The notes beneath the pieces were generated by a model, which was given only the letters and a program-made list of their open reading frames with translations, did no database searches and was not told where the DNA came from. 64,000 nucleotides of DNA from Sagittula sp. P11 (GTDB lineage: Bacteria; Pseudomonadota; Alphaproteobacteria; Rhodobacterales; Rhodobacteraceae): contig NZ_CP021913.1 in the NCBI RefSeq assembly GCF_002814095.1, forward strand, positions 1,054,001-1,118,000, read 5' to 3'. Made by a program: the position numbers and the translations under genes. Positions within the stretch are counted from its first letter, which is position 1, and each line of letters starts with the position of its first letter. This document shows, in pieces, positions 1 through 64,000 of the stretch.

Positions 1-557
1 TTCAGACCGAATCCACGCCCAACCCGGCCACGCTGAAATTCCTGCCCGGCCAGACCGTGCTGGAGATGGGCACCGCCGATTTCCCCTCTGCAGACGCTGC
101 CGGGGCGTCCCCGCTGGCACAGCGGCTGTTCGCCGTGGACGGTGTCACCGGCATCTTCTTCGGCAACGACTTCGTCACCGTGACCAAAGCCGACACCGTC
201 GACTGGGACCACATGAAGCCCGCGATTCTCGGCGCGATCATGGAACACTTCCAGTCCGGTCAGCCGGTGATGTCCGATGGCGCGGCGCAGGCCGGCGGCC
301 ATGCGGAACACGACGGCGAAGACGGTGAGATCGTCGGCCAGATCAAGGAACTGCTGGACAGCCGCGTGCGTCCGGCGGTGGCCCAGGACGGCGGCGACAT
401 CACGTTCCACGGCTTCGACCGCGGCGTCGTCTACCTGCACATGCAGGGCGCCTGCGCAGGCTGCCCCTCCTCCACGCTGACGCTGAAGATGGGGATCGAG
501 AACCTGCTGCGCCACTACATCCCCGAAGTGACGGAGGTCCGCCCGGTCGCCGTCTGA
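1..557 (+). CDS. Nfu-type (NifU C-terminal) iron-sulfur scaffold protein, 5' end outside window
   Basis: The reading frame is open from base 3 and runs off the left edge, so the first few residues are missing; the first internal ATG (57) is not the true start because the preceding residues (QTESTPNPATLKF) are the typical opening of the Nfu N-terminal domain. The C-terminal third is the NifU domain with the CxxC pair (GACAGCPSS, codons at 452 and 461) that binds a bridging 4Fe-4S cluster in a dimer. The family assembles or delivers Fe-S clusters to apoproteins in the cytosol. The two domains are joined by a short acidic/His linker. It is followed after 194 bp by tsaB on the same strand. Only the exact start is unknown. 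Confidence 0.93.
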   Translation, partial: QTESTPNPATLKFLPGQTVLEMGTADFPSADAAGASPLAQRLFAVDGVTGIFFGNDFVTVTKADTVDWDHMKPAILGAIMEHFQSGQPVMSDGAAQAGGHAEHDGEDGEIVGQIKELLDSRVRPAVAQDGGDITFHGFDRGVVYLHMQGACAGCPSSTLTLKMGIENLLRHYIPEVTEVRPVAV

Positions 558-751
558 CCCTTCGGACGGCATGACCCACGGATCGCACACCGGGCGCTGC
601 TGTTGCGGCGCCCTTTCCGTTTCAGCCGCGGCGCAACCGCCATCCCCCCACTGACCGAAAAAGCGCCGTTTGCGCGACGTTCAGGCACCGTGGAGCGGTC
701 CACCGTTCACGCCCGGTTGCAGACTCCATGTGCACGGAGTCATACAGGGAC

Positions 752-1312
752 ATGATCCTGTCCTTCGACACCTCCGGTCCCTACTGCGCCGCGGCGCTTC
801 TCGACGGCGACACCGTGCTTGCCGCGCGGGCAGAGCCGATGAAACGCGGCCAGGCAGAGCGTCTCCTGCCGCTGCTGGAAGACCTCCTGGCGGAGGCAGG
901 CACCGGCTGGAAAGACGTCACGCGCATCGGGGTGGGCACCGGGCCGGGCAACTTCACCGGCATCCGCATCGCCGTGGCCACCGCGCGCGGGCTGGCGCTG
1001 GGGCTGAAGATCCCCGCCGTGGGCGTCACCACCTTCGAAGTCATCCGCGCCACCAGCGACGCCGCCATCGCGGCCGTTCCGGCCACCGGCGGGCTGTTCT
1101 ACCTTCAGCACGCGGACGGCACGATCACGCAATCGGCCGAGATCCCCCCGGGCAGCGCCTCCGCACCCGACGACGCGGCGGCCAATGCGGCCACCATCGC
1201 CCGCGTCGCCGCAGGCAAACCGACAGACACCCGTCCGGCCCCGCTTTACGTGCGGGCGGCCGACGCAGCGCCGTCTTCCGAAGCAGCCCCGGTGATCCTC
1301 GATGACGCTTGA
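752..1312 (+). CDS. tsaB: tRNA threonylcarbamoyladenosine biosynthesis protein TsaB
   Basis: An ASKHA-fold protein of 186 residues. TsaB pairs with TsaD and, with TsaE, makes the t6A modification at position 37 of ANN-decoding tRNAs. The N-terminal nucleotide-binding strand-turn (ILSFDTSG) and the conserved GTGPGNFTGIRI segment are visible. An in-frame ATG 24 bases upstream (728) would add eight residues, but family alignments normally begin with M-x-L-x-x-D-T, which fits 752. The protein is shorter than E. coli TsaB (about 230 residues), mainly at the C-terminal half. It overlaps rimI by 11 bp, a common pairing because both act on translation components. Confidence 0.92.
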   Translation: MILSFDTSGPYCAAALLDGDTVLAARAEPMKRGQAERLLPLLEDLLAEAGTGWKDVTRIGVGTGPGNFTGIRIAVATARGLALGLKIPAVGVTTFEVIRATSDAAIAAVPATGGLFYLQHADGTITQSAEIPPGSASAPDDAAANAATIARVAAGKPTDTRPAPLYVRAADAAPSSEAAPVILDDA

Positions 1313-1745
1313 CCTCATGTCCGAACAGACGATGACGCCCGAAGACATGGCCGCGCTCTGCGCCCGTGCCTACACGCATTCGCGCCCCTGGGCGGCGCAT
1401 GACTTCGCCGACAGCCTCGACAGCCCGCACGCGCTGGTCACGGCAACCTCGCACGCCTTCGTCTTCGGCCTCGTGGTCGCCGGAGAGGCGGAGATCCTCG
1501 CGCTGGCCGCCGACCCGGACGTGCAGCGCAAGGGCGAGGCCAGCCGGGCGCTCGCGCTCTTCCACGCGCTGGCCGTGGCGCGCGGGGCCGAAAGCGCCTT
1601 CCTCGAAGTGGCCGCCCGCAACGTCCCCGCCCGCGCCTTCTACGAGGCGAAGGGCTATACCGTTTCAGGGCTGCGCAAGGGGTATTACCATCTGGCGGAC
1701 GGCAGCACGGATGACGCCGTGATCATGTCGCGCGTTTTGCCCTGA
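1302..1745 (+). CDS. rimI: RimI-type GNAT N-acetyltransferase
   Basis: A 147-residue GNAT acyltransferase of the RimI family, which acetylates the N-terminal alanine of ribosomal protein S18 using acetyl-CoA. The acetyl-CoA binding loop region (DVQRKGEASRAL) sits mid-protein and the family-typical EVAARNVPARAFYEAKGY block follows. The usual Q/RxxGxG/A loop reads QRKGEAS, a slightly diverged form. The gene begins inside the end of tsaB, so the two are very likely translated together. Starts at 1302 or 1317 are both possible and no strong ribosome binding site decides between them. Confidence 0.88.
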   Translation: MTLDLMSEQTMTPEDMAALCARAYTHSRPWAAHDFADSLDSPHALVTATSHAFVFGLVVAGEAEILALAADPDVQRKGEASRALALFHALAVARGAESAFLEVAARNVPARAFYEAKGYTVSGLRKGYYHLADGSTDDAVIMSRVLP

Positions 1746-1856
1746 CGGCATCCTGCTGCGCAGGCAAAAACCGCCTTGACCCCTACCCGCCCCTGCGTCT
1801 TCATTGATAAATCACAAGAAGGGGCCACAGCGCCCCAACCAACCGGGAGCATTTCT

Positions 1857-2861
1857 ATGACCTTCATGCAGAAGACACTCGGCACTGTTGCCGCGCTCGC
1901 ATTGTCCGCAGGCGCCGCCCTTGCCGATCCGGCCCTGATCTACGACCTCGGCGGCAAGTTCGACAAGTCGTTCAACGAGGCCGCCTTCAACGGCGCCGAG
2001 CGTTGGGCCAAGGAAACCGGCGGCTCCTACCGCGACATCGAGCTTCAGTCCGAAGCACAGCGCGAGCAGGCCCTGCGCCGTTTCGCGGAGGCCGGCTTCA
2101 ACCCGGTCGTGACCACCGGCTTCTCCATGTCCTCGCCGATCGCCGCCGTGGCCGCGGACTACCCGGACACCAAGTTCGTCACCATCGACGGCTTCGTCGA
2201 TCCGGCCGAGCACCCGAACGTCCTGTCCATCCTGTTCTCCGAGCACCAGGGCTCCTACCTCGTCGGCATGATGGCGGCGATGGCCTCCGAATCCGGCACC
2301 GTCGGTTTCGTCGGCGGCATGGACATCCCGCTGATCCGCAAGTTCGCCTGCGGCTACGCGCAGGGTGTGAAGGCAGTGAACCCGGACGCGACCGTGATCT
2401 CCAACATGACCGGCACCACCCCGGCGGCCTGGAACGACCCGGTGAAGGGCTCCGAGCTGGCGAAGGCGCAGATTTCGCAGGGCGCGGACGTGATCTTTGC
2501 CGCGGCCGGCGGCACCGGCCTCGGCGTGCTGCAGACCGCCGCCGACGAAGGCAAGATGGCTATCGGCGTCGACAGCAACCAGAACTACCTGCACCCGGGC
2601 AACATGCTGACCTCGATGCTCAAGCGCGTGGACGTCGCCGTCTATGACGCGATGACCGCGGGCGGCGACCTGGAAACCGGCGTCAAGACGCTGGGCCTGG
2701 CCGAGGACGGCGTGGGCGTCGCCATGGACGAGAACAACGCAGAGCTCGTCTCCGAGGAAATGACCACCGCCGTCGAAGAGGCCAAGGCCGCGATCATCGC
2801 GGGCGAGACCGAGGTGCACGACTACTCCTCCGACGACTCCTGCCCGGCGCTGAACTTCTGA
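1857..2861 (+). CDS. BMP family ABC transporter substrate-binding protein (nucleoside type)
   Basis: A periplasmic binding protein of 334 residues with a clear Sec signal peptide (Met-Thr-Phe-Met-Gln-Lys, hydrophobic core, ALA cleavage near residue 23). The mature protein opens with ALIYDLGGKFDKSFNE, the signature of the BMP/PnrA (Med) lipoprotein-like family that binds purine nucleosides. There is no lipobox Cys, so it is a free periplasmic form. The upstream in-frame ATG at 1776 would put the signal peptide inside the protein; 1857 is preceded by CCGGGAGC and is preferred. It heads an operon with an ATPase and two permeases, which supports nucleoside uptake; the precise ligand is inferred from family only. 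Confidence 0.93.
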   Translation: MTFMQKTLGTVAALALSAGAALADPALIYDLGGKFDKSFNEAAFNGAERWAKETGGSYRDIELQSEAQREQALRRFAEAGFNPVVTTGFSMSSPIAAVAADYPDTKFVTIDGFVDPAEHPNVLSILFSEHQGSYLVGMMAAMASESGTVGFVGGMDIPLIRKFACGYAQGVKAVNPDATVISNMTGTTPAAWNDPVKGSELAKAQISQGADVIFAAAGGTGLGVLQTAADEGKMAIGVDSNQNYLHPGNMLTSMLKRVDVAVYDAMTAGGDLETGVKTLGLAEDGVGVAMDENNAELVSEEMTTAVEEAKAAIIAGETEVHDYSSDDSCPALNF

Positions 2862-2869
2862 TGACGCCC

Positions 2870-2888
2870 GGGGCCGCCTGACGGCCCC
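2870..2888 (+). promoter_or_regulatory. Intercistronic hairpin after the binding-protein gene
   Basis: A perfect 7-bp stem (GGGGCCG / CGGCCCC) with a 5-base loop begins nine bases after the stop codon, and a second short stem (ACCCC / GGGGT) follows at 2900-2914. No T-run follows, so these are more likely mRNA-stabilising or partial termination structures that set binding protein above the membrane subunits than full terminators. Confidence 0.45.
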
Positions 2889-2942
2889 GCAACCGGCTCA
2901 CCCCGCCCCGGGGTGGGCCGTTCTACGTTCCGAAGGCTCCCC

Positions 2943-4541
2943 ATGACAGCGCCCGCCATCGAACTCAAAGGCATATCCAAGGCCTTCGGCCCCGTGCAGG
3001 CCAACAAGGACATCTCGATCCGCGTGATGCCCGGCACGATCCACGGCATCATCGGCGAGAACGGCGCGGGCAAGTCCACGCTCATGTCGATCCTCTACGG
3101 CTTCTACAAGGCCGACGCGGGCGAAATCTGGGTCAACGGCCAGAAGAAGGACATCACCGACAGCCAGGCCGCCATCGCGGCGGGCATCGGCATGGTCTTC
3201 CAGCACTTCAAGCTGGTGCAGAACTTCTCCGTCCTAGAAAACGTCATCCTGGGCGCCGAGGATGGCGCGCTCCTCAAACCCTCGCTCGCCAAGGCGCGCG
3301 GGTCGCTCAAGCACCTCGCGGAGGAATACGAGCTTCAGGTCGATCCCGACGCCCTGATCGAGAACCTCTCGGTCGGCCACCAGCAGCGCGTCGAGATCCT
3401 CAAGGCGCTCTACCGCGAGGCCGACATCCTGATCCTCGACGAGCCCACCGGCGTGCTGACGCCCGCCGAGGCGGACCACCTGTTCCGCATCCTCGAAGGG
3501 CTGAAGCGTGAGGGCAAGACGATCATCCTCATCACGCACAAGCTGCGCGAGATCATGGAGATCACCGACACCGTCAGCGTCATGCGGCGCGGCGAGATGA
3601 CCGCCACCGTCAAGACGGCGGAGACCTCTCCGGAGGAACTCGCCGAGCTGATGGTCGGCCGCAAGGTGCTGCTGCGCGTCGACAAGAAGCCCGCGACCCC
3701 CGGCGCGCCGATCCTCGAGGTCGAGGACCTGCGCCACACCGACAGCCACGGCGTCGAGCGCCTGAAAGGCGTGTCCCTGCATGTGCGCGCGGGCGAGATC
3801 TTGGGCATCGCGGGCGTATCCGGCAACGGCCAGTCGGAGCTTCTGGCGGTGCTGGGCGGCATGATCAGCGCCACCGGCACGATCCGCGTCAACGGTGACG
3901 AGATCGACCTGACCGGCAAGTATTCCGACGGGCAGAGCCGCCGCGCCCGGGGCATCGCCCACGTCCCCGAAGACCGCCACCACGAAGGGCTGATCCTGCC
4001 CTTCACGGCGTGGGAAAACACCGTCTTCGGCTATCACCGCGCGCCGGAACTCCAGTCCGGGCTGCTGATGAACAACGCCGCGATCAAGGCCGAGGCGCAG
4101 GCCAAGATGGACCGCTACGACGTCCGCCCGCCCGATCCCAACCTCGCCGCCAAGAACTTCTCGGGCGGCAACCAGCAGAAGATCGTCCTCGCCCGCGAGA
4201 TCGAGCGAGACCCCGACATCCTGCTGGTCGGCCAGCCCACCCGCGGCGTCGACATCGGCGCCATCGAGTTCATCCACCAGGAAATCGTGCGCCTGCGCGA
4301 CCAGGGCAAGGCGATCCTGCTGGTCTCGGTCGAACTGGACGAGATCTTCTCGCTCTCGGACCGCATCGCGGTGATGTTCGACGGCCAGATCATGGGCGAA
4401 CGCCTGCCGTCAGAGACCGACCAGACGGAACTGGGCCTGCTGATGGCCGGCGTCACCGACACCCGGGGCAAGGCGCCGATCGAGGCCATCGACGAAAGGC
4501 TCGAGGCCAAGGAAGCCCGCGAGGCCGCGCAGCATGACTGA
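2943..4541 (+). CDS. Duplicated ABC ATPase of the BMP nucleoside transporter
   Basis: A 532-residue fusion of two ABC domains, as in ribose- and BMP-type importers. The first half has Walker A GENGAGKST, a signature-like segment LSVGHQQRVEIL and Walker B LILDEPT; the second half has a degenerate P-loop (GVSGNGQSELL) but an intact FSGGNQQKIVLAREI signature and LLVGQPTRG in place of LLLDEPT. This asymmetry is usual for the family: one competent and one degenerate ATP site. An ATG at 2913 lies upstream, but 2943 starts directly at the conserved sequence and is preferred. It powers the permeases encoded at 4628 and 6352. Confidence 0.95.
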   Translation: MTAPAIELKGISKAFGPVQANKDISIRVMPGTIHGIIGENGAGKSTLMSILYGFYKADAGEIWVNGQKKDITDSQAAIAAGIGMVFQHFKLVQNFSVLENVILGAEDGALLKPSLAKARGSLKHLAEEYELQVDPDALIENLSVGHQQRVEILKALYREADILILDEPTGVLTPAEADHLFRILEGLKREGKTIILITHKLREIMEITDTVSVMRRGEMTATVKTAETSPEELAELMVGRKVLLRVDKKPATPGAPILEVEDLRHTDSHGVERLKGVSLHVRAGEILGIAGVSGNGQSELLAVLGGMISATGTIRVNGDEIDLTGKYSDGQSRRARGIAHVPEDRHHEGLILPFTAWENTVFGYHRAPELQSGLLMNNAAIKAEAQAKMDRYDVRPPDPNLAAKNFSGGNQQKIVLAREIERDPDILLVGQPTRGVDIGAIEFIHQEIVRLRDQGKAILLVSVELDEIFSLSDRIAVMFDGQIMGERLPSETDQTELGLLMAGVTDTRGKAPIEAIDERLEAKEAREAAQHD

Positions 4542-4627
4542 CCGTTCCGCCGCCCTGCCCTTGGCCACCCCCCTTTCCGCCGCCGCCTCAGGCGTCCCGG
4601 CATGGCCCGAAACGACCGGAGCCCACC

Positions 4628-5722
4628 ATGGATAAGATGCCTGCCTGGGCCGATGCGGTCCTCGTTCCCCTGATCTCCATCCTGATCGCCGCGGCGCTGT
4701 CGGCGCTGGTGATCCTCGCCATCGGCGAAAACCCGGCCGAGGCGCTGTCGCTGATGATCGACGGGGCGCTGATGCGGTCGACGGGCTGGGGGTACACGCT
4801 TTACTACACCACCAACTTCATCTTCACCGGCCTCTGCGTCGCCGTGGCCTTCCATGCCCGCCTGTTCAACATCGGCGGCGAGGGGCAGGCGATGATCGGC
4901 GGGCTGGGCGTGGCGCTCGCCTGTCTCTACATCCCGTGGCCGCACTGGTCGATCGCGCTGATCGGGGCGACCTTTTCCGCGGCGCTCTTCGGGGCGGCAT
5001 GGGCGTGGATTCCCGGCTACCTGCAGGCGCGGCGCGGCAGCCACATCGTCATCACCACCATCATGTTCAACTTCATCGCCTCCGCGGTGCTGAACTACGT
5101 GCTGGTGAACCTGCTGCGGCCGCAGGGCGCGATGGACCCGGCCACCGCCCGCTTTCCCGAAGCGACGCACCTGCCGACCTTCCAGGACATGTTCGCCAGT
5201 GCCGACAACCCGCTGTTCCGCGGCTCTCCGGCGAACGTCACCTTTTTCCTCGCCATCCTCGCCTGCATTGTCGTCTGGCTGCTGATCTGGCGCACCAAGC
5301 TGGGCTATGAGATCCGCGCCTTCGGCCATTCCGAATCCGCCGCGCGCTATGCCGGCATCTCGCCCGCACGGACCACCGTCGTCGCCATGCTGATCTCCGG
5401 CGGGCTGGCGGGCATGATGGCGCTCAACACCACCATGGGCGAGGCCGAGCGGCTGGTGATGAACGCCACCGAGGGCGCGGGCTTCATCGGCATCGCCGTG
5501 GCGCTCATGGGCCGGTCGCATCCGCTGGGCGTGTTCCTGGCCGCGCTGCTCTTCGGCTTCCTGTACCAGGGCGGGGCGGAACTGGCGCTCTGGACCAACA
5601 TCCCGCGCGAGCTCATCACCGTGATCCAGGCGCTGGTGATCCTGTTCACCGGGGCGCTCGACAACATGGTGCGGATGCCGCTCGAACGGCTGTTCCTGAC
5701 GTTCGGCAAGGGGGCGCGCTGA
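4628..5722 (+). CDS. ABC transporter permease (BMP nucleoside transporter, subunit 1)
   Basis: A 364-residue inner-membrane permease with about nine to ten hydrophobic helices. It carries the family blocks FNIGGEGQAMIGG and GFIGIAVALMGRSHPLG typical of BPD_transp_2 permeases of the nucleoside/simple sugar class. The start has a GGAG element nine bases upstream. The stop codon overlaps the LysE start by one base, so translation of the two is coupled. It forms a heterodimer with the 6352 permease across the membrane. Confidence 0.94.
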   Translation: MDKMPAWADAVLVPLISILIAAALSALVILAIGENPAEALSLMIDGALMRSTGWGYTLYYTTNFIFTGLCVAVAFHARLFNIGGEGQAMIGGLGVALACLYIPWPHWSIALIGATFSAALFGAAWAWIPGYLQARRGSHIVITTIMFNFIASAVLNYVLVNLLRPQGAMDPATARFPEATHLPTFQDMFASADNPLFRGSPANVTFFLAILACIVVWLLIWRTKLGYEIRAFGHSESAARYAGISPARTTVVAMLISGGLAGMMALNTTMGEAERLVMNATEGAGFIGIAVALMGRSHPLGVFLAALLFGFLYQGGAELALWTNIPRELITVIQALVILFTGALDNMVRMPLERLFLTFGKGAR

Positions 5723-6348
5723 TGCAGGCCTACCTGCCCGGTTTCCTCGCCTCCTACGCGATCCTGCTGGTGGCGGTGCTGTCGCCCGGCCCCGCCGTCG
5801 CGATGCTGCTGGGCGTGGCGCTGTCGCGCGGGCGGGCCTCTGCCGTCATCGCCTCGGTCGGTGTCGCCGCCGGGGCCGCGACGCTGGCCGCGCTGACGCT
5901 GGCGGGCGTGGGCGTCCTGATGCAGCAGGCCGCCTGGGCGGTGACGATCCTGCGGATGGTCGGGGCGGCCTACCTGCTGTGGCTGGCATACGGATCGTTC
6001 CGGAAGGCCATCCACCCGCCCCGCGTCGTCCCCGACGAGATGCCGCCGCTGTCGCCCCTGCGGGCCTTCGCGACCGGCTACCTCATGCAGGTCACCAACC
6101 CCAAGGCCATCGTCTTCTGGATCGCCATCGCCTCTGTCGGCGCGACCAACGGCGCCCCCGCCGCCATCGTCGCGCTGTTCCTGCTGGGCGCCTTCCTGAT
6201 CTCGCTCGCCGGGCACGGTGCCTATGCGCTGGCGCTGTCCGCCGCGCCGGTGCGCGCGCTTTACGCCCGCGCCCGCCGCACGATCGAGGCGACGCTCGGC
6301 CTGTTCTTCACCCTTTTCGCCATCCGGCTCGCCACGGCCAGGAGCTGA
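5722..6348 (+). CDS. LysE/RhtB family amino-acid exporter, inside the ABC operon
   Basis: A 208-residue membrane protein with six hydrophobic segments. The first loop holds the LysE-family signature (LSPGPAVAMLLGVALSRGR) and the middle part the PTNPKA-like segment (VTNPKAIVFWIAI). LysE/RhtB proteins export amino acids or related small metabolites. It starts on the last base of the upstream permease stop codon and ends three bases before the second permease, so it is co-translated with an importer. The substrate is not readable from sequence. A function linked to the imported nucleoside (export of a breakdown product) is speculation from position. Confidence 0.9.
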   Translation: MQAYLPGFLASYAILLVAVLSPGPAVAMLLGVALSRGRASAVIASVGVAAGAATLAALTLAGVGVLMQQAAWAVTILRMVGAAYLLWLAYGSFRKAIHPPRVVPDEMPPLSPLRAFATGYLMQVTNPKAIVFWIAIASVGATNGAPAAIVALFLLGAFLISLAGHGAYALALSAAPVRALYARARRTIEATLGLFFTLFAIRLATARS

Positions 6349-6351
6349 CCC

Positions 6352-7377
6352 ATGGATCTCGACACCATCCTGCAAGTGCTCGACAGCACCGTCCGCCTCG
6401 CCACGCCGCTGCTGCTGGCCTGCCTCGCCGGTCTGTTCTCGGAACGCTCCGGCGTGATCGACATCGGGCTCGAGGGCAAGATGCTGATCGCGGCCTTCTT
6501 CTCCGCCGCCATCGCGGCCATGGTCAGCACCGCTGAATCCTGGGTCCTGCTGGGCATGGACCTGACATGGCTGAGGAACCTGTTCCCGGCGGTGATCTGG
6601 GGCATGTTCGCGGGCATCCTCGCGGCGCTGTTCCTGTCAGGCCTGCACGGGCTGGCCTCCATCACCTTCCGGGGCAACCAGCTCATTTCCGGCGTGGCGC
6701 TGAACTTCCTCGCCTCCGGCCTGACCGTGCTGATCGCGCAGGTCTGGTTCAGCCAGGGCGGGCGCACGCCCTCGCTCATGGCCGGCGGCCGGTTCGAGAA
6801 CATCGCCCTCCCCGGCGCCGAGGCGCTGCGCGACGTGCCCGTCCTCGGCCCGATCTACGCCGACCTGATCTCCGGCCACTCGATCCTCGTCTACGTGGCC
6901 TTCCTGGCCGTGCCGCTGACATGGTGGGTGCTGTTCCGCACCCGCTACGGCCTGCGCCTGCGCGCCGTGGGCGAGGCCCCCGAGGCCGTCGACACCGCCG
7001 GCGTCTCCGTCATCGGGCTGCGCTACTCCTCGCTGGTCATCACCGGCGTGCTCTGCGGCATGGCGGGCGCCTACCTCGCCACCGGGCTGCAGGCGGGCTT
7101 TGTCCGCGAGATGACTGCAGGCCGGGGCTACATCGCGCTGGCGGCGCTGATCTTCGCCAAGTGGCGGCCGTGGTACGCGCTTGGCGCCTGCCTGCTCTTC
7201 GGCCTCCTGCAGGCGGTGGCGCTGCGCTACCAGAACATCGACCTCGGCGCGTTCACCGTGCCGGTGCAGGTGATGGACGCCCTGCCCTACATCCTGACCG
7301 TGGTCATCCTCGCGGGCTTCGTCGGCAAGGCCATTCCCCCGCGCGCCGGGGGCGAACCCTACGTGAAAGAGCGTTGA
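6352..7377 (+). CDS. ABC transporter permease (BMP nucleoside transporter, subunit 2)
   Basis: A 341-residue permease homologous to the 4628 product in fold. The N-terminus holds the conserved LFSERSGVIDIGLEGKML block, and the C-terminal half has GRGYIALAALIFAKWRP, the coupling region of this permease class. It begins three bases after the LysE stop codon. It completes the importer with the BMP protein and the double ATPase. A strong GC-rich hairpin follows, marking the operon end. Confidence 0.94.
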   Translation: MDLDTILQVLDSTVRLATPLLLACLAGLFSERSGVIDIGLEGKMLIAAFFSAAIAAMVSTAESWVLLGMDLTWLRNLFPAVIWGMFAGILAALFLSGLHGLASITFRGNQLISGVALNFLASGLTVLIAQVWFSQGGRTPSLMAGGRFENIALPGAEALRDVPVLGPIYADLISGHSILVYVAFLAVPLTWWVLFRTRYGLRLRAVGEAPEAVDTAGVSVIGLRYSSLVITGVLCGMAGAYLATGLQAGFVREMTAGRGYIALAALIFAKWRPWYALGACLLFGLLQAVALRYQNIDLGAFTVPVQVMDALPYILTVVILAGFVGKAIPPRAGGEPYVKER

Positions 7378-7382
7378 GCGCA

Positions 7383-7407
7383 GGGCCGGAGCACGCCGCT
7401 CCGGCCC
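7383..7407 (+). terminator. Hairpin at the end of the nucleoside transporter operon
   Basis: A perfect 10-bp inverted repeat (GGGCCGGAGC / GCTCCGGCCC) with a 5-base loop lies six bases after the last stop codon. The following bases are CCCGCCTTTCCC, so the U-tract is poor, as is common in GC-rich alphaproteobacteria. Position and stem strength support a terminator. Confidence 0.6.
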
Positions 7408-7519
7408 CCGCCTTTCCCGGCGTGACGCAAGGAGGCGCACAGGCCATCACCGGGCATGAGAGGCCATCCGCCCGGCGTCACGGATTTTCCGGATTGCCGC
7501 ACTTGCACAGTCGCGCTCA

Positions 7520-8452
7520 ATGCGACTACGAATATACATGCAGGTCTACCTTCCCATTTCCGAAGTCGCGGTAAACGCTTTCCTTCTGCTGGGTCTCGGC
7601 GGTCTGGTCGGTGTGCTGTCCGGCATGTTCGGCGTGGGCGGCGGCTTTCTCCTGACACCGCTGCTGTTCTTCATCGGCATCCCGCCCGCCGTCGCCGTGG
7701 CAACCGGCGCGAACCAGATCGTCGCGGCCTCCTTCTCGGGACTTCTCGCCCACCTCAGGCGAAAGACGGTGGACCTCCGAATGGGCACCGTCCTGCTGCT
7801 CGGCGGCCTCGTGGGCGCCGGGTTCGGCGTGATGCTCTTCAACTACCTGAAATCGCTGGGCCAGGTCGATCTGCTGGTACGGCTCTGCTACGTGGTGTTC
7901 CTCGGGATCATCGGCGGGCTGATGTTCATCGAGAGCCTCAATGCCCTGCGCAAGGCCCGCGCCGGCGCCCGCCCGAAGCGGCGCAAGCACAACTGGATCC
8001 ACAACCTGCCGCTCAAGATGCGGTTCCGCACCTCCGGCCTCTATATCTCGGTCATCCCGCCCGCGCTCGTCGGCACAGCCGTGGGCGTGCTGGCCGCGAT
8101 CATGGGCGTCGGCGGCGGCTTCATCATGGTGCCTGCGATGATCTACCTGCTGGGCATGCCCACGAAGGTCGTTGTCGGCACCTCGCTGTTCCAGATCATC
8201 TTCGTCGCGGCCTTCACCACGCTTCTGCACGCCACCACCAACTACACGGTCGACGTGGTGCTGGCGGTGATGCTGATCCTCGGCGGGGTGATCGGCGCGC
8301 AGTTCGGCACCATGCTGGGCACCCGCCTGAAGGCCGAGCAGCTGCGCATCCTGCTGGCGGCGCTCGTCCTGCTGGTCTGCATCAAGCTGGGCCTCGAACT
8401 GGTGATCACGCCGTCCGAGCTTTACGTCATCGAACGGCCGACGCGGCCATGA
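7520..8452 (+). CDS. TauE/SafE family sulfite/anion exporter
   Basis: A membrane protein of 310 residues (304 if the in-frame ATG at 7538 is used) with two homologous halves, each holding a GMFGVGGGF-type glycine motif (GMFGVGGGFLLTP near the N-terminus and IMGVGGGFIMVP in the middle). This internal repeat is diagnostic of TauE/SafE (DUF81) carriers, which move sulfite, sulfoacetate or other organosulfur anions across the inner membrane. The stop codon overlaps the start of the next gene (ATGA at 8449-8452). No clear ribosome binding site decides the start. The substrate is not determined. Confidence 0.92.
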   Translation: MRLRIYMQVYLPISEVAVNAFLLLGLGGLVGVLSGMFGVGGGFLLTPLLFFIGIPPAVAVATGANQIVAASFSGLLAHLRRKTVDLRMGTVLLLGGLVGAGFGVMLFNYLKSLGQVDLLVRLCYVVFLGIIGGLMFIESLNALRKARAGARPKRRKHNWIHNLPLKMRFRTSGLYISVIPPALVGTAVGVLAAIMGVGGGFIMVPAMIYLLGMPTKVVVGTSLFQIIFVAAFTTLLHATTNYTVDVVLAVMLILGGVIGAQFGTMLGTRLKAEQLRILLAALVLLVCIKLGLELVITPSELYVIERPTRP

Positions 8453-9210
8453 CCCGGCTCACCGCCCTTCTCGTCCTGCTGCTGGCCGCCCTGCCCGCCG
8501 GTGCCGAAGACGTGGTGCTGGGCCTGTCGCGCGACCAGGTGTCGATCTCCACCGATTTCGACGGGTCGGAGATCCTGATCTTCGGCGCCGTCAAGCGCGA
8601 GGTCCCGATCGCCGAGCCGCCCCTTCAGGTCATCGTCACCGTCGAAGGACCCGACCAGCGCCTGACCGTCCGCCGCAAGGAGCGCCGCTTCGGCATCTGG
8701 GTCAACGCCGACGCGGTAGAGGTCGACGCAGCGCCCTCGTTCTACGCCATCGCCACCTCCGCCCCCTGGGAAGAGGTCATCACCCATACCGAGGACCTGC
8801 GCCACGGCATCTCCATCCCGCGCGTCATCCGCTCCGTCGGCGCGCCGATGACCGTGCTCGACAGCCAGAACTTCACCCGCGCGGTGATCCGCATCAACGA
8901 GAACAGCGGCACCTACGCGCTGAACGAGGACACCGTCACGCTGCGCGAACAGACGCTGTTCGACACCAGCATCTCGATGCCCGCCAACCTGACCGAAGGC
9001 GCCTACCCGACCCGCATCTTCCTGACCCGCGAGGGCAAGGTCGTGTCGTCCTACTCGACCGAGATCGAGGTCCGGAAGGTCGGCCTCGAACGCTGGCTCT
9101 TCACGATGTCGCGCGAACAGCCGCTGATCTACGGTCTGATGTCGTTGGCCATCGCCATCGCAGCCGGCTGGGGCGCCTCCGCCGCGTTCCGCCTTGTCCG
9201 CGGCAACTGA
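8449..9210 (+). CDS. TIGR02186-like alphaproteobacterial transmembrane protein
   Basis: A 253-residue protein with a Sec signal peptide (cleavage after PAGA near residue 19), a beta-rich periplasmic part beginning EDVVLGLSRDQVSISTDFDGS, and one C-terminal membrane helix followed by a short basic tail. This layout fits the conserved alphaproteobacterial family TIGR02186/Alph_Pro_TM, whose role is unknown. The opening residues and the phrase LIFGAVKRE are what I recognise. It overlaps the TauE gene by four bases (ATGA), so the two are translationally coupled and probably act together; a partner role in anion export is inference. Confidence 0.8.
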   Translation: MTRLTALLVLLLAALPAGAEDVVLGLSRDQVSISTDFDGSEILIFGAVKREVPIAEPPLQVIVTVEGPDQRLTVRRKERRFGIWVNADAVEVDAAPSFYAIATSAPWEEVITHTEDLRHGISIPRVIRSVGAPMTVLDSQNFTRAVIRINENSGTYALNEDTVTLREQTLFDTSISMPANLTEGAYPTRIFLTREGKVVSSYSTEIEVRKVGLERWLFTMSREQPLIYGLMSLAIAIAAGWGASAAFRLVRGN

Positions 9211-9257
9211 CTTTCATATACAGCCGCAGCGCCAGTACCGACAGAGAACCCGATCAA

Positions 9258-10037
9258 ATGCAGAAAGAGGTACAGTGCATCGAGCACGGCCCCCTTCGTT
9301 TCCTTTCGAACCATCAGACCCTGATGCAGGTGGCCGCAAACCTCCGTCGTAGCCTCCCCGAAGACCTGCCGCCCCTGCCAGAGACGGACATCTGGGTCGG
9401 GGCTCACCGCTTCGGCAGGACGACCCGAACCCCCGGCCGCAAACTGATCGTGCTGCAGACGGAGCAGGTCAAGTACCTCCATGGCCACAAGATCAACCGC
9501 AAGCTGCGGCTGTCGAAACTGCTGCGCATCATGCTTCACGCCGATCTGGTTGTGGACTGGTCGCCGGCGCAACGGTCGGTCTACGGGCTGCTGCCCCGGC
9601 TGATGCCGCGCCGTTTCCTCTTCGGACCGTATGTCTTTCCGACCATCTGCCCGCCCCGCAGCGGCGGAGAGGGGATCATGAGCCATGGTGCGATCGACGA
9701 AAGACGCGCCCGCATCGTGGCCCGCCACCCCGAGATCGAACTGCGCCACAACGTCAGCCACTCCGAGGCGATGAAGGAAATCGCCGGGGCTGCCGCCGTC
9801 GCCAACCTGCACAGGCTCGAAGGCGTCTACACCGAGGTGCCGCGCATGCTCATGGCGTTGCAGAGCGGCAAGCCCGTGGTGTCGGAACCGCTCGCACCGC
9901 CGTTTGACGAGGCGTACCTGCCGCTGGGCGCGACGCTCGATCCGCAGACGCTGGACGCAGCCTATGCGTCGCTCTGCGACGTGGCGCGCGCCTATCCGAT
10001 CATGGCCATGTTCGACCGGCTCGGCGGCAAGGCCTGA
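9258..10037 (+). CDS. Glycosyltransferase-like protein of unknown function
   Basis: A soluble-looking 259-residue protein without signal peptide or membrane helix. The C-terminal half resembles the nucleotide-sugar-binding half of GT-B glycosyltransferases: a segment of the type LEGVYTEVPRMLMALQSGKPVVSE, with an acidic residue followed by a helix and a P-V-V-S strand. The N-terminal half (QTEQVKYLHGHK and the aspartate-rich LVVDWSP) is consistent with the acceptor-side domain. It sits alone, 47 bp after the TIGR02186-like gene, and converges with uvrC four bases from its end. I cannot name a family with certainty; a role in surface glycan synthesis is inference. Confidence 0.5.
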   Translation: MQKEVQCIEHGPLRFLSNHQTLMQVAANLRRSLPEDLPPLPETDIWVGAHRFGRTTRTPGRKLIVLQTEQVKYLHGHKINRKLRLSKLLRIMLHADLVVDWSPAQRSVYGLLPRLMPRRFLFGPYVFPTICPPRSGGEGIMSHGAIDERRARIVARHPEIELRHNVSHSEAMKEIAGAAAVANLHRLEGVYTEVPRMLMALQSGKPVVSEPLAPPFDEAYLPLGATLDPQTLDAAYASLCDVARAYPIMAMFDRLGGKA

Positions 10038-10041
10038 CGCC

Positions 10042-11910
10042 CTACCCCCGCTCGTGGAAGAAGGCGTAGATCCGTTCGGCCAGCGCCTCCGACACGCCCT
10101 CCACCGCCTTCAGATCCGCGAGGTTGGCGCGGCTGACCGCCTTTGCCGAGCCGAAGTGCTGCAGCAGCGCCCGCTTGCGCGCGGCCCCCACGCCCTGCAC
10201 CTCGTCCAGCGGATTGGCCATCTGGGCCTTCGCCCGTTTCGCCCGGTGCGTGCCGATGGCAAAGCGGTGCGCCTCGTCGCGCAGCCGCTGCACGAAGTAC
10301 AGCACGGGATCGTTGTGGCGGAGGGCAAAGGGCCGCTCTCCGGTGCGGTGGAACTCTTCCTTGCCGTGGTCGCGGTCCACACCCTTGGCGACACCGACGA
10401 AGGGCACGTCCTGCACCCCCTGCTCGCGCATGATCTCTGCCACGGCGCTGATCTGCCCGGCGCCACCGTCGATCAACATCAGGTCGGGCCACAGCCCCTT
10501 CGAACGGTCGGGATCGTCCTTCTTCAGCCGCACCAGCCGTCGGGTCAGGACCTCCTTCATCATGCCGAAGTCGTCCCCGGGCACGAGGTCCTCGCCCTTG
10601 ATGTTGAACTTGCGGTACTGGTTCTTCATGAACCCGTCCGGGCCCGCGACGATCATCGCGCCCACCGCGTTGGTGCCCTGGATGTGGGAGTTGTCGTAGA
10701 CCTCGATCCGCTGCGGCGGACCGTCCAGCCCGAAGGCCTCCGCCAGCCCGCGCAGGAGCTTCGCCTGCGTCGCGGTCTCCGACATCTTGCGGCCGAGGCT
10801 TTCCTTGGCGTTGCGCAGCGCGCCCTCGACCAGCTCCGCCTTCTCGCCGCGCTGGGGCACGCTGATCTCGACCTTGCGGCCCAGCTTGTCCGAGAGCGCC
10901 TGGCACATCAGGTCCTCGTCCTCGATCCCGTGCGACAAGAGCAGCAGACGCGCCGGTTCTTTCTGGTCGTAGAACTGGCCGATGAAGGCCTCCATGACCT
11001 CCGCAGGGCCCACGTCGTCGCCGACCCGCGGGTAGAAATCCTTGTTCCCCCAGTTCTGGTTCGCGCGGATGAAGAACACCTGCACACAGGCCTGGCCGTT
11101 CTCCATGTAAAGCGCGATCACGTCCGCCTCCGCGGTGGTCTGCGGATTGATCCCCTGCGCGGTCTGCACCTGCGTCAGCGCGCGGATGCGGTCGCGCAGG
11201 GCGGCGGCGCGCTCGAACTCCATCGCCTCGGAGGCCTCCATCATGTCGGCGGCCAGCTTCTCCTGGATCTCGGTTGACTTGCCCGACAGGTAGCGCGCCG
11301 CGTCACGCACCGACGCCGCGTAGTCCTCCTCCGAGATCTTGCCGACACAGGGCGCAGAACAGCGCTTGATCTGGTGCAGCAGGCAGGGCCGCGTGCGTCC
11401 CTCGAACTGGCTGTCGGTGCAGTTGCGCAGCAGGAAGGCTTTCTGCAGCTGGTTCAGCACCCGGTTCACCGCGCCCGCACTGGCAAAGGGACCGAAGTAC
11501 TGGCCCTTCTCCGACTTCGCGCCGCGGTGCTTCTTGATCTGCGGAAAGGCGTGGTTGGTGACGATGATGTTCGGGAACGACTTGTCGTCACGCAGCAGCA
11601 CGTTGAACTTCGGCTTGAGCTGCTTGATGAGGTTCTGCTCCAGCAGCAGCGCCTCGGTTTCCGTCCGGGTGGTCAGGAACATCATCGAGGCGGTCTCGCG
11701 GATCATCCGCTCGATCCGCCGCGAATGACCGTTCAGCCGCGCATAGTTCGACACCCGCGCGCGCAGGTTGCGCGCCTTGCCGACATACAGCACCCGGCTC
11801 TGCTCATCGAGCATCCGGTAGACGCCCGGGGACGTCTCAAGCGTCCTGAGATAGGATTGGATGACCTCGACCCCGCGGGGCGAGGTGGCGCTCTCCGGAC
11901 TGTCGTTCAT
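10042..11910 (-). CDS. uvrC: Excinuclease ABC subunit C
   Basis: UvrC makes the two incisions around bulky DNA lesions after UvrAB loading. At 622 residues it has the normal length. Domains in order are the GIY-YIG nuclease (GVYRMLDEQ ... [14 protein letters not shown]), a Cys-rich stretch ([25 protein letters not shown]), a UVR domain ([16 protein letters not shown]) for UvrB contact, the RNase H-like C-terminal nuclease ([19 protein letters not shown]) and tandem helix-hairpin-helix motifs ([16 protein letters not shown]). Longer in-frame starts reach 12024, but the ATG at 11910 gives the family-typical N-terminus. It is convergent with the preceding gene. Confidence 0.97.
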
Positions 11911-12216
11911 GTCACTCTGCCCATTCGGCTTCAACCTGTGTCGAATCCCCGTCTGCTGCAATGCCGGCGCCGCCGTTTCAAGCGGTATTACATCCACCGT
12001 TTCTGTGGATAAGTCTGGTGGCAAATTCGGGGCAGTGGCAAATTTCCATTGATTTCAGCCCACTTCGCCGGGATGCACAAAAATTAATCGCATTTTCAAC
12101 CTATTGAAATCGCGATAAAATTTTTGGGTCACCCTACAAGTGGCTGAGACTCTTAGCATTTTCGTAACGCTTCCGTGACAGTTCCGTGAACCGTGCAAAA
12201 CTTTCGCCGCCGTTGC
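11911..12216. other. Intergenic region upstream of uvrC, with an AT-rich inverted repeat
   Basis: This 306-bp gap lies between the uvrC start and the 3' end of the short-chain dehydrogenase gene, both on the minus strand, so it should hold the uvrC promoter. It is clearly more AT-rich than its surroundings at 12070-12140. It contains the inverted repeat TTTCAA-CCTA-TTGAAA (12094-12109) and a short direct repeat TTCCGTGA (around 12171 and 12182). No LexA box of the alphaproteobacterial GTTC-N7-GTTC form was seen. Confidence 0.4.
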
Positions 12217-13008
12217 TCACTCTACTTCCGTCACGTCAGGGGTCTGCCATGCCAGGTGCTGCCCGCCGTCGACGCACAGAAGCTGCCCCGTGACGGCCTT
12301 TGCCGACAGCAGGTAGACCAGCGCGGCGGTGATATCCTCACTGTCTGAGCCTCGTTCCAGCACCGTCGCGGCCCGCTGGGCGGCGAAATCCTCGTCCGAC
12401 TGGCGGCCGCCGCGCAGGGTCGGCCCGGGGCCGATCCCGTTCACCCTGACACGCGGGGCAAGCGCCATCGCCGCCGTCCGGGTCATCGCCCAAAGCCCCA
12501 TCTTCGCGATGGTGTAGCTTGCGAATTCCGGCGTCAGCTTGCGCACCCGCTGGTCGATCATGTTGACCACCATGGCCTGCGCCACAGGCTCGCCGCGGGC
12601 GTCCTTCAGCGGCTCCGGCGCCTGCTCCGCAAAGTTCTGGATCAGCACGAAGGGGGCGCGCAGGTTGCTCTCGATATGGCGGTCCCAGCTTTCGCGCGTG
12701 GCCGTGCCGTAGTCGTCATGCTCGAAGATGGAGGCGTTGTTCACCAGCGCCGTCAGCGGCCCGCCAAGGGCCTCCTGCGCGCGGCCCACCAGCGCCTGCA
12801 CCTCGTCCTCGACCAGCAGGTCGGCCTGCAGCGTGGCGGCCTTCTGCCCCAGCGCGCGGATCTCCGCTGCGGTCTCCTCGGCGGCATCGGCGGACCCGCC
12901 GTAGTGCACCGCCACATCGTATCCCTGTTGCGCAAGCGTCAGCGCCATGTCGCGCCCCAGCCGCCGCGCGCCGCCTGTCACAAGCGCACGTTTTCCCTGT
13001 TCAGACAT
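12217..13008 (-). CDS. Short-chain dehydrogenase/reductase, pteridine-reductase-like
   Basis: A 263-residue Rossmann-fold oxidoreductase. The cofactor loop is TGGARRLGRDM (the RR pair favours NADPH), followed by NNASIFEHDD and the catalytic Tyr-x-x-x-Lys as YTIAK. The TGGARR and NNAS contexts resemble pteridine reductase and FolM-type dihydromonapterin reductases. The start at 13008 has an excellent GGAGG five bases upstream, which decides against the longer frame to 13077. It follows the antiporter gene by 11 bp and is probably the last gene of the operon that starts at the S49 peptidase. The substrate is inferred from similarity only. Confidence 0.85.
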   Translation of the reverse strand: MSEQGKRALVTGGARRLGRDMALTLAQQGYDVAVHYGGSADAAEETAAEIRALGQKAATLQADLLVEDEVQALVGRAQEALGGPLTALVNNASIFEHDDYGTATRESWDRHIESNLRAPFVLIQNFAEQAPEPLKDARGEPVAQAMVVNMIDQRVRKLTPEFASYTIAKMGLWAMTRTAAMALAPRVRVNGIGPGPTLRGGRQSDEDFAAQRAATVLERGSDSEDITAALVYLLSAKAVTGQLLCVDGGQHLAWQTPDVTEVE

Positions 13009-13019
13009 CAGGCCTCCGT

Positions 13020-13967
13020 TCAGACGATCACGAGGATGACATAGCCCACGTAGAGCGCGGACAAGATGACACCCCACATCCGGTTCAGGTCGCGTTTGAG
13101 GAACACGAAGGGCAACAGCAGCAACGAGGCGCCCAGCATCACCGCAAGGTCAAAGGTCAGCTCCGGCAGCTCGAACGGCATGGGTGCGATCATCGAGGCC
13201 ACGCCGATGATGGCCAGCAGGTTGAACATGTTCGACCCGATCACGTTGCCCAGGGCCACGTCCGCCTGCCGCCGCAGCGCCGCCATGACGGTGGTCGCCA
13301 GTTCCGGCAGCGAGGTCCCGACCGCGACCAGCGTCAGGCCGATCACCTCGTCGGAAACGTCGAACATGCGCGCGATCTCGGTCGCGCTGTCGACCAGCAG
13401 GTCCGCCCCCAGCGGCAGGCCGATCAGGCCCAGCACGATGTAGAAGGCGATCTTCCACCACGGCATGTCCGGGTCCGCGCCTTCCGGTTCTTCCAGTTCC
13501 TCGTCGAGCTCGCCCGCCCGCCGGTGCGCCAGCGCGTCCTTGATCTGATCGGCGAGGATCCACGCCAGCACCGCCAGCAGCACGATCCCCGACTTCCAGT
13601 CGAAGACCTCGCGCACCGCCAGCCCGATGAACAGCACCGACGCGCAAAGCATCTGCACATAGCTCTTGCGGGTGTCGTGGGCAGAGGTGTGCATCACCGT
13701 GATCAGTGCAGGAATGCCCAGCACCATCAGCACGTTGGCCGTGTTGGAGCCGATCACGTTGCCCAGTGCGATGCCCGGCACGTTGCGCATCGCCGCCTGC
13801 ACGGAGATCAGCATCTCCGGCGCGGACGTCCCGAAGGCGACGATCGTCAGGCTGACGATCAGCGCGGGGATGCCCACGCGCAGGGACAGGTTGACCGCGC
13901 CCTTGACCAAAGCGTCGCCCGCCAGAAGCAGGATCAGCAAGCCCAGCAGGGCATAGAGGAATACCAT
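13020..13967 (-). CDS. Calcium/sodium antiporter (CaCA family, YrbG-like)
   Basis: A 315-residue inner-membrane protein with about ten helices in two inverted halves. Each half has the alpha-repeat motif of cation/Ca exchangers: GTSAPEMLIS in the first and GTSLPELATT in the second, each followed by GNVIGSN. These repeats bind the exchanged cation. A hydrophilic acidic loop (ELDEELEEPEGADPD) separates the halves and could be a cytosolic regulatory segment. It begins one base after the stop of the 64-residue gene, so it is translated in series with it. Confidence 0.93.
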   Translation of the reverse strand: MVFLYALLGLLILLLAGDALVKGAVNLSLRVGIPALIVSLTIVAFGTSAPEMLISVQAAMRNVPGIALGNVIGSNTANVLMVLGIPALITVMHTSAHDTRKSYVQMLCASVLFIGLAVREVFDWKSGIVLLAVLAWILADQIKDALAHRRAGELDEELEEPEGADPDMPWWKIAFYIVLGLIGLPLGADLLVDSATEIARMFDVSDEVIGLTLVAVGTSLPELATTVMAALRRQADVALGNVIGSNMFNLLAIIGVASMIAPMPFELPELTFDLAVMLGASLLLLPFVFLKRDLNRMWGVILSALYVGYVILVIV

Positions 13968-13968
13968 G

Positions 13969-14163
13969 TCAGCCTTTACCTTTCCGGCAGGCGCAGGGGG
14001 CGTCGCCGATGCTGTAGCCCCCGCAGTGCGGGCACTTCTTGGCGCTCAGCATCGCCTTCTTGCGCAACTGTCCGATCTTCTTCGCCCCCGGCATGCGCCA
14101 TTTGCCGAACACGCCCAGAAGGCCCATGACCAGCAGGAACAGGAGGACGATCTTTGCGATCAC
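13969..14163 (-). CDS. Small membrane protein with C-terminal zinc ribbon
   Basis: A 64-residue protein with one N-terminal hydrophobic helix (residues 3-18), a basic linker (KWRMPGAKKIGQLRKK) and a CPHCGG ... CAC cysteine cluster at the end that looks like a short zinc ribbon. The start overlaps the end of the S49 peptidase gene by four bases and the stop lies one base before the antiporter start. This tight packing supports a real gene. I do not know its function; small proteins of this layout are common hypotheticals in the group. Confidence 0.75.
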   Translation of the reverse strand: MIAKIVLLFLLVMGLLGVFGKWRMPGAKKIGQLRKKAMLSAKKCPHCGGYSIGDAPCACRKGKG

Positions 14164-14957
14164 GAGAGGCCGAACCGTGCATAGTCGGCACGCTCCTCGA
14201 TCTCACTCAACGCGCCCTGGGCGATCTGGACGCCCACGCGCGGCAGCAGGGGCCGCCTGGCCTCGTACCGCTTGAAGCGCACCTTGTCGCCGAAGCGCTG
14301 CTTCATCACCGGCACGAGGTGCCCGATGCCGTCGGCCAGACCCTGGTCGACCGCCGCCTGCCCCACCCAGATTTCGCCGGTGAAGAGGTCGGGGTTCGAC
14401 GCCAGCTTCTCGCCGCGCCGGGCCCGGATCTGGTTGATGAAGGTGTCGTGCAACTGCCCCAGCAGCCGGTTCAGACGGGCCACGTCCTCTTCGGTCTCGG
14501 GGCGGAACGGGTCCATCATCGACTTCGACTTGCCCGCCGTGTGCACCCGGCGCTCGATCCCCTGCCGCTGCAGGAAGACATGCGCCCCGAACCCCGAGGA
14601 GATCACCCCGATCGAGCCGAGGATGCTGCTCGCGTCGGCCCAGATCTCGTCCGCGGCAGAGGCGATCCAGTAGCCGCCGGAGGCCGCAACGTCCTCGACG
14701 AAGGCATAGACGGGAATGTTGTGCTGCTCGGACAGGCGGCGGATGCGCGCCCCGATCAGCGAGGACTGCACGGGCGACCCGCCCGGAGAGTTGATTTCAA
14801 GCGCCACGGCCTGCGGTTTCGACCGGAAGGCCTTCTCCAGCAGGGGGGCTGCGGTCCTGTCGCTCAGGTTGCCTCTGGCGGGAACGGAAATCGCGCCTTG
14901 CAGGCGCACGACCGACACCCGTGGCCGGCTCTTCACGAAAGGGATCCATCGTTTCAT
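14160..14957 (-). CDS. sppA: S49 family (short SppA/SohB-type) signal peptide peptidase
   Basis: A 265-residue serine peptidase of family S49, which uses a Ser-Lys dyad to degrade cleaved signal peptides or membrane-associated peptides. The nucleophile region reads EDVAASGGYWIASAADEIW, the ASGGY serine being the expected active site; the following SSILGSIGVISSGFG and the GKSKSMMDPF segment with its lysines fit the family. It is the short form lacking an N-terminal duplicated domain. It has no obvious strong transmembrane helix, so membrane association may be peripheral. The ATG at 14957 is preferred over 14993. Confidence 0.9.
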   Translation of the reverse strand: MKRWIPFVKSRPRVSVVRLQGAISVPARGNLSDRTAAPLLEKAFRSKPQAVALEINSPGGSPVQSSLIGARIRRLSEQHNIPVYAFVEDVAASGGYWIASAADEIWADASSILGSIGVISSGFGAHVFLQRQGIERRVHTAGKSKSMMDPFRPETEEDVARLNRLLGQLHDTFINQIRARRGEKLASNPDLFTGEIWVGQAAVDQGLADGIGHLVPVMKQRFGDKVRFKRYEARRPLLPRVGVQIAQGALSEIEERADYARFGLS

Positions 14958-15123
14958 GCAAAGGCATGTAGAGGCCGCGAAGAAGTCAGACAAGACGGCC
15001 GACCCAAGAACACCGGGGAAACCACAGGTTTATGCGCCCTGATCGCCTAATGGATGCGCCCGCCTGCCCTTCCCCAGCGGAAAAGGCGGGGGGGGGCAAC
15101 GGGCGGCCGCGGTCAGAAGCCGG

Positions 15124-17313
15124 TCAGAAGAACGACTGCGGGTCGATATCGATGGCCAGCCGCAGGTCGCCCTTCAGCTTCACCGGGCGCACCCAGTCGG
15201 CCAGCGCGCCCTGCAGCGCCACGCCCTTCTCGGCCCGCACCAGCAGACGCACGCGGTGCCGCCCCCGGACCCGGGCGATGGGCGCGGGCGCGGGACCGAA
15301 GACCTGTGCCCCCACCCGCCGCAGCGCGCCGTCGTTGCGCGCCAGCCAGTTGCCGAGGTCGAAGACCTCCTGCACGTCCGGCCCCGACAGGATGATCCCC
15401 GCCAGCCGTCCGAAGGGGGGCATCCCGCCCAGCCGGCGCTCGTCGGCCTCCGCGCTCCAGAACGCCTCCTCGTCACCGGCAAGAATCGAGCGGATCACCG
15501 GGTGCTCCGGCTGGTAGGTCTGCAACAGCGCCTCGCCGCGCTTCTCCGCCCGCCCGGCGCGCCCCGCAACCTGCCGCATGAGCTGGAAGGTCCGCTCGGC
15601 CGCGCGCAGGTCCGACCCCTGCAGCCCGAGGTCCGCGTCGATCACCCCCACCAGCGTCAGCAGCGGGAAGTTGTGCCCCTTCGCCACAAGTTGCGTGCCG
15701 ATGATGATGTCCGCGCCGCCCGCCGCGATCCCCTCGATCTGCGCCTTCAGCTCGCGCGCCGTGCCGTAAAGGTCCGAGGACAGCACCGCGATCCGCGCCT
15801 CGGGGAACTGCGCCTGCGCTTCCTCAGCCAGCCGTTCGACACCGGGGCCGACCGCGGCCAGCTTGTCCTCCGCGCCGCAGGACGGGCAGACCTCCGGCAT
15901 GGGCTTCGTCTCGCCGCACTGGTGGCAGACCAGCCGCTTGAGAAAACGGTGCTCCACCATCCGCGCATCGCAGTGGTCGCAGCCGATCTGCTGCCCGCAG
16001 GCCCGGCAGAGCGTCACCGGCGCATAGCCACGGCGGTTGAGGAACAGAAGCGCCTGCTCTCCCCGTTCCATCCGCGCATTCACCGCCGCGGCCAGCGCGG
16101 GCGAGATCCAGCGGTTCGAGGGCACCTCCTGCCGCCGCATGTCGATGGTACGCATCTCCGGCAGCACCGCCTCGCCGAAGCGCGAGGTCAGGACCAGCCG
16201 CCGGTACTTGCCCGCATCCGCATTGGCCCAGCTTTCGAGGCTCGGCGTGGCGGAGGCCAGCACCACCTGCGCGCCGAGGATGGAGGCCCGCAGCACCGCC
16301 ATGTCCCGCGCGTTGTAGAGGACACCGTCCTCCTGCTTGTAGGAAGTGTCGTGTTCCTCGTCGACGACGATCAGCCCAAGCCGCTGGAACGGCAGGAACA
16401 AGGCCGAGCGCGCGCCAACCACCATCTGCGCGCGGCCCTCGCCGACCATACGCCAGACGCGGCGCCGCTCCGTCATGGTCACGCCGGAATGCCACTCCGC
16501 GGGCCGCGCGCCGAAGCGGGCCTCCACCCGGGCGAGGAACTCCGCCGAAAGCGCGATCTCCGGCAGAAGGACCAGCGCCTGCCGCCCCTGCCGCAGGCAT
16601 TCGGCGACCGCTTCGAGGTAGACCTCCGTCTTGCCGGAACCGGTCACCCCCTTAAGCAGCACGGTGCCGTATGTGCCTGCCCGCTGACCGTCGCGCAGGA
16701 CATCCGCCGCCGCCGCCTGGTCCTCTGTCAGGTCCTTGCCGCCATAGTCGGGGTCGAGCGCGGGGAAGGCCGTGTCGCGCGGGCTTTCCTCCTCGCGGAT
16801 GGCGCCGCTCTTCACCAGCCCCTTCACCACCGAAGAGGTCACGCCCGCCGCCTCCGCCAGCTCGCCCAGCGTCAGCGCGAGGCCGCCCAGCTCTTCCGAG
16901 GCCGCGATCACCCGCCGCCGGGCGTCGGTCATGCGCTCCGGCTCGCCCTCGCCCCGGCGGTAGACCTTGCGCATCGACGGCCCGTCGCCCAGCCCCGGCG
17001 CGCGGGTCGCCAGCCGCAGCATCGCGGGCATCGGCGTCAGCGTGTAGGCCCCGGCCTTTTCGAGGAAGGCGCGCATCTCGGCCCGCATCGGCGCCGCGTC
17101 GAGCACCCGGATCACGCTGCGCAGCTTGGCGGCGTCGAACTGGCCCTCGCCCGGCCCCCAGACCACGCCCAGCACCTTGCGCGGGCCCAGCGGCACCTCG
17201 ACATAGGCACCAAGGAAACAGCCGCCCTCGGGCGCGCGGTAATCCAGCAGCCGGTCCAGCGGCTGCGCCGTCAGCACGCCGACGCGCGCGCCCTGTTCGA
17301 AGAACTCCTGCAT
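15124..17313 (-). CDS. priA: Primosomal protein N' (PriA helicase)
   Basis: PriA recognises abandoned replication forks and loads the replisome away from oriC. The 729-residue protein has the 3'-end-binding N-terminal domain, a helicase core with Walker A GVTGSGKTE and DEEH box (VVDEEHDTSYKQ), and an inserted double zinc-binding module (CRACGQQIGCDHC ... CHQCGE ... CPSCGAED) giving eight cysteines. The C-terminal helicase motifs GTQLVAKGHNFP and QVAGRAGRAEKRG are present. Translation could in theory begin further upstream, but the residues before 17313 are not PriA-like. It is divergent from the aldolase gene. Confidence 0.97.
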   Translation of the reverse strand: MQEFFEQGARVGVLTAQPLDRLLDYRAPEGGCFLGAYVEVPLGPRKVLGVVWGPGEGQFDAAKLRSVIRVLDAAPMRAEMRAFLEKAGAYTLTPMPAMLRLATRAPGLGDGPSMRKVYRRGEGEPERMTDARRRVIAASEELGGLALTLGELAEAAGVTSSVVKGLVKSGAIREEESPRDTAFPALDPDYGGKDLTEDQAAAADVLRDGQRAGTYGTVLLKGVTGSGKTEVYLEAVAECLRQGRQALVLLPEIALSAEFLARVEARFGARPAEWHSGVTMTERRRVWRMVGEGRAQMVVGARSALFLPFQRLGLIVVDEEHDTSYKQEDGVLYNARDMAVLRASILGAQVVLASATPSLESWANADAGKYRRLVLTSRFGEAVLPEMRTIDMRRQEVPSNRWISPALAAAVNARMERGEQALLFLNRRGYAPVTLCRACGQQIGCDHCDARMVEHRFLKRLVCHQCGETKPMPEVCPSCGAEDKLAAVGPGVERLAEEAQAQFPEARIAVLSSDLYGTARELKAQIEGIAAGGADIIIGTQLVAKGHNFPLLTLVGVIDADLGLQGSDLRAAERTFQLMRQVAGRAGRAEKRGEALLQTYQPEHPVIRSILAGDEEAFWSAEADERRLGGMPPFGRLAGIILSGPDVQEVFDLGNWLARNDGALRRVGAQVFGPAPAPIARVRGRHRVRLLVRAEKGVALQGALADWVRPVKLKGDLRLAIDIDPQSFF

Positions 17314-17624
17314 GCCCGACAGATGGCGCAAACCGGGGGCCACCGCAATAACCCGCGCCTGCCAACCGCACAGCGGAAGGTCTTGCCGACTGCCCGACGA
17401 GGCGGGGCGGCGACCCCTGCAACGCTTGTCCGGGGACCGCGCCGAGACCCGGCGCGACCCGGCTTTTGCCCCCGGTGACGTCGCCGGGACACACAGCATC
17501 GGCCCTCCTGCCGGTCTGCAAGGATCCGGCGGCATTCCGTTAGCGCAAACCTAACTCTTTCGGAGGCGCCCGTCATGGGGTAAGACACGCGGGACTCTCA
17601 TCAGGCCGCGCAAGGGGACCGATC
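17314..17624. other. Divergent intergenic region priA / fsa
   Basis: A 311-bp region between two divergent starts, so it should hold both promoters. The sequence is GC-rich with no obvious operator, RNA gene or open frame of its own that looks coding. A purine-rich AAGGGGA element lies nine bases before the aldolase start. Confidence 0.4.
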
Positions 17625-18278
17625 ATGAAATTCTTCGTAGACACCGCCGACATCGACGCCATCCGGGAACTGAACGACCTCGGCATGGTCGACGGCGTGA
17701 CCACCAACCCCTCCCTCATCAAGAAATCCGGCCGCGACATCCTCGAGGTGACGAAGGAAATCTGCGACCTCGTCTCCGGCCCCGTCTCGGCCGAAGTCGT
17801 CGCCACCGAGGCCGACGCGATGATCGCCGAAGGCCGCCGCCTGGCCGAGATCGCCGAGAACATCGCCGTGAAGGTGCCGCTGACCTGGGACGGCCTGAAG
17901 GCCTGCAAGACGCTGTCGGACGAGGGCCGCATGGTCAATGTGACGCTCTGCTTCTCCGCCAACCAGGCGCTGCTGGCGGCCAAGGCCGGCGCGACCTTCA
18001 TCTCGCCGTTCATCGGCCGTCTCGACGACCTGAACCTCGACGGGATGGAGCTGATCGCCGACATCCGCGAGATCTACGACAACTACGGGTTCGAGACGCA
18101 GATCCTCGCCGCGTCGATCCGCACCGCCAACCACATGAGCGACGCCGCCAAGATCGGCGCAGACGTGGCCACCGCCCCGCCGGCGGTGATCAAGGCCATG
18201 GCGAACCACATCCTGACCGACAAGGGTCTCGCGCAGTTCGTCAAGGACGCCGCGGACGCGGGCATCAAGATCGTCTGA
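17625..18278 (+). CDS. fsa: Fructose-6-phosphate aldolase / small transaldolase (TalC family)
   Basis: A 217-residue TIM-barrel aldolase of the short transaldolase class. It begins [13 protein letters not shown], has the [11 protein letters not shown] block and the Schiff-base lysine in NIAVKVPLT (about residue 86). Members either cleave fructose 6-phosphate to dihydroxyacetone plus glyceraldehyde 3-phosphate or act as true transaldolases; sequence alone does not settle which. The gene stands alone with a hairpin-rich 3' region. The start is decided by an AAGGGGACC site. Confidence 0.92.
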
Positions 18279-18312
18279 CGCCCTCGCGGGCGGGGCGGCG
18301 CCCCGCCCTGCG
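18279..18312 (+). terminator. GC-rich hairpin after the aldolase gene
   Basis: GGGCGGGGC and GCCCCGCCC form a strong stem just after the stop codon (core about 18289-18307), with no U-tract. It could end transcription together with the better hairpin at 18333-18360. Confidence 0.4.
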
Positions 18313-18332
18313 GGACCGTCGCGACGACATGT

Positions 18333-18360
18333 AGGGTGGGGCTTTGCGCCACCCTTTTTC
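18333..18360 (+). terminator. Hairpin plus T-run, member of the AGGGTGGG repeat family
   Basis: AGGGTGG (18333-18339) pairs with CCACCCT (18349-18355) and TTTTT follows directly, so this is a good intrinsic terminator for the aldolase gene. Related sequence is found after the L,D-transpeptidase (26063-26097) and ettA (32940-32974) genes. Confidence 0.7.
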
Positions 18361-18395
18361 CTTGCGGAACGCGCGGACCGGGGCGCTGCCCCGGA

Positions 18396-18424
18396 CCCCG
18401 AGGTATTTCGGCCAAGATGAAGGG
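18396..18424 (+). repeat. Dispersed short repeat, copy 1
   Basis: The core AGGTATTTCGGCCAAG followed by ATGAAGGG recurs at 47586-47612 (inverted) and 58331-58358. It is preceded here by a CCGGGGC-GCT-GCCCCGG hairpin (18378-18394). It lies 20 bp beyond the stop codon of the minus-strand kinase-like gene, in a tail-to-tail gap. Confidence 0.7.
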
Positions 18425-18443
18425 CGGGCGGCGTGCCCGGGGC

Positions 18444-19313
18444 TCAGACGTTGGGTTCGCCCTGCAGGCCGAGGATCTTGCGGAACCCCGTCCAGTATCC
18501 CGGCAGGCGCGGCGCGTCCTGCAGACCCGGCAGAGCCTCCCCGGCCCAGGGCGCCATTTCCCGCGCGACGAACTCCCGCCCCCAGGCGAGGTAGGCCTCC
18601 GCATCGTCGGGGCGCAGGCGGCAGGCCGAGCCCACCAGCCCGACCAGCGTTTCCGCCGGCGAATACCATTCGTCCTGGATGCCGGTGACGCGCGCCTTCA
18701 GGAACGGCCCCACCACGCGCATCAGCCGCTTTTCGGAGAACTGGAGCAGCATCCTGCCCATCTCGTCGCGGCTGTAGTGGATCAGCGGCGGGAAGGTGTC
18801 GAAGAACACCGCCTCCCCGTCGACGATGGCGAAGTTGCGGATCGAGGGGTGGAAACCGATGCGCCCGTCGAAGCCTTCGGCCCAGTGCCAGAAGCGCGCG
18901 ATGACCTGCCCCGCCGCCTCCATCATCTGCACGGTTTCGTCGAGTGGGCGGCTCTGCATCAGCGGGCGCATCAGGCCGGCGGGGTCGAGCGCCTCCTGCA
19001 CGATCACCGGCACGCGCGCCTGTGCGCCCATGTCGACAAGGTGGAATTCCGTTTCCGGCAGCGGCACGCGGGCGGCGTGCAGCGCCGCCACGTAGTCGTC
19101 GTGGCAGGCCGCGAGGCGGTCCATCACCGCCGGGTCGGGCAGGCCGCGGTAGACCTTGATCACCCGGTCGGCCAGCGGGCCGTTGGCCGGGCGGAAGGGG
19201 GCGCAGAAGTAGCCCAGCCGCGAAACCGGCTGGCCCTCCGCTTCGCCATGGGCGCGCCACGCCGCGAGGATGTCTGCGTGATCGGTCGTGCGACCTGTGC
19301 TTTTGCCTGCCAT
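18444..19313 (-). CDS. Kinase-fold-like protein of unknown function
   Basis: A soluble 289-residue protein. The central segment IGFHPSIRNFAIVDGEAVFFDTFPP resembles the catalytic loop of aminoglycoside-phosphotransferase/kinase folds (H-x-x-x-x-N then a strand ending in D-T/F-x-P), with the metal-binding Asp in FFDTFPP. No glycine-rich loop is obvious. This suggests a small-molecule or protein kinase relative or a pseudo-kinase. I cannot assign the family firmly. The gene is followed by the ParA gene's 3' end 46 bp upstream of its start, both on the minus strand, and ends near dispersed repeat copy 1. Confidence 0.5.
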   Translation of the reverse strand: MAGKSTGRTTDHADILAAWRAHGEAEGQPVSRLGYFCAPFRPANGPLADRVIKVYRGLPDPAVMDRLAACHDDYVAALHAARVPLPETEFHLVDMGAQARVPVIVQEALDPAGLMRPLMQSRPLDETVQMMEAAGQVIARFWHWAEGFDGRIGFHPSIRNFAIVDGEAVFFDTFPPLIHYSRDEMGRMLLQFSEKRLMRVVGPFLKARVTGIQDEWYSPAETLVGLVGSACRLRPDDAEAYLAWGREFVAREMAPWAGEALPGLQDAPRLPGYWTGFRKILGLQGEPNV

Positions 19314-19359
19314 GAGGGGGCACCTCCGTCATCTGGCCCGGGCGGGCCGTCCGGTGCCC

Positions 19360-19998
19360 TTAGCGCGGTTTCAGCCGCTCCGCCACCTCTGCGACGAGGG
19401 CGGCGATCTCTTCGCGGGCCGGGCCCCGGGTCTCCATGGCGCCACGGCCGTGGCCCATCGCCTCGGCGTAGCCCACCCGCTGCGCCACCGCCGCGTCGGC
19501 CAGCGGCGCGCCCAGCTTCCTGGCCGCCTCCATCACCTCGGCGCCGAGGCGCGTGCCCGACCGCGTGCGGTTCAGCACCAGGAGCACCGGCTTGTTCTCG
19601 CGGTCGGCGAGGTCCATCACCCCTTCGGTCGCCCAGAGGTCCATGTGCCCCACCGAGATCGGCACCACGACCAGATGCGCCACGCGGAGTGCAGGGCGCA
19701 GGTCGCTGTCCACCTTCGGCGGCGTGTCGATCACCACCACATCGCAGACGTTGACCATCTTGCGCACCTCCATCGAGATGCCCCAGGCCGAGGATGTCGC
19801 GAATTCCAGCCGCTCGCAGGCGGATTCGTCCGCCTCGAAGCGCGTCATGTACCAGCGACCCAGGCTGCCCTGCGGGTCGAGGTCGATCAGCCCGACGGTC
19901 TTGCCCTCGGCCCGGAACCCCAGCGCCAGATGCGCCGCCAGCGTCGTCTTGCCCGATCCGCCCTTCTGCTGGGCCACGGTTATCACTTGTCCTGCCAT
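19360..19998 (-). CDS. ParA family partition-type ATPase, without ParB partner nearby
   Basis: A 212-residue P-loop ATPase with the deviant Walker A motif KGGSGKTT right at the N-terminus (ITVAQQKGGSGKTTLA), a DLDPQGSL switch I region and DVVVIDTPPKVD switch II. Members position DNA or protein cargo by ATP-driven dimer cycling on the nucleoid. It lacks the N-terminal helix-turn-helix of plasmid ParA. No parB or centromere-like repeat is next to it, so it could be an orphan ParA (MinD/ParC/PpfA-like cargo positioner) rather than the chromosomal ParA. The ATG at 19998 is chosen because the P-loop follows directly. Confidence 0.88.
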   Translation of the reverse strand: MAGQVITVAQQKGGSGKTTLAAHLALGFRAEGKTVGLIDLDPQGSLGRWYMTRFEADESACERLEFATSSAWGISMEVRKMVNVCDVVVIDTPPKVDSDLRPALRVAHLVVVPISVGHMDLWATEGVMDLADRENKPVLLVLNRTRSGTRLGAEVMEAARKLGAPLADAAVAQRVGYAEAMGHGRGAMETRGPAREEIAALVAEVAERLKPR

Positions 19999-20183
19999 CG
20001 TCCATCCCCCCGGGAGCCTGCCGCGATTGTGCACCTGCAGCATGGCCGGTTCCAGCCCCTTCCGCGGTCCCGGCACCGCGACACTTCGCGCCGACGGTAA
20101 ACCGCCCGCACCCGGGCCTTTACGGCACCTTAACCAACATTGCGCCAGGATTACCACGTCTGCCGTATCCGGAGTGTCGCGCC

Positions 20184-20864
20184 ATGCGCCTTTGCGCCGC
20201 CGTCCTCGCCGTGACCATCCTTATCCTGACCTGCTTCGGCTGCGCCCCGGCGCAGGCGGGCGCCTGGCAGCGCGAGAAGGGGGCGGGGTTTGCCATGGTC
20301 TCGGCGCAGGTGTCCTGGCCGCAGGACCTTCTGCTCGCCACGGCGTTCGGGCCGACGGAGGATTACCAGACCTTTTACCTCGAATACGGGCTGACACCGC
20401 GGCTGACCCTCGGGCTCGACCTCGGGCGCTCGGTGTCGGGCGGCGACAAGACCATCGTGTTCTTCCAGACCCCGCTGCGCAACCGCGACACGGGGCCGAA
20501 GGTCGCAGCGCAACTGGGCCTTGGCCGGATCGACTCCGACACCGTGGTGCGGCCCGGTCTCTCCGTCGGCTGGGGGCTGGAGCGGGGCTGGGTCTCGGTC
20601 GATGCGCTGGCGGAGATGCACACCGGCACCGGGCGCAACGACCTGAAGCTGGACGTGACATGGGGCCGGAACCTCAAGGACGACCGCAAGCTGATCCTGC
20701 AGATGCAGAGCGGCCTCAGGCAGGGCGACCCGGCCTTCGCCCGCCTTGTGCCGTCCTACGTGGTCCCGCTCGGCCAGCGGCTGAAGGCTGAGGTCGGCGG
20801 CACCTACGGGCTGACCGGCGACAGGTCCATGGGGCTGAAGTTCGGCCTCTGGACGGAGTTCTGA
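20184..20864 (+). CDS. Secreted or outer-membrane beta-rich protein, unknown function
   Basis: A 226-residue protein with a signal peptide (basic start MRLC, hydrophobic core, AQAG cleavage near residue 26). The mature part is a run of alternating hydrophobic/polar strands separated by glycine turns (LGLDLGRSVSGGDK, VRPGLSVGWGLERG, LKAEVGGTYGL) and ends in LKFGLWTEF with a C-terminal Phe, as many outer-membrane beta-barrels do. I read it as a small barrel protein; no catalytic motif is visible. It is divergent from the ParA gene (185 bp between) and 134 bp upstream of the next gene on the same strand. Confidence 0.6.
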   Translation: MRLCAAVLAVTILILTCFGCAPAQAGAWQREKGAGFAMVSAQVSWPQDLLLATAFGPTEDYQTFYLEYGLTPRLTLGLDLGRSVSGGDKTIVFFQTPLRNRDTGPKVAAQLGLGRIDSDTVVRPGLSVGWGLERGWVSVDALAEMHTGTGRNDLKLDVTWGRNLKDDRKLILQMQSGLRQGDPAFARLVPSYVVPLGQRLKAEVGGTYGLTGDRSMGLKFGLWTEF

Positions 20865-20998
20865 ACGCGACTCCCCGCCCCGCCCGAAAGACCCACCACC
20901 TGACCGGTATCCGGACAGCCTGCGCCACCTCCGGTTTTCCTGACTTTCGCCTTGCGCGCAAAGCGGTAGACAGGAGAGCAGGACAAAGTTCATGCGAT

Positions 20999-21472
20999 AT
21001 GCCCTTTCAGACCCCTGTTCGGATTCTGGCCCGGGCCGCGCTTGCGGCCCTCATCCTTTTTCATGCGGAGACGGCGATGGCCCGCGCTGACGAATACCTC
21101 TGCTCCCCGATGAGCGGTCAGCTTGTCGACGCGGACGGTGCGCCCGTCCCCGACACGCCGGTGCGCCGCGCGTGGTTCTGGCGCGGCAAGCGGGGCGAGG
21201 ACAGCACCGTGACCGACGCCGAGGGCCGGTTTTCCTTCGGAGCCGTGCCGCCGAAGCGCGGGATCTTCGAGATGATCCCCGCGCGCGAGGCGGTGACGCA
21301 GGACTTCTACGCCGACCTTCCCGACGGCGCCTTCCAGTTCCTCTACCTGTCGACCCGTGGCCTGACGCTGAATGCCGAAACCGATGGCCGCCCCTTCAAC
21401 GTCCGCTGTGCCATCGGCGTGGAGCCCCACGCCGACGACATCCACTTCGGCACCTGCACCCTGATCGAGTGA
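20999..21472 (+). CDS. Secreted beta-sandwich protein (DUF6795-like), possible immunity or accessory partner of the lipase
   Basis: A 157-residue protein with an N-terminal signal peptide (VRILARAALAALILFHAETAMA). The mature part reads MSGQLVDADGAPVPDTPVRR ... TVTDAEGRFSFGAVPP, a carboxypeptidase-regulatory-like beta-sandwich of the kind I associate with DUF6795. Two cysteines (in YLCSPM and VRCAIG) and a third in GTCTLIE could form a periplasmic disulphide. It ends ten bases before the lipase start, so the pair is an operon. Because the lipase has no signal peptide while this protein is exported, an immunity role is possible but is inference. Confidence 0.6.
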   Translation: MPFQTPVRILARAALAALILFHAETAMARADEYLCSPMSGQLVDADGAPVPDTPVRRAWFWRGKRGEDSTVTDAEGRFSFGAVPPKRGIFEMIPAREAVTQDFYADLPDGAFQFLYLSTRGLTLNAETDGRPFNVRCAIGVEPHADDIHFGTCTLIE

Positions 21473-21482
21473 AGGACACGCC

Positions 21483-22643
21483 ATGACCCTCCTGACCGGC
21501 AGCCAGGCCGCCACCTTCGCCGATCTCGCCTACGACACCGCCGCGGCGACAGACGACGCGGCGGCCACGTGGCGCGCGAAGGGGTCGCTGGCGGCGGCGC
21601 AGAAGAAGAAGGGCCGCGGTACGGCGGACCTGTCGGAGTTCTCCACCCTCACCGGCTTCACCGGGCAGTCCGGCGCGTTCTCTCTGCGCGACACCTCGGG
21701 CTTCGGCGCGGTGTTCGAGACGCGGAACGGCGGCGGCGGGCGCGACCTCGTGGTGGCGTTCCGGGGCAGCGTGTCGGCCAGCGACTGGGTGTCCAACTTC
21801 AACTTCGGGATGGACCGCGGCCCGGGCGACTGCATCGTGCATTCGGGCTTCAACCGGATCTACAGGACCTTCCAGGACGACCTGCACCACATCGTCGACG
21901 CCGCTAAGCCCGAGACGCTGCACTTCGTCGGGCATTCGCTGGGCGGAGCGATGGCGACGCTGGCCATGGCGGACTACGGGCTGAGGGGCGGCGCGGCCTG
22001 CCGGCTCTATACCTTCGGCACGCCCCGGATCGGCGGCTTCGGCCTGTCTTCGCAACTACGCCGGGTGCTGACGCCGGGCACCGTGCGGCGGGTCTACTCA
22101 GTGTCCGACCCGGTGCCGATGCTGCCCGTCCTGCCCTTCCAGCACTTTGCCGCCGGGGCGACCGGGCTCGACTTCGGCTTCACCTACATCACGCCCCGCG
22201 CGCACGACCGCATCCAGTACCGCAACCGGATGCCGTCGTCGGGCTGGCCCGCCGCCACGCCGCTGGCGCAGAAGAGCGACCCGGACTACTGGCTGGGGTT
22301 GGCGGAGAAGGCGCAGGGGTTCTCGGCGCTGGGCTACCACGCGCTGTCGATGGCGCTGCGCGGCATCATGCGGATGGTCAACATGGCGGGGCTGGCGCTC
22401 TCGGCCGGGATCACCGTGCTCGACCGCATGGTGGAGGCGATCCACCAGGGCGCGCTCCTGTCGAAGAAGATCGCCGAGACCACGCTGCGCTTCGTCAAGG
22501 CGGCGCTCAGGATGTGCGGACGGCTGGCCCTGCGCGCCGCCGTCACCGCCGCCGACCTGACGGTGGAGTTCCTGCAGACCGTTTTCGACATGATGCTGGC
22601 GCCGGTGCGCCGCTCTGCCCTGCTGGCACTGAGCGCGGCCTGA
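21483..22643 (+). CDS. Class 3 lipase-family protein without signal peptide
   Basis: A 386-residue alpha/beta hydrolase of the lipase class 3 family. The nucleophile elbow is FVGHSLGGAMA (Ser152), the acid is probably Asp209 in SVSDPVPMLP, and the likely histidine is His241 in RAHDRIQYRN. Upstream LVVAFRGSVSASDW is the oxyanion-hole region. The C-terminal 130 residues are helical with several hydrophobic or amphipathic stretches (for instance LRGIIRMVNMAGLALSAGI-like and RLALRAAVTAADL), which may act on membranes. There is no Sec or Tat signal. It would hydrolyse glycerolipids or phospholipids. With its exported neighbour it resembles lipase effector/immunity pairs; an intracellular lipase is the alternative. 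Confidence 0.8.
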   Translation: MTLLTGSQAATFADLAYDTAAATDDAAATWRAKGSLAAAQKKKGRGTADLSEFSTLTGFTGQSGAFSLRDTSGFGAVFETRNGGGGRDLVVAFRGSVSASDWVSNFNFGMDRGPGDCIVHSGFNRIYRTFQDDLHHIVDAAKPETLHFVGHSLGGAMATLAMADYGLRGGAACRLYTFGTPRIGGFGLSSQLRRVLTPGTVRRVYSVSDPVPMLPVLPFQHFAAGATGLDFGFTYITPRAHDRIQYRNRMPSSGWPAATPLAQKSDPDYWLGLAEKAQGFSALGYHALSMALRGIMRMVNMAGLALSAGITVLDRMVEAIHQGALLSKKIAETTLRFVKAALRMCGRLALRAAVTAADLTVEFLQTVFDMMLAPVRRSALLALSAA

Positions 22644-22651
22644 ACGCGCAA

Positions 22652-22681
22652 AGGCCGCGCCCCCGGCAGGGAACGCGGCCT
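22652..22681 (+). terminator. Hairpin after the lipase gene
   Basis: AGGCCGCG (22652-22659) and CGCGGCCT (22674-22681) form a perfect 8-bp stem with a 14-base loop, eight bases after the stop codon. It lacks a U-tract. Convergent genes follow, so a terminator is expected here. Confidence 0.45.
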
Positions 22682-22797
22682 ATCACCCCCGAAGAACGGC
22701 TCACACGTCGGAGCGCATCGTCACCGCCACGTCGCCCAGCACCGGCACCGGCCAGACCAACTGCACCCTGTCCTGTTTGCTGCCGACAGCGCCCCGC

Positions 22798-23229
22798 TCA
22801 GGCCGCCACGTCGGGCGTCTGCAGGAACTGCACGCCGGAAATCCGCCAGGCGCCGTCCACCTCCAGCATCCGGTAATCCAGCGCAAAGTTGCGGCCGCGT
22901 CCGTCGGTGACATAGACCTCCTGCCACAGCGCGCCGTCGATCATCCGCAGATCGCCGAACAGCACGCCCGAGGGCTTCCAAACCATCGGGTAACCGTTGC
23001 GCACCATGTCGCCGAAGATCTTCGGCGTACGGAACATGCTCTGGATGTTGGGGGCCGCGAACTCGAACGCGCTTTCGACGTCCTCGGCGATGAAGGCATC
23101 CATCTGCTGGCGGATGACGCCCTCTATGGCGGGATCGCGGGGCTGCACCTCCTCGTCGGCGCTCACCGCACCGACCAGCAGCATCCCCGCCAGTCCCATC
23201 AGCATGACCAATTTCAGCAATCCGCGCAT
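22798..23229 (-). CDS. DUF4864-like secreted protein
   Basis: A 143-residue protein with a signal peptide or N-terminal anchor (MRGLLKLVMLMGLAGMLLVGAVSA). The mature domain (IRQQMDAFIAEDVESAFEFAAPNIQSMF ... YRMLEVDGAWRISGVQFLQ) has the pattern of NTF2-like DUF4864 proteins of alphaproteobacteria, which have unknown function. The ATG at 23229 is chosen because GGAGG lies seven bases upstream, against a longer frame to 23256. It stands alone between the lipase and lysK. Confidence 0.8.
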   Translation of the reverse strand: MRGLLKLVMLMGLAGMLLVGAVSADEEVQPRDPAIEGVIRQQMDAFIAEDVESAFEFAAPNIQSMFRTPKIFGDMVRNGYPMVWKPSGVLFGDLRMIDGALWQEVYVTDGRGRNFALDYRMLEVDGAWRISGVQFLQTPDVAA

Positions 23230-23328
23230 GACGTGCCTCCCCTGCATGTGTCGCAAGGTAAGGCACGCAGGCGGCCGGTCAAAAGTTTCAACCGCCCGCC
23301 GTCACGCGTCGGAATGCCGGACTGCCGC

Positions 23329-24909
23329 TCAGGCGGTCAGTTCGCCCGCCAGTGCCGTCTCGATCAGCGAAGCGGTTTCCGACACGCCGTAAAGCGCGAT
23401 GAACCCGCCGAAGCGCGGACCCTGGCTCTGGCCCAGAAGCACCTCGTACAGCGCCTTGAACCAGTCGCGCAGGTTCTCGAACCCGTGCTCCTTGCCGACG
23501 GCAAAGACCAGCGACTGCAGCGCCTCGTCGTCGGCGCCGCCGTCCCAGCCGCGCAGCCGGGCCGCGAGGTCCTCCATCGCCGCGCGCTCCTGCGCGTCGG
23601 GCGCGCGGAAGACCTTCGACGGCTTCACGAAGTCCTCGTAGTACTTCACGGCAAAGCCCGCCGCCGCGTCGAGGTCGGGATGCGTCTCGGGCGTGGCATC
23701 GGGCGCGTAGCGGTTGATGAAGGCCCACATCGCCGCCTTGTCCTCCGCCCCGGCCGCCGATGCGAGGTTCAGCAGCATGGAGAACGGGACGACAAGCGTG
23801 CTTTCCGGGACGTCGCCGCCGTGGATGTGCCACACCGGGTTGTTGAGCTGCGCCGCCGCGTCCTGCCCGTGATAGGCCCGGAGCTGCTGGTGATACTCGT
23901 CCACCGCCTTCGGGATCACGTCGAAATACAGCCGCTTCGCCGTCTTCGGCTTCTGGAACATGAAGTAGGACAGCGACTCGGTCGAGGCATAGCTCAGCCA
24001 CTCGTCGATCGAGATGCCGTTGCCCGACGACTTGGAGATCTTCTGCCCCTTGTCGTCGAGGAACAGCTCGTAGGTGAAGTGCTCGGGCGCACGCGCCCCC
24101 AGCGCCCGGCAGATGCCGTCGTAGATCGGCGTGTTGGTCGAATGGTCCTTGCCGTACATCTCGAAATCGACGCCAAGCGCCGCCCAGCGGGCGCCGAAAT
24201 CCGGCTTCCACTGCAGCTTCACCTGCCCGCCGGTCACCGGCAGCGTCCATTCGCGCCCGGTCTCGTCGTCAAAGGTGATCTCGCCCTTCGCCGCATCGAC
24301 GTTCTTCATCGGCACGTACATCACGCGGCCCGTCTCCGGGTGGATCGGCAGGAAGATCGAATAGGTCTGCTGGCGCTCCTCGCGCAGCGACTTCAGCATG
24401 ATCTTCATCAGGTCGTCGTACCGCTCCGCCGCACGCAGCAGCGTCTCGTCGAACTGGCCCGACTTGTAGAACTCCGTGGCCGAGATGAACTCGTACTCGA
24501 ACCCGAAGGTGTCGAGGAACCGCCGCAGCATGGCGTTGTTGTGGTGGCCGAAGGACTCGTGCGTCTCGAACGGATCGTAGACCGAGGTCAGCGGCTTCTG
24601 CAGGTCCTCCCGCAGGCGCTCCTGGTTCGGGACGTTGCCCGGCACCTTGCGCATCCCGTCCATGTCGTCCGAGAAACAGATCAGCCGCGTCGGAATGTCC
24701 GAGATCTCCTGGAAGGCCCGGCGGATCATCGAGGTCCGCGCCACCTCGCCGAAGGTGCCGATATGCGGCAGGCCCGAGGGGCCATAGCCCGTCTCGAACA
24801 GCACGTAACCCTTTTCCGGCGGCGTCTTTTCGTAGCGTTTGAGGATCCGGCGCGCCTCTTCAAAGGGCCAGGCCTTTGCCGTCATGGCGGCGTCACGCAG
24901 ATCGGACAT
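23329..24909 (-). CDS. lysK: Class I lysyl-tRNA synthetase
   Basis: A 526-residue class I (archaeal-type) LysRS, which charges tRNA-Lys. The HIGH motif is HIGT at residues 49-52 in [14 protein letters not shown], and the KMSKS motif is KISKS near residue 293 ([12 protein letters not shown]). The alpha-helical C-terminal anticodon cage follows. Most bacteria use the unrelated class II LysS, but alphaproteobacteria usually have this class I type, which supports the taxonomic placement. The start gives the normal N-terminus and is followed by divergent TerB-like and other genes. Confidence 0.96.
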
Positions 24910-25028
24910 GTCCGGAACTCCTCGGGATCATAAGGGGGTGGATACCGCGCGCTTCCTATTGCCCCGGCGCGCCGGGGTCAATAAACAGCGGATATACGAG
25001 ACTTGCTGACCAGACGAAGGCTTCGACC

Positions 25029-25451
25029 ATGACCGACGTGACACACCCGCTCAGCCCGCAGGACTGCCTCGTGGCCCTGATGATCGCGGTCTCCGCCTCG
25101 GACGAGAACGTCCGGACCTCGGAACTGGTCAAGATCGACTCCGCGGTGAACCTGCTGCCGGTCTTCGCCGACTACGACAACGACCGGATCGGCGCCATGT
25201 CGCGGCTGGTGTTCGAGCTGTTCGACCAGGAAGACGGGCTTGACGCGCTCTTCGGCCTGATGCGGGACAACCTGCCCGAACGCCTGTTCGAGACCGCCTA
25301 TGCGCTGGCCTGCGACGTGGCGGCTGCCGACGGCACGCTGCGGGAAACCGAACTCAGGCTGCTCGAAGAGATTCGCTACGAATTGAACATAGATCGCCTG
25401 CACGCCGCCGCGATCGAGCGCGGCGCCCGCGCGCGTCACCTTTCCCTCTGA
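25029..25451 (+). CDS. TerB-like tellurite-resistance family protein
   Basis: A 140-residue all-helical protein. Two acidic segments, SASDENVRTSEL and AAADGTLRETELRLLEEI, carry the D-G/E-x-x-x-x-E metal-binding pattern of TerB folds, which bind divalent metal ions at an internal pseudo-repeat. The family occurs in stress and phage-defence contexts, but isolated TerB proteins like this one are common housekeeping hypotheticals. It is divergent from lysK. An AAGG element lies upstream of the start at 25029; longer in-frame starts lie inside the lysK promoter region. Confidence 0.82.
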   Translation: MTDVTHPLSPQDCLVALMIAVSASDENVRTSELVKIDSAVNLLPVFADYDNDRIGAMSRLVFELFDQEDGLDALFGLMRDNLPERLFETAYALACDVAAADGTLRETELRLLEEIRYELNIDRLHAAAIERGARARHLSL

Positions 25452-25627
25452 TATCGCCGCAGAAAACGCGCCCGACCGCGGCATTTTCGCATCGGTCGGC
25501 GCGAATGTCGCCGTGAAGCCCTCAGGGGTCAGGATTCCCGGACTGACCGGGCGTTAACGGCATTGTATCCTCTGGATCGGCATATTTTCGCCAATTGCGC
25601 TGCCCGCGTTTTCCTGGAGGGACAATT

Positions 25628-26056
25628 ATGAACCGATTTCTTGCTGCCGCCTTCGGTGCGGTGATGACCTGCCTTCTGCCGCTGGGCGCGCTTGCCGCGC
25701 CGCTCGTGGCGCAGGTCGATATCTCGTCGCAGACCATGACGGTGATCTACAACGGCCAGGTGGCCTACCAGTGGCCGGTCTCGACCGCGCGCAGCGGCAA
25801 GTACACGCCGCGCGGCGCTTGGTCGGCGAAGTGGCTGTCGCGCCACCACAAGTCGAGCCTCTACAACAACGCGCCGATGCCCTACGCGATCTTCTTCAAC
25901 GGCAATTACGCGATCCACGGCACCGACCAGATCTCGCGCCTGGGGCGTCCGGCCTCGGCGGGCTGCGTGCGGCTGCACCCGGAACACGCCGCCGTGCTCT
26001 TCGGCCTGACCCAGCAGGTCGGCAAGCAGAACATGCGGGTGGTCATCACCAACTGA
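25628..26056 (+). CDS. L,D-transpeptidase (YkuD domain)
   Basis: A 142-residue periplasmic enzyme with a signal peptide (cleavage after GALA near residue 23). The YkuD domain has the catalytic H-x(n)-S-x-G-C-x-R signature as YAIHGTDQIS followed by RPASAGCVRLH, with the nucleophilic Cys in SAGCVRL. Such enzymes make 3-3 crosslinks in peptidoglycan or attach proteins to it. The ATG at 25628 has CTGGAGGGA seven bases upstream; the longer frame from 25595 has no signal peptide at its start. It stands alone and is followed by a terminator hairpin. Confidence 0.93.
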   Translation: MNRFLAAAFGAVMTCLLPLGALAAPLVAQVDISSQTMTVIYNGQVAYQWPVSTARSGKYTPRGAWSAKWLSRHHKSSLYNNAPMPYAIFFNGNYAIHGTDQISRLGRPASAGCVRLHPEHAAVLFGLTQQVGKQNMRVVITN

Positions 26057-26062
26057 GCCGGA

Positions 26063-26097
26063 GGCGGGGCGGCGCAAAGCCCCGCCCTACCCTGCGT
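26063..26097 (+). terminator. Hairpin of the AGGGTGGG-type repeat family after the L,D-transpeptidase gene
   Basis: GGCGGGGC (26063-26070) pairs with GCCCCGCC (26079-26086) around GGCGCAAA, and CTACCCTGCGTT follows. The reverse complement contains AGGGTAGGGCGGGGC-TTTGCG, closely like the element at 18333, and the trailing CCCTGCGTT recurs after ettA. Confidence 0.6.
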
Positions 26098-26240
26098 TCC
26101 GCGGGCGGACGGGCCTTGCAACGTTCCGCGGACAGGCGCCCGTGGCACGCGAAGCCGTTGACTTTATCGGAAAAGGCCGCTGCGAGGTACGCTGCGGGCC
26201 GTGGTGCCAACCACAAGCCGAGAGGATCAGCCCCCACGGC

Positions 26241-27743
26241 TCAGGTCTCGTAAAGCACGCCCCAGCGTTCGATCAGCGCCTGCTGCAGCATCTTCGCCCG
26301 GACGTTCCAGGACGAGGCGCCGTCAGGGCGTTCCCGCTCTTCCACCGTCAGCTTGGCGCGGCGGTCGAGATCGGCGGTGAAGATCGCAAAGGCCAGTTCC
26401 CGCCCCTTCGGCAGATCGGCAAAGCCCGCCAGCCCGCTGACGAAGTTCAGCGTCCCGGTCTTCGCATGGACCGCGATCGGGTGGTTGTCCATCACGCGGC
26501 GCTGGGCGTCGCGCATCAGGAAGGGTTTCATCAGCGGTTTCAGCTGCTTGTCGCGGTGCAGGGCGACAAGCGCCTCCATCATCCGCGCGGCAGGCACACG
26601 GCTCAGATCGCCCAGCCCCGAATGATCGACCAGCCCGATCTCCGGCACGCCCAGGCTCTCCTTCGCCCAGTCGTTCAGCGCGCCCGCGGATTCGCGCAGG
26701 TCGCGCGGCAACCGCCCCAGGCGCGCCCGGCTGGCCGACAGGCCCACGACCTCCGCCGTCAGGTTGGTCGAATAGGTCATCATGTCGTGCAGGATGTCGG
26801 TCAGCAGGCCGCTTTCGATACGGGCCACGGGCTCTGCCCCCTCGGGCAGATCCTCGATCACCTGCGGCGCGCCCAGCTTGATGCCCTGCGCGCGCGCGAA
26901 GCTCTGGAACACCTCGCCGGCGTAAAGCTCCGGCTTGCGGACCGGCAGCCAGCGCGCCCCGCCAGAGCCCAGCGCGCCCTTCGCCACGGTCCAGGCGTCC
27001 TGCCCGTTGGCGTCGTTATAGGTGTAGACCGGCATGCTCCGGGCCTCGACGGCCATGCGCGCCATGCGCACCTCCGGCCGGTGCGCGCCCGACCGCGCGT
27101 CCATCGTGACCTCGTACTCGGCCCCGGCCCGGCGCCACTCGAAATGCACCCGGTTGTAGTTCAGGCAGAGGCCGGACACCGCCGGGTTGTAGCCCACGTG
27201 GTCGGGCTGGGCGGTGTCGATGTCGTGCTGGTAGGGCAGCGCGCCGCCCCAGACGCGGAAGCCGCCGGTCGCGCCGGTGACGCCCGCCGCCTTCAGCCGC
27301 TGCGCCAGCGTGGCGAGGTGATCGGTCTCCAGCGTCGGATCGCCGCCTCCGGCGAGGATCACGTCGCCCTGCACCACGCCGTCCGTCACGGCGCCGGTCA
27401 CAAGCACCCGCGTCTCGAAGCGGTGATCTGGGCCCAGATGGGCCAGCGCGTAGCCCGATGTCAGCGCCTTGGCGACGCTGGCGGGCGGCAGGCCGATCTC
27501 GGCATCATGGCTTTCCAGCACCTCGCCGGTGGCCGCGTCCGAGACGCAGAACCCCACGGTGCCGTCGAGCTTCGCCCGCGCGATGATCTCCTCGATGGAG
27601 GGCAGGTTGCGCAGCCGCAGGTCGTCGCCCCGGGCCACCGGCCTGAGCGACACCTCTGGCGGCCGCGCCATGGCTCCGCCTGCGGAAAGCGCCAGGGCGC
27701 CCGCGCCGAAAAGAAAGGAACGTCTTGAAACCCCGGTGGTCAT
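26241..27743 (-). CDS. dacB: D-alanyl-D-alanine carboxypeptidase/endopeptidase (PBP4, family S13)
   Basis: A 500-residue penicillin-binding protein that trims or opens peptidoglycan crosslinks in the periplasm. The three active-site motifs are Ser-x-x-Lys as ASVAK near residue 88, Ser-x-Asn as YSTN in the middle, and KTG as HAKTGTLN near the C-terminus. The N-terminus SRRSFLFGAGALALSAG is a twin-arginine-type signal, so it may be exported folded. Large insertion between SVAK and STN is typical of class C PBP4. It precedes nadD on the same strand by about 60 bp. Confidence 0.94.
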   Translation of the reverse strand: MTTGVSRRSFLFGAGALALSAGGAMARPPEVSLRPVARGDDLRLRNLPSIEEIIARAKLDGTVGFCVSDAATGEVLESHDAEIGLPPASVAKALTSGYALAHLGPDHRFETRVLVTGAVTDGVVQGDVILAGGGDPTLETDHLATLAQRLKAAGVTGATGGFRVWGGALPYQHDIDTAQPDHVGYNPAVSGLCLNYNRVHFEWRRAGAEYEVTMDARSGAHRPEVRMARMAVEARSMPVYTYNDANGQDAWTVAKGALGSGGARWLPVRKPELYAGEVFQSFARAQGIKLGAPQVIEDLPEGAEPVARIESGLLTDILHDMMTYSTNLTAEVVGLSASRARLGRLPRDLRESAGALNDWAKESLGVPEIGLVDHSGLGDLSRVPAARMMEALVALHRDKQLKPLMKPFLMRDAQRRVMDNHPIAVHAKTGTLNFVSGLAGFADLPKGRELAFAIFTADLDRRAKLTVEERERPDGASSWNVRAKMLQQALIERWGVLYET

Positions 27744-27801
27744 GACGGCGATCTAAGCCAATCCGACAGCCCGCCGCAACCGGGCAATTGGGCCCGGGCG
27801 T

Positions 27802-28404
27802 TCACGTTTTCGACCCCCAGCGGCCGTCCGCCCGAAGCGCGCTCGAACTGTCCGGGCGCATCGGCATGTTGACGAAACACCACGCCGGCGCCGCCACCGA
27901 CCCCAGCAGGCGCGAGGCCCGGGCGGGGATGCGGGCATCGGCATAAGTCCGCGCCGCGACCGACCTCTGCGCCGATAGCCTGTGGCCCGGACGGGCCAGC
28001 ACGCCCACCGGCACGCGGTCCAGGATGTCGTGCCAGTTGTCCCAGCGGTGGAACTGCACGAGGTTGTCGGCGCCCATCAGCCAAGTGAACCGGACACGCG
28101 GGCAAAGCCCGGTCAGCGCGGCCAGCGTCTCGGCGGTGTAGCGCGTGCCCAGCCGGTCCTCGATGTCGCTGACGGAGATGGCGGGATGGCCGCCGAGGAT
28201 GGCCTCTGCCACCACCACCCGCTCGGCCAGGGGCGCGGGCGGATGGGGTTTCAGCGGGTTGCCGGGGCTCACCAGCCACACCACCCGGTCGAGGCCGAAA
28301 CGCTTCAGCGCCTCCCGCGACAGCTGCACGTGCCCCATGTGCGGGGGATCGAACGATCCGCCCAGCAGTCCCACGCGGGCGCCGGGCCGGAACGCGGATG
28401 GCAT
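27802..28404 (-). CDS. nadD: Nicotinate-nucleotide adenylyltransferase
   Basis: A 200-residue nucleotidyltransferase that joins ATP and nicotinic acid mononucleotide to form deamido-NAD. The N-terminal phosphate-binding loop is [14 protein letters not shown], with the HxGH histidines, and [21 protein letters not shown] follows. The start is taken as the ATG at 28404; a TTG at 28419 would add five residues. It lies between the PBP4 and chemoreceptor genes on the minus strand. The expected partner genes (rsfS, proA) are not in view. Confidence 0.93.
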
Positions 28405-28512
28405 GTCCGACGGTCTCAATCGCGGGTCCTGTTCCTGCGTGGCTCCTGTTTTCAGGCCTACGCATTCCCGGGGCCCGGATCAAGCGGATCGCCGTCAAGC
28501 CGCTGCCGTTTC

Positions 28513-30987
28513 TCAGAAATCCTGCCACAGCGGCGCGGCTCCGCCGGCGGCTGCACGGACCGGGGACGCGCTTTTCGCAGGCAGGGGCCGTGCATCGGCG
28601 CGGTCCCAGCCAAGGTCCGCGGTGTCGGCATGGCCGCCCCCGGACGCGGCAGGCCGGGCGGCCCTGGGCTGGGTCTTCTGTGCGGCGCGCTTGGGCGCGG
28701 GCGCCTTCTCGGACACGGCTGCGGCCGGACCTGCGTCCCTCGCCACCGGCCGGGGCTTTGCCCCCGGTGTGCCCTGGGTGCGGAACCGCGCCACGAGGCT
28801 GCGCAGCCCCACCGCCTTGTCCTTCAGCCCGCGGCCCGAGGCCACGCTCTCCTGCACCATCGCGGCGTTCTGCTGGGTCACCTGGTCGAGCATGGAGATG
28901 CCGTTGTTGATCTCGCCGATGCCCTGCGCCTGCTCTGCCGCGCCGACCGCGATGTGCTGCACCCGTTCGGAGACCGAGACGACCTCGTGCAGGATGCCCT
29001 CCATCGCGGTGCCCAGTTCCGACACCAGCCGCACGCCGTTCGACACGTTCTCGCTGGAGTTGGTGATCAGGCTGCGGATTTCCGACGCGCTGTCCGACGA
29101 CCGCTGCGCCAGTGCCCGCACCTCGGAGGCGACCACCGCAAAGCCGCGCCCGACCTCGCCCGCCCGCGCGGCCTCGACGCCCGCGTTCAGCGACAGAAGG
29201 TTGGTCTGGAAAGCGATGTCCTCGATCACCCCGATGATCTGCGCGATCTGCTTCGAGGAGCTTTCGATCGCGCTCATGGCGTGCACCGCGCGGCCCCGCA
29301 CCTCTTCGCCGCGCTCCGCCTGGTCGCGGGCGACCCCGATGGCGCCGACGATCTCCTTCGCGCCACGCGCGGTGGAATTCACACTGGCCGAGATCTGGTC
29401 CATCGCGGCTGCCGTCTCTTCCAGCGTGGCGGCCTGGTTCTCCGTCCGGGAGGAGAGCTGTTCCGCCCCCTCACCCAGCCGGTCGATATCCGTCTCCATG
29501 GAGATCGCGCTGGAGCGCAACTCCTCGATGATCGCCGACAGCGACTCCGCCGTGGCGTTGAAGTGCTCCTTCAGCGGCGCGTAGTCGCCGTCCAGCGTCT
29601 GCCGGATCGCACAGTCCAGATCGCCGTCCGCCAGCTTGACCAGCGCCTCGCGCAGCGCCTCCATGGCCTTCGCCTGCTGAGCCGCCTTCTGCTGTTCGCG
29701 GGCATGCGCCGCCTCGACCTGGGACAGGTCCTCGCGGAAGCCGTTCAGCGCGCGGGCGATGTCGCCGATCTCGTCGGTCGTGCCGGCCTGCGCCACTTCC
29801 GTATGGTAGTCGCCGTCTGCAATGCGGCGCACGCTCTGCAGCAGGTCGCCGATCCGGCCGGTCAGCATCCGTGCCACCACGATCGCCACGCCCATCACCA
29901 TGACAAGCACGATCAGCACCTGCGCCACGGTCGTGACGAACAGCCCGTTCTCGGTGGCCATCGCCTCCTCCCGGTCCTGCTCCATCACGATGTGCCAGTC
30001 CGTGCCGTTGACCTCGAAGCTGTCGGCCAGCGCCAGCGCCGGATTGCCCGACAGCCCCGTGACGTCGTCCGAAAAGAAGGTCTCGTTCTGGCGCGTCGCA
30101 ATGACCTGCGGCAGGTCCGGCAGCGGGTCGAGGATGCCGTGCCCGCCCGGGTGCTGCGATGCGGTCAGCGCCAGCCCCTCGCCATTGACCGCGTAGATCA
30201 GGCCGGTCCGGCCAAGGAACGGCGTCTGTCCGAGGATCGTGCCGACCTCCTCGACCCTGATCTGCAGCGCCGCGACCCCCAGGAGAACGCCCTCCGCGTT
30301 GAGCACAGGTGCCGCGACGAACTTGGCGGGCAGACCGTCCCTCGGGGCGTAGGCTTCTATCTCGGAGAACACCGCGTCGACGGCCTCCAGCGCCAGGGCC
30401 TCCCGGAAGACCCTGCCCAGAGCGCTGTCGGCATAGGGGCCGGTCACGAAATTCGTGGCGAACTCCGGTCCCTTGACGACGGAGTAGACGAGGTTGCCGT
30501 CCGGATCGAACAGGAAGAGGTCATTGTAGTCCCGCATCTGCTGAAACCGGCGCAGGTCCGGGTGGAACAGCGCATGCGCCTCCGACCAGAGCGATCCGTC
30601 GCGCGCCGTCATCAGCTCGTCCTTGGCCCCCACCGGGTTGGGGTTTTCGTCGATATAGAGCTGGCGGAGCGTCTCGTCCGGGTTCTCCCCCACAAGGCGG
30701 CGCGACCGCGTAAAGCGGTTCAGCGCATCCCCGGTGCTGTCGAATTCGGCCATCAGGATGATGTCCGTCTCGATCTGCGCCAGCCATTCCCGAAGCGCCA
30801 CCTGGCGTTCTTCCATGACCGCCTCCAGCACCGCGCTGCGCCGCTCTTCCAGCGCCCGCGCCGCCTGCCAGTAGGCAAAGGCCGAAACGGCGAGGACGAT
30901 CGCAAGCGTGGGTATCGCGATCTGCAGCGGAACCTTCCACTTCAGGTTCATCGCCTTGGTCTTGCGGGACAGGGTTTCGGACGTCAT
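28513..30987 (-). CDS. Transmembrane methyl-accepting chemotaxis protein with a CheR-docking tail
   Basis: An 824-residue chemoreceptor. A transmembrane helix (about 20-40) is followed by a large periplasmic Cache-type sensor (about 45-345, with [12 protein letters not shown] and [14 protein letters not shown] blocks), a second helix (350-375), a HAMP domain (376-430) and the cytoplasmic signalling hairpin centred on [24 protein letters not shown]. The C-terminus ends in a disordered Ala/Pro/Lys tail and the pentapeptide LWQDF, which fits the xWxxF consensus that tethers CheR methyltransferase (NWETF in E. coli). Cache domains often bind amino acids or organic acids, but the ligand is unknown. 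Confidence 0.95.
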
Positions 30988-31276
30988 CGGCTTCTCCGGC
31001 GAAAATGGGTCTGGACGGGCGCGGCCCTCCGGCCCCGTCGGTCCGGGCTATTCATGATCGCGAAGTCTTTAGATCGAATTAATCGAAAACCGATCGCAGG
31101 GGCGCCGGGCCGGTTCCCCGCGCGTCGCCCATCAAGGCACTGCAATCGTGGGGAAAAATGCCCGCCGCGCCGCTTTGCCGGCAGGGCGGCCCGCAGGTGT
31201 CCCGCCGCTCAGGATTGCACCTTCACGGCCCATGCGATACTGCGCACGAAACCGACACCCTCAGCGGAGCGATGTT

Positions 31277-32932
<1,656 letters not shown>

Positions 32933-32939
32933 GCAATAC

Positions 32940-32974
32940 AGGGTGGGCGGCCAGCCCACCCTGCCCTGCGTTTT
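32940..32974 (+). terminator. Terminator after ettA, AGGGTGGG repeat family
   Basis: AGGGTGGGC (32940-32948) pairs perfectly with GCCCACCCT (32954-32962) across a 5-base loop, seven bases after the ettA stop. GCCCTGCGTTTT follows, giving a short U-tract. The CCCTGCGTT tail matches the element at 26063-26097. Confidence 0.7.
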
Positions 32975-33023
32975 CAGCACGACCCGTTTTCAAGTGACTT
33001 TCCGCCGCAAAGGACAGACGCCC

Positions 33024-34070
33024 ATGGCCCGCAGACCGAATTCGGCGCGCACGTCCGGCGCATACCCCCTCTGGCGCGTCGTCTCGCGCAGGCCCCACAG
33101 GCGGCTCCTCTGCACCGGGATGGTCCGCAACGAGATCGACATCATCGAAACCTGGATCGCGCACATCACGTCGATCTTCGACCAGTGCATCATCTACGAT
33201 CACCTGAGCACGGACGGCACCCGCGAGAAGCTGGCGGAACTGGCGGCCAGGCACCCGAACCTCGACGTCCGTCCTTTCGAGGAGCCAGAGCTGGCCCAGG
33301 GCCGGCTCATGACCTCCGTGAAGAACGAGCTTGTGGCCAGGGGCGAAACCGGCTGGCTGTTCTTTCTGGACGCCGACGAGTTCCTCGATGTCCGCTCCCG
33401 CAAGGACCTCAGCAGAACCCTGCGGCGCCGGTCGTTCAGACAATGCGTGCACATGTTCTGGGACAACGCGGTCCTGCTGGAGAAGGGCAAGGTGCAGCCT
33501 CATAGCCGTATCGGCCGCTGGAACGACACGGCCATCTGGATCCGCAAGTCCGCGATCAACCTCGCGGTTGCCGACAGGGACCTGACCGTCGCCCAGGGCA
33601 ATCACCGGTTTCTCGGCAAGCACAAGTACGCCCGGTCCGTGAATTGCGGGATACGTGTCCTGCACCTGCCGATCCGCTCCACCGCACAGCTCCGCGCGAA
33701 ACTGGCGACGGGACTGGCCGCGAACGACCGGCTCGCGGATGGCGAAGGCTACGCCACGCACTGGCGGCAGATGGCGGATCTGGAGTCCGATCACGACGCC
33801 CTGCTGACCACCCTTGTCCATCACTACGGGTCCGAAGCCCTGAACGATGTCGTCCGCCAGCCCGCGCCGCCCCACGACCTGGAAACTAGGCTGTGCGATG
33901 CCGTGGCCTTTGGCGCACCGTCTGACGAAGTCCCCGCGCACCCTCAGGCACGCCCGATGCGGCTGGGAAAGCTGCTGTTCGCGAAAGGCGCCCGCCTCGG
34001 CAAACGGCGACACCGGATGCCCCCCGGCAGCCCTGGCCCCGAAGAGGAATCGTCGGCAGCCAGCCACTGA
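33024..34070 (+). CDS. Glycosyltransferase family 2-like protein
   Basis: A 348-residue protein with a GT-A nucleotide-sugar-binding fold. After a basic N-terminus, the segment LLCTGMVRNEIDIIETWIAH ... QCIIYDHLSTDGT matches the GT2 opening, and FFLDADEFLD carries the D-x-D metal motif. The subfamily acts on surface glycans in many bacteria; donor and acceptor are not readable here. The C-terminal 60 residues are Arg/Lys-rich and probably disordered. The start at 33024 has AAGGAC upstream. It stands alone after ettA. No other polysaccharide gene is adjacent. Confidence 0.78.
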   Translation: MARRPNSARTSGAYPLWRVVSRRPHRRLLCTGMVRNEIDIIETWIAHITSIFDQCIIYDHLSTDGTREKLAELAARHPNLDVRPFEEPELAQGRLMTSVKNELVARGETGWLFFLDADEFLDVRSRKDLSRTLRRRSFRQCVHMFWDNAVLLEKGKVQPHSRIGRWNDTAIWIRKSAINLAVADRDLTVAQGNHRFLGKHKYARSVNCGIRVLHLPIRSTAQLRAKLATGLAANDRLADGEGYATHWRQMADLESDHDALLTTLVHHYGSEALNDVVRQPAPPHDLETRLCDAVAFGAPSDEVPAHPQARPMRLGKLLFAKGARLGKRRHRMPPGSPGPEEESSAASH

Positions 34071-34188
34071 TCGGCCCCCCGGCGCCGCGATCCCGATCCC
34101 CTCGGTCCGCCGACAGCGCACAGATACGCCGCTGACAGGCGACACACCTTCCCCCTTGCGTCCGGGCCCTCAACCTGTCATACGCCGT

Positions 34189-34311
34189 CTTGCTGCAGTT
34201 ACCACTATCGCCTCCCTGTCTCCCTCATCCGGCGACAGAGCATCGATTTTGCTCTGACCTACGCCGGACCGTAGCGATTTTGCGTGCGGTAAATCTATCA
34301 GGAGACACACG
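34189..34311 (+). promoter_or_regulatory. Structured 5' leader of cold-shock gene 1
   Basis: About 120 bases before the start codon match the leader at 34738-34857 nearly base for base over the block CTGTCTCCCTCATCCGGCGA and beyond. CAGAGCA (34236-34242) and TGCTCTG (34250-34256) form a perfect 7-bp stem with a 7-base loop. CTGTC (34216-34220) could instead pair with GACAG (34234-34238), which overlaps the first arm, so two exclusive folds exist. AGGAGA at 34300-34305 is the ribosome binding site. Confidence 0.65.
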
Positions 34312-34518
34312 ATGGCCACTGGCACCGTGAAATGGTTCAACACCACCAAAGGCTTCGGCTTCATTCAACCGGAATCCGGCGGCAAGGATGTGTTCGTGCA
34401 CATCTCTGCAGTCGAGCGCTCCGGCCTGACCGGCCTCGCCGACAACCAGAAAGTCAGCTACGAGCTGCAGACCGGCCGTGACGGCAAAGAGTCCGCAGGC
34501 AACCTCGAGCTGCTCTGA
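34312..34518 (+). CDS. cspA: Cold-shock domain protein, paralogue 1
   Basis: A 68-residue single CSD (OB-fold) nucleic-acid-binding protein. RNP1 is KGFGFI (residues 13-18) and RNP2 is VFVHI (27-31), with the surface aromatic residues W8, F15, F17 and H30 that stack on RNA. Such proteins melt RNA structure and act as RNA chaperones or antiterminators. It is identical to the 34858 product at 63 of 68 positions (differences at residues 3, 15, 21, 22 and 60). A long structured leader is typical for cold-induced csp genes, so regulation by temperature is likely. Confidence 0.96.
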   Translation: MATGTVKWFNTTKGFGFIQPESGGKDVFVHISAVERSGLTGLADNQKVSYELQTGRDGKESAGNLELL

Positions 34519-34522
34519 CGAC

Positions 34523-34570
34523 TCTGCCTTCGGGCAGAACCGGACGCAGGGAGAGTGCCCTCTCCCTGCG
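34523..34570 (+). terminator. Double hairpin after cold-shock gene 1
   Basis: TCTGCC-TTCG-GGCAGA (34523-34538) is a stem capped by a UUCG tetraloop, and CGCAGGGAGAG / CTCTCCCTGCG (34545-34570) is an 11-bp perfect stem with a 4-base loop. They start five bases after the stop codon. No U-tract follows, so they may end transcription or protect the mRNA 3' end. Confidence 0.6.
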
Positions 34571-34737
34571 GCTCGGGCGCAGACCGCCGCGCCCGATGTC
34601 TACGCCGCCGAAAAGAACGGCGCCAGACGACGCAGATTTGACGCTCAGGCCGAAAAGCGCCTGTCGCGCTGCGCGTTCAACACAACGTTAACGCAATCTC
34701 TCTTGCTCAGAATCACCAGATCTGAGATACGATTGCC

Positions 34738-34857
34738 CTTGCTACGTTACCAGATCGCCTACCTGTCTCCCTCATACGGCGACAGAGCACCGATTTTGCT
34801 CTGACCTACGCCGACCCGCAGCACTCCCGCGTGCGGAACAAGACAGGAGACATCACG
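34738..34857 (+). promoter_or_regulatory. Structured 5' leader of cold-shock gene 2
   Basis: This matches the leader of cold-shock gene 1. The same stem is CAGAGCA (34783-34789) / TGCTCTG (34797-34803); the only change within this hairpin is one base in the loop (T to C). The ribosome binding site AGGAGA is at 34845-34850 and the bases before the ATG are also alike. Sequence between the two genes outside the leaders is unrelated. Confidence 0.65.
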
Positions 34858-35064
34858 ATGGCCAAAGGCACCGTGAAATGGTTCAACACCACCAAAGGTT
34901 ATGGCTTCATCCAGCCGGATGAGGGCGGCAAGGACGTGTTCGTCCACATTTCCGCAGTCGAGCGTTCCGGCCTGACCGGCCTCGCCGACAACCAGAAAGT
35001 CAGCTACGAGCTGCAGACCGGCCGCGACGGCAAGCAGTCCGCAGGCAACCTCGAGCTGCTCTGA
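34858..35064 (+). CDS. cspA: Cold-shock domain protein, paralogue 2
   Basis: A 68-residue CSD protein with RNP1 KGYGFI and RNP2 VFVHI. Phe15 of the first paralogue is Tyr here, and residues 21-22 are DE rather than ES. It is a tandem duplicate of the gene at 34312, including the leader. The in-frame ATG at 34831 belongs to the leader; 34858 gives the family MAKGTVKWFN opening and is preceded by AGGAGA. The function is the same as above; separate regulation cannot be told from the leaders since they are nearly identical. Confidence 0.96.
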   Translation: MAKGTVKWFNTTKGYGFIQPDEGGKDVFVHISAVERSGLTGLADNQKVSYELQTGRDGKQSAGNLELL

Positions 35065-35236
35065 GCACGCTTTCGGGGCTCCGCGCCGCCCGCGCGACGG
35101 GGCCCCTCCCCTTCCGGCACCAGGACTGTCGAGCCGCAGGCTCCGGTCATGCCGGTCCCTTACCGGATGCAGACGATTCGGGGCGCTTTCGGCGCCTCTG
35201 AGCCTGTGCGGCAGCGCCTCTCCCGAAAAGGTTACC

Positions 35237-35269
35237 AACCGGCCGGTTCGGGGGGCCAAACCGGCCGGG
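35237..35269. promoter_or_regulatory. AACCGGCC palindromes before the RbsD/FucU gene
   Basis: AACCGGCCGGTT (35237-35248) is a perfect 12-base palindrome, and a half-copy AACCGGCCGG follows at about 35258-35267. They are flanked by AAAGGTTA at about 35227 and 35283. The pattern could be an operator or a hairpin; it lies 100-130 bp before the RbsD/FucU start. Confidence 0.35.
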
Positions 35270-35363
35270 ACTCACCTTTCGCAAAGGTTAACGCGACAGG
35301 ATGAACGGCGCGGACGCGCCATTTACACTTGCCAGTTTCGCCGTTCTCGCGCTTCATGGCGCC

Positions 35364-35798
35364 ATGTTGCGCAATATCCCGGCTATCCTGTCCCCCGACA
35401 TCCTCCACACGCTGCGTGCCATGGGCCACGGCGATGTGCTCGCCATCACCGATGCGAATTTCCCGGCCTATTCAATGGGCTGCAAGGTGCATCGCCTCGA
35501 CGGCATCCCGGCGACCGACGTTCTGGACGCGGTTCTGACGCTGATGCCGCTCGACAGCTTCATCCCGGATCCCGCCTATACCATGCAGGTCGTGGGCGAT
35601 GCGGACGCCGTGCCCGAGATTGTCGCGGAATTCCAAGGCATTATCGACCGCGTTTCCGATAATCCAACGAAGATTACCAGCGCCGAAAGATTCGCCTTCT
35701 ACGACCGGGCCAAAAGTAGTTTCGCCGTGATTCAGACCGGGGAAACAAGACTTTACGGCAACATCCTGCTGACCAAGGGCATCATTCCGCCGGGGTGA
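35364..35798 (+). CDS. RbsD/FucU family sugar mutarotase
   Basis: A 144-residue protein of the RbsD/FucU fold, which interconverts anomers of free ribose or fucose. It opens MLRNIPAILSPDILHTLRAMGHGD, with the conserved GHGD and the DANFPA segment; His and Asp in MGHGDVLAITDANFP belong to the active site. The C-terminus RLYGNILLTKGIIPPG holds the YGN motif found in both subfamilies. The ATG at 35364 is preferred to 35301. No sugar transporter or kinase is adjacent, which is unusual; the real substrate may be fucose-like or another sugar. Confidence 0.9.
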   Translation: MLRNIPAILSPDILHTLRAMGHGDVLAITDANFPAYSMGCKVHRLDGIPATDVLDAVLTLMPLDSFIPDPAYTMQVVGDADAVPEIVAEFQGIIDRVSDNPTKITSAERFAFYDRAKSSFAVIQTGETRLYGNILLTKGIIPPG

Positions 35799-35836
35799 TC
35801 CTGCCACACTCCGGTCACGTATTCCGTACTGGTGGA

Positions 35837-35876
35837 ACCTCCTGATAGAGCACAGGTTAATCTTGTCAAAGGAGGT
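35837..35876 (+). promoter_or_regulatory. Shine-Dalgarno of the 29-codon gene and a complementary upstream segment
   Basis: AAAGGAGGT (35868-35876) is a near-perfect ribosome binding site seven bases before the ATG at 35884. ACCTCCT (35837-35843) is exactly complementary to AGGAGGT (35870-35876), with two further GG/CC pairs beyond one mismatch. The pairing would hide the binding site in a hairpin with a 26-base loop. Confidence 0.55.
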
Positions 35877-35883
35877 GCCAAGA

Positions 35884-35973
35884 ATGGCTCGCAAGACACG
35901 CAAACCGCAACCCGAACTGCCGGTGGCTCCGAAGCCCAAGTCGTGGCGTTTCACCGACTGGGCTTCGCTGTAA
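35884..35973 (+). CDS. 29-residue basic small protein
   Basis: A 30-codon reading frame (ATG to TAA) with a near-consensus ribosome binding site. The product begins MARKTRKPQPELP, continues VAPKPKSW and ends RFTDWASL. It is basic, Pro-rich at its centre and aromatic at the C-terminus; no signal peptide or membrane helix is present. The stop lies nine bases from the ureG stop on the other strand, so it sits tail to tail with the urease cluster. I do not know a family. The ribosome binding site quality and clean termination are the main support. Confidence 0.6.
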   Translation: MARKTRKPQPELPVAPKPKSWRFTDWASL

Positions 35974-35982
35974 GGCCTGGGT

Positions 35983-36590
<608 letters not shown>

Positions 36591-36594
<4 letters not shown>

Positions 36595-37229
36595 GATTGG
36601 AAAATCCTTACGTCCAGTGTCTCGTGTGTCATGGAGGCGATATCCGCCATGAAGCTGTTCGACCAGATCTCGCCGCCCTCTGTCACGACGGTCTCCGCCA
36701 CCGCGACGCAGGGCGCCGACAGCGCGGCGACGATCCGTTGTGCATCGGTCTGGCCCAGCGGCATCAGCCGTTGTCCGCAGGCCACGAGATTGCTCACAAC
36801 CCCCTGAAGATAAAGGATGAGCAGCGGCCCAAGCTCCAGCCCCACGCGGCGCGCGGCATGGCCCAGGGCGACCGGCAGCACCACCGCGGGCACCTCGATC
36901 TGCCAGACGTCAGAGGTGATCCGGGCAAAGGCCGCGCCCTGCCGCTCCGCCTCCCTCAGGCGGTCGGAGGAGGGCATGTAGGACCGCGCCAGCGCGTCCA
37001 GTTCGGCAAGCGGCAGGTCCTCGTGCCACGCACGCGCGATCCAGACCGCGTCCGACCGTCCGCTGCCCACCTCGACCACGTCGCGCAGCCAGGCCTCCAG
37101 CGACCGGGCGTCGTGCACTTGGCCGTCCGCGCAGGCGCGCTCCAGCCCCTGGGAAAAGGCGAACGATCCCAAGGGGTAGGACGGCGACAGCCATTGCGCG
37201 ACCGTCAGGAGGCGGGGGTCAATGTGCAT
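36591..37229 (-). CDS. ureF: Urease accessory protein UreF
   Basis: A 212-residue helical protein that forms the UreDFG complex and acts on UreG GTPase. It opens [23 protein letters not shown], the family signature. Three starts are possible (37229, 37250 and 37268); the first is chosen because family alignments begin close to it, and it overlaps the ureE stop by 11 bp. No clear ribosome binding site decides. It ends inside the ureG start (four-base overlap). Confidence 0.94.
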
Positions 37230-37686
37230 GGGCGGTATGGCCGTGTTCATGGCTGTGGGTGCGGCCATGCCCGTAGGCGCCGCCCTCGGGGGTAAACGGC
37301 CGCACGGCTTCGCGCACTTCGGCGCCCACGTGTTCGAGCATGTGGCGGATCACCGGATCACGCTGGATCACAAGATGGTCATCGAGGATCTGGCAGGGCG
37401 TGTGGCGGTTGCCGATGTGCCAGGCCAGACGCGCCAGCCGACCGCGGATTTCCAGCACCTCCTCGGCCGCGGCCTTCACCGCCACAAGCCGTCCGTCGCC
37501 CAGCTCCAGCGCATCGCCATCGTCGAGCGAGGTGGTCTTTTCCAGGTCGACCACAAAGGCCAGTCCGCTCTCGGCCACCAGCCGTTTGCGCCGCAGAAAG
37601 CGGCCGTCATAATCCAGAACCACGGTCTCGGGGGCGCCTGCGCCCTCGCCGCGTTTCAGGATCTGTGCCACGGGGATATCGTTCAT
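37219..37686 (-). CDS. ureE: Urease accessory nickel chaperone UreE
   Basis: A 155-residue metallochaperone with two domains: a beta-rich N-terminal domain and a ferredoxin-like C-terminal one with the nickel site (GNRHTPCQI). The tail is His-rich ([17 protein letters not shown]), eight histidines in the last 17 residues, as in enterobacterial UreE, and can bind extra nickel. The start overlaps the stop of the secreted unknown by four bases (ATGA), so the two are translated together. It hands nickel to UreG. Confidence 0.95.
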   Translation of the reverse strand: MNDIPVAQILKRGEGAGAPETVVLDYDGRFLRRKRLVAESGLAFVVDLEKTTSLDDGDALELGDGRLVAVKAAAEEVLEIRGRLARLAWHIGNRHTPCQILDDHLVIQRDPVIRHMLEHVGAEVREAVRPFTPEGGAYGHGRTHSHEHGHTAHAH

Positions 37687-38270
37687 TTCACTGCCTCGAT
37701 CCGGTGATAGCTGTAGAGGTCGGTGGTCCCGTCATAGGTGCTGCCCGCGAAATAGGCGATGCCCAGTTCCGGCAGATAATGCAGCAGATCCACGGTGTTG
37801 GAGTCGTCCTCCGAATAGCGGATCTCGATCGGGATCATGTCGTAGGTGCAGGCGCCGAAGGTCGCGCGGGCCTGTGGTCCGAAGTCGTAGGACTGCACTT
37901 CGCGCTCGAGGCTGCCGTTCTCGTTGCGCAGCAGCTCGAACTGGGCGGTCGACCCCGGCACGGGCCGCGGCAGGTGCTCGGCATTCTGCGGGAAGGCATA
38001 GGTCATGCGGGTCGAGGGGTCCGGTTCCTTGCCCGCCATCTCCACGAGTTCCAGAAGGTAGACCCCCTGCCCCAGCAGCGTACGCGTCGCGCCGCCGTCG
38101 GCGTGCGAATAGATCGCTTCGACCACGCCGGGGCGCAGGCTGCGAAAGACCTCGCTGTCGCCCTCGTCCACGTCGAACCGGATGCCTGTCTTGAGGTCCG
38201 CGGCCACCGGACACTCCGCCGCCACCGGCCCCGCGACCAGCATCGCTGCCACCAAGCCCAAGATTCGCAT
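37683..38270 (-). CDS. Secreted protein of unknown function in the urease cluster
   Basis: A 195-residue protein with a signal peptide (MRILGLVAAMLVAGPVAAE). The mature domain is beta-rich with Cys in AECPVAADL and FGACTYDMIPIEI, which could be disulphide-bonded. No metal or catalytic motif is clear. The start has GAGAA upstream at 38277, and the stop overlaps the ureE start by four bases, a strong sign of joint expression. I do not recognise a family. It may be a periplasmic helper of nickel or urea uptake, or unrelated and merely co-transcribed. Confidence 0.7.
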   Translation of the reverse strand: MRILGLVAAMLVAGPVAAECPVAADLKTGIRFDVDEGDSEVFRSLRPGVVEAIYSHADGGATRTLLGQGVYLLELVEMAGKEPDPSTRMTYAFPQNAEHLPRPVPGSTAQFELLRNENGSLEREVQSYDFGPQARATFGACTYDMIPIEIRYSEDDSNTVDLLHYLPELGIAYFAGSTYDGTTDLYSYHRIEAVK

Positions 38271-38602
38271 CGGTATTCTCCCGCCGCGCGTGCCTCTGGC
38301 CGATGGAAAAACGCGCGTCTTGTTCGATTTGATAACCAAGTTTTTACCCCATCGACTTAACCAGTTTCGCATGGGCAACAGGCAAATCATATCCCGCATC
38401 TCCACCTCTCTGGATTCCATCCGGGAGCGCATGCAGATGATCAAGGAATTCCATGTCGAGCTGTCCGGGCAAGAGCCAGTCTACTGCCCGCAAGGGTCCG
38501 GATCGCACCCTGCAAACGACAGGCGGGACGCAGCGGCGCACATGCCGCCGCGTTCCGCGATGACTGGCAGCGACCGGCGGCCCTGACCTTCCGTCCGGCA
38601 CG
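38271..38602. other. 332-bp gap between ureC and the secreted unknown, AT-rich island
   Basis: The urease genes are otherwise packed closely, so this gap is notable. The segment at 38310-38375 is AT-rich (TTTGATAACCAAGTTTTTA) and could hold a promoter for the downstream ureEFG part on the minus strand or a plus-strand one. A plus-strand open frame from 38371 to 38586 has no ribosome binding site and no recognisable content. Confidence 0.4.
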
Positions 38603-40363
<1,761 letters not shown>

Positions 40364-40453
40364 TCCTGTAATCTCCCTCGTTCGCCGGTCTGCCCACGCA
40401 GGGCGCCCCGGCGGCTTGTTCTTTCCGGCCTCACCGGCCGCAAGGCGTCCCCC

Positions 40454-40777
40454 TCAGGGCCGCCGGAATCCTCTTCGCGACAGCCGGCGCCGGTTTTCCC
40501 GGGCGGTCCTGTCGAACGGCAGCACCACGGCGTCATAGACCGCATCCGGCGCCTCGCCCCGCCACGCCGCCCGGATCATCCCGTGCCCGGCCTCGACCAT
40601 CGCGGCCTGCTTTTCCGAGACCATGCGCGTGTTCTCGGACGCAGGCACCGACCAGATGCCCATGAAGCCGAGCGTGCGCATGGTGATGACAGCCGACGCC
40701 TCGGCCGCCATGAGGGCCAGCATGGCCTGACGTTCCGCGACGCGGAGATAACAGGTGAGCGGGGAAGAGGACTGCAC
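40454..40777 (-). CDS. 107-residue helical protein in the urease cluster
   Basis: The gene uses a GTG start preceded by AGGAG at the right spacing; the earlier frame has no such site. The protein holds a helical core (MLALMAAEASAVITMRTLGFMGIWSVPASENTRMVSEKQ) and a basic C-terminal end (RRRLSRRGFRRP). Its pattern (ALMAAEAx ... TMRxLGxxGxWxVPxxENxRMVxEKxxA) matches a small family that I recall as common in Rhodobacteraceae and often mislabelled; the function is unknown. It resembles phasin-type or scaffold proteins loosely. It lies between the AhpD-like gene and ureC on the same strand. Confidence 0.68.
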   Translation of the reverse strand: MQSSSPLTCYLRVAERQAMLALMAAEASAVITMRTLGFMGIWSVPASENTRMVSEKQAAMVEAGHGMIRAAWRGEAPDAVYDAVVLPFDRTARENRRRLSRRGFRRP

Positions 40778-40860
40778 GAAAATGCTCCTGTAGGTAAAGG
40801 CAGAGAGGCTGCGGCGCGCGCTCCCTGCATGGTTGACATACCTCCCACTCACGCCCCCGG

Positions 40861-41256
40861 TCATGCCTTGAACGCCTCGTCGACCGGGACCTGCAACGCG
40901 TTGACGATCCCGTTCGTCTGCATGGCCATTCCGATCACCGCCAGAAGCTCGCCATGCATCTCTTCGGTCATGCCCTTCGCTTTGGCGGCAGCGCTGTGCG
41001 AATGGCAGCAGTATTCGCAACCGTTCGCAGCCGAGACGGCGACATAGATCATCTCCTTCGTCAGCGGGTCGAGTGCCCCGGGCGCCATCACAACCTTCAG
41101 CCGCTCCCAGGTCGCCTGCAAAAGCGGCGGATCGTTGGCCAGCGCGCGCCAGAAATTGTTGACGAAGTCGGTCCCCCGCACGCGGCGGATGTCGTCGAAG
41201 ACGGCGCGGGCCGTCTCCGACAGGTCCTCGTCGGACAGGAGGGGGACAACCGCCAT
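40861..41256 (-). CDS. Carboxymuconolactone decarboxylase/AhpD-like protein in the urease cluster
   Basis: A 131-residue all-helical CMD-family protein. The redox motif is CEYCCHSH in ANGCEYCCHSHSAAAKAKGM, giving the CxxC pair and a following His as in AhpD-type peroxidase-related proteins. Members act as alkylhydroperoxidase partners or in small-molecule decarboxylation. It starts on the last base of the cyclase stop, so it is coupled to the cyclase gene and lies inside the urease cluster. A role in protecting urease or in the cyclase pathway is inference. Confidence 0.88.
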   Translation of the reverse strand: MAVVPLLSDEDLSETARAVFDDIRRVRGTDFVNNFWRALANDPPLLQATWERLKVVMAPGALDPLTKEMIYVAVSAANGCEYCCHSHSAAAKAKGMTEEMHGELLAVIGMAMQTNGIVNALQVPVDEAFKA

Positions 41257-42071
41257 CAGACGACCGCCAGCACGCGCGCCGGGCCGCCCGTGCCCGCCTC
41301 GTGCTTCGGCGCGCCGACAAACAGCGTCGCGCCGGTGGCCGGCAACTGGCCCAGCCCTTTCAGGTTCTCGATCCCGTAGCGCCCGGCGGGCAGCCAGGAA
41401 TAGTGCACGGCGAAGTCGGCGGAGTTGCCGGGGTCGAGCGACAGCGTGTCCACCCCGATCGAGGCCACGCCCATATCCAGCAGCATGTCGGTCGCGGACT
41501 TCGCGAACCCCGGGAAGGCAAAATTCCCTTCGGCGTTGGTGCGATAGGCGTCGCTGCCCATCTTCTCTTCCCAGCCTGAGTTCATCGCCACGCAGGCGCC
41601 CTCGGGAATGTCACCGTTGGCCGAGATCCACGCCTCGATGTCCTCGGCCTCGACCATGGCGTTCGGGTCCTCGGCGGCCTTCGCGGTGATGTCGACCACG
41701 CAGAGCGGGCACATCAGGCTCTCCGGCGCGAGTTCGTCGACCGAATCTGCGCCTTCCGCGAAATGCGCGGGCGCGTCGATGTGGGTGCCCGAATGCTCGT
41801 AGAAGGTGACCTTCCAGATCTTGTAGCCGTCCGCGGCATACTCCTTGTCGGGCTCGAACATGATGCCGGGATTGCCGTCGAAAGTCGGGAACTCGGGCGT
41901 CAGCGTCCAGGTGAGGTCAACGACCTTCCCCGACGACTGCGCCAGCGCCGGCCGCGCGGTCACCGCACCGGCGGCGACGGCGGCCACCCCCGCCGCGGCG
42001 CTGCGGCGAAAGAAATCGCGTCGGGAAAAGGCGGACTTCCGCACGTTCTCGATCAAGCAGGCGTTGCACAT
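41256..42071 (-). CDS. Exported cyclase-family (kynurenine formamidase-like) hydrolase
   Basis: A 271-residue metal-dependent hydrolase of the cyclase/kynurenine formamidase family. The signature HSGTHIDAPAHF (near residues 93-104) binds the metal. The N-terminus SRRDFFRRSAAAGVAAVAAGAV is a clear twin-arginine signal, so the folded enzyme goes to the periplasm, and a Cys-rich start (MCNACLIEN) precedes it. Family members open amide or lactam rings, for example of formylkynurenine or isatin. In a urease cluster it might free ammonia or a urea-related amide, but the substrate is unknown. Confidence 0.88.
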   Translation of the reverse strand: MCNACLIENVRKSAFSRRDFFRRSAAAGVAAVAAGAVTARPALAQSSGKVVDLTWTLTPEFPTFDGNPGIMFEPDKEYAADGYKIWKVTFYEHSGTHIDAPAHFAEGADSVDELAPESLMCPLCVVDITAKAAEDPNAMVEAEDIEAWISANGDIPEGACVAMNSGWEEKMGSDAYRTNAEGNFAFPGFAKSATDMLLDMGVASIGVDTLSLDPGNSADFAVHYSWLPAGRYGIENLKGLGQLPATGATLFVGAPKHEAGTGGPARVLAVV

Positions 42072-42112
42072 GACTTGGTACTCCCGGTTGGTATGAGGCC
42101 GGTTACGCCCCT

Positions 42113-42427
42113 TCAGAGGGCGCCCATGACCTTCTGGTTGAATCCGTAGACGTGGCGCGACCCGCCGATGGGGATCAGGTTGACCTGCCGCCGCTGGCCC
42201 GGCTCGAACCGCACCGCGGTCCCCGCCGCGATGTCGAGCCGCATGCCCCGCGCCGCCTCCCGGTCGAAGTCGAGCGCCGGGTTGGTCTCCGCGAAATGGT
42301 AGTGCGACCCCACCTGAACCGGCCGGTCGCCGGTGTTCGCGACCATGATCGTGATCGCCCCGCGGTCAGCGTTCAGGACGATCTCGCCCTCGGCGGGGAA
42401 CAGCTCTCCGGGGATCATCTGGTCCAC
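42113..42427 (-). CDS. ureB: Urease subunit beta
   Basis: A 104-residue structural subunit that joins UreA and UreC in the (ABC)3 enzyme. The sequence opens [16 protein letters not shown] and holds [27 protein letters not shown] and [15 protein letters not shown], all family signatures. The first codon at 42427 is GTG; an ATG at 42418 is equally likely as the true start and would remove three residues. It overlaps the end of the 56-residue gene in the first case. Confidence 0.97.
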
Positions 42428-42585
42428 CGCGCCACGATGATCGCAGCGACCACCAGCACCGCTGCTGCCGTCATCGCCAGCCAGCCCTCGGACCCATGCG
42501 GGTGCATGTGCGCTCCGGCCTCATGTGCCACTGCGGGCGCCGCCACCATCGCGGCCGTTGCCGCCAGTCCCATTACTTTCTTCAT
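42415..42585 (-). CDS. 56-residue His-rich membrane protein
   Basis: A small protein with an N-terminal signal-like helix ([20 protein letters not shown]), a short histidine-rich stretch ([15 protein letters not shown]) and a second hydrophobic helix ([19 protein letters not shown]). If the first helix is cleaved, the histidines face the periplasm next to a C-terminal anchor; metal binding, perhaps nickel, is plausible. It lies between ureA and ureB on the same strand, overlapping the ureB start. I do not know its family. HupE/UreJ-type transporters also begin with His motifs but are much longer. Confidence 0.65.
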
Positions 42586-42641
42586 CTCGAAGTCCCCTGT
42601 TTCTCTGCTTTCCAAATACTCAATCGACGCCCGCCGCCCGC

Positions 42642-42944
42642 TCAGCGGATCGGGTTGTGCACTGTCACCAGCTTGGTCCCGTCGGGAAAGGTCGCCTCGA
42701 CCTGCACCTCGGGGATCATCTCGGCGATGCCTTCCATGCACTGCTCGCGGCTGACGACCTCTGCCCCGGCCTGCATCAGGTCGGCCACGGACCGGCCGTC
42801 GCGCGCGCCTTCGACGACCGCGTCGGTGATCAGCGCGATGGCCTCCGGGTGGTTCAGCTTCACACCGCGGGCCAGCCGCTTGCGTGCCACCTCGGCGGCC
42901 ATGGCCACCAGAAGCTTGTCCTTTTCGCGGGGGGTCAGTTGCAT
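42642..42944 (-). CDS. ureA: Urease subunit gamma
   Basis: A 100-residue urease subunit. It opens [20 protein letters not shown] and carries [21 protein letters not shown] and [21 protein letters not shown], all conserved. It lies four bases after ureD. The ATG at 42944 is the only start consistent with the family; the frame continues upstream in an unrelated sequence. It is the first structural gene of the cluster. Confidence 0.98.
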
Positions 42945-42948
42945 GCCG

Positions 42949-43833
42949 TCAAAGTCTCCATGATACGGGCAGCCCGTGGCCGGACAGCAGGTCCAGCGCG
43001 GGCAGAAGGGTCTTGCGCAGCGTGAAGCCGTCCTCGGCCAGCACGCGCGCCACAAGCACGTCGGGGCGCAGGAGGGAAGCGCCGCCGGTGGCGGGCATAT
43101 GCGACCGGAGCTGGGCCAGCCGCCCCTCCGCATCCGCACCGACGTATACAATGCAGGCCATGGCACCGGCGCCGCAGCCCACCGCGGGCCGCGCCATCTG
43201 CAGGGTCAGGTCGCCTTCAAGCCGCACCGCATCGGAATAGATCGGTACGCCGTCGCGGCGGATCTCGATCCGGTCGCGCAGGGCTGCGTCGTGCAGCCGT
43301 TCGCCCATGGCCGCGCGCCCGAAAATCACCGGCTCCACCAGTAACAGGCGGGCGTCGCCATGCAGGTCGGCGCGCAGGCTGCGCTGCAGCCGGGCGCCTT
43401 CGAAGAGGATCAGTTCCTGCGGCAGCCAGTCGATGCGGCCCCCCGCATGCACCGTCAGCCGCGTATCGACCCGCGCCCAGCCGGAGGCCGAACGATACGC
43501 CCGCTCCGCAGCCTGGGTGGTCAGCGTCAGACGGGCGCCGGCGCCCGCCTCCGCGACCTGCGCCAGGCGGTCGCCGCCGGTCAGCCCGCCGGAGGTGTTG
43601 ATCAGGATGGCTTCGACGGCCTCGGCATTGCGCGGAAACAGCGTCTTCAGGCAGCCGGACGTCCGCAGCCGGTCGATGGCAGAGACACCGCTCCGCGACT
43701 TGGCCGACAGCACGAGGTCGCCCACCGCCCTCGGCTGGGCGTTCGGGGCGCTTGCGGGCGCCTCCACATCCTCGCGCTGATAAAATGTCACGCGGGTCCC
43801 CCGTCTTCCACTTGCACAATTCGTAGACGCCAT
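42949..43833 (-). CDS. ureD: Urease accessory protein UreD
   Basis: A 294-residue chaperone that binds apo-urease and recruits UreF and UreG for nickel insertion. Recognisable blocks include [27 protein letters not shown] and [17 protein letters not shown]. It is the first gene of the cluster and is divergent from urtA. The start at 43833 is chosen; a longer frame to 43908 and a shorter start at the GTG before TFYQRED are both possible. The N-terminal region is the least certain part. Confidence 0.93.
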
Positions 43834-44162
43834 CCGGCTGTCAGAACAACGATTCCCCAAAATTTTGGCAACCGACCCCGAAATTCCGCCCATATTTTGA
43901 TCACTCACCCAATTATCAGGTCATTTCGTGGGCACACCTTGCGATTCACCATGCGTCGCCCGCGCCGTGATTGACCGAACATCGTCTCGCGCCCCCAAGT
44001 GACGCTGCCCCTGCAGATGTGACGGATTTCGTCGGGCTTCAGAGGGCGTGCGAAAGCCCAGGATCATCGCCTCGATCACGCTGCCGCACGGGATGCAACA
44101 GGAACGCGAGGGACAGGAGCGCGCCTTGCCGCGCCGAGGGACACCTTCGCAGGGAGACAAGA
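43834..44162. other. Divergent ureD/urtA intergenic region with a palindrome
   Basis: This 329-bp region should hold the promoters of both nitrogen operons. CCAAAATTTTGG (43857-43868) is a perfect 12-base palindrome within an AT-rich patch (43850-43925). I looked for sigma-54 and NtrC sites: GGGCACACCTTGCG (around 43930) has the wrong GG-GC spacing. AGGGAG lies just before urtA. Confidence 0.45.
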
Positions 44163-45452
44163 ATGAACAGATTCACCAAACTTCTCGCCGGTGCTGCCAC
44201 CACGGCGATCATTGCCGGCACCGCTTCCGCGCAGGACTGCGCAGAGCCGATCAAGGTCGGCGTCCTCCACTCGCTGTCCGGCACCATGGCCATTTCCGAG
44301 ACGACCCTGAAAGACACCATGGAAATGCTGGTGGCCGCGCAGAACGAAAAGGGCGGCGTGCTGGGCTGCGAACTCGAAGCCGTCGTGGTCGACCCCGCTT
44401 CCGACTGGCCGCTCTTCGCCGAGAAGGCGCGCGAGCTGCTGACCGTTCACAATGTGGACGTGATCTTCGGCAACTGGACCTCCGTGTCGCGCAAGTCCGT
44501 GCTGCCCGTGATCGAAGAGCTGAACGGCCTGCTGTTCTACCCGGTGCAGTACGAAGGCGAAGAGAGCTCCAAGAACGTGTTCTACACCGGCGCCGCGCCG
44601 AACCAGCAGGCGATCCCGGCCGTGGACTATTTCCTCGAGGAACTGGGCGTCGAGAAATTCGCCCTGCTCGGCACCGACTACGTGTATCCGCGCACCACGA
44701 ACAACATCCTCGAGTCCTACCTGAAGGACAAGGGCATCGCCGCGGAGGACATCTTCGTGAACTACACCCCCTTCGGCCACTCGGACTGGGCGACCATCGT
44801 GTCCGACGTCGTGGCGCTGGGTGAAGACGGCAAGCAGGTCGGCGTGATCTCCACGATCAACGGCGACGCCAACATCGGCTTCTACAAGGAACTGGCCGCG
44901 GCAGGCATCTCTGCCGACGACATCCCGGTCGTCGCCTTCTCCGTGGGCGAAGAGGAACTGTCGGGTCTGGATACCTCCAACCTCGTCGGCCACCTCGCCG
45001 CGTGGAACTACTTCATGTCCGCCGACACCGAGGCCAACGCCGAATTCATCGAGCAGTGGCATGCCTTCATCGGCGACGAGAAGCGCGTGACCAACGACCC
45101 GATGGAAGCCCACTACATCGGCTTCAACATGTGGGTGAACGCGGTTGAGCAGGCCGGCACCACCGATGTCGACGCCGTGCGCGAAGCGATGTGGGGCCAG
45201 GAATTCCCGAACCTGACCGGCGGCACCGCCGTGATGGGCGTGAACCACCACCTGTCCAAGCCGGTCCTGATCGGCGAGATCCGTGCAGACGGCCAGTTCG
45301 ACATCATCTCCTCGACCGAGCCGGTCCCGGGCGATGCCTGGACCGACTTCCTGCCGGAATCCGCGGTGCTCGAGTCCGACTGGAAAGAGCTCCAGTGCGG
45401 CATGTACAACACCGAGACCTCCACCTGCGTGCAGATCAAGTCCAACTACTGA
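44163..45452 (+). CDS. urtA: Urea ABC transporter substrate-binding protein UrtA
   Basis: A 429-residue periplasmic binding protein of the urea/short-chain-amide type, with a signal peptide (cleavage after TASA near residue 23). It begins KVGVLHSLSGTMAISETTLKD and includes LLFYPVQYEGEESSKNVFY, diagnostic of UrtA. There is no lipobox. AGGGAGACAAGA precedes the ATG at 44163. It is the first gene of the plus-strand urt operon and is followed by a strong hairpin, so it is probably made in excess over the membrane subunits. Binding of urea is known for the family. Confidence 0.96.
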   Translation: MNRFTKLLAGAATTAIIAGTASAQDCAEPIKVGVLHSLSGTMAISETTLKDTMEMLVAAQNEKGGVLGCELEAVVVDPASDWPLFAEKARELLTVHNVDVIFGNWTSVSRKSVLPVIEELNGLLFYPVQYEGEESSKNVFYTGAAPNQQAIPAVDYFLEELGVEKFALLGTDYVYPRTTNNILESYLKDKGIAAEDIFVNYTPFGHSDWATIVSDVVALGEDGKQVGVISTINGDANIGFYKELAAAGISADDIPVVAFSVGEEELSGLDTSNLVGHLAAWNYFMSADTEANAEFIEQWHAFIGDEKRVTNDPMEAHYIGFNMWVNAVEQAGTTDVDAVREAMWGQEFPNLTGGTAVMGVNHHLSKPVLIGEIRADGQFDIISSTEPVPGDAWTDFLPESAVLESDWKELQCGMYNTETSTCVQIKSNY

Positions 45453-45507
45453 TCTCCTGACGGCGGCGGCGCCACGCGCGCCGCACGCCCTCCGGACAGT
45501 ACGCCGG

Positions 45508-45533
45508 CATGGCGGGGCACTGACCCCGCCATG
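45508..45533 (+). promoter_or_regulatory. Intercistronic hairpin between urtA and urtB
   Basis: CATGGCGGGG (45508-45517) and CCCCGCCATG (45524-45533) form a perfect 10-bp stem with a 6-base loop and no T-run. It lies 55 bases after urtA and 33 bases before the urtB start, and contains the alternative start ATG at 45531. It probably stabilises urtA mRNA or limits read-through. Confidence 0.6.
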
Positions 45534-45566
45534 TCTCCCGATCTTCCCCATATACAGGCGCTCGCC

Positions 45567-47492
45567 ATGCTTCGTGCCCTCCTCGCGGTTCTCCTGTTGC
45601 TCGGACTGCCCGCAACAGCCCATGCCCAGGACCTCCAGTCGATCCTGCAGGAGCACCAGGCAGAGCTGGCCAAGCCCTCCCGCACCAAGGTCGGCCCCGC
45701 GCTCGAGGCGCTGACCGCCTCCGGGCTGCCCTCCGTTCCGGTGTTCCTCGAAAGCCTGCGGGACAAGCAGGTCTGGGTCGCCGATGACGGCACCTTCTAC
45801 ATCGTCCGCAAGAAGACCGTGCTGGACGTGGCCACCGCCGAACCCGTGCCCGGGGTGGAGCTTGCCTCCCTCGACCAGATCAAGCCCAACGGCGGCGTCC
45901 GCAAGGTGATCTCCGAGGCGCTGGTGCAGTTCCAGCTTTCCGATCCCGACATCGTCCGCCGCCGCGACGCGCTCGACGCCATATCGCGCAACCTCGATCC
46001 CTCGCAGATGGAGCCCCTCGCCCGGTCCATCGAGGACGAACCCGACCCCGCCCTCAAGCGCCGCAAGGAACGGCTGATGAACTACCTCGCCGCACGTTAC
46101 GGCGAAAACGACGAGGCCCGGATCGAGGCCATCACATCCCTCTCCGACGACCTCTCCGTCGACGGGCGGGCCGTGCTCTCACAGATCCTCGCAACCCAGA
46201 CGGAGATCGCGCAGGAGGTGCCCGACGACGCCAACGTCGCCCGCGTCCTGGAGATCGGATCGGACCTCAGCCGCGAACAGGCCTACGCCATGATCGGCGA
46301 GGAAACCGACCTGCCGCCGATCCTGAGCGCCTCGCAACTGAAGTCCGCGCTGGAAACGCAGGTCGAGGACAACAAGATCGCCGGTGTCTCGATCAACACG
46401 CTGAACACCCAGGCCGCACGCGAAGAAGCCTACGACCGGCTCGCCACCGAAGGCGCCCTGCCGCCGCGCGCCACCCCCGAGGGCATCGACGCCACGCTCG
46501 CCAGCTGGACGATCTACGAGACCTACCGCGAGGAGAACAAGGCGATCACCGACGCCGCGAACGAGGCGCAGGCCGGGGTGCAGACCCGTGTCGCCGCCAG
46601 CCAGACCGCCGACCTCGCGCTCGACGCGCTGTCCCTGGCCTCCATCTATTTCCTCGCCGCCATCGGGCTCGCCATCACCTTCGGCGTCATGGGCGTCATT
46701 AACATGGCCCATGGCGAATTCATCATGATGGGCGCCTACACCGGCTACGTGGTGCAGCAGTTCATCCCGAACTATACCGTGTCGCTCATCGTGGCCCTGC
46801 CGCTGGCCTTCGCCATCACCTTTGCCGCGGGCGTCGCCATGGAGCGGCTGGTGATCCGCTGGCTCTACCATCGCCCGCTGGAAACCCTGCTCGCGACCTT
46901 CGGGATCTCCATCGCGCTGCAGCAGCTCGCCAAGAACATCTTCGGTACACAGGCCCGCCCGCTGACCTCGCCCTCCTGGCTCGACGGCGCCTGGCAGATC
47001 AACGAGGTCATCGCGATCTCCTACATCCGCATCGCGATCTTCGTGCTGGCGCTGATGTTCCTCGGCCTGCTCCTCTTCATCCTGAAGAAGACCCGCCTCG
47101 GGCTCGAGGTCCGCGCCGTCACCCAGAACCCGCGCATGGCGGCGTCGATGGGCATCAACCCGGACCGCATCAAGATGATGACCTTCGGCCTGGGCTCCGG
47201 CATCGCGGGCATCGCCGGCGTGGCCATCGGCCTTTATGCCAAGGTGACCTCGGAAATGGGCTCCGACTACATCGTGCAGTCCTTCATGACCGTGGTCGTG
47301 GGCGGCGTCGGAAACGTCTGGGGCACGCTTGCGGGCGCCGGTCTCATCGGCATCCTCCAGAAGGGCATCGAGTGGTTCAACCCGTCCAACACGCTGGCGG
47401 CGCAAACCTACATGATCCTCTTCATCATCCTCTTCATCCAGTTCCGTCCCAAGGGCATCGTCGCACTCAAGGGCCGCGCGGCAGGAGACTGA
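45567..47492 (+). CDS. urtB: Urea ABC transporter permease UrtB (long form)
   Basis: A 641-residue permease. A signal-like N-terminus (AMLRALLAVLLLLGLPATAHAQ) leads to a long extracytoplasmic helical domain of about 350 residues, which is usual for proteobacterial UrtB, followed by the LivH-type permease with eight or so helices (FGVMGVINMAHGEFIMMGAYTG). The EAA-like loop and GGVGNVWGTLAGAGLIG are conserved. The start at 45567 is preferred to 45531 because the signal peptide then begins properly. It pairs with UrtC. Confidence 0.94.
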   Translation: MLRALLAVLLLLGLPATAHAQDLQSILQEHQAELAKPSRTKVGPALEALTASGLPSVPVFLESLRDKQVWVADDGTFYIVRKKTVLDVATAEPVPGVELASLDQIKPNGGVRKVISEALVQFQLSDPDIVRRRDALDAISRNLDPSQMEPLARSIEDEPDPALKRRKERLMNYLAARYGENDEARIEAITSLSDDLSVDGRAVLSQILATQTEIAQEVPDDANVARVLEIGSDLSREQAYAMIGEETDLPPILSASQLKSALETQVEDNKIAGVSINTLNTQAAREEAYDRLATEGALPPRATPEGIDATLASWTIYETYREENKAITDAANEAQAGVQTRVAASQTADLALDALSLASIYFLAAIGLAITFGVMGVINMAHGEFIMMGAYTGYVVQQFIPNYTVSLIVALPLAFAITFAAGVAMERLVIRWLYHRPLETLLATFGISIALQQLAKNIFGTQARPLTSPSWLDGAWQINEVIAISYIRIAIFVLALMFLGLLLFILKKTRLGLEVRAVTQNPRMAASMGINPDRIKMMTFGLGSGIAGIAGVAIGLYAKVTSEMGSDYIVQSFMTVVVGGVGNVWGTLAGAGLIGILQKGIEWFNPSNTLAAQTYMILFIILFIQFRPKGIVALKGRAAGD

Positions 47493-47727
47493 TCACGATG
47501 CGCTCCCTCTTCACCTCCGTCCCGCCCGGCTACCCCGTCACCGCGGCCTTCGGCGACGCACCCGAGGACACGCCGCTCCAGGCGCCTTCATCTTGGCTGA
47601 AATACCTCGGGGTGAATGCCGCAGGCAGAGGGGCAGAGCCCCTAACGGCCGCGCATCGCGCGGCCGCCCCCGGGCGGCCCGGCCTGCCGGGGCGCAACAC
47701 CTCCCCCGCCGACCGCGGAGCCGATAC
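47493..47727. other. 235-bp gap in the urt operon with repeat and hairpins
   Basis: The urt genes otherwise overlap or lie closely. This gap has dispersed repeat copy 2 and then several hairpins (GGGGCAGAGCCCC at about 47630-47642, CGGCCGCGCATCGCGCGGCCG at about 47648-47668). A short frame from 47498 to 47731 runs through it, but its content is the repeat and hairpins. Insertion of a repeat unit between urtB and urtC is the likely origin. Confidence 0.5.
47586..47612 (-). repeat. Dispersed short repeat, copy 2 (inverted)
   Basis: Read on the minus strand it gives CCCCGAGGTATTTCAGCC followed by AAGATGAAG, differing from copy 1 by one base over this core (A for G). It lies between urtB and urtC. 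Confidence 0.7.
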
Positions 47728-48909
47728 ATGACCAAAGCCCGACCGACACACCGCAGCTTCTTCGCTCAGAACCCCTCGATCCTCTGGTTCATCGCCATCC
47801 TCGGGCTGTTCACCCTCGTCGTGACGGTGACCTCCGAGGCCTTCGGCACCGGCCTGATCTCCACCTCCTTCGTGAAGACGCTGGGCAAGACGCTCTGCCT
47901 CTGCCTGATCGCCATCGCCATGGACGTGGTCTGGGGCTACTGCGGCATCCTCTCGCTCGGACACTTCGCCTTCTTCGGAATCGGTGGCTACGCCATCGGC
48001 ATGTGGCTGATGTACGCCCGGACCGAAACCATCGTCGCCCGCTCCATGTCGAACCAGGTCATCCCGCCCACCGGGCAGGAGATCTCGGACGCCATCGCCT
48101 CGCAGATCTTCGGCGTCGTCGGCGCGTCGGAATTCCCGCCGATCTGGGCCTTCGCGCATTCGCTGCCGCTGCAGCTCCTGATGGTCATCGTCGTGCCCGG
48201 CCTCCTGGCGCTGGTCTTCGGCTGGTTGGCCTTCCGGTCGCGCGTCACCGGCGTCTACCTGTCGATCCTGACCCAGGCGATGACGCTGGCGCTGTCGCTC
48301 TACCTCTTCCAGAACGACAGCGGCCTGCGCGGCAACAACGGCCTGTCGGGCCTGCAGAACATCCCCGGCGCGACGGACGTGCCGCAAAGCGTCATCTCCG
48401 TTTACTTCCTCTGGGCCTCCGCGCTGGCGCTGGGTCTGGGCTACGTGCTCTTCGCCTTCGTGACCTCGGGCAAGATGGGCTCCGTCATCCGCGCCATCCG
48501 CGACGACGAGCGGCGGGTACGGTTCCTCGGCTACCACGTGGAAAGCTACAAGCTCTTCGTCTTCACCCTGACTGCCGTGGTCTCGGGCATCGCGGGCGCC
48601 CTCTACTATCCGCAGGCGGGCATCGTGAACCCGGCCGAGATCGCCCCCATCGCGTCGATCTACCTTGCCGTCTGGGTGGCCATCGGCGGGCGCGGCCGGC
48701 TCTACGGTGCCGTGCTGGGTACCGTCTTCGTCACGCTCCTGTCGAGCTGGTTCACCGGCGGCGGCGCGCCCGACATCAACCTCGGGTTCTACACCGTCAA
48801 GTGGACCGACTGGTGGCTGGTGCTGCTCGGCTTCTCCTTCGTGGCCGTGACCCTTTTCGCCCCGCAGGGCCTTGGCGGGCTGGTCGACAAGATCGTGAGG
48901 AAATCATGA
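47728..48909 (+). CDS. urtC: Urea ABC transporter permease UrtC
   Basis: A 393-residue LivM-type permease with about ten helices. Conserved blocks are DVVWGYCGILSLGHFAFFGIGGYA near the start, LFQNDSGLRGNNGLSGLQ in the middle, and YLAVWVAIGGRGRLYGAVLG at the end. The ATG at 47728 lacks a strong ribosome binding site. Its stop overlaps the urtD start by four bases (ATGA). With UrtB it forms the urea channel. Confidence 0.95.
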   Translation: MTKARPTHRSFFAQNPSILWFIAILGLFTLVVTVTSEAFGTGLISTSFVKTLGKTLCLCLIAIAMDVVWGYCGILSLGHFAFFGIGGYAIGMWLMYARTETIVARSMSNQVIPPTGQEISDAIASQIFGVVGASEFPPIWAFAHSLPLQLLMVIVVPGLLALVFGWLAFRSRVTGVYLSILTQAMTLALSLYLFQNDSGLRGNNGLSGLQNIPGATDVPQSVISVYFLWASALALGLGYVLFAFVTSGKMGSVIRAIRDDERRVRFLGYHVESYKLFVFTLTAVVSGIAGALYYPQAGIVNPAEIAPIASIYLAVWVAIGGRGRLYGAVLGTVFVTLLSSWFTGGGAPDINLGFYTVKWTDWWLVLLGFSFVAVTLFAPQGLGGLVDKIVRKS

Positions 48910-49646
48910 GCACCCTTCTCGAAATGTCCGGCGTCTCCGTCTCCTTCGACGGGTTCAAGGCGATCAACAACCTGTCCTTCCAGATCGGCGAACCGGAGAT
49001 GCGGGCCATCATCGGGCCGAACGGCGCGGGCAAGACCACCTTCATGGACATCATCACCGGCAAGACCAAGCCCGACGAGGGCCGGGTGATCTGGGGCGAC
49101 AAGAACATCTCCCTGCTCGGCATGTCCGAAAGCCAGATCGCCCGCGAAGGCGTGGGCCGCAAGTTCCAGAAACCCACCGTCTTCGAGGCCCAGACCGTGC
49201 GCGAGAACCTCGCCATGGCGCTGAAGAACCCGCGCGGCCCCTTCGACGTGCTGTTCTACAAGAAGACCAGGCAGGGCGCCGAGCGGATCGAGGAGATCGC
49301 CGAACGCACCGGGCTGTCGGACAGCCTGAACCGCATCGCGGGCGAGCTGTCGCACGGCCAGAAGCAATGGCTGGAGATCGGCATGCTGCTGGCCCAGGAA
49401 CCGCGCCTGCTGCTGGTCGACGAACCCGCCGCCGGCATGACCCCGGCAGAGCGCGAGAAGACCACCGAGATGCTGGTCGAGGCCGCCAAGACCCGCGCCG
49501 TTGTCGTCGTCGAGCACGACATGGAGTTCATCCGCCGCCTTGGCTGCAAGGTCACCGTGCTGTGCGAAGGGTCGGTGCTGGCCGAAGGCTCCATCGACCA
49601 CGTGACCTCCGACCCGCAGGTCATCGAAGTCTACCTCGGACGCTGA
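48906..49646 (+). CDS. urtD: Urea ABC transporter ATP-binding protein UrtD
   Basis: A 246-residue ABC ATPase of the LivG type. Walker A is GPNGAGKTT, the signature is LSHGQKQWLEIG (typical of UrtD, with His in place of Gly), and Walker B is LLLVDEPAAGMT. The start overlaps urtC by four bases. It powers urea import with UrtE. The C-terminal ADP-binding loop typical of LivG (EVYLGR) is present. Confidence 0.96.
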   Translation: MSTLLEMSGVSVSFDGFKAINNLSFQIGEPEMRAIIGPNGAGKTTFMDIITGKTKPDEGRVIWGDKNISLLGMSESQIAREGVGRKFQKPTVFEAQTVRENLAMALKNPRGPFDVLFYKKTRQGAERIEEIAERTGLSDSLNRIAGELSHGQKQWLEIGMLLAQEPRLLLVDEPAAGMTPAEREKTTEMLVEAAKTRAVVVVEHDMEFIRRLGCKVTVLCEGSVLAEGSIDHVTSDPQVIEVYLGR

Positions 49647-49710
49647 GGCCGATGCCCCGCCCCGCGCCATACCGCCAAGCCTTCCACGGCCCGCACTGAC
49701 AGGACAGCCC

Positions 49711-50409
49711 ATGCTCACGCTTTCCGACCTGACCCTGCACTACGGTCACAGCCAGATCCTCTACGACATCTCGATGGAGGCAAAGCCCGGCGCGGTCACC
49801 TGCCTGATGGGCACCAATGGGGTGGGCAAGACCTCGCTCCTGAAGGCGATCTCCGGCACGCATCCGCGCTCCGGCGGCACGATGATCCTGAACGGTCAGG
49901 ACGTGCCGCCCTCCACCCCGCCGCAGGCGCGCGCCCGCGCGGGAATCGGATACGTGCCGCAGGGCCGCGACATCTTCCCCCTGATGACGGTGCGCGAGAA
50001 CCTCGAAACCGGGTATGCCTGCATCCCAAAGGATCAATGGACAATTCCAGACGAAATCTTCGAGCTTTTCCCGATACTGAAGAGCTTCCTGAACCGCCGC
50101 GGTGGCGACCTGTCGGGGGGCCAGCAACAGCAGCTCGCCATCGCCCGCGCGATGATCGCGCAGCCGAAGCTCCTGCTGCTGGACGAACCGACCGAGGGCA
50201 TCCAGCCCAACATCATCAAGCAGATCGGCGAGGTGATCAAATACCTGCGGTCAAAGGGAGACATGGCCATCGTTCTGGTCGAGCAGTTCTTCGATTTCGC
50301 CTATGAGCTGGGCGACCATTTCGTCGCGCTGGAACGGGGCCGCGTGATCCATAACGCCACCCGCGCGGATACGGATCGCGACGAGTTGCTGGCCAAGGTA
50401 TCGGTCTGA
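49711..50409 (+). CDS. urtE: Urea ABC transporter ATP-binding protein UrtE
   Basis: A 232-residue ABC ATPase of the LivF type. Walker A reads GTNGVGKTS, the signature is [15 protein letters not shown] and Walker B is [14 protein letters not shown]. It follows urtD by 64 bp on the same strand and is the last urt gene. A weak hairpin region follows before the chemoreceptor gene. Confidence 0.96.
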
Positions 50410-50533
50410 TCTCGCGCCGGCATTCGCCTTAAATGCAAGGGACATTGGCGGTCGCGCAGCCGCTCCGGGCGACGGCTTGTTAATGGATTTGGGTTCACCT
50501 TGGGTCACCTCCAGCGAAGGGGACGGACAAGAG

Positions 50534-51988
50534 ATGACCCACGATTTTGAAACCAAACTGAAGACTTACCAGCTTGACGGCGAACACCGCGAGATGTTGA
50601 TCAAGGCTGGCGTGCTCCTCCTGCCGGAACTCGACACGGTGCTGGAAAATTTCTACGCCCGGGCGACGGCCAATCCCGAAACGGCTGCTTTCTTCGACGG
50701 GCCCGACCGCATGGCCTTTGCCCGGTCCGCCCAGAAGAAGCACTGGGAACGTATCCTGACCGCGCAGTTCGACGCCGAGTATTTTGCCTCGATCGAGCGG
50801 ATCGGCCGGACACATGCGCGGATCAAGCTGCCGCTCGAATTCTACATGGCGTCCTATTCACAGGCGACGTCGGATCTGGTGTCGATCTTCCTGAAGAAGT
50901 GCCGCATCGGGTTCCGCGGGCGTTCGGTGGACCTGATACGCAACCAGATCGGCGTGCTGGTCCGCGCCTTCTCGCTCGATATCGAGCGTGTGGTGGAGAC
51001 GACTTTCATGGTCCTCGCCGAGGAACAGACCTGCGCCTTCCAGCACATCAATACCGCCATCGACAAGATGGCCGCCGGCGACCTGACGCATGTGATCCCA
51101 TCGGCTGAGACAAGCGATTTCCCCGCCACCTTCGATCCGGTGCGGCGCAAGCTCAACGAGGCGACGTTCAAACTCGGGCAGACGCTGGCACAGGTGTCGG
51201 CGACGATGGACAGCCTGCTCGGTATGATTTCCGACGTGAACACCGGAACCTCCGACCTGTCGAACCGCACTGCCAGCCAGGCGGCATCGCTGGAGGAAAC
51301 GGCGGCGGCGATCCACGAGCTGACAGAAAACGTCCGGCAATCGTCCGACAACACAAACCGGGCGAAGTCCGTGGCCGACGACGCGGCCCGCACGGCAGAG
51401 GCAGGCGCCGCCACGGTCGCCGAGGCGTCGGAGGCGATGGGCCGTATCCAGACCTCCTCCGACCGGATCACGCAGATCATCGGCATGATCGACGACATCG
51501 CGTTCCAGACAAACCTCCTTGCGCTGAATGCAGGGGTTGAGGCGGCGCGCGCAGGCTCCGCCGGACGCGGCTTTGCCGTCGTCGCCGAAGAGGTCCGCGT
51601 GCTGGCCGGCAATGCCTCCGACGCGGCCAAGCAGATCAAGGACCTCGTTTCGGCCAGTTCGCAGGAAGTGGGCTCCGGCGTGGACCTGATCCAACGCGCG
51701 GCAGAGACGCTTCAGACAATCGTCCAGAACTTCGACCACGTGGCGCAATTGTCCACGGACATCGCCTCTGCCTCTCGCGAGCAGTCGACAGCCCTGAGCG
51801 AGGTCAACGCGGCCATCGCGCAGATGGACATGGTCACCCAACAGAACGCCGCCATGGTCGACGAGACGACGACCGCGACGGAACGGATGCGGCAAGAGGC
51901 GACCGGGCTGCAGACGATCCTCATCAAGCTGAAGGTGCCGGAACTCGACGCTCCGGCGACGGTCAGCGCAACGTCACGGGCGGCCTGA
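50534..51988 (+). CDS. Soluble globin-coupled methyl-accepting chemotaxis protein
   Basis: A 484-residue cytoplasmic chemoreceptor. The N-terminal ~170 residues are a sensor globin domain of the protoglobin/HemAT class: the [19 protein letters not shown] segment places the proximal haem-binding His at residue 94. A helical linker (HAMP-like [15 protein letters not shown]) leads to the MCP hairpin centred on [24 protein letters not shown]. There is no transmembrane helix and no CheR-docking tail. Such proteins report oxygen for aerotaxis. It follows urtE by 125 bp. Confidence 0.93.
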
Positions 51989-51999
51989 TCCGGGCCGCC

Positions 52000-53076
52000 T
52001 CAGAAACCCGCGGCGTCGAGGAAGTGCAGAAAGCGCATCCAGTCATGGGGCAGCATCTCGTGTCCGCCCGGGCGCAGATGCCACCCCGACGCCCCGCGCA
52101 GGATCTGTCGGCCCGGCTCCCACATGGACGCCACATCGGGCCAATCCTCTCCGCCGACCGTGGTGAGCGCCAGGTAACTGCCCACCGGATCGGCCCAGAG
52201 GTCGCCGACCGCACCGGACAGGTACAGCCGCCGCGGCGCGCAGAGAGCGAGCAGAGCCTGCTGATCCGGTACGCCAACGACCCCAGGACCACCCTGCCGA
52301 AGCCAGTGCGGAAACCTCCCGATCAGTTGCGCGCGGGTTTCGCCGATGCCGTGCGCCTCGGGCGCGGCACCGCAACAGCCGGACGCATTGGCCCAGACAG
52401 CCGTGATTCTGGTATCCTGCGCCGCGGCCCAGAGCGCCGCCTTGCCCAACCGCGAATGCCCGGCCACAGCAAGGCGCGTCGGGTCGATCTTGGGCAAGAG
52501 CTGCGCCACATCGAGCAACCGCATGATCGCCCAGGCCCAGAGGGAAATCGCACCGGCATCTGTCGCCCCGGTCAGCGGCCTCACCCCGGTCTCGGCCCAG
52601 GCAGCCTGCGAATCCGGCACCCACGACCCGTAGCAGCTGGCAAGCACCGCGTACCCCCGGTCGCAGAGCATCTTCACCGGCCAGCGGTAGGCGGTCGCCC
52701 CGCGCTGGAACTCCCGCAGCGGGCCATGCCCTCCCAGCGCCTCGGGTGCCTGCACCACGGCGTAGGGATCACAGTGGAATGCGTCAGTGGGCGTGATGCC
52801 CACGGGACCAAGGAAGTCCAGCCCCGCCACCAGCGGAAACGGCCCGGCGCCCGGCGGCAACCACAGCCCGGCATCGACACGCAGGCGACGCACCCCGACC
52901 GTCACCTGGATGACGATCCGCTCCATGCCGGGTTCGGAGGTTGCGATGCGTTCGAACGACACGGCATCCGGCGGTGCGGGCAACGCACCGTAAAGGGCGT
53001 CGAAGTCCGCCACCCCGCCAGCCATCGCCGGCAGGGTTGTCAGCCCGGTCCATGCCTCAGGCGGGCAGCCAGCCAT
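52000..53076 (-). CDS. Carbohydrate-esterase-like alpha/beta hydrolase
   Basis: A 358-residue alpha/beta hydrolase. The nucleophile motif AGHSRLGKAALWA with an Arg after Ser is typical of glucuronoyl-esterase (CE15-like) and related carbohydrate esterases; GGHEMLPHDW at the C-terminus probably carries the catalytic His, and VGDLWADPVGS or the nearby acidic residue the acid. No signal peptide is visible. The start overlaps the end of the Gfo/Idh gene by 20 bp, so it belongs to the sugar operon. It likely removes an ester from a sugar after uptake; the exact substrate is unknown. Confidence 0.72.
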   Translation of the reverse strand: MAGCPPEAWTGLTTLPAMAGGVADFDALYGALPAPPDAVSFERIATSEPGMERIVIQVTVGVRRLRVDAGLWLPPGAGPFPLVAGLDFLGPVGITPTDAFHCDPYAVVQAPEALGGHGPLREFQRGATAYRWPVKMLCDRGYAVLASCYGSWVPDSQAAWAETGVRPLTGATDAGAISLWAWAIMRLLDVAQLLPKIDPTRLAVAGHSRLGKAALWAAAQDTRITAVWANASGCCGAAPEAHGIGETRAQLIGRFPHWLRQGGPGVVGVPDQQALLALCAPRRLYLSGAVGDLWADPVGSYLALTTVGGEDWPDVASMWEPGRQILRGASGWHLRPGGHEMLPHDWMRFLHFLDAAGF

Positions 53077-54109
53077 CGTAGAGCGGGAATTCAGGCCCCA
53101 GCGGCAGGTTGACCGGCAGGCCTGTGCGGGACGACTGGTAGATCGCGCTGACGAACTCCAGCGACCGGCGTCCGTCGGCCAGAGTCACCTCGCGCCCGCC
53201 CTTCCCGGCCAGGGCCTCTCCGACCGCGCGGAAGAACCCGGTGAAGCCGACATCCTGCGGGCCGACCCCGGACAGCACCTCTTCGATCTGCTCGGCCGTG
53301 ACCGGTGCGCGCGGGGTGAACTGCCATGCGGACTGGGCGGGCTTGTAGGGCGACAGGCCGGTCTCGACCGTCACGCCCTCGAAGACCAGCCGCATCCGCG
53401 TGGTGTCCGTCGCCGCGCCCAGAGTGACCGAGGACGTCAGGACCGCGCCACTCTTCATGCGCAGCGACAGGGCGGCGCAGTCCTCCACCTCGATCTCGTT
53501 CACCCGGGTCGCCAGTTCGGCGTAGACGCGCGCGACGGGGCCGAGGAACGCCGGAAGGAAATCGTGGATGTGGATCGCGTGGCCGAGAATCGCGCCACCC
53601 CGCTCTCCGGCCCATGTCCCGCGCCAGTCCACGGCGTAATAGGCAGCGTCGCGGTTCCAGTGTGTCTCGATCGTGCCGGCGTAGAGCTTGCCCGCCAGCC
53701 CGGCGTCGACGATGGCGCGCAGTTGCGCGGTGCCCAGGCCGAAGCGGTACTGGAACACCGGAAAGACCCTGCCCCCGGTCTCTGCCGCCTTGGCGATCAG
53801 CTGGTCCGCCTCGGCCAGCGAGGCGACGAGGGGCTTTTCGCAGACCACGTCCTTGCCCGCCTCCAGTGCCCTGAGGCAGGCGGAGAGGTGCAGGTGCGGC
53901 GGCAGGCAGACGTCGATCAGGTCGACATCCGACGCCAGCACCGCGTCGAAATCCGCCGTCGCCGGGATGCCATGGGGAGAGGCGACCGCCTCGGCCCGGG
54001 CGAGGTTCAGGTCGCAGACCGTCGCCACCTCGAACAGTTCGGGGAGTTCGGCATAGGCGGCGAGGTGTTCGGCCCCGATGCCCGCTCCGATGATGGCAAC
54101 CCGCGTCAC
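53057..54109 (-). CDS. Gfo/Idh/MocA family oxidoreductase 1
   Basis: A 350-residue NAD(P)-dependent sugar dehydrogenase. The N-terminal Rossmann glycine motif is IIGAGIGAEHLAAY, and the conserved Glu-Lys-Pro (CEKPLVAS) places the catalytic Lys. The C-terminal domain has the sheet that binds the sugar. It overlaps the next gene by four bases. Three such enzymes in one operon suggest successive oxidation and reduction of one sugar skeleton. The substrate is not readable. Confidence 0.9.
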   Translation of the reverse strand: MTRVAIIGAGIGAEHLAAYAELPELFEVATVCDLNLARAEAVASPHGIPATADFDAVLASDVDLIDVCLPPHLHLSACLRALEAGKDVVCEKPLVASLAEADQLIAKAAETGGRVFPVFQYRFGLGTAQLRAIVDAGLAGKLYAGTIETHWNRDAAYYAVDWRGTWAGERGGAILGHAIHIHDFLPAFLGPVARVYAELATRVNEIEVEDCAALSLRMKSGAVLTSSVTLGAATDTTRMRLVFEGVTVETGLSPYKPAQSAWQFTPRAPVTAEQIEEVLSGVGPQDVGFTGFFRAVGEALAGKGGREVTLADGRRSLEFVSAIYQSSRTGLPVNLPLGPEFPLYDGWLPA

Positions 54110-55107
54110 AGTCCGTCCGCCTTCATCTGCGCCCGGATCGCGATCTCCATCGTGCGGAAGGTGTGGGCCTGCTTGGCAGCCGTTTCCGTCCGATCCTGCA
54201 CATCCGCGATGAGGCGCCCGAAGTAGGGGAGTTCCACCTCGCGGCAGTCGATGTGCACGTTCTCCTCCGCGTTCACGAGATAGAGGTTATCGGTGCGGTG
54301 CGGCTGTCCGATGTCGGTGTATTTCCGGCATTCAATAGTGCCCTCCGTGCCGAGCAGGAAGAGCCTTCCGTCGCCCCAGGTGGGCAGGCCGTCCGGGGTG
54401 AACCAGTCTAGCCGCAGGTAGCCGTGCCCCTTGTCGCCGACGAGGGTCATCTCGCCGAAGTCCTGGAAGCCGGGATACTCGGGGCGGGTCGTGTTCTCTG
54501 CCAGCGCATGGGCGATGGTCACGTCGGTGGAGCCGGTGAAATGCAGGAACTGGTCCACCTGGTGGGAGCCGATGTCGCAGAGGATGCCGCCGTACCGCTC
54601 CTTCTGGAAGTACCACTCGGGGCGCGTCTTCAGGTTCTGCTTGTGGGGGGCCAGCGTGACAACCTGCACGACGCGTCCGATGGCGCCCGCGGCCACCAGT
54701 TCCGATGCCTTGGCCGCCGCCCGCACCTGAAACCGCTCGGAGAAGTTCACCGACCAGATGCGGCCGGTCCGGGCCACGCAGTCGCGGATCTCGTCGAGCT
54801 GGTCCAGCGTGGTGCAGCCCGGCTTGTCGACCATGACATCCTTGCCCGCTTCCATCGCCTCGATCGCCAGTGCGGCGCGGTCGGCGGGCACGGCGGAGAT
54901 CAGGATCATGTCCAGATCGGCGTCGAGGATCTCGCGACGGTCGCTGACGCGGGCCACCTCCGGGAAGACCTCGTTGAACTTGTCCTCGGTGACGGCAGGG
55001 CCGTCGGTCCAGTATTGCGCGCAGGTACACCCCAGCGCCTTCATGCCGCCGAGCATTCCGAAGATATGCCCGTGGTCGATGCCCAGTACGCCCAGCTTCA
55101 GGCTCAT
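54106..55107 (-). CDS. Gfo/Idh/MocA family oxidoreductase 2
   Basis: A 333-residue relative of the neighbouring dehydrogenases. It starts MSLKLGVLGIDHGHIFGMLGG, where the Rossmann loop is diverged (GIDHGHIFG instead of GxGxxG), and the Lys-Pro motif is VDKPGC with Asp in place of Glu. It is the most diverged of the three and may bind its cofactor differently or act on another step. It starts one base after the gene at 55109. Family assignment rests on overall pattern and position. Confidence 0.85.
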   Translation of the reverse strand: MSLKLGVLGIDHGHIFGMLGGMKALGCTCAQYWTDGPAVTEDKFNEVFPEVARVSDRREILDADLDMILISAVPADRAALAIEAMEAGKDVMVDKPGCTTLDQLDEIRDCVARTGRIWSVNFSERFQVRAAAKASELVAAGAIGRVVQVVTLAPHKQNLKTRPEWYFQKERYGGILCDIGSHQVDQFLHFTGSTDVTIAHALAENTTRPEYPGFQDFGEMTLVGDKGHGYLRLDWFTPDGLPTWGDGRLFLLGTEGTIECRKYTDIGQPHRTDNLYLVNAEENVHIDCREVELPYFGRLIADVQDRTETAAKQAHTFRTMEIAIRAQMKADGL

Positions 55108-55108
55108 G

Positions 55109-56125
55109 TCAGATATCCTTCAGGGAAACGGTCGTGCCGGTGCGCCCGGCCTTTTCGAGTGCCGCGATCAGGCGGTGCACCTCCAGCGCGTCGCGCCCCG
55201 GGACAAGCGGCGGACGCTTGTCGGTCAGAGAATACGCGAAGTCCTCGATCACGAAGCGGTGCCAGTCGGAGGTGAAGGCCATGGGGTCCGCCCCCGCGCC
55301 CGAGGTCGCAGCCTGTCCCAGCACCTCGGACGTACCGTCGCGGCGGTCGATCTTCAATTGCCCGGCTTCGAGGTGCGCGGAGCCTTCGGCGAAATGCAGG
55401 GTGACGGTCTCTCCCCTCCCCGGGAAGCTGGCGGTCGTCGCGAACAGTTGCCCGACCGCGCCGTTGGCAAAGCGCAGCCCGGCGCAGACGAAGTCCTCGG
55501 ATTCCATGTCGTGGAACCCGGTCGTGGCGGACATTGCTGACACCTCGGCCACCGGGCCGGTCAGCGACAACATCAGGTCCATGGTGTGGATCGCCTGAGA
55601 GATCATCACCCCCCCACCGTCACGCGCATAGGTGCCCCGGCCCGGCTCATCGTAATAGGCCTGCGGACGCCACCACGGCACGTTGACCTCGGCCATGCGC
55701 AGGGGTCCCAGGTCACCGATCACCGCGCGCAGGTCGGCGACGACAGGACGGGCGCGGTGCTGGAGCATGATCCCCAGCGGCACGCCCGCCGCCTCGCACC
55801 GTTCGACCAGAGCGGTGGCGGCGTCCAGCGTGCGCTCCACCGGTTTCTCCATCAGGATCGGCTTGCCCGCCGCAGCCAGCGTCTCGACGATCTCGGAGCG
55901 CGCGTTGGGGGGCGTCGTCAGGATCACGAAGTCAACGTCGGAGGCGGCGATCTCGTCCACGTTCGACGCCGCGCGGGCGTTCAGTTGCGGCCAGTCGGAA
56001 AGGAATGCCTCGCGCGCGTCAGGGCTGCGCGCGTAGACCAGCGACAGGTCCACCGTCTCGCATTTGGCAATCGCGTCGCCGTAGGTCTTCGAGACCATGC
56101 CAAGGCCGATCAGTGCGCATTTCAC
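55109..56125 (-). CDS. Gfo/Idh/MocA family oxidoreductase 3
   Basis: A 338-residue dehydrogenase. The Rossmann motif is IGLGMVSKTYGDAI, the catalytic motif MEKPVERT, and a later GRGTYARDGGGVMISQAIHTMDLM segment holds the conserved GG-x-x-x-x-x-x-x-H-x-x-D pattern with the catalytic His and Asp. It overlaps the ABC ATPase gene by four bases. It likely oxidises a sugar or sugar acid hydroxyl with NAD(P). Confidence 0.9.
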   Translation of the reverse strand: MKCALIGLGMVSKTYGDAIAKCETVDLSLVYARSPDAREAFLSDWPQLNARAASNVDEIAASDVDFVILTTPPNARSEIVETLAAAGKPILMEKPVERTLDAATALVERCEAAGVPLGIMLQHRARPVVADLRAVIGDLGPLRMAEVNVPWWRPQAYYDEPGRGTYARDGGGVMISQAIHTMDLMLSLTGPVAEVSAMSATTGFHDMESEDFVCAGLRFANGAVGQLFATTASFPGRGETVTLHFAEGSAHLEAGQLKIDRRDGTSEVLGQAATSGAGADPMAFTSDWHRFVIEDFAYSLTDKRPPLVPGRDALEVHRLIAALEKAGRTGTTVSLKDI

Positions 56126-57195
56126 CGTGTCATCTCCAGTGTCTTTTCGTCTTCCCCGAACAGATGGAACGCTTCGGTGGGGAATGTCACGCCGATCTGT
56201 TGCCCGCGCTTCAGCGGGATCTGGTGGGCGTGCTGCACGGTCAGGCGTTCGCCGTTCGCGAAGGCCCCGTAGATGTAGGTCACGGCGCCGAGCTGTTCGT
56301 AGTTCTCGACCGTAATGACCTCGTCCCCGTGCCCGTCGAGCGAGACGCCGATCCGTTCGGGCCGGATGCCCAGCGTGACCTTGCCTGCGTGGGCACAGGG
56401 CACGTCGCGGACCATCCCGCAGTCCAGCTTCAGCACACCGCCTTCCAGAACCCCGTTCAGAAAGTTCATCTGCGGAGCGCCGATGAAACCTGCGACGAAG
56501 CGGTTCGCCGGGGTGTTGTAGAGGTCAAGCGGCCGGCCCACCTGTTCGATCCGGCCGCCGCGCAGGACGACGATCCGGTCGGCCATGGTCATTGCCTCGA
56601 TCTGGTCGTGGGTCACGTAGATCATCGTGTTGCCCAGCTTGGCGTGCAGGTCGCTGATCTCCACCCGCATCTGCAGCCGCAGCTCTGCGTCGAGGTTCGA
56701 GAGCGGCTCGTCGAACAGGAAGATCACCGGCTCGCGCACGATGGCGCGTCCGATGGCCACACGTTGGCGCTGGCCGCCGGACAGTTGGCCCGGACGGCGC
56801 GACAGCAGGTGATCGATCTGCAGCATCTTCGCGGCGGCATCCACGCGCTGCGTGATCTCCTCGCGCGGCATGCGCATGTTCTCCAGCCCGAAGGACAGGT
56901 TCTGGCGGACCGACATGTGCGGGTATAGCGCGTAGCTCTGGAACACCATGCTGAGGCCGCGCTCGGATGCGGGGATGCCGTTCACCCGCTTGCCTTTCAG
57001 CACGATGTCGCCCGAGGTCGGATCGTCCAGCCCGGCGATCAGCCGCAGCAGTGTCGACTTCCCGCAGCCGGAGGGACCGACGAAGACCACGAACTCGCCG
57101 TCCTCGATGGCGAGGTCGATGCCGTGGATCACGTCGACGGGGCCAAAGCTCTTGCGGATCTGGTTCAGCTCCAGCGCGTGGGTCGTGTCGGTCAT
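56122..57195 (-). CDS. Sugar ABC transporter ATP-binding protein (MalK/UgpC type)
   Basis: A 357-residue ATPase of the CUT1 class. Walker A is GPSGCGKST, the signature LSGGQRQRVAIGRAI and Walker B VIFLFDEPLSNLD. The C-terminal TOBE/OB-type regulatory domain (about residues 240-357, ending in an EDEKTLEMTR tail) is present, as in MalK/UgpC. It powers the permeases encoded at 57206 and 58392. It follows the dehydrogenase genes' promoter side and starts 10 bp after the permease stop. Confidence 0.96.
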   Translation of the reverse strand: MTDTTHALELNQIRKSFGPVDVIHGIDLAIEDGEFVVFVGPSGCGKSTLLRLIAGLDDPTSGDIVLKGKRVNGIPASERGLSMVFQSYALYPHMSVRQNLSFGLENMRMPREEITQRVDAAAKMLQIDHLLSRRPGQLSGGQRQRVAIGRAIVREPVIFLFDEPLSNLDAELRLQMRVEISDLHAKLGNTMIYVTHDQIEAMTMADRIVVLRGGRIEQVGRPLDLYNTPANRFVAGFIGAPQMNFLNGVLEGGVLKLDCGMVRDVPCAHAGKVTLGIRPERIGVSLDGHGDEVITVENYEQLGAVTYIYGAFANGERLTVQHAHQIPLKRGQQIGVTFPTEAFHLFGEDEKTLEMTR

Positions 57196-57205
57196 GTCGA
57201 ACCTG

Positions 57206-58285
57206 TCATTTCAGCCCGGTCGTGGCGATGCCGGTGGTGATGAACCGCTGCAGCCAGACGAAGACCAGCGTGATCGGGATCAGCGTCACCACGGTCATGG
57301 CAAGGATGTAGTGGAAGTCGGAGTTGAACTCTCCGGCGAACTGGGTGAGGCCCAGTTGCAGCGTGTGTTTCGTCGGGTCGGAGATCAGAACGATCAACGG
57401 CCAGAGGAAGTCGTTCCAGCGCCAGATCACGCTGAGGATGGCCAGCACGCTGAGCGCGGGCAGAGAAAGCGGCAGCACGATCCGCCAGAAGATCCGCCAT
57501 TCCGACGCCGCATCCATGCGCGCGGCCTCCAGCAGTTCGTCGGGAATGGTCAGCATGTACTGCCTGAGCAGGAACACCCCCGTAGGCGTGGCGGCGGCGG
57601 GAATGATCACGCCCCAGAGCGAGCCGAAGATGCCGAACGACCAGACCACGAAGAACAGCGAAACGAGGATGATCGAGGCCGGGATCAGGAGCGTGGCGAC
57701 GATCAGGATCGTAAAGGTCAGCCGCCCGGGAAAGCGGTACTTCGACAGGGCGAATGCGGCCATGGCGTTGATCAGCAGCGTGATCAGCGTCGCCGCCACC
57801 GTGACGAAGACGGAGTTGGCGAGATAGGTGAAGAAGTTGAAGGTCTCCTGCCCGTTCCGCTTCAGGATCGGGTCGAGGTAGTTCTCTAGCGCGACCCGCA
57901 TTTCCTCCTTCTCGCGCAGCTGTTCGCGCGGCACCTCGAAGACGTCATCGGGGGCGTCGAGCCGCGCCACCTCCGTGATCTTGCGCGTCGGCCCCGCCTT
58001 GAAGACCAGCGCCTCCGTGCCGTCCTCCGCCGTCCAGATCCAGACGGGTTTCTCGCCCACGCCGTCGATCTCCTGCATCACCTGGCTCATCGGCAGGATG
58101 CGGGTATCGAAGCTGTCGACGGCGGTTTCGGGCTTGATGGAGGAGAACAGCGTCCAGAGTACCGGCACCAGGATGACCAGCACGCCCAGAACGAGGTAGC
58201 CGTAGGCCAGCACGTCCTGGATGCCGATGCGTTCGGCGGTCTCGCGGTTGCCGGAGGTGCGGGAAAGGAAGGCGGAGACGCTCAT
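57206..58285 (-). CDS. Sugar ABC transporter permease, MalG type, with enlarged loop
   Basis: A 359-residue CUT1 permease; most are near 280. The conserved EAA loop is DELLEAARMDAASEWRIFWRIVLP. About 80 extra residues (roughly 60-140) lie between the first and second helices, including VWIWTAEDGTEALVFKAGPTR, which looks like a small extracytoplasmic domain. The remainder has five further helices. It pairs with the 58392 permease. A GTG or further upstream start is possible, but the ATG at 58285 fits. Confidence 0.92.
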   Translation of the reverse strand: MSVSAFLSRTSGNRETAERIGIQDVLAYGYLVLGVLVILVPVLWTLFSSIKPETAVDSFDTRILPMSQVMQEIDGVGEKPVWIWTAEDGTEALVFKAGPTRKITEVARLDAPDDVFEVPREQLREKEEMRVALENYLDPILKRNGQETFNFFTYLANSVFVTVAATLITLLINAMAAFALSKYRFPGRLTFTILIVATLLIPASIILVSLFFVVWSFGIFGSLWGVIIPAAATPTGVFLLRQYMLTIPDELLEAARMDAASEWRIFWRIVLPLSLPALSVLAILSVIWRWNDFLWPLIVLISDPTKHTLQLGLTQFAGEFNSDFHYILAMTVVTLIPITLVFVWLQRFITTGIATTGLK

Positions 58286-58330
58286 GCGGGTCTCCGCCCG
58301 TGGTGCGGGTGGTGGGGACGGATGCCTCCG

Positions 58331-58358
58331 GCGGAGGTATTTTGGCCAAGGCGAAGGG
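58331..58358 (+). repeat. Dispersed short repeat, copy 3
   Basis: GAGGTATTTTGGCCAAG followed by GCGAAGGG; differs from copy 1 at two or three positions. It is framed by CCTCCGGCGGAGG (58326-58338), a short hairpin. It lies in the 106-bp gap between the two permease genes. Confidence 0.65.
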
Positions 58359-58391
58359 CGGGCGCCTGTCTGTGGGTGGGTGGCGTGTGTG

Positions 58392-59816
58392 TCACAGGTC
58401 CGATTGCCTCCGCGTCAGCCAGAGCTGGAAGAAGGTGAAGACGGCGATGACGACCGCCATGAGGATCGATCCGGCGGCCGCCTGTCCGTAATCGGGGTGG
58501 TTCGAGGAGAAGGCGACCTCGTAGATGTTCTGCACGACCATGAAGGTTTCGCGCCCGGGGCCGCCGCCGGTCAGCAGGTAGACCTCGTCGAAGATCTGGA
58601 AGGAGCGGATGAGCGAAAGCACAAGGACGACGGTCAGGGTCGGCATGACCAGCGGAAGGGTGATGCGGCGGAATGCACGGAAGGGTTTCGTGGCGTCCAT
58701 CTTGGCGGCCTCGTAGAGGTCGGCTGGGATCGCCTGAAGGCCGGCCAGCAGGATCAGCATGTAGAAGCCCATGTGCGACCAGCAGAAGACGAAGACCAGC
58801 CAGAAGAAGGGCCAGCCTGTGTTGGGTGTCACCAACCAGTTCACCGGGCGGTAGCGCCCGAAGTCGAAGACCGCGTCGAACTGGATCGACAGCAGCATGA
58901 GGACGGCGGCGATGCCGAAGCCGATCACCGCCGCGCGGGCGATGGCCCGTTCGCTGGCCACCAGCCACAGGAGCAGCGCCGCCAGCGCCAGCCCCAGCCA
59001 GCCGCTGCCGGGCAGACCCACCATGGACAGCGGCTGTGCCCATGCGGTCAGGAGTGCGAAGACCCCGCAGAAGACGCCCGCCCAAGCGGTGGAGAGACCG
59101 CCCTCGCCGCGCAATGTGCGCTCGGAGACCACCATCAGCACGATGCCGAAGACGACAGTCGCCGCGATGTCGAAGCCCGACAGCCCGGCGAGTGTCGAGA
59201 GCGTGTCCTGCGTGCCGCCGATCGCGGCGTTCAGGGCCCCCTTGCGGTGCAGGACCCAGTTCCAGATGTTGGCGATGACCACCGGCGACAGCATCACCGG
59301 GTAGAAGAACATCGCCCGCCAAAACCCCCTGCCCCGGATGTTGCGGTTGACCACCAGCGCGGTCAGCAGCGCCACGACGACCATCACGGGCACCTGGATG
59401 ACCACGAACCAGAGCGTGTTGAACATGCCGGTCCAGAAGTTGTAACCGGCGTTGCTGCAGGTCTTGGGAATGAAGATGTTCGCGCAGTCGAAGATGTCCC
59501 GGTACTTCTCCAGCCCCACGAAGGGCCGGTCGAAGAGCGCGATGGACGATCCGCCTGTCATCGAGACATAGACGTTCAGGATCATCGGCAGGAAGGTGAA
59601 GAAGCCGAAGATCAGCATGTTTGGCAGAAGCAGTGCGTAAGGCACGCCGATCCGTCCGAACAGGCTTTGCGACAGCTCCACCGGGAACCCCAGCAGATCG
59701 GCGAAGAAGCGGGGCACCTGCCGGAGGGTGTAGCTGCGGTGGCTCAGAAGCCACGCCGCGCCCCCCACGACCCAGGCAAGCCCGAGGATGGTCATCGCCA
59801 GTCCGGCCGGTGTCAT
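58392..59816 (-). CDS. Sugar ABC transporter permease, MalF type, with enlarged membrane part
   Basis: A 474-residue CUT1 permease; usual MalF relatives are near 300 apart from long enteric MalF. The EAA loop PADLYEAAKMDATKPFRAFRRITLP lies near the C-terminus. Extra residues (about 200-290) form additional hydrophobic helices (DIAATVVFGIVLMVVSERTL and WLGLALAALLLWLVASERAI). It is the first permease gene after the binding-protein gene. The enlarged region has no motif I recognise. A TTG/GTG start upstream is not needed. Confidence 0.9.
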   Translation of the reverse strand: MTPAGLAMTILGLAWVVGGAAWLLSHRSYTLRQVPRFFADLLGFPVELSQSLFGRIGVPYALLLPNMLIFGFFTFLPMILNVYVSMTGGSSIALFDRPFVGLEKYRDIFDCANIFIPKTCSNAGYNFWTGMFNTLWFVVIQVPVMVVVALLTALVVNRNIRGRGFWRAMFFYPVMLSPVVIANIWNWVLHRKGALNAAIGGTQDTLSTLAGLSGFDIAATVVFGIVLMVVSERTLRGEGGLSTAWAGVFCGVFALLTAWAQPLSMVGLPGSGWLGLALAALLLWLVASERAIARAAVIGFGIAAVLMLLSIQFDAVFDFGRYRPVNWLVTPNTGWPFFWLVFVFCWSHMGFYMLILLAGLQAIPADLYEAAKMDATKPFRAFRRITLPLVMPTLTVVLVLSLIRSFQIFDEVYLLTGGGPGRETFMVVQNIYEVAFSSNHPDYGQAAAGSILMAVVIAVFTFFQLWLTRRQSDL

Positions 59817-59848
59817 GGTCTCTCCCGTTCCAAGGGGGCTGCGGCGTG

Positions 59849-59874
59849 ACGGGGCGGACCGTAGGCCGCCCCGT
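59849..59874 (-). promoter_or_regulatory. Intercistronic hairpin after the sugar-binding protein gene
   Basis: ACGGGGCGG (59849-59857) and CCGCCCCGT (59866-59874) form a 9-bp perfect stem with an 8-base loop, ten bases after the stop codon. There is no U-tract on the minus-strand transcript. It parallels the hairpins after the BMP and urtA genes. Confidence 0.55.
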
Positions 59875-59883
59875 GCGCATCCG

Positions 59884-61170
59884 TCAGCGGGCGTTGGTTT
59901 CCAGTTCCTCGGAAATCTTCTCCATCGCCTCGTCCAGCGTCAGTTCGCCGTTCATCGCGGCCGAGAGGTACTGCACGGTCGCGTTGTACATGACGAAGCC
60001 GAACTGCGAGCCTTGGAGGTCGTAGGCCTGCGGCGTCTCTTCGGCGGCGGCAGCGGCCATATCGGTGAAGGTCTTGAGCGCTTCGGCCACCGCTTCGGTC
60101 GCGCCGGCGCCTTCGTAATCCAGGCCTTCCTTCTGAAGCCCGGCGTGCGCCGGGATCGCGAAGGTGCGGGCGTACCACTCGCGCGCCTGTTCCTCTTCGC
60201 CCATCCAGCCGACGAAGGCGGCCGCGGCGGCTTCCTTCTCCGCATCGCCGGACTTGAAGGCCACGAGACCCGCGCCGCCCGGCATCACGCCGCAGCCCTC
60301 GGGACCGCAGGGAACGGGAACCACCTTCCAGTCGAAGGCGTCGCCCACGTTGTCCTGCACGTTCGAGGTGTTCCACGACCCGGACATGTAGAACGGCACT
60401 TCCTGGTTGAAGAACAGCTCGTTGCCGTTGGTGTACTTGGCGCCCGATGCGGCGGGCCAGATGTCGGCGGGCATCAGGCCGCTTTCATGCCAGTCGAGCA
60501 TCATCTGCGCGAAGGTCCTGAAGCCTTCGTCGACGATCAGGTTGCCTTCGTTGTCGAAGTACTTGGCACCGTAGGACATGGCCGGCCCGGCGGAGCGGTG
60601 GCCGGAGCGGTCCATCACCATCCCGGCGTAGGAGCCCGTCTCGTCCATGACCGCCTGCGTGGCTTCTGCCCACTCTTCCCAGGTCGCGCCCGGTTCCGGC
60701 AGGTCCACGCCCGCTTCCTCGAACATGGTGAGGTTCACGTAGGGACCGGTCACCGTCATCTCGGTGTGGAAGCCGTAGATGCCGCCCTCGGTGCCCGCAC
60801 GGTACCACGGCAGGACCGCGCCATAGGCGGCTTCCCATGCCTCGGCATCGACGTGCGGGGTCAGGTCGACGTAATAGGGGTGCATGCCGCCAAGGTTGGT
60901 GACAAACGACAGGTCCGGCCCGGTGCCCGCCTCGAGCTGGATCGGAAGCTGCTCGCGGATCACGTTGTAGCCCACGGCGTTGAGCGTGATCTGAACGTCA
61001 GGGTTCTGCTCCTGGTAGCGTTCCGCGAACTCCTGGATGATGGCTGCCTTGCCGTCCACGTCCGAGATCATCAGATCGAGTTCCACGGCCTGGGCCGCTC
61101 CGGCGGTCAGGGCAAGGGCCGAAACGGATCCGGCCACGACGGCGCGCAGCGCTCCGCGTCTTGTCAGCAT
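59884..61170 (-). CDS. Sugar ABC transporter extracellular solute-binding protein
   Basis: A 428-residue family 1 binding protein with a signal peptide (LTRRGALRAVVAGSVSALALTAGAAQA; a twin-Arg-like start with TRR-x-L). The mature protein opens VELDLMISDVDGKAAIIQEFAERYQEQNPDV, typical of family 1 sugar-binding proteins. The ATG at 61170 has GGGAGGAAT upstream and is clearly the start, against longer frames to 61248. It is the first gene of the sugar operon and divergent from the isomerase gene. Confidence 0.94.
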   Translation of the reverse strand: MLTRRGALRAVVAGSVSALALTAGAAQAVELDLMISDVDGKAAIIQEFAERYQEQNPDVQITLNAVGYNVIREQLPIQLEAGTGPDLSFVTNLGGMHPYYVDLTPHVDAEAWEAAYGAVLPWYRAGTEGGIYGFHTEMTVTGPYVNLTMFEEAGVDLPEPGATWEEWAEATQAVMDETGSYAGMVMDRSGHRSAGPAMSYGAKYFDNEGNLIVDEGFRTFAQMMLDWHESGLMPADIWPAASGAKYTNGNELFFNQEVPFYMSGSWNTSNVQDNVGDAFDWKVVPVPCGPEGCGVMPGGAGLVAFKSGDAEKEAAAAAFVGWMGEEEQAREWYARTFAIPAHAGLQKEGLDYEGAGATEAVAEALKTFTDMAAAAAEETPQAYDLQGSQFGFVMYNATVQYLSAAMNGELTLDEAMEKISEELETNAR

Positions 61171-61385
61171 TACGAATTCCTCCCATGTCGTCCCCGCTTT
61201 GCCGCAGGGATCTGCCGGGATACTGCGGTCGGTCGCGGCCCGGGTCAACCTGCTACCGACCAGATTGATGCACGATTGCTACTGCCTCTCGATGTGTTGG
61301 CCCGCGGAGGATTTTTCGCAAGGGGAAAGCTCTCCTTTACCTTGGCCGCGTTAAGCCTCGGAGTTGGATACCGAAGGACCAGCCC
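61171..61385. other. Divergent promoter region of the sugar-binding protein and isomerase genes
   Basis: A 215-bp region that should contain both promoters. No regulator gene is adjacent and no clear palindromic operator is seen. A TTTTTCGCAAGGGGAAAGC patch near 61313-61332 and GTTGGATAC near 61362 are ordinary. Confidence 0.3.
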
Positions 61386-62336
61386 ATGAAACTCGGAACG
61401 CTTTCCGACAGCCTGCATCAACTGCCGTTCGAAGAGATGCTGGACACCGGCGCCACGCTTGGCCTGGCAGGGGTGGAGGTGAACGTCGGCGGCTGGTCAG
61501 CGACGCCGCATGCCGACGTGCCGACGCTTCTGTCGGATGTGAGGGCGCGCGATGCCTACCTCAGGGCATTCGCTGCCCGCGGACTGGAGATCTCGGCGCT
61601 GAACGTGACCGGCAATGCGCTCAACCCGTCCACCCGCGACCATGCCGACGCGTTGGTCGATACCATCCGGCTGGCAGGCGCGCTCGGGGTGGGGATGGTT
61701 GTGACCACGTCCGGCCTGCCCGCCGCCAATGCCGCCGACACCGCGCCGAACTGGATCACCTCCTCCAACTCGGCCGAAAACACCGCGGCGCTGCGCTACC
61801 AGTGGGAGGACGTGCTCTATCCTTTCTGGACGGGCATGGCGGCGCTGGCGCGGGAAAACGGCGTGTCCAGGATCGCGATCACGATGCATGCGGGGCAATG
61901 TGTGCACAACGTCTATACGTTGCAGAACCTCCGGGAGGTTATCGGCCCGCAGATCGGCGCGAACCTCGACCCGTCGCAATTGATGTTGATGGGGGCCGAC
62001 CCGATCAGCTCCATCGATGCGCTGGGGGATGCGCTATACCGGGTCCATGTCACCGACATCATGATCAACCCGCCGGTGCTGGCCACGACCTCGTATATCG
62101 ACACCGGCTGCCTGACGGACATCAACGCCCGCGCGTGGAGCTATGCCACCCCCGGCTACGGACATGACGCGGACTGGTGGGCACGATTCGCGTATCGGTT
62201 GTGCCTGAACGACTACGACGGCTGGTTGTCCCTCGTTCACCAGGACCAGGTGCTCTCTCCCAGGGCCGCACTCGAGAAATCGATCAGCGTCATGCGCCGG
62301 GCGCTGCCCGGACCGCTTTGCGCGACACGGACCTGA
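61386..62336 (+). CDS. Sugar phosphate isomerase/epimerase-like TIM-barrel protein
   Basis: A 316-residue xylose-isomerase-like TIM-barrel protein. The N-terminus MKLGTLSDSLHQLPFEEMLD fits the AP-endonuclease-2/sugar isomerase superfamily; ITMHAGQCVHN and NLDPSQLMLMG are the conserved metal-ligand strands (His and Asp), and RVHVTDIMINP is the C-terminal metal strand. In keto-sugar pathways such enzymes cleave or isomerise 3-keto-glycosides. It is divergent from the ABC operon and likely shares its function. The exact reaction is inferred from context. Confidence 0.85.
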   Translation: MKLGTLSDSLHQLPFEEMLDTGATLGLAGVEVNVGGWSATPHADVPTLLSDVRARDAYLRAFAARGLEISALNVTGNALNPSTRDHADALVDTIRLAGALGVGMVVTTSGLPAANAADTAPNWITSSNSAENTAALRYQWEDVLYPFWTGMAALARENGVSRIAITMHAGQCVHNVYTLQNLREVIGPQIGANLDPSQLMLMGADPISSIDALGDALYRVHVTDIMINPPVLATTSYIDTGCLTDINARAWSYATPGYGHDADWWARFAYRLCLNDYDGWLSLVHQDQVLSPRAALEKSISVMRRALPGPLCATRT

Positions 62337-62717
62337 CGGCCGGCGCGCCTCGGGGCAGACCGTGAATGCCCGTCAGTGCGGGCGGGTGTCTCGGGGCGCC
62401 TGTCTGCCCAGATGCCCCCGGCAATAGGCGCTCTGGCCAGCGCTAACATTTCCCGAAGAATTTTCTTGTCAGGTCAGGTCCGCCGTGCCAACGATGGTAT
62501 ACCAAAGCCGCAGCGGCACGAAGACCCGCGCAAAATCAGCGGCACTTGGAAGGGAGGAAGACGGACGAAACGACAGCGCCGCTGTCGCTTTTCCGCACGT
62601 CGAACGGATCGTTCCCTCCCTGTTCTGAAACGGCGGCGCGCCATACGCCGCTGACGACAAACAAAGCCCGCACCCGGCACGTCAGAGGCCGGGGCGGACA
62701 GGGAGGACCAGACCGAC
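62337..62717. promoter_or_regulatory. Long leader region of the second ABC operon
   Basis: A 381-bp region upstream of the ABC ATPase. It holds TGGTATACCA (62495-62504), a 10-base perfect palindrome of the type bound by GntR-family regulators, two CAGCGGCAC direct repeats (about 62511 and 62537), and CGACAGCGCCGCTGTCG (62571-62587), a perfect inverted repeat followed by CTTTTCC, which could be an attenuator hairpin (6-bp stem, 5-base loop) or an operator. No coding content is seen. Confidence 0.5.
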
Positions 62718-63458
62718 ATGAGCCTTATCGAATTGAAAGGCATCACCAAAAGCTTCGGCGCCATCCATGCGCTGAACGGGATCGACCTGACGATTCAGCC
62801 CGGCGAGGCCGTGGGTCTCATGGGCGACAACGGCGCCGGCAAGTCGACCCTGATGAAGATCATCGCCGGCAACTTCTCTCCGACGGCGGGCAAGATCCTG
62901 ATCGAGGGCAAGCCCGTGCACATGACAAGGCCGATCGAGGCCCGGGAAAACGGGATCGAGATCGTCTACCAGGACCTCGCGCTCTGCGACAACCTCACGG
63001 CGGCGGCGAACGTGTTCCTCGGGCGGGAAATCTCGACCGGGGTCTGGCCCTTCCGCAAGCTCGATTACCAGGCCATGTATGCCAAGGCGGGCGAACTCTT
63101 CGGCGAGCTGAAGTCCGAGACCCGCCCCCGCGACCTGGTCAAGCAGATGTCGGGCGGCCAGCGGCAGGCGGTGGCCATCGCCCGCACGCGGCTGTCGGAC
63201 CCGAAGCTGGTGCTGATGGACGAACCGACCGCCGCGATCTCTGTCCGGCAGGTGAAAGAGGTTCTGGCCCTCATCAAGCGACTGAAGGACACCGGCCACG
63301 CCGTGATCCTCGTCAGCCACCGGATGCCGGACGTTTTCGATGTCTGCGACCGCGTGGCCGTCCTGCGCCGCGGCACAAAGGTGGCCGACAAGCGCATCAC
63401 AGACACGACCCCCGAAGAGGTCACCGGACTCATCATCGGAGCGATCGAGGCAGCATGA
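62718..63458 (+). CDS. ABC ATPase of a ribose/fructose-type (CUT2) importer
   Basis: A 246-residue single-domain ATPase. Walker A is GDNGAGKST, the signature MSGGQRQAVAIARTR and Walker B LVLMDEPTAAI. CUT2 ATPases are usually duplicated (about 500 residues), but the short single-domain form (FrcA-like) occurs in Rhodobacterales and rhizobia. The stop overlaps the permease start by four bases. The binding protein is not seen on either side within the window. Substrate class is inferred as monosaccharide. Confidence 0.93.
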   Translation: MSLIELKGITKSFGAIHALNGIDLTIQPGEAVGLMGDNGAGKSTLMKIIAGNFSPTAGKILIEGKPVHMTRPIEARENGIEIVYQDLALCDNLTAAANVFLGREISTGVWPFRKLDYQAMYAKAGELFGELKSETRPRDLVKQMSGGQRQAVAIARTRLSDPKLVLMDEPTAAISVRQVKEVLALIKRLKDTGHAVILVSHRMPDVFDVCDRVAVLRRGTKVADKRITDTTPEEVTGLIIGAIEAA

Positions 63459-64000
63459 CCGACACCACCCCCACCGAAGAACACGCCAAGACGGCGCAGC
63501 AACCTGTCGACCACGCGGCGATCGACGACAGCATAACGTCCCGGCAGGAAGTCACGGGGATCGGCGCGATCATCCGCACCCAGCCCTTCTGGGTCTTTGT
63601 CGCAATCCTGTTCATCGCGCTGGTCATGAGCTTTGTCTCGGACGCCTTCATGACCGAACGCAACATGTTCAACATCACCCGCAACATGGCCTACTTCGGG
63701 ATCATGGCACTGGGCATGTCGGCGGTTATCTGTACTGCCGGGATCGATCTGTCGGTCGGCTCGTTGCTGGGGCTGTGCGGCATCAACCTCGCGCTGGTGC
63801 TGCAGGCCGGTTGGGGAGTGGAGGTCGGCTTCATTGCCTGCATGCTGACTGCCGCCATAGTGGGCTTCATCAACGGCGTGCTGATCGCATACGTGAGGCT
63901 TGCACCCTTTGTCGTCACGCTGGGGATGCTGGCTATGGCACGATCCGTCGCGATGGTCGTGTCCAACAACAAGATGATCTACGAATTCGGCCCCGACCAG
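63455..64000 (+). CDS. CUT2-type sugar ABC permease, 3' end outside window
   Basis: 182 codons are visible before the window ends. A hydrophilic N-terminus of about 45 residues precedes the first helix (FWVFVAILFIALVMSFVSDAFM). The conserved block ALGMSAVICTAGIDLSVGSLLGL is the signature of RbsC/FrcC-type permeases. It is coupled to the ATPase gene by an ATGA overlap. The rest of the operon lies beyond the edge. Confidence 0.93.
   Translation, partial: MTDTTPTEEHAKTAQQPVDHAAIDDSITSRQEVTGIGAIIRTQPFWVFVAILFIALVMSFVSDAFMTERNMFNITRNMAYFGIMALGMSAVICTAGIDLSVGSLLGLCGINLALVLQAGWGVEVGFIACMLTAAIVGFINGVLIAYVRLAPFVVTLGMLAMARSVAMVVSNNKMIYEFGPDQ

Follow-up and report, generated by a model that had tools for sequence, protein, structure and literature searches.

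The cold-shock locus of Sagittula sp. P11 raises the question of whether the leaders of two neighboring csp genes act as a regulatory RNA and, if so, whether that RNA responds to temperature. Within the window, the whole stretch of 64,000 nucleotides that we analyzed, csp1 (34312-34518, + strand) encodes a 68-aa cold-shock protein with a single cold-shock domain (CSD) and csp2 (34858-35064, + strand) a second 68-aa cold-shock protein. As a first-pass annotation of this DNA had noted, the two proteins are identical at 63 of 68 residues (five differences), and both genes have leaders of about 120 nt whose core is nearly identical; the DNA from csp1 to the second leader gives a poor alignment with what lies 5' of csp1. 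By motif comparison, each leader follows a sigma70-like promoter on the + strand, with TTGCGT (34156-34161) and CATACG (34179-34184) 17 nt apart for csp1, and TTGCTC (34703-34708) and GATACG (34726-34731), again 17 nt apart, for csp2. A sigma70 scan with a stricter rule returned no site at either csp promoter. The csp1 transcript probably starts a few bases 5' of the leader element.

To find out whether the leader belongs to a known RNA family, we searched Rfam 15 at the gathering score and found no leader match, either in the window or among 16 related loci. The cspA thermoregulator (RF01766) was considered and rejected: it scores 37.6 bits at csp1 and 12.4 bits (partial) at csp2 against a gathering score of 78, and it aligns largely over the coding region. 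At relaxed E values cspA alone reaches the leader region, carried largely by coding sequence. As to a metabolite riboswitch, no Rfam gathering match falls at the leader and the leaders that we aligned all precede csp. When we inspected csp upstream regions, most of them shared a common layout consisting of GUUAYC, AUCG (box A), CUGUCUCC (box B), a hairpin, a bulged-G hairpin and the Shine-Dalgarno (SD) sequence; L005 departed from it, as did L002 and L022 in part. Because a plain DNA search reached only 16 of 147 genomes, the source genome included, we adopted covariance models, one built from 19 leaders (R1) and one from 106 leaders (R2).

Within the family, R1 matched 251 of the 295 genomes searched, or 250 of 294 genera when counted by genus, at one to five copies per genome. 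R2 matched 141 of 149 genomes sampled from the order, the matches listed all coming from this one family. Across 385 genomes sampled from the class, each model matched eight, five of them inside the family. Among the outsiders, G512 has a convincing match of 61.3 bits upstream of a csp gene, G422 and G594 have near-threshold matches with no csp gene at the match, and G659 and G674 are further R2 matches in the class sample by score alone. A pattern scan of a named genome collection gave 39 stretches, 38 with csp directly 3' and the 39th ending at the locus edge; most of these we take to come from Rhodobacteraceae or Rhodobacterales, including Cereibacter species. One of the 39 is from Pseudovibrio denitrificans (64.6 bits), and the leader pattern was found in none of the viral contigs.

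Part of the matches from the R1 and R2 genome searches was taken up as loci, and many of the aligned loci were chosen for high score or as known csp loci. Overall we aligned 193 distinct leaders, all at a csp start: alignment A3 holds 106 (103 placed at the csp start by pattern and three by eye, the start being shifted two bases in these three), and alignment A4 holds 96 (all 96 at a csp start), of which 87 are absent from A3. Among the best-scoring 30 CSD loci of the family, 26 have the element (E < 1e-6); the remaining four comprise one weak match, one locus at a contig end and two loci without the element. The 30 csp loci that we examined from elsewhere in the class, outside the family, have no leader match, their stray matches being one of 22.5 bits elsewhere in the locus and one of 17 nt and 8.4 bits inside a csp gene. 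Across genomes of the family, the leader is conserved 5' of csp genes elsewhere, and the idea that it is a structured element specific to this group is borne out, as it stands upstream of csp in most sampled family genomes and shows the compensatory changes described below. In the csp neighborhood of one relative (L014 1283-1370, – strand), Rfam reports a DUF3800-VII RNA (RF02967, 46.8 bits).

The Sagittula genome has seven cold-shock-domain hits, four of them with the leader according to R1. The elements of csp1 (34198-34314, + strand) and csp2 (34746-34860, + strand) both score 114.7 bits, that of a third csp gene 74.9 bits and that of a fourth 28.6 bits, which is weak. At the third gene (near G000:C1:611606), a run of 16 identical bases (L001 1843-1858; G on the + strand, C on the gene strand) lies immediately 5' of the promoter-like CTTG and is possibly a product of slippage or an assembly artefact. 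Two leader matches separated by about 440-490 bp are also seen in other genomes of the family (G302, G343, G192, G353, G009, G725, G696, G740, G761, G688, G765, G748, G768 and G730), and the tandem layout is therefore not peculiar to the Sagittula window. The window also contains a match to Rfam RF02514 5_ureB_sRNA (39872-40159, + strand, 105.3 bits), a few kb from apparent urease accessory genes (ORFs judged by eye); tRNAs were looked for in the 64 kb and there are none.

RNAalifold, unprompted, proposed a three-way junction of helices P1, P2 and P3 from our first alignments. In P1, box B pairs with the SD sequence. Its 5' strand is the anti-SD box UGUCUCC (34217-34223 in csp1, 34764-34770 in csp2, + strand) and its 3' strand is GGAGACA (34301-34307 and 34846-34852), part of the SD sequence AGGAGACA (34300-34307 and 34845-34852, + strand), giving a 7-bp complement in both window leaders. 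P2 (34229-34267 in csp1, 34777-34813 in csp2, + strand) is made of an outer helix, CCGGCG/CGCCGG at 34229-34234/34262-34267 in csp1 and CGGCG/CGCCG at 34777-34781/34809-34813 in csp2, and an inner CAGAGCA/UGCUCUG helix at 34236-34242/34250-34256 in csp1 and 34783-34789/34797-34803 in csp2. P3 is a bulged-G hairpin just 5' of the SD sequence, reading ACCGUA-GC, loop, GC-G-UGCGGU in csp1 (34268-34290, + strand) and CCGCA-GC ACUCCC GC-G-UGCGG in csp2 (34816-34836, + strand). The first-pass annotation had singled out the CAGAGCA/TGCTCTG hairpin, and its arms are indeed the same in both leaders, and only the loop base that precedes CGATTT differs, being T or C. Beyond what it described, we found that P2 continues into the outer CGGCG/CGCCG helix, that there is a third hairpin, P3, whose covariation is the strongest of all helices, and that the SD sequence has its complement in the CTGTCTCC box. 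In relatives, the inner P2 stem is most often CAGU/ACUG, with U-A as the fourth pair in 46 of the 96 leaders that have letters there. The fold leaves several highly conserved bases without explanation, namely the 5' GUUA, the GAC that ends the inner P2 stem, and an A and a U in the P3 loop.

To quantify how far base changes preserve this fold, we counted pairs in A3 and A4, both of which were fitted to the structure, and measured covariation with a tree-based test of our own (FastTree, per-column simulation, and a G statistic with average-product correction), which is distinct from R-scape. Standard pairs fill 94.3% of the proposed-pair cells in A3 (106 leaders), as compared to 25.6-50.7% with the partners slid, and double changes number 145 versus 39.5 in shuffles; in A4, the corresponding values are 92.7% standard pairs and 142 double changes versus 34.1. 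P3 covaries down to E 1e-9 over all pairs of A3, five of its pairs having a two-set E < 0.001. With the proposed pairs of A3 taken as a set, two of the five P1 pairs are significant (E 0.005 and 0.035), and one of the four inner P2 pairs covaries in A3 (E 0.023). The second set consisted of 87 of the 96 A4 leaders after A3 members and duplicates were dropped; in these, P3 covariation is again strong and three of five P1 pairs (E 0.0012, 0.0027 and 0.037) and two of four inner P2 pairs (E 0.0085 and 0.042) are significant. The outer P2 helix has no significant pair among its four, in A3 or in the 87 further leaders. A structure-blind MAFFT alignment recovers the P3 covariation and has no P1 pair among its 22 best. 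Three pairs outside all proposed helices, two of them at box A, reach E 0.009-0.015 in the structure-blind alignment, and A3 and A4 likewise have pairs outside the proposed helices at E 0.016-0.039. E values of about 0.01-0.04 in our test are thus not decisive, because pairs outside every helix reach similar values. Given the structure-blind result, P1 draws its support from the structure-aware alignments and from the comparison of box B with the SD sequence, and judged from these alignments this support is weaker than the support for P3, which covaries beyond phylogeny in all four runs. Changes in the helix arms are compensatory as structure-aware alignment shows them, strongly in P3 and more weakly in P1 and inner P2.

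These data bear on the possibility that the leaders have no RNA function and are alike through recent duplication or signals at the DNA level. csp1 and csp2 are close paralogues, as such an account would have it; however, the element is found in 250 of 294 genera, with compensatory base changes, and the promoter motif is located outside the leader element. This motif, CTTG and xAT at a spacing of 15-20 nt (usually 17 nt), is present upstream of 152 of the 191 family leaders used for the count (out of 193), as compared to 66 of 2000 random windows; xAT begins mostly 15-20 bases 5' of the element, and among the same 191 leaders GCGAC is found just 5' of GUUA, downstream of the promoter-like pair. 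Since 251 of 295 genomes match and 94.3% of the pair cells are standard, the likeness of the leaders goes beyond chance or recent duplication. We give the idea of leaders without an RNA function practically no weight and, because P3 covaries, regard it as refuted.

We then compared box B with the SD sequence leader by leader. Pattern matching kept 147 of 168 csp upstream regions, of which 137 were used for the box B:SD comparison and 119 of these for the Fisher table. TTCC is the box B sequence of 10 of the 15 leaders whose SD sequence is GGAA, as compared to 19 of the 104 with GGAG (Fisher p = 2e-4, uncorrected for relatedness), and box B:SD duplexes are more stable in their native combination (-10.9 kcal/mol) than when swapped (-9.7 kcal/mol), again uncorrected for relatedness. 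In 88% of the 193 leaders, box B and the SD sequence can form an uninterrupted run of five or more Watson-Crick pairs, versus 30% with shuffled box B, a comparison that is likewise uncorrected for relatedness. The SD sequence is a stronger exclusive partner of the CTGTCTCC box than the P2 arm. Over 106 leaders, the SD sequence is predicted to be unpaired at 0.10, as compared to 0.26 with shuffled leaders, and the mean predicted probability is 0.53-0.58 for P1 and 0.39-0.45 for inner P2; within the window, P1 is predicted at 0.98-0.99 in csp1 and 0.48-0.78 in csp2. In csp genes of other families, the SD sequence is also rather closed (0.22-0.30 unpaired, 32 regions), and in leader-bearing csp genes the AUG is predicted to be 0.45-0.50 unpaired (0.48-0.50 in the comparison with other families) and does not appear specially hidden; 60 of 85 regex-selected leaders were used for this comparison.

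A different function for such a fold would be to control mRNA stability by shielding or exposing sites for RNase E; csp mRNA would then be long-lived at low temperature alone, and any effect on the SD sequence would be secondary. P3 is a stable, strongly conserved hairpin, as this account would expect, and Jager et al. in 2004 reportedly dealt with temperature-dependent processing of Rhodobacter capsulatus cspA mRNA. By that title alone, R. capsulatus has a csp transcript with a temperature-dependent fate; we claim no likeness between the two leaders. However, an anti-SD box that tracks changes in the SD sequence, for which the evidence is moderate, fits translation control better, and we consider a stability element improbable as the main function of the leader.

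The first-pass annotation had also proposed that a second pairing, CTGTC with GACAG, gives the RNA two exclusive folds. We found that GACAG does overlap the arm of the first hairpin in both leaders. The alternative hairpin pairs CUGUC 34216-34220 with GACAG 34234-34238 in csp1 and CUGUC 34763-34767 with GACAG 34781-34785 in csp2 (both + strand); it is exclusive with P1 and P2 and is predicted in nascent RNA. Its counterpart in other genomes is a CUG:CAG pairing of box B with the 5' arm of P2; counted for each core pair separately, the bases allow it in 92-100 of about 105 leaders. When the RNA is truncated before the P2 3' arm, the alternative hairpin has a mean predicted probability of 0.81, as compared to 0.28 when the remaining bases are shuffled (84 of the 106 leaders were used). 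In contrast, its probability in the full-length equilibrium ensemble is 0.01-0.06, and the CUG:CAG pairs do not covary (3 double changes versus 4.8 in shuffles). Thus, the proposal of two exclusive folds holds insofar as the CTG:CAG core is formable and favored in nascent RNA, but the second fold shows no covariation and has near-zero weight in the full-length RNA.

Box A offers further pairings. In csp1, box A (AUCG, 34207-34210, + strand) is complementary to both CGAU in the P2 loop and CGAU at the start codon; in csp2, box A lies at 34754-34757 (+ strand) and the P2 loop segment at 34791-34794. In most relatives, box A and the P2 loop read AUCGA and UCGAU and are highly conserved. Complementarity between box A and the start codon is present in 74-102 of about 105 leaders across four core pairs, the pairing has a predicted probability of 0.13, and the 45 best covarying pairs of A3 include none that belongs to it. 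Between box A and the P2 loop, the edges change together, but without Watson-Crick compensation. Because box A and the P2 loop contain the self-complementary UCGA, a pseudoknot or an RNA dimer is conceivable.

Highly conserved unpaired sequences that the helices leave unaccounted for could instead be bound by protein. Under autoregulation, the leader would sense free Csp, which would bind box A, box B and the P2 loop and shift the fold, a feedback rather than direct sensing of temperature. The element is present on several csp paralogues per genome, as with the four matches among seven CSD hits here, and E. coli CspA is described as stimulating translation of its own closed-form mRNA in the cold (PMC9947658), both of which would suit such feedback. 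However, the same source describes CspA-type proteins as binding with low selectivity (PMC9947658), which would hardly require such strict conservation. We regard autoregulation as unlikely, if worth keeping in mind.

The claim that the leader looks like a temperature-responsive switch is so far unsupported by our predictions. In equilibrium folding of the 106 leaders, the SD sequence is unpaired at 0.11 at 5 °C and at 0.10 at 42 °C, and the P1 probability of csp2 climbs with temperature, from 0.48 to 0.78. In zipper-type RNA thermometers such as ROSE and fourU, the SD helix melts in the growth range and the anti-SD strand is weak, U-rich or mismatched. We considered both features and found neither: the SD helix of the csp leader is predicted not to melt between 5 and 42 °C, and its anti-SD strand is a 7-bp complement. 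A simple thermometer that opens on warming would account for an SD sequence predicted to be sequestered by a complementary leader strand; however, no opening is predicted over 5-42 °C and its sense would be opposite to cold induction, which makes it a very improbable explanation. Since predicted SD accessibility is flat over this range, a simple melting thermometer is unsupported. By analogy with E. coli cspA, a cold switch in the csp leader would need to be kinetic or protein-assisted.

Taken together, these data lead us to favor, with a confidence somewhat above even, a csp leader that is a cis-regulatory RNA folded as a three-way junction, in which P1 hides the SD sequence and a co-transcriptional choice between folds is likely shifted by cold. 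The fold is supported by comparison, and its effect on translation, the signal and the direction of the response are what we infer from sequence. Such an element would form the whole 5' leader, about 120 nt, of many csp genes in the family. The closing helix P1 would pair the pyrimidine box with the SD sequence and keep translation low. During transcription, box B would first pair with the P2 5' arm through CUG:CAG, and if this fold persisted, P1 would be blocked and the ribosome site would be open. A drop in temperature would, most likely, shift the choice of fold, with or without Csp proteins or helicases, and Csp would be made once RNA structure turns burdensome.

The leader might even be a cold switch that works kinetically, during transcription, and has a new architecture. 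The CAG arm would pick the CUG of box B and then the CUG of the P2 3' arm, box A (AUCGA) would pick either the P2 loop, as a pseudoknot, or the start codon, and slow refolding in the cold would leave the SD sequence and the AUG open without any protein. We put this forward tentatively and doubt that it is correct.

The reading that we favor, cis-regulation through a co-transcriptional choice of fold, can be set beside known systems. E. coli cspA is described as having a closed form that hides the SD sequence and the AUG, and transcription in the cold as yielding a fold that exposes the SD sequence (PMC9947658). The csp leader has in common with RF01766 and E. coli cspA that it is a structured 5' leader of csp, and it would share a closed form with a hidden SD sequence, as predicted accessibility (0.10 unpaired) and some covariation in P1 moderately suggest; unlike E. 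coli cspA, it forms a three-way junction within the leader itself, closed by an anti-SD box. In Agrobacterium tumefaciens, the 227-nt cspA 5' UTR (C1_109596F) was proposed to be a thermosensor and matched by its authors to the Rfam cspA family (PMC3738593); it too is an alphaproteobacterial csp leader, a likeness by description and not by comparison with R1 or R2. The cspA and cspB genes of Caulobacter crescentus, also alphaproteobacterial, are cold-induced, and PMC8552747 cites 2012 work on their post-transcriptional regulation; we claim no shared element. Comparative genomics has identified structured cis elements specific to Rhodobacterales, SAM/SAH 5' of metK (PMC2864571) and uORFC-8-2 5' of cysS (PMC8632094), but these are on other genes than csp, and a term search finds no 'csp' in the main texts of these two structured-RNA surveys. 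In the literature that we searched, which mostly lies outside subscription journals, we found no description of this csp leader in Rhodobacterales and no experiment on the element. From the lack of an Rfam gathering match and of a literature description, we regard it as a leader that probably controls csp translation and has an architecture of its own.

With this element, a large bacterial group, to which Cereibacter species (relatives of the laboratory model Rhodobacter sphaeroides) belong, gains a defined RNA family that can be searched for. For cold-shock regulation in bacteria other than E. coli, it provides a structural hypothesis that is concrete. Our findings also suggest that the csp leaders of other bacteria may have independently arrived at a hidden SD sequence combined with an alternative fold.
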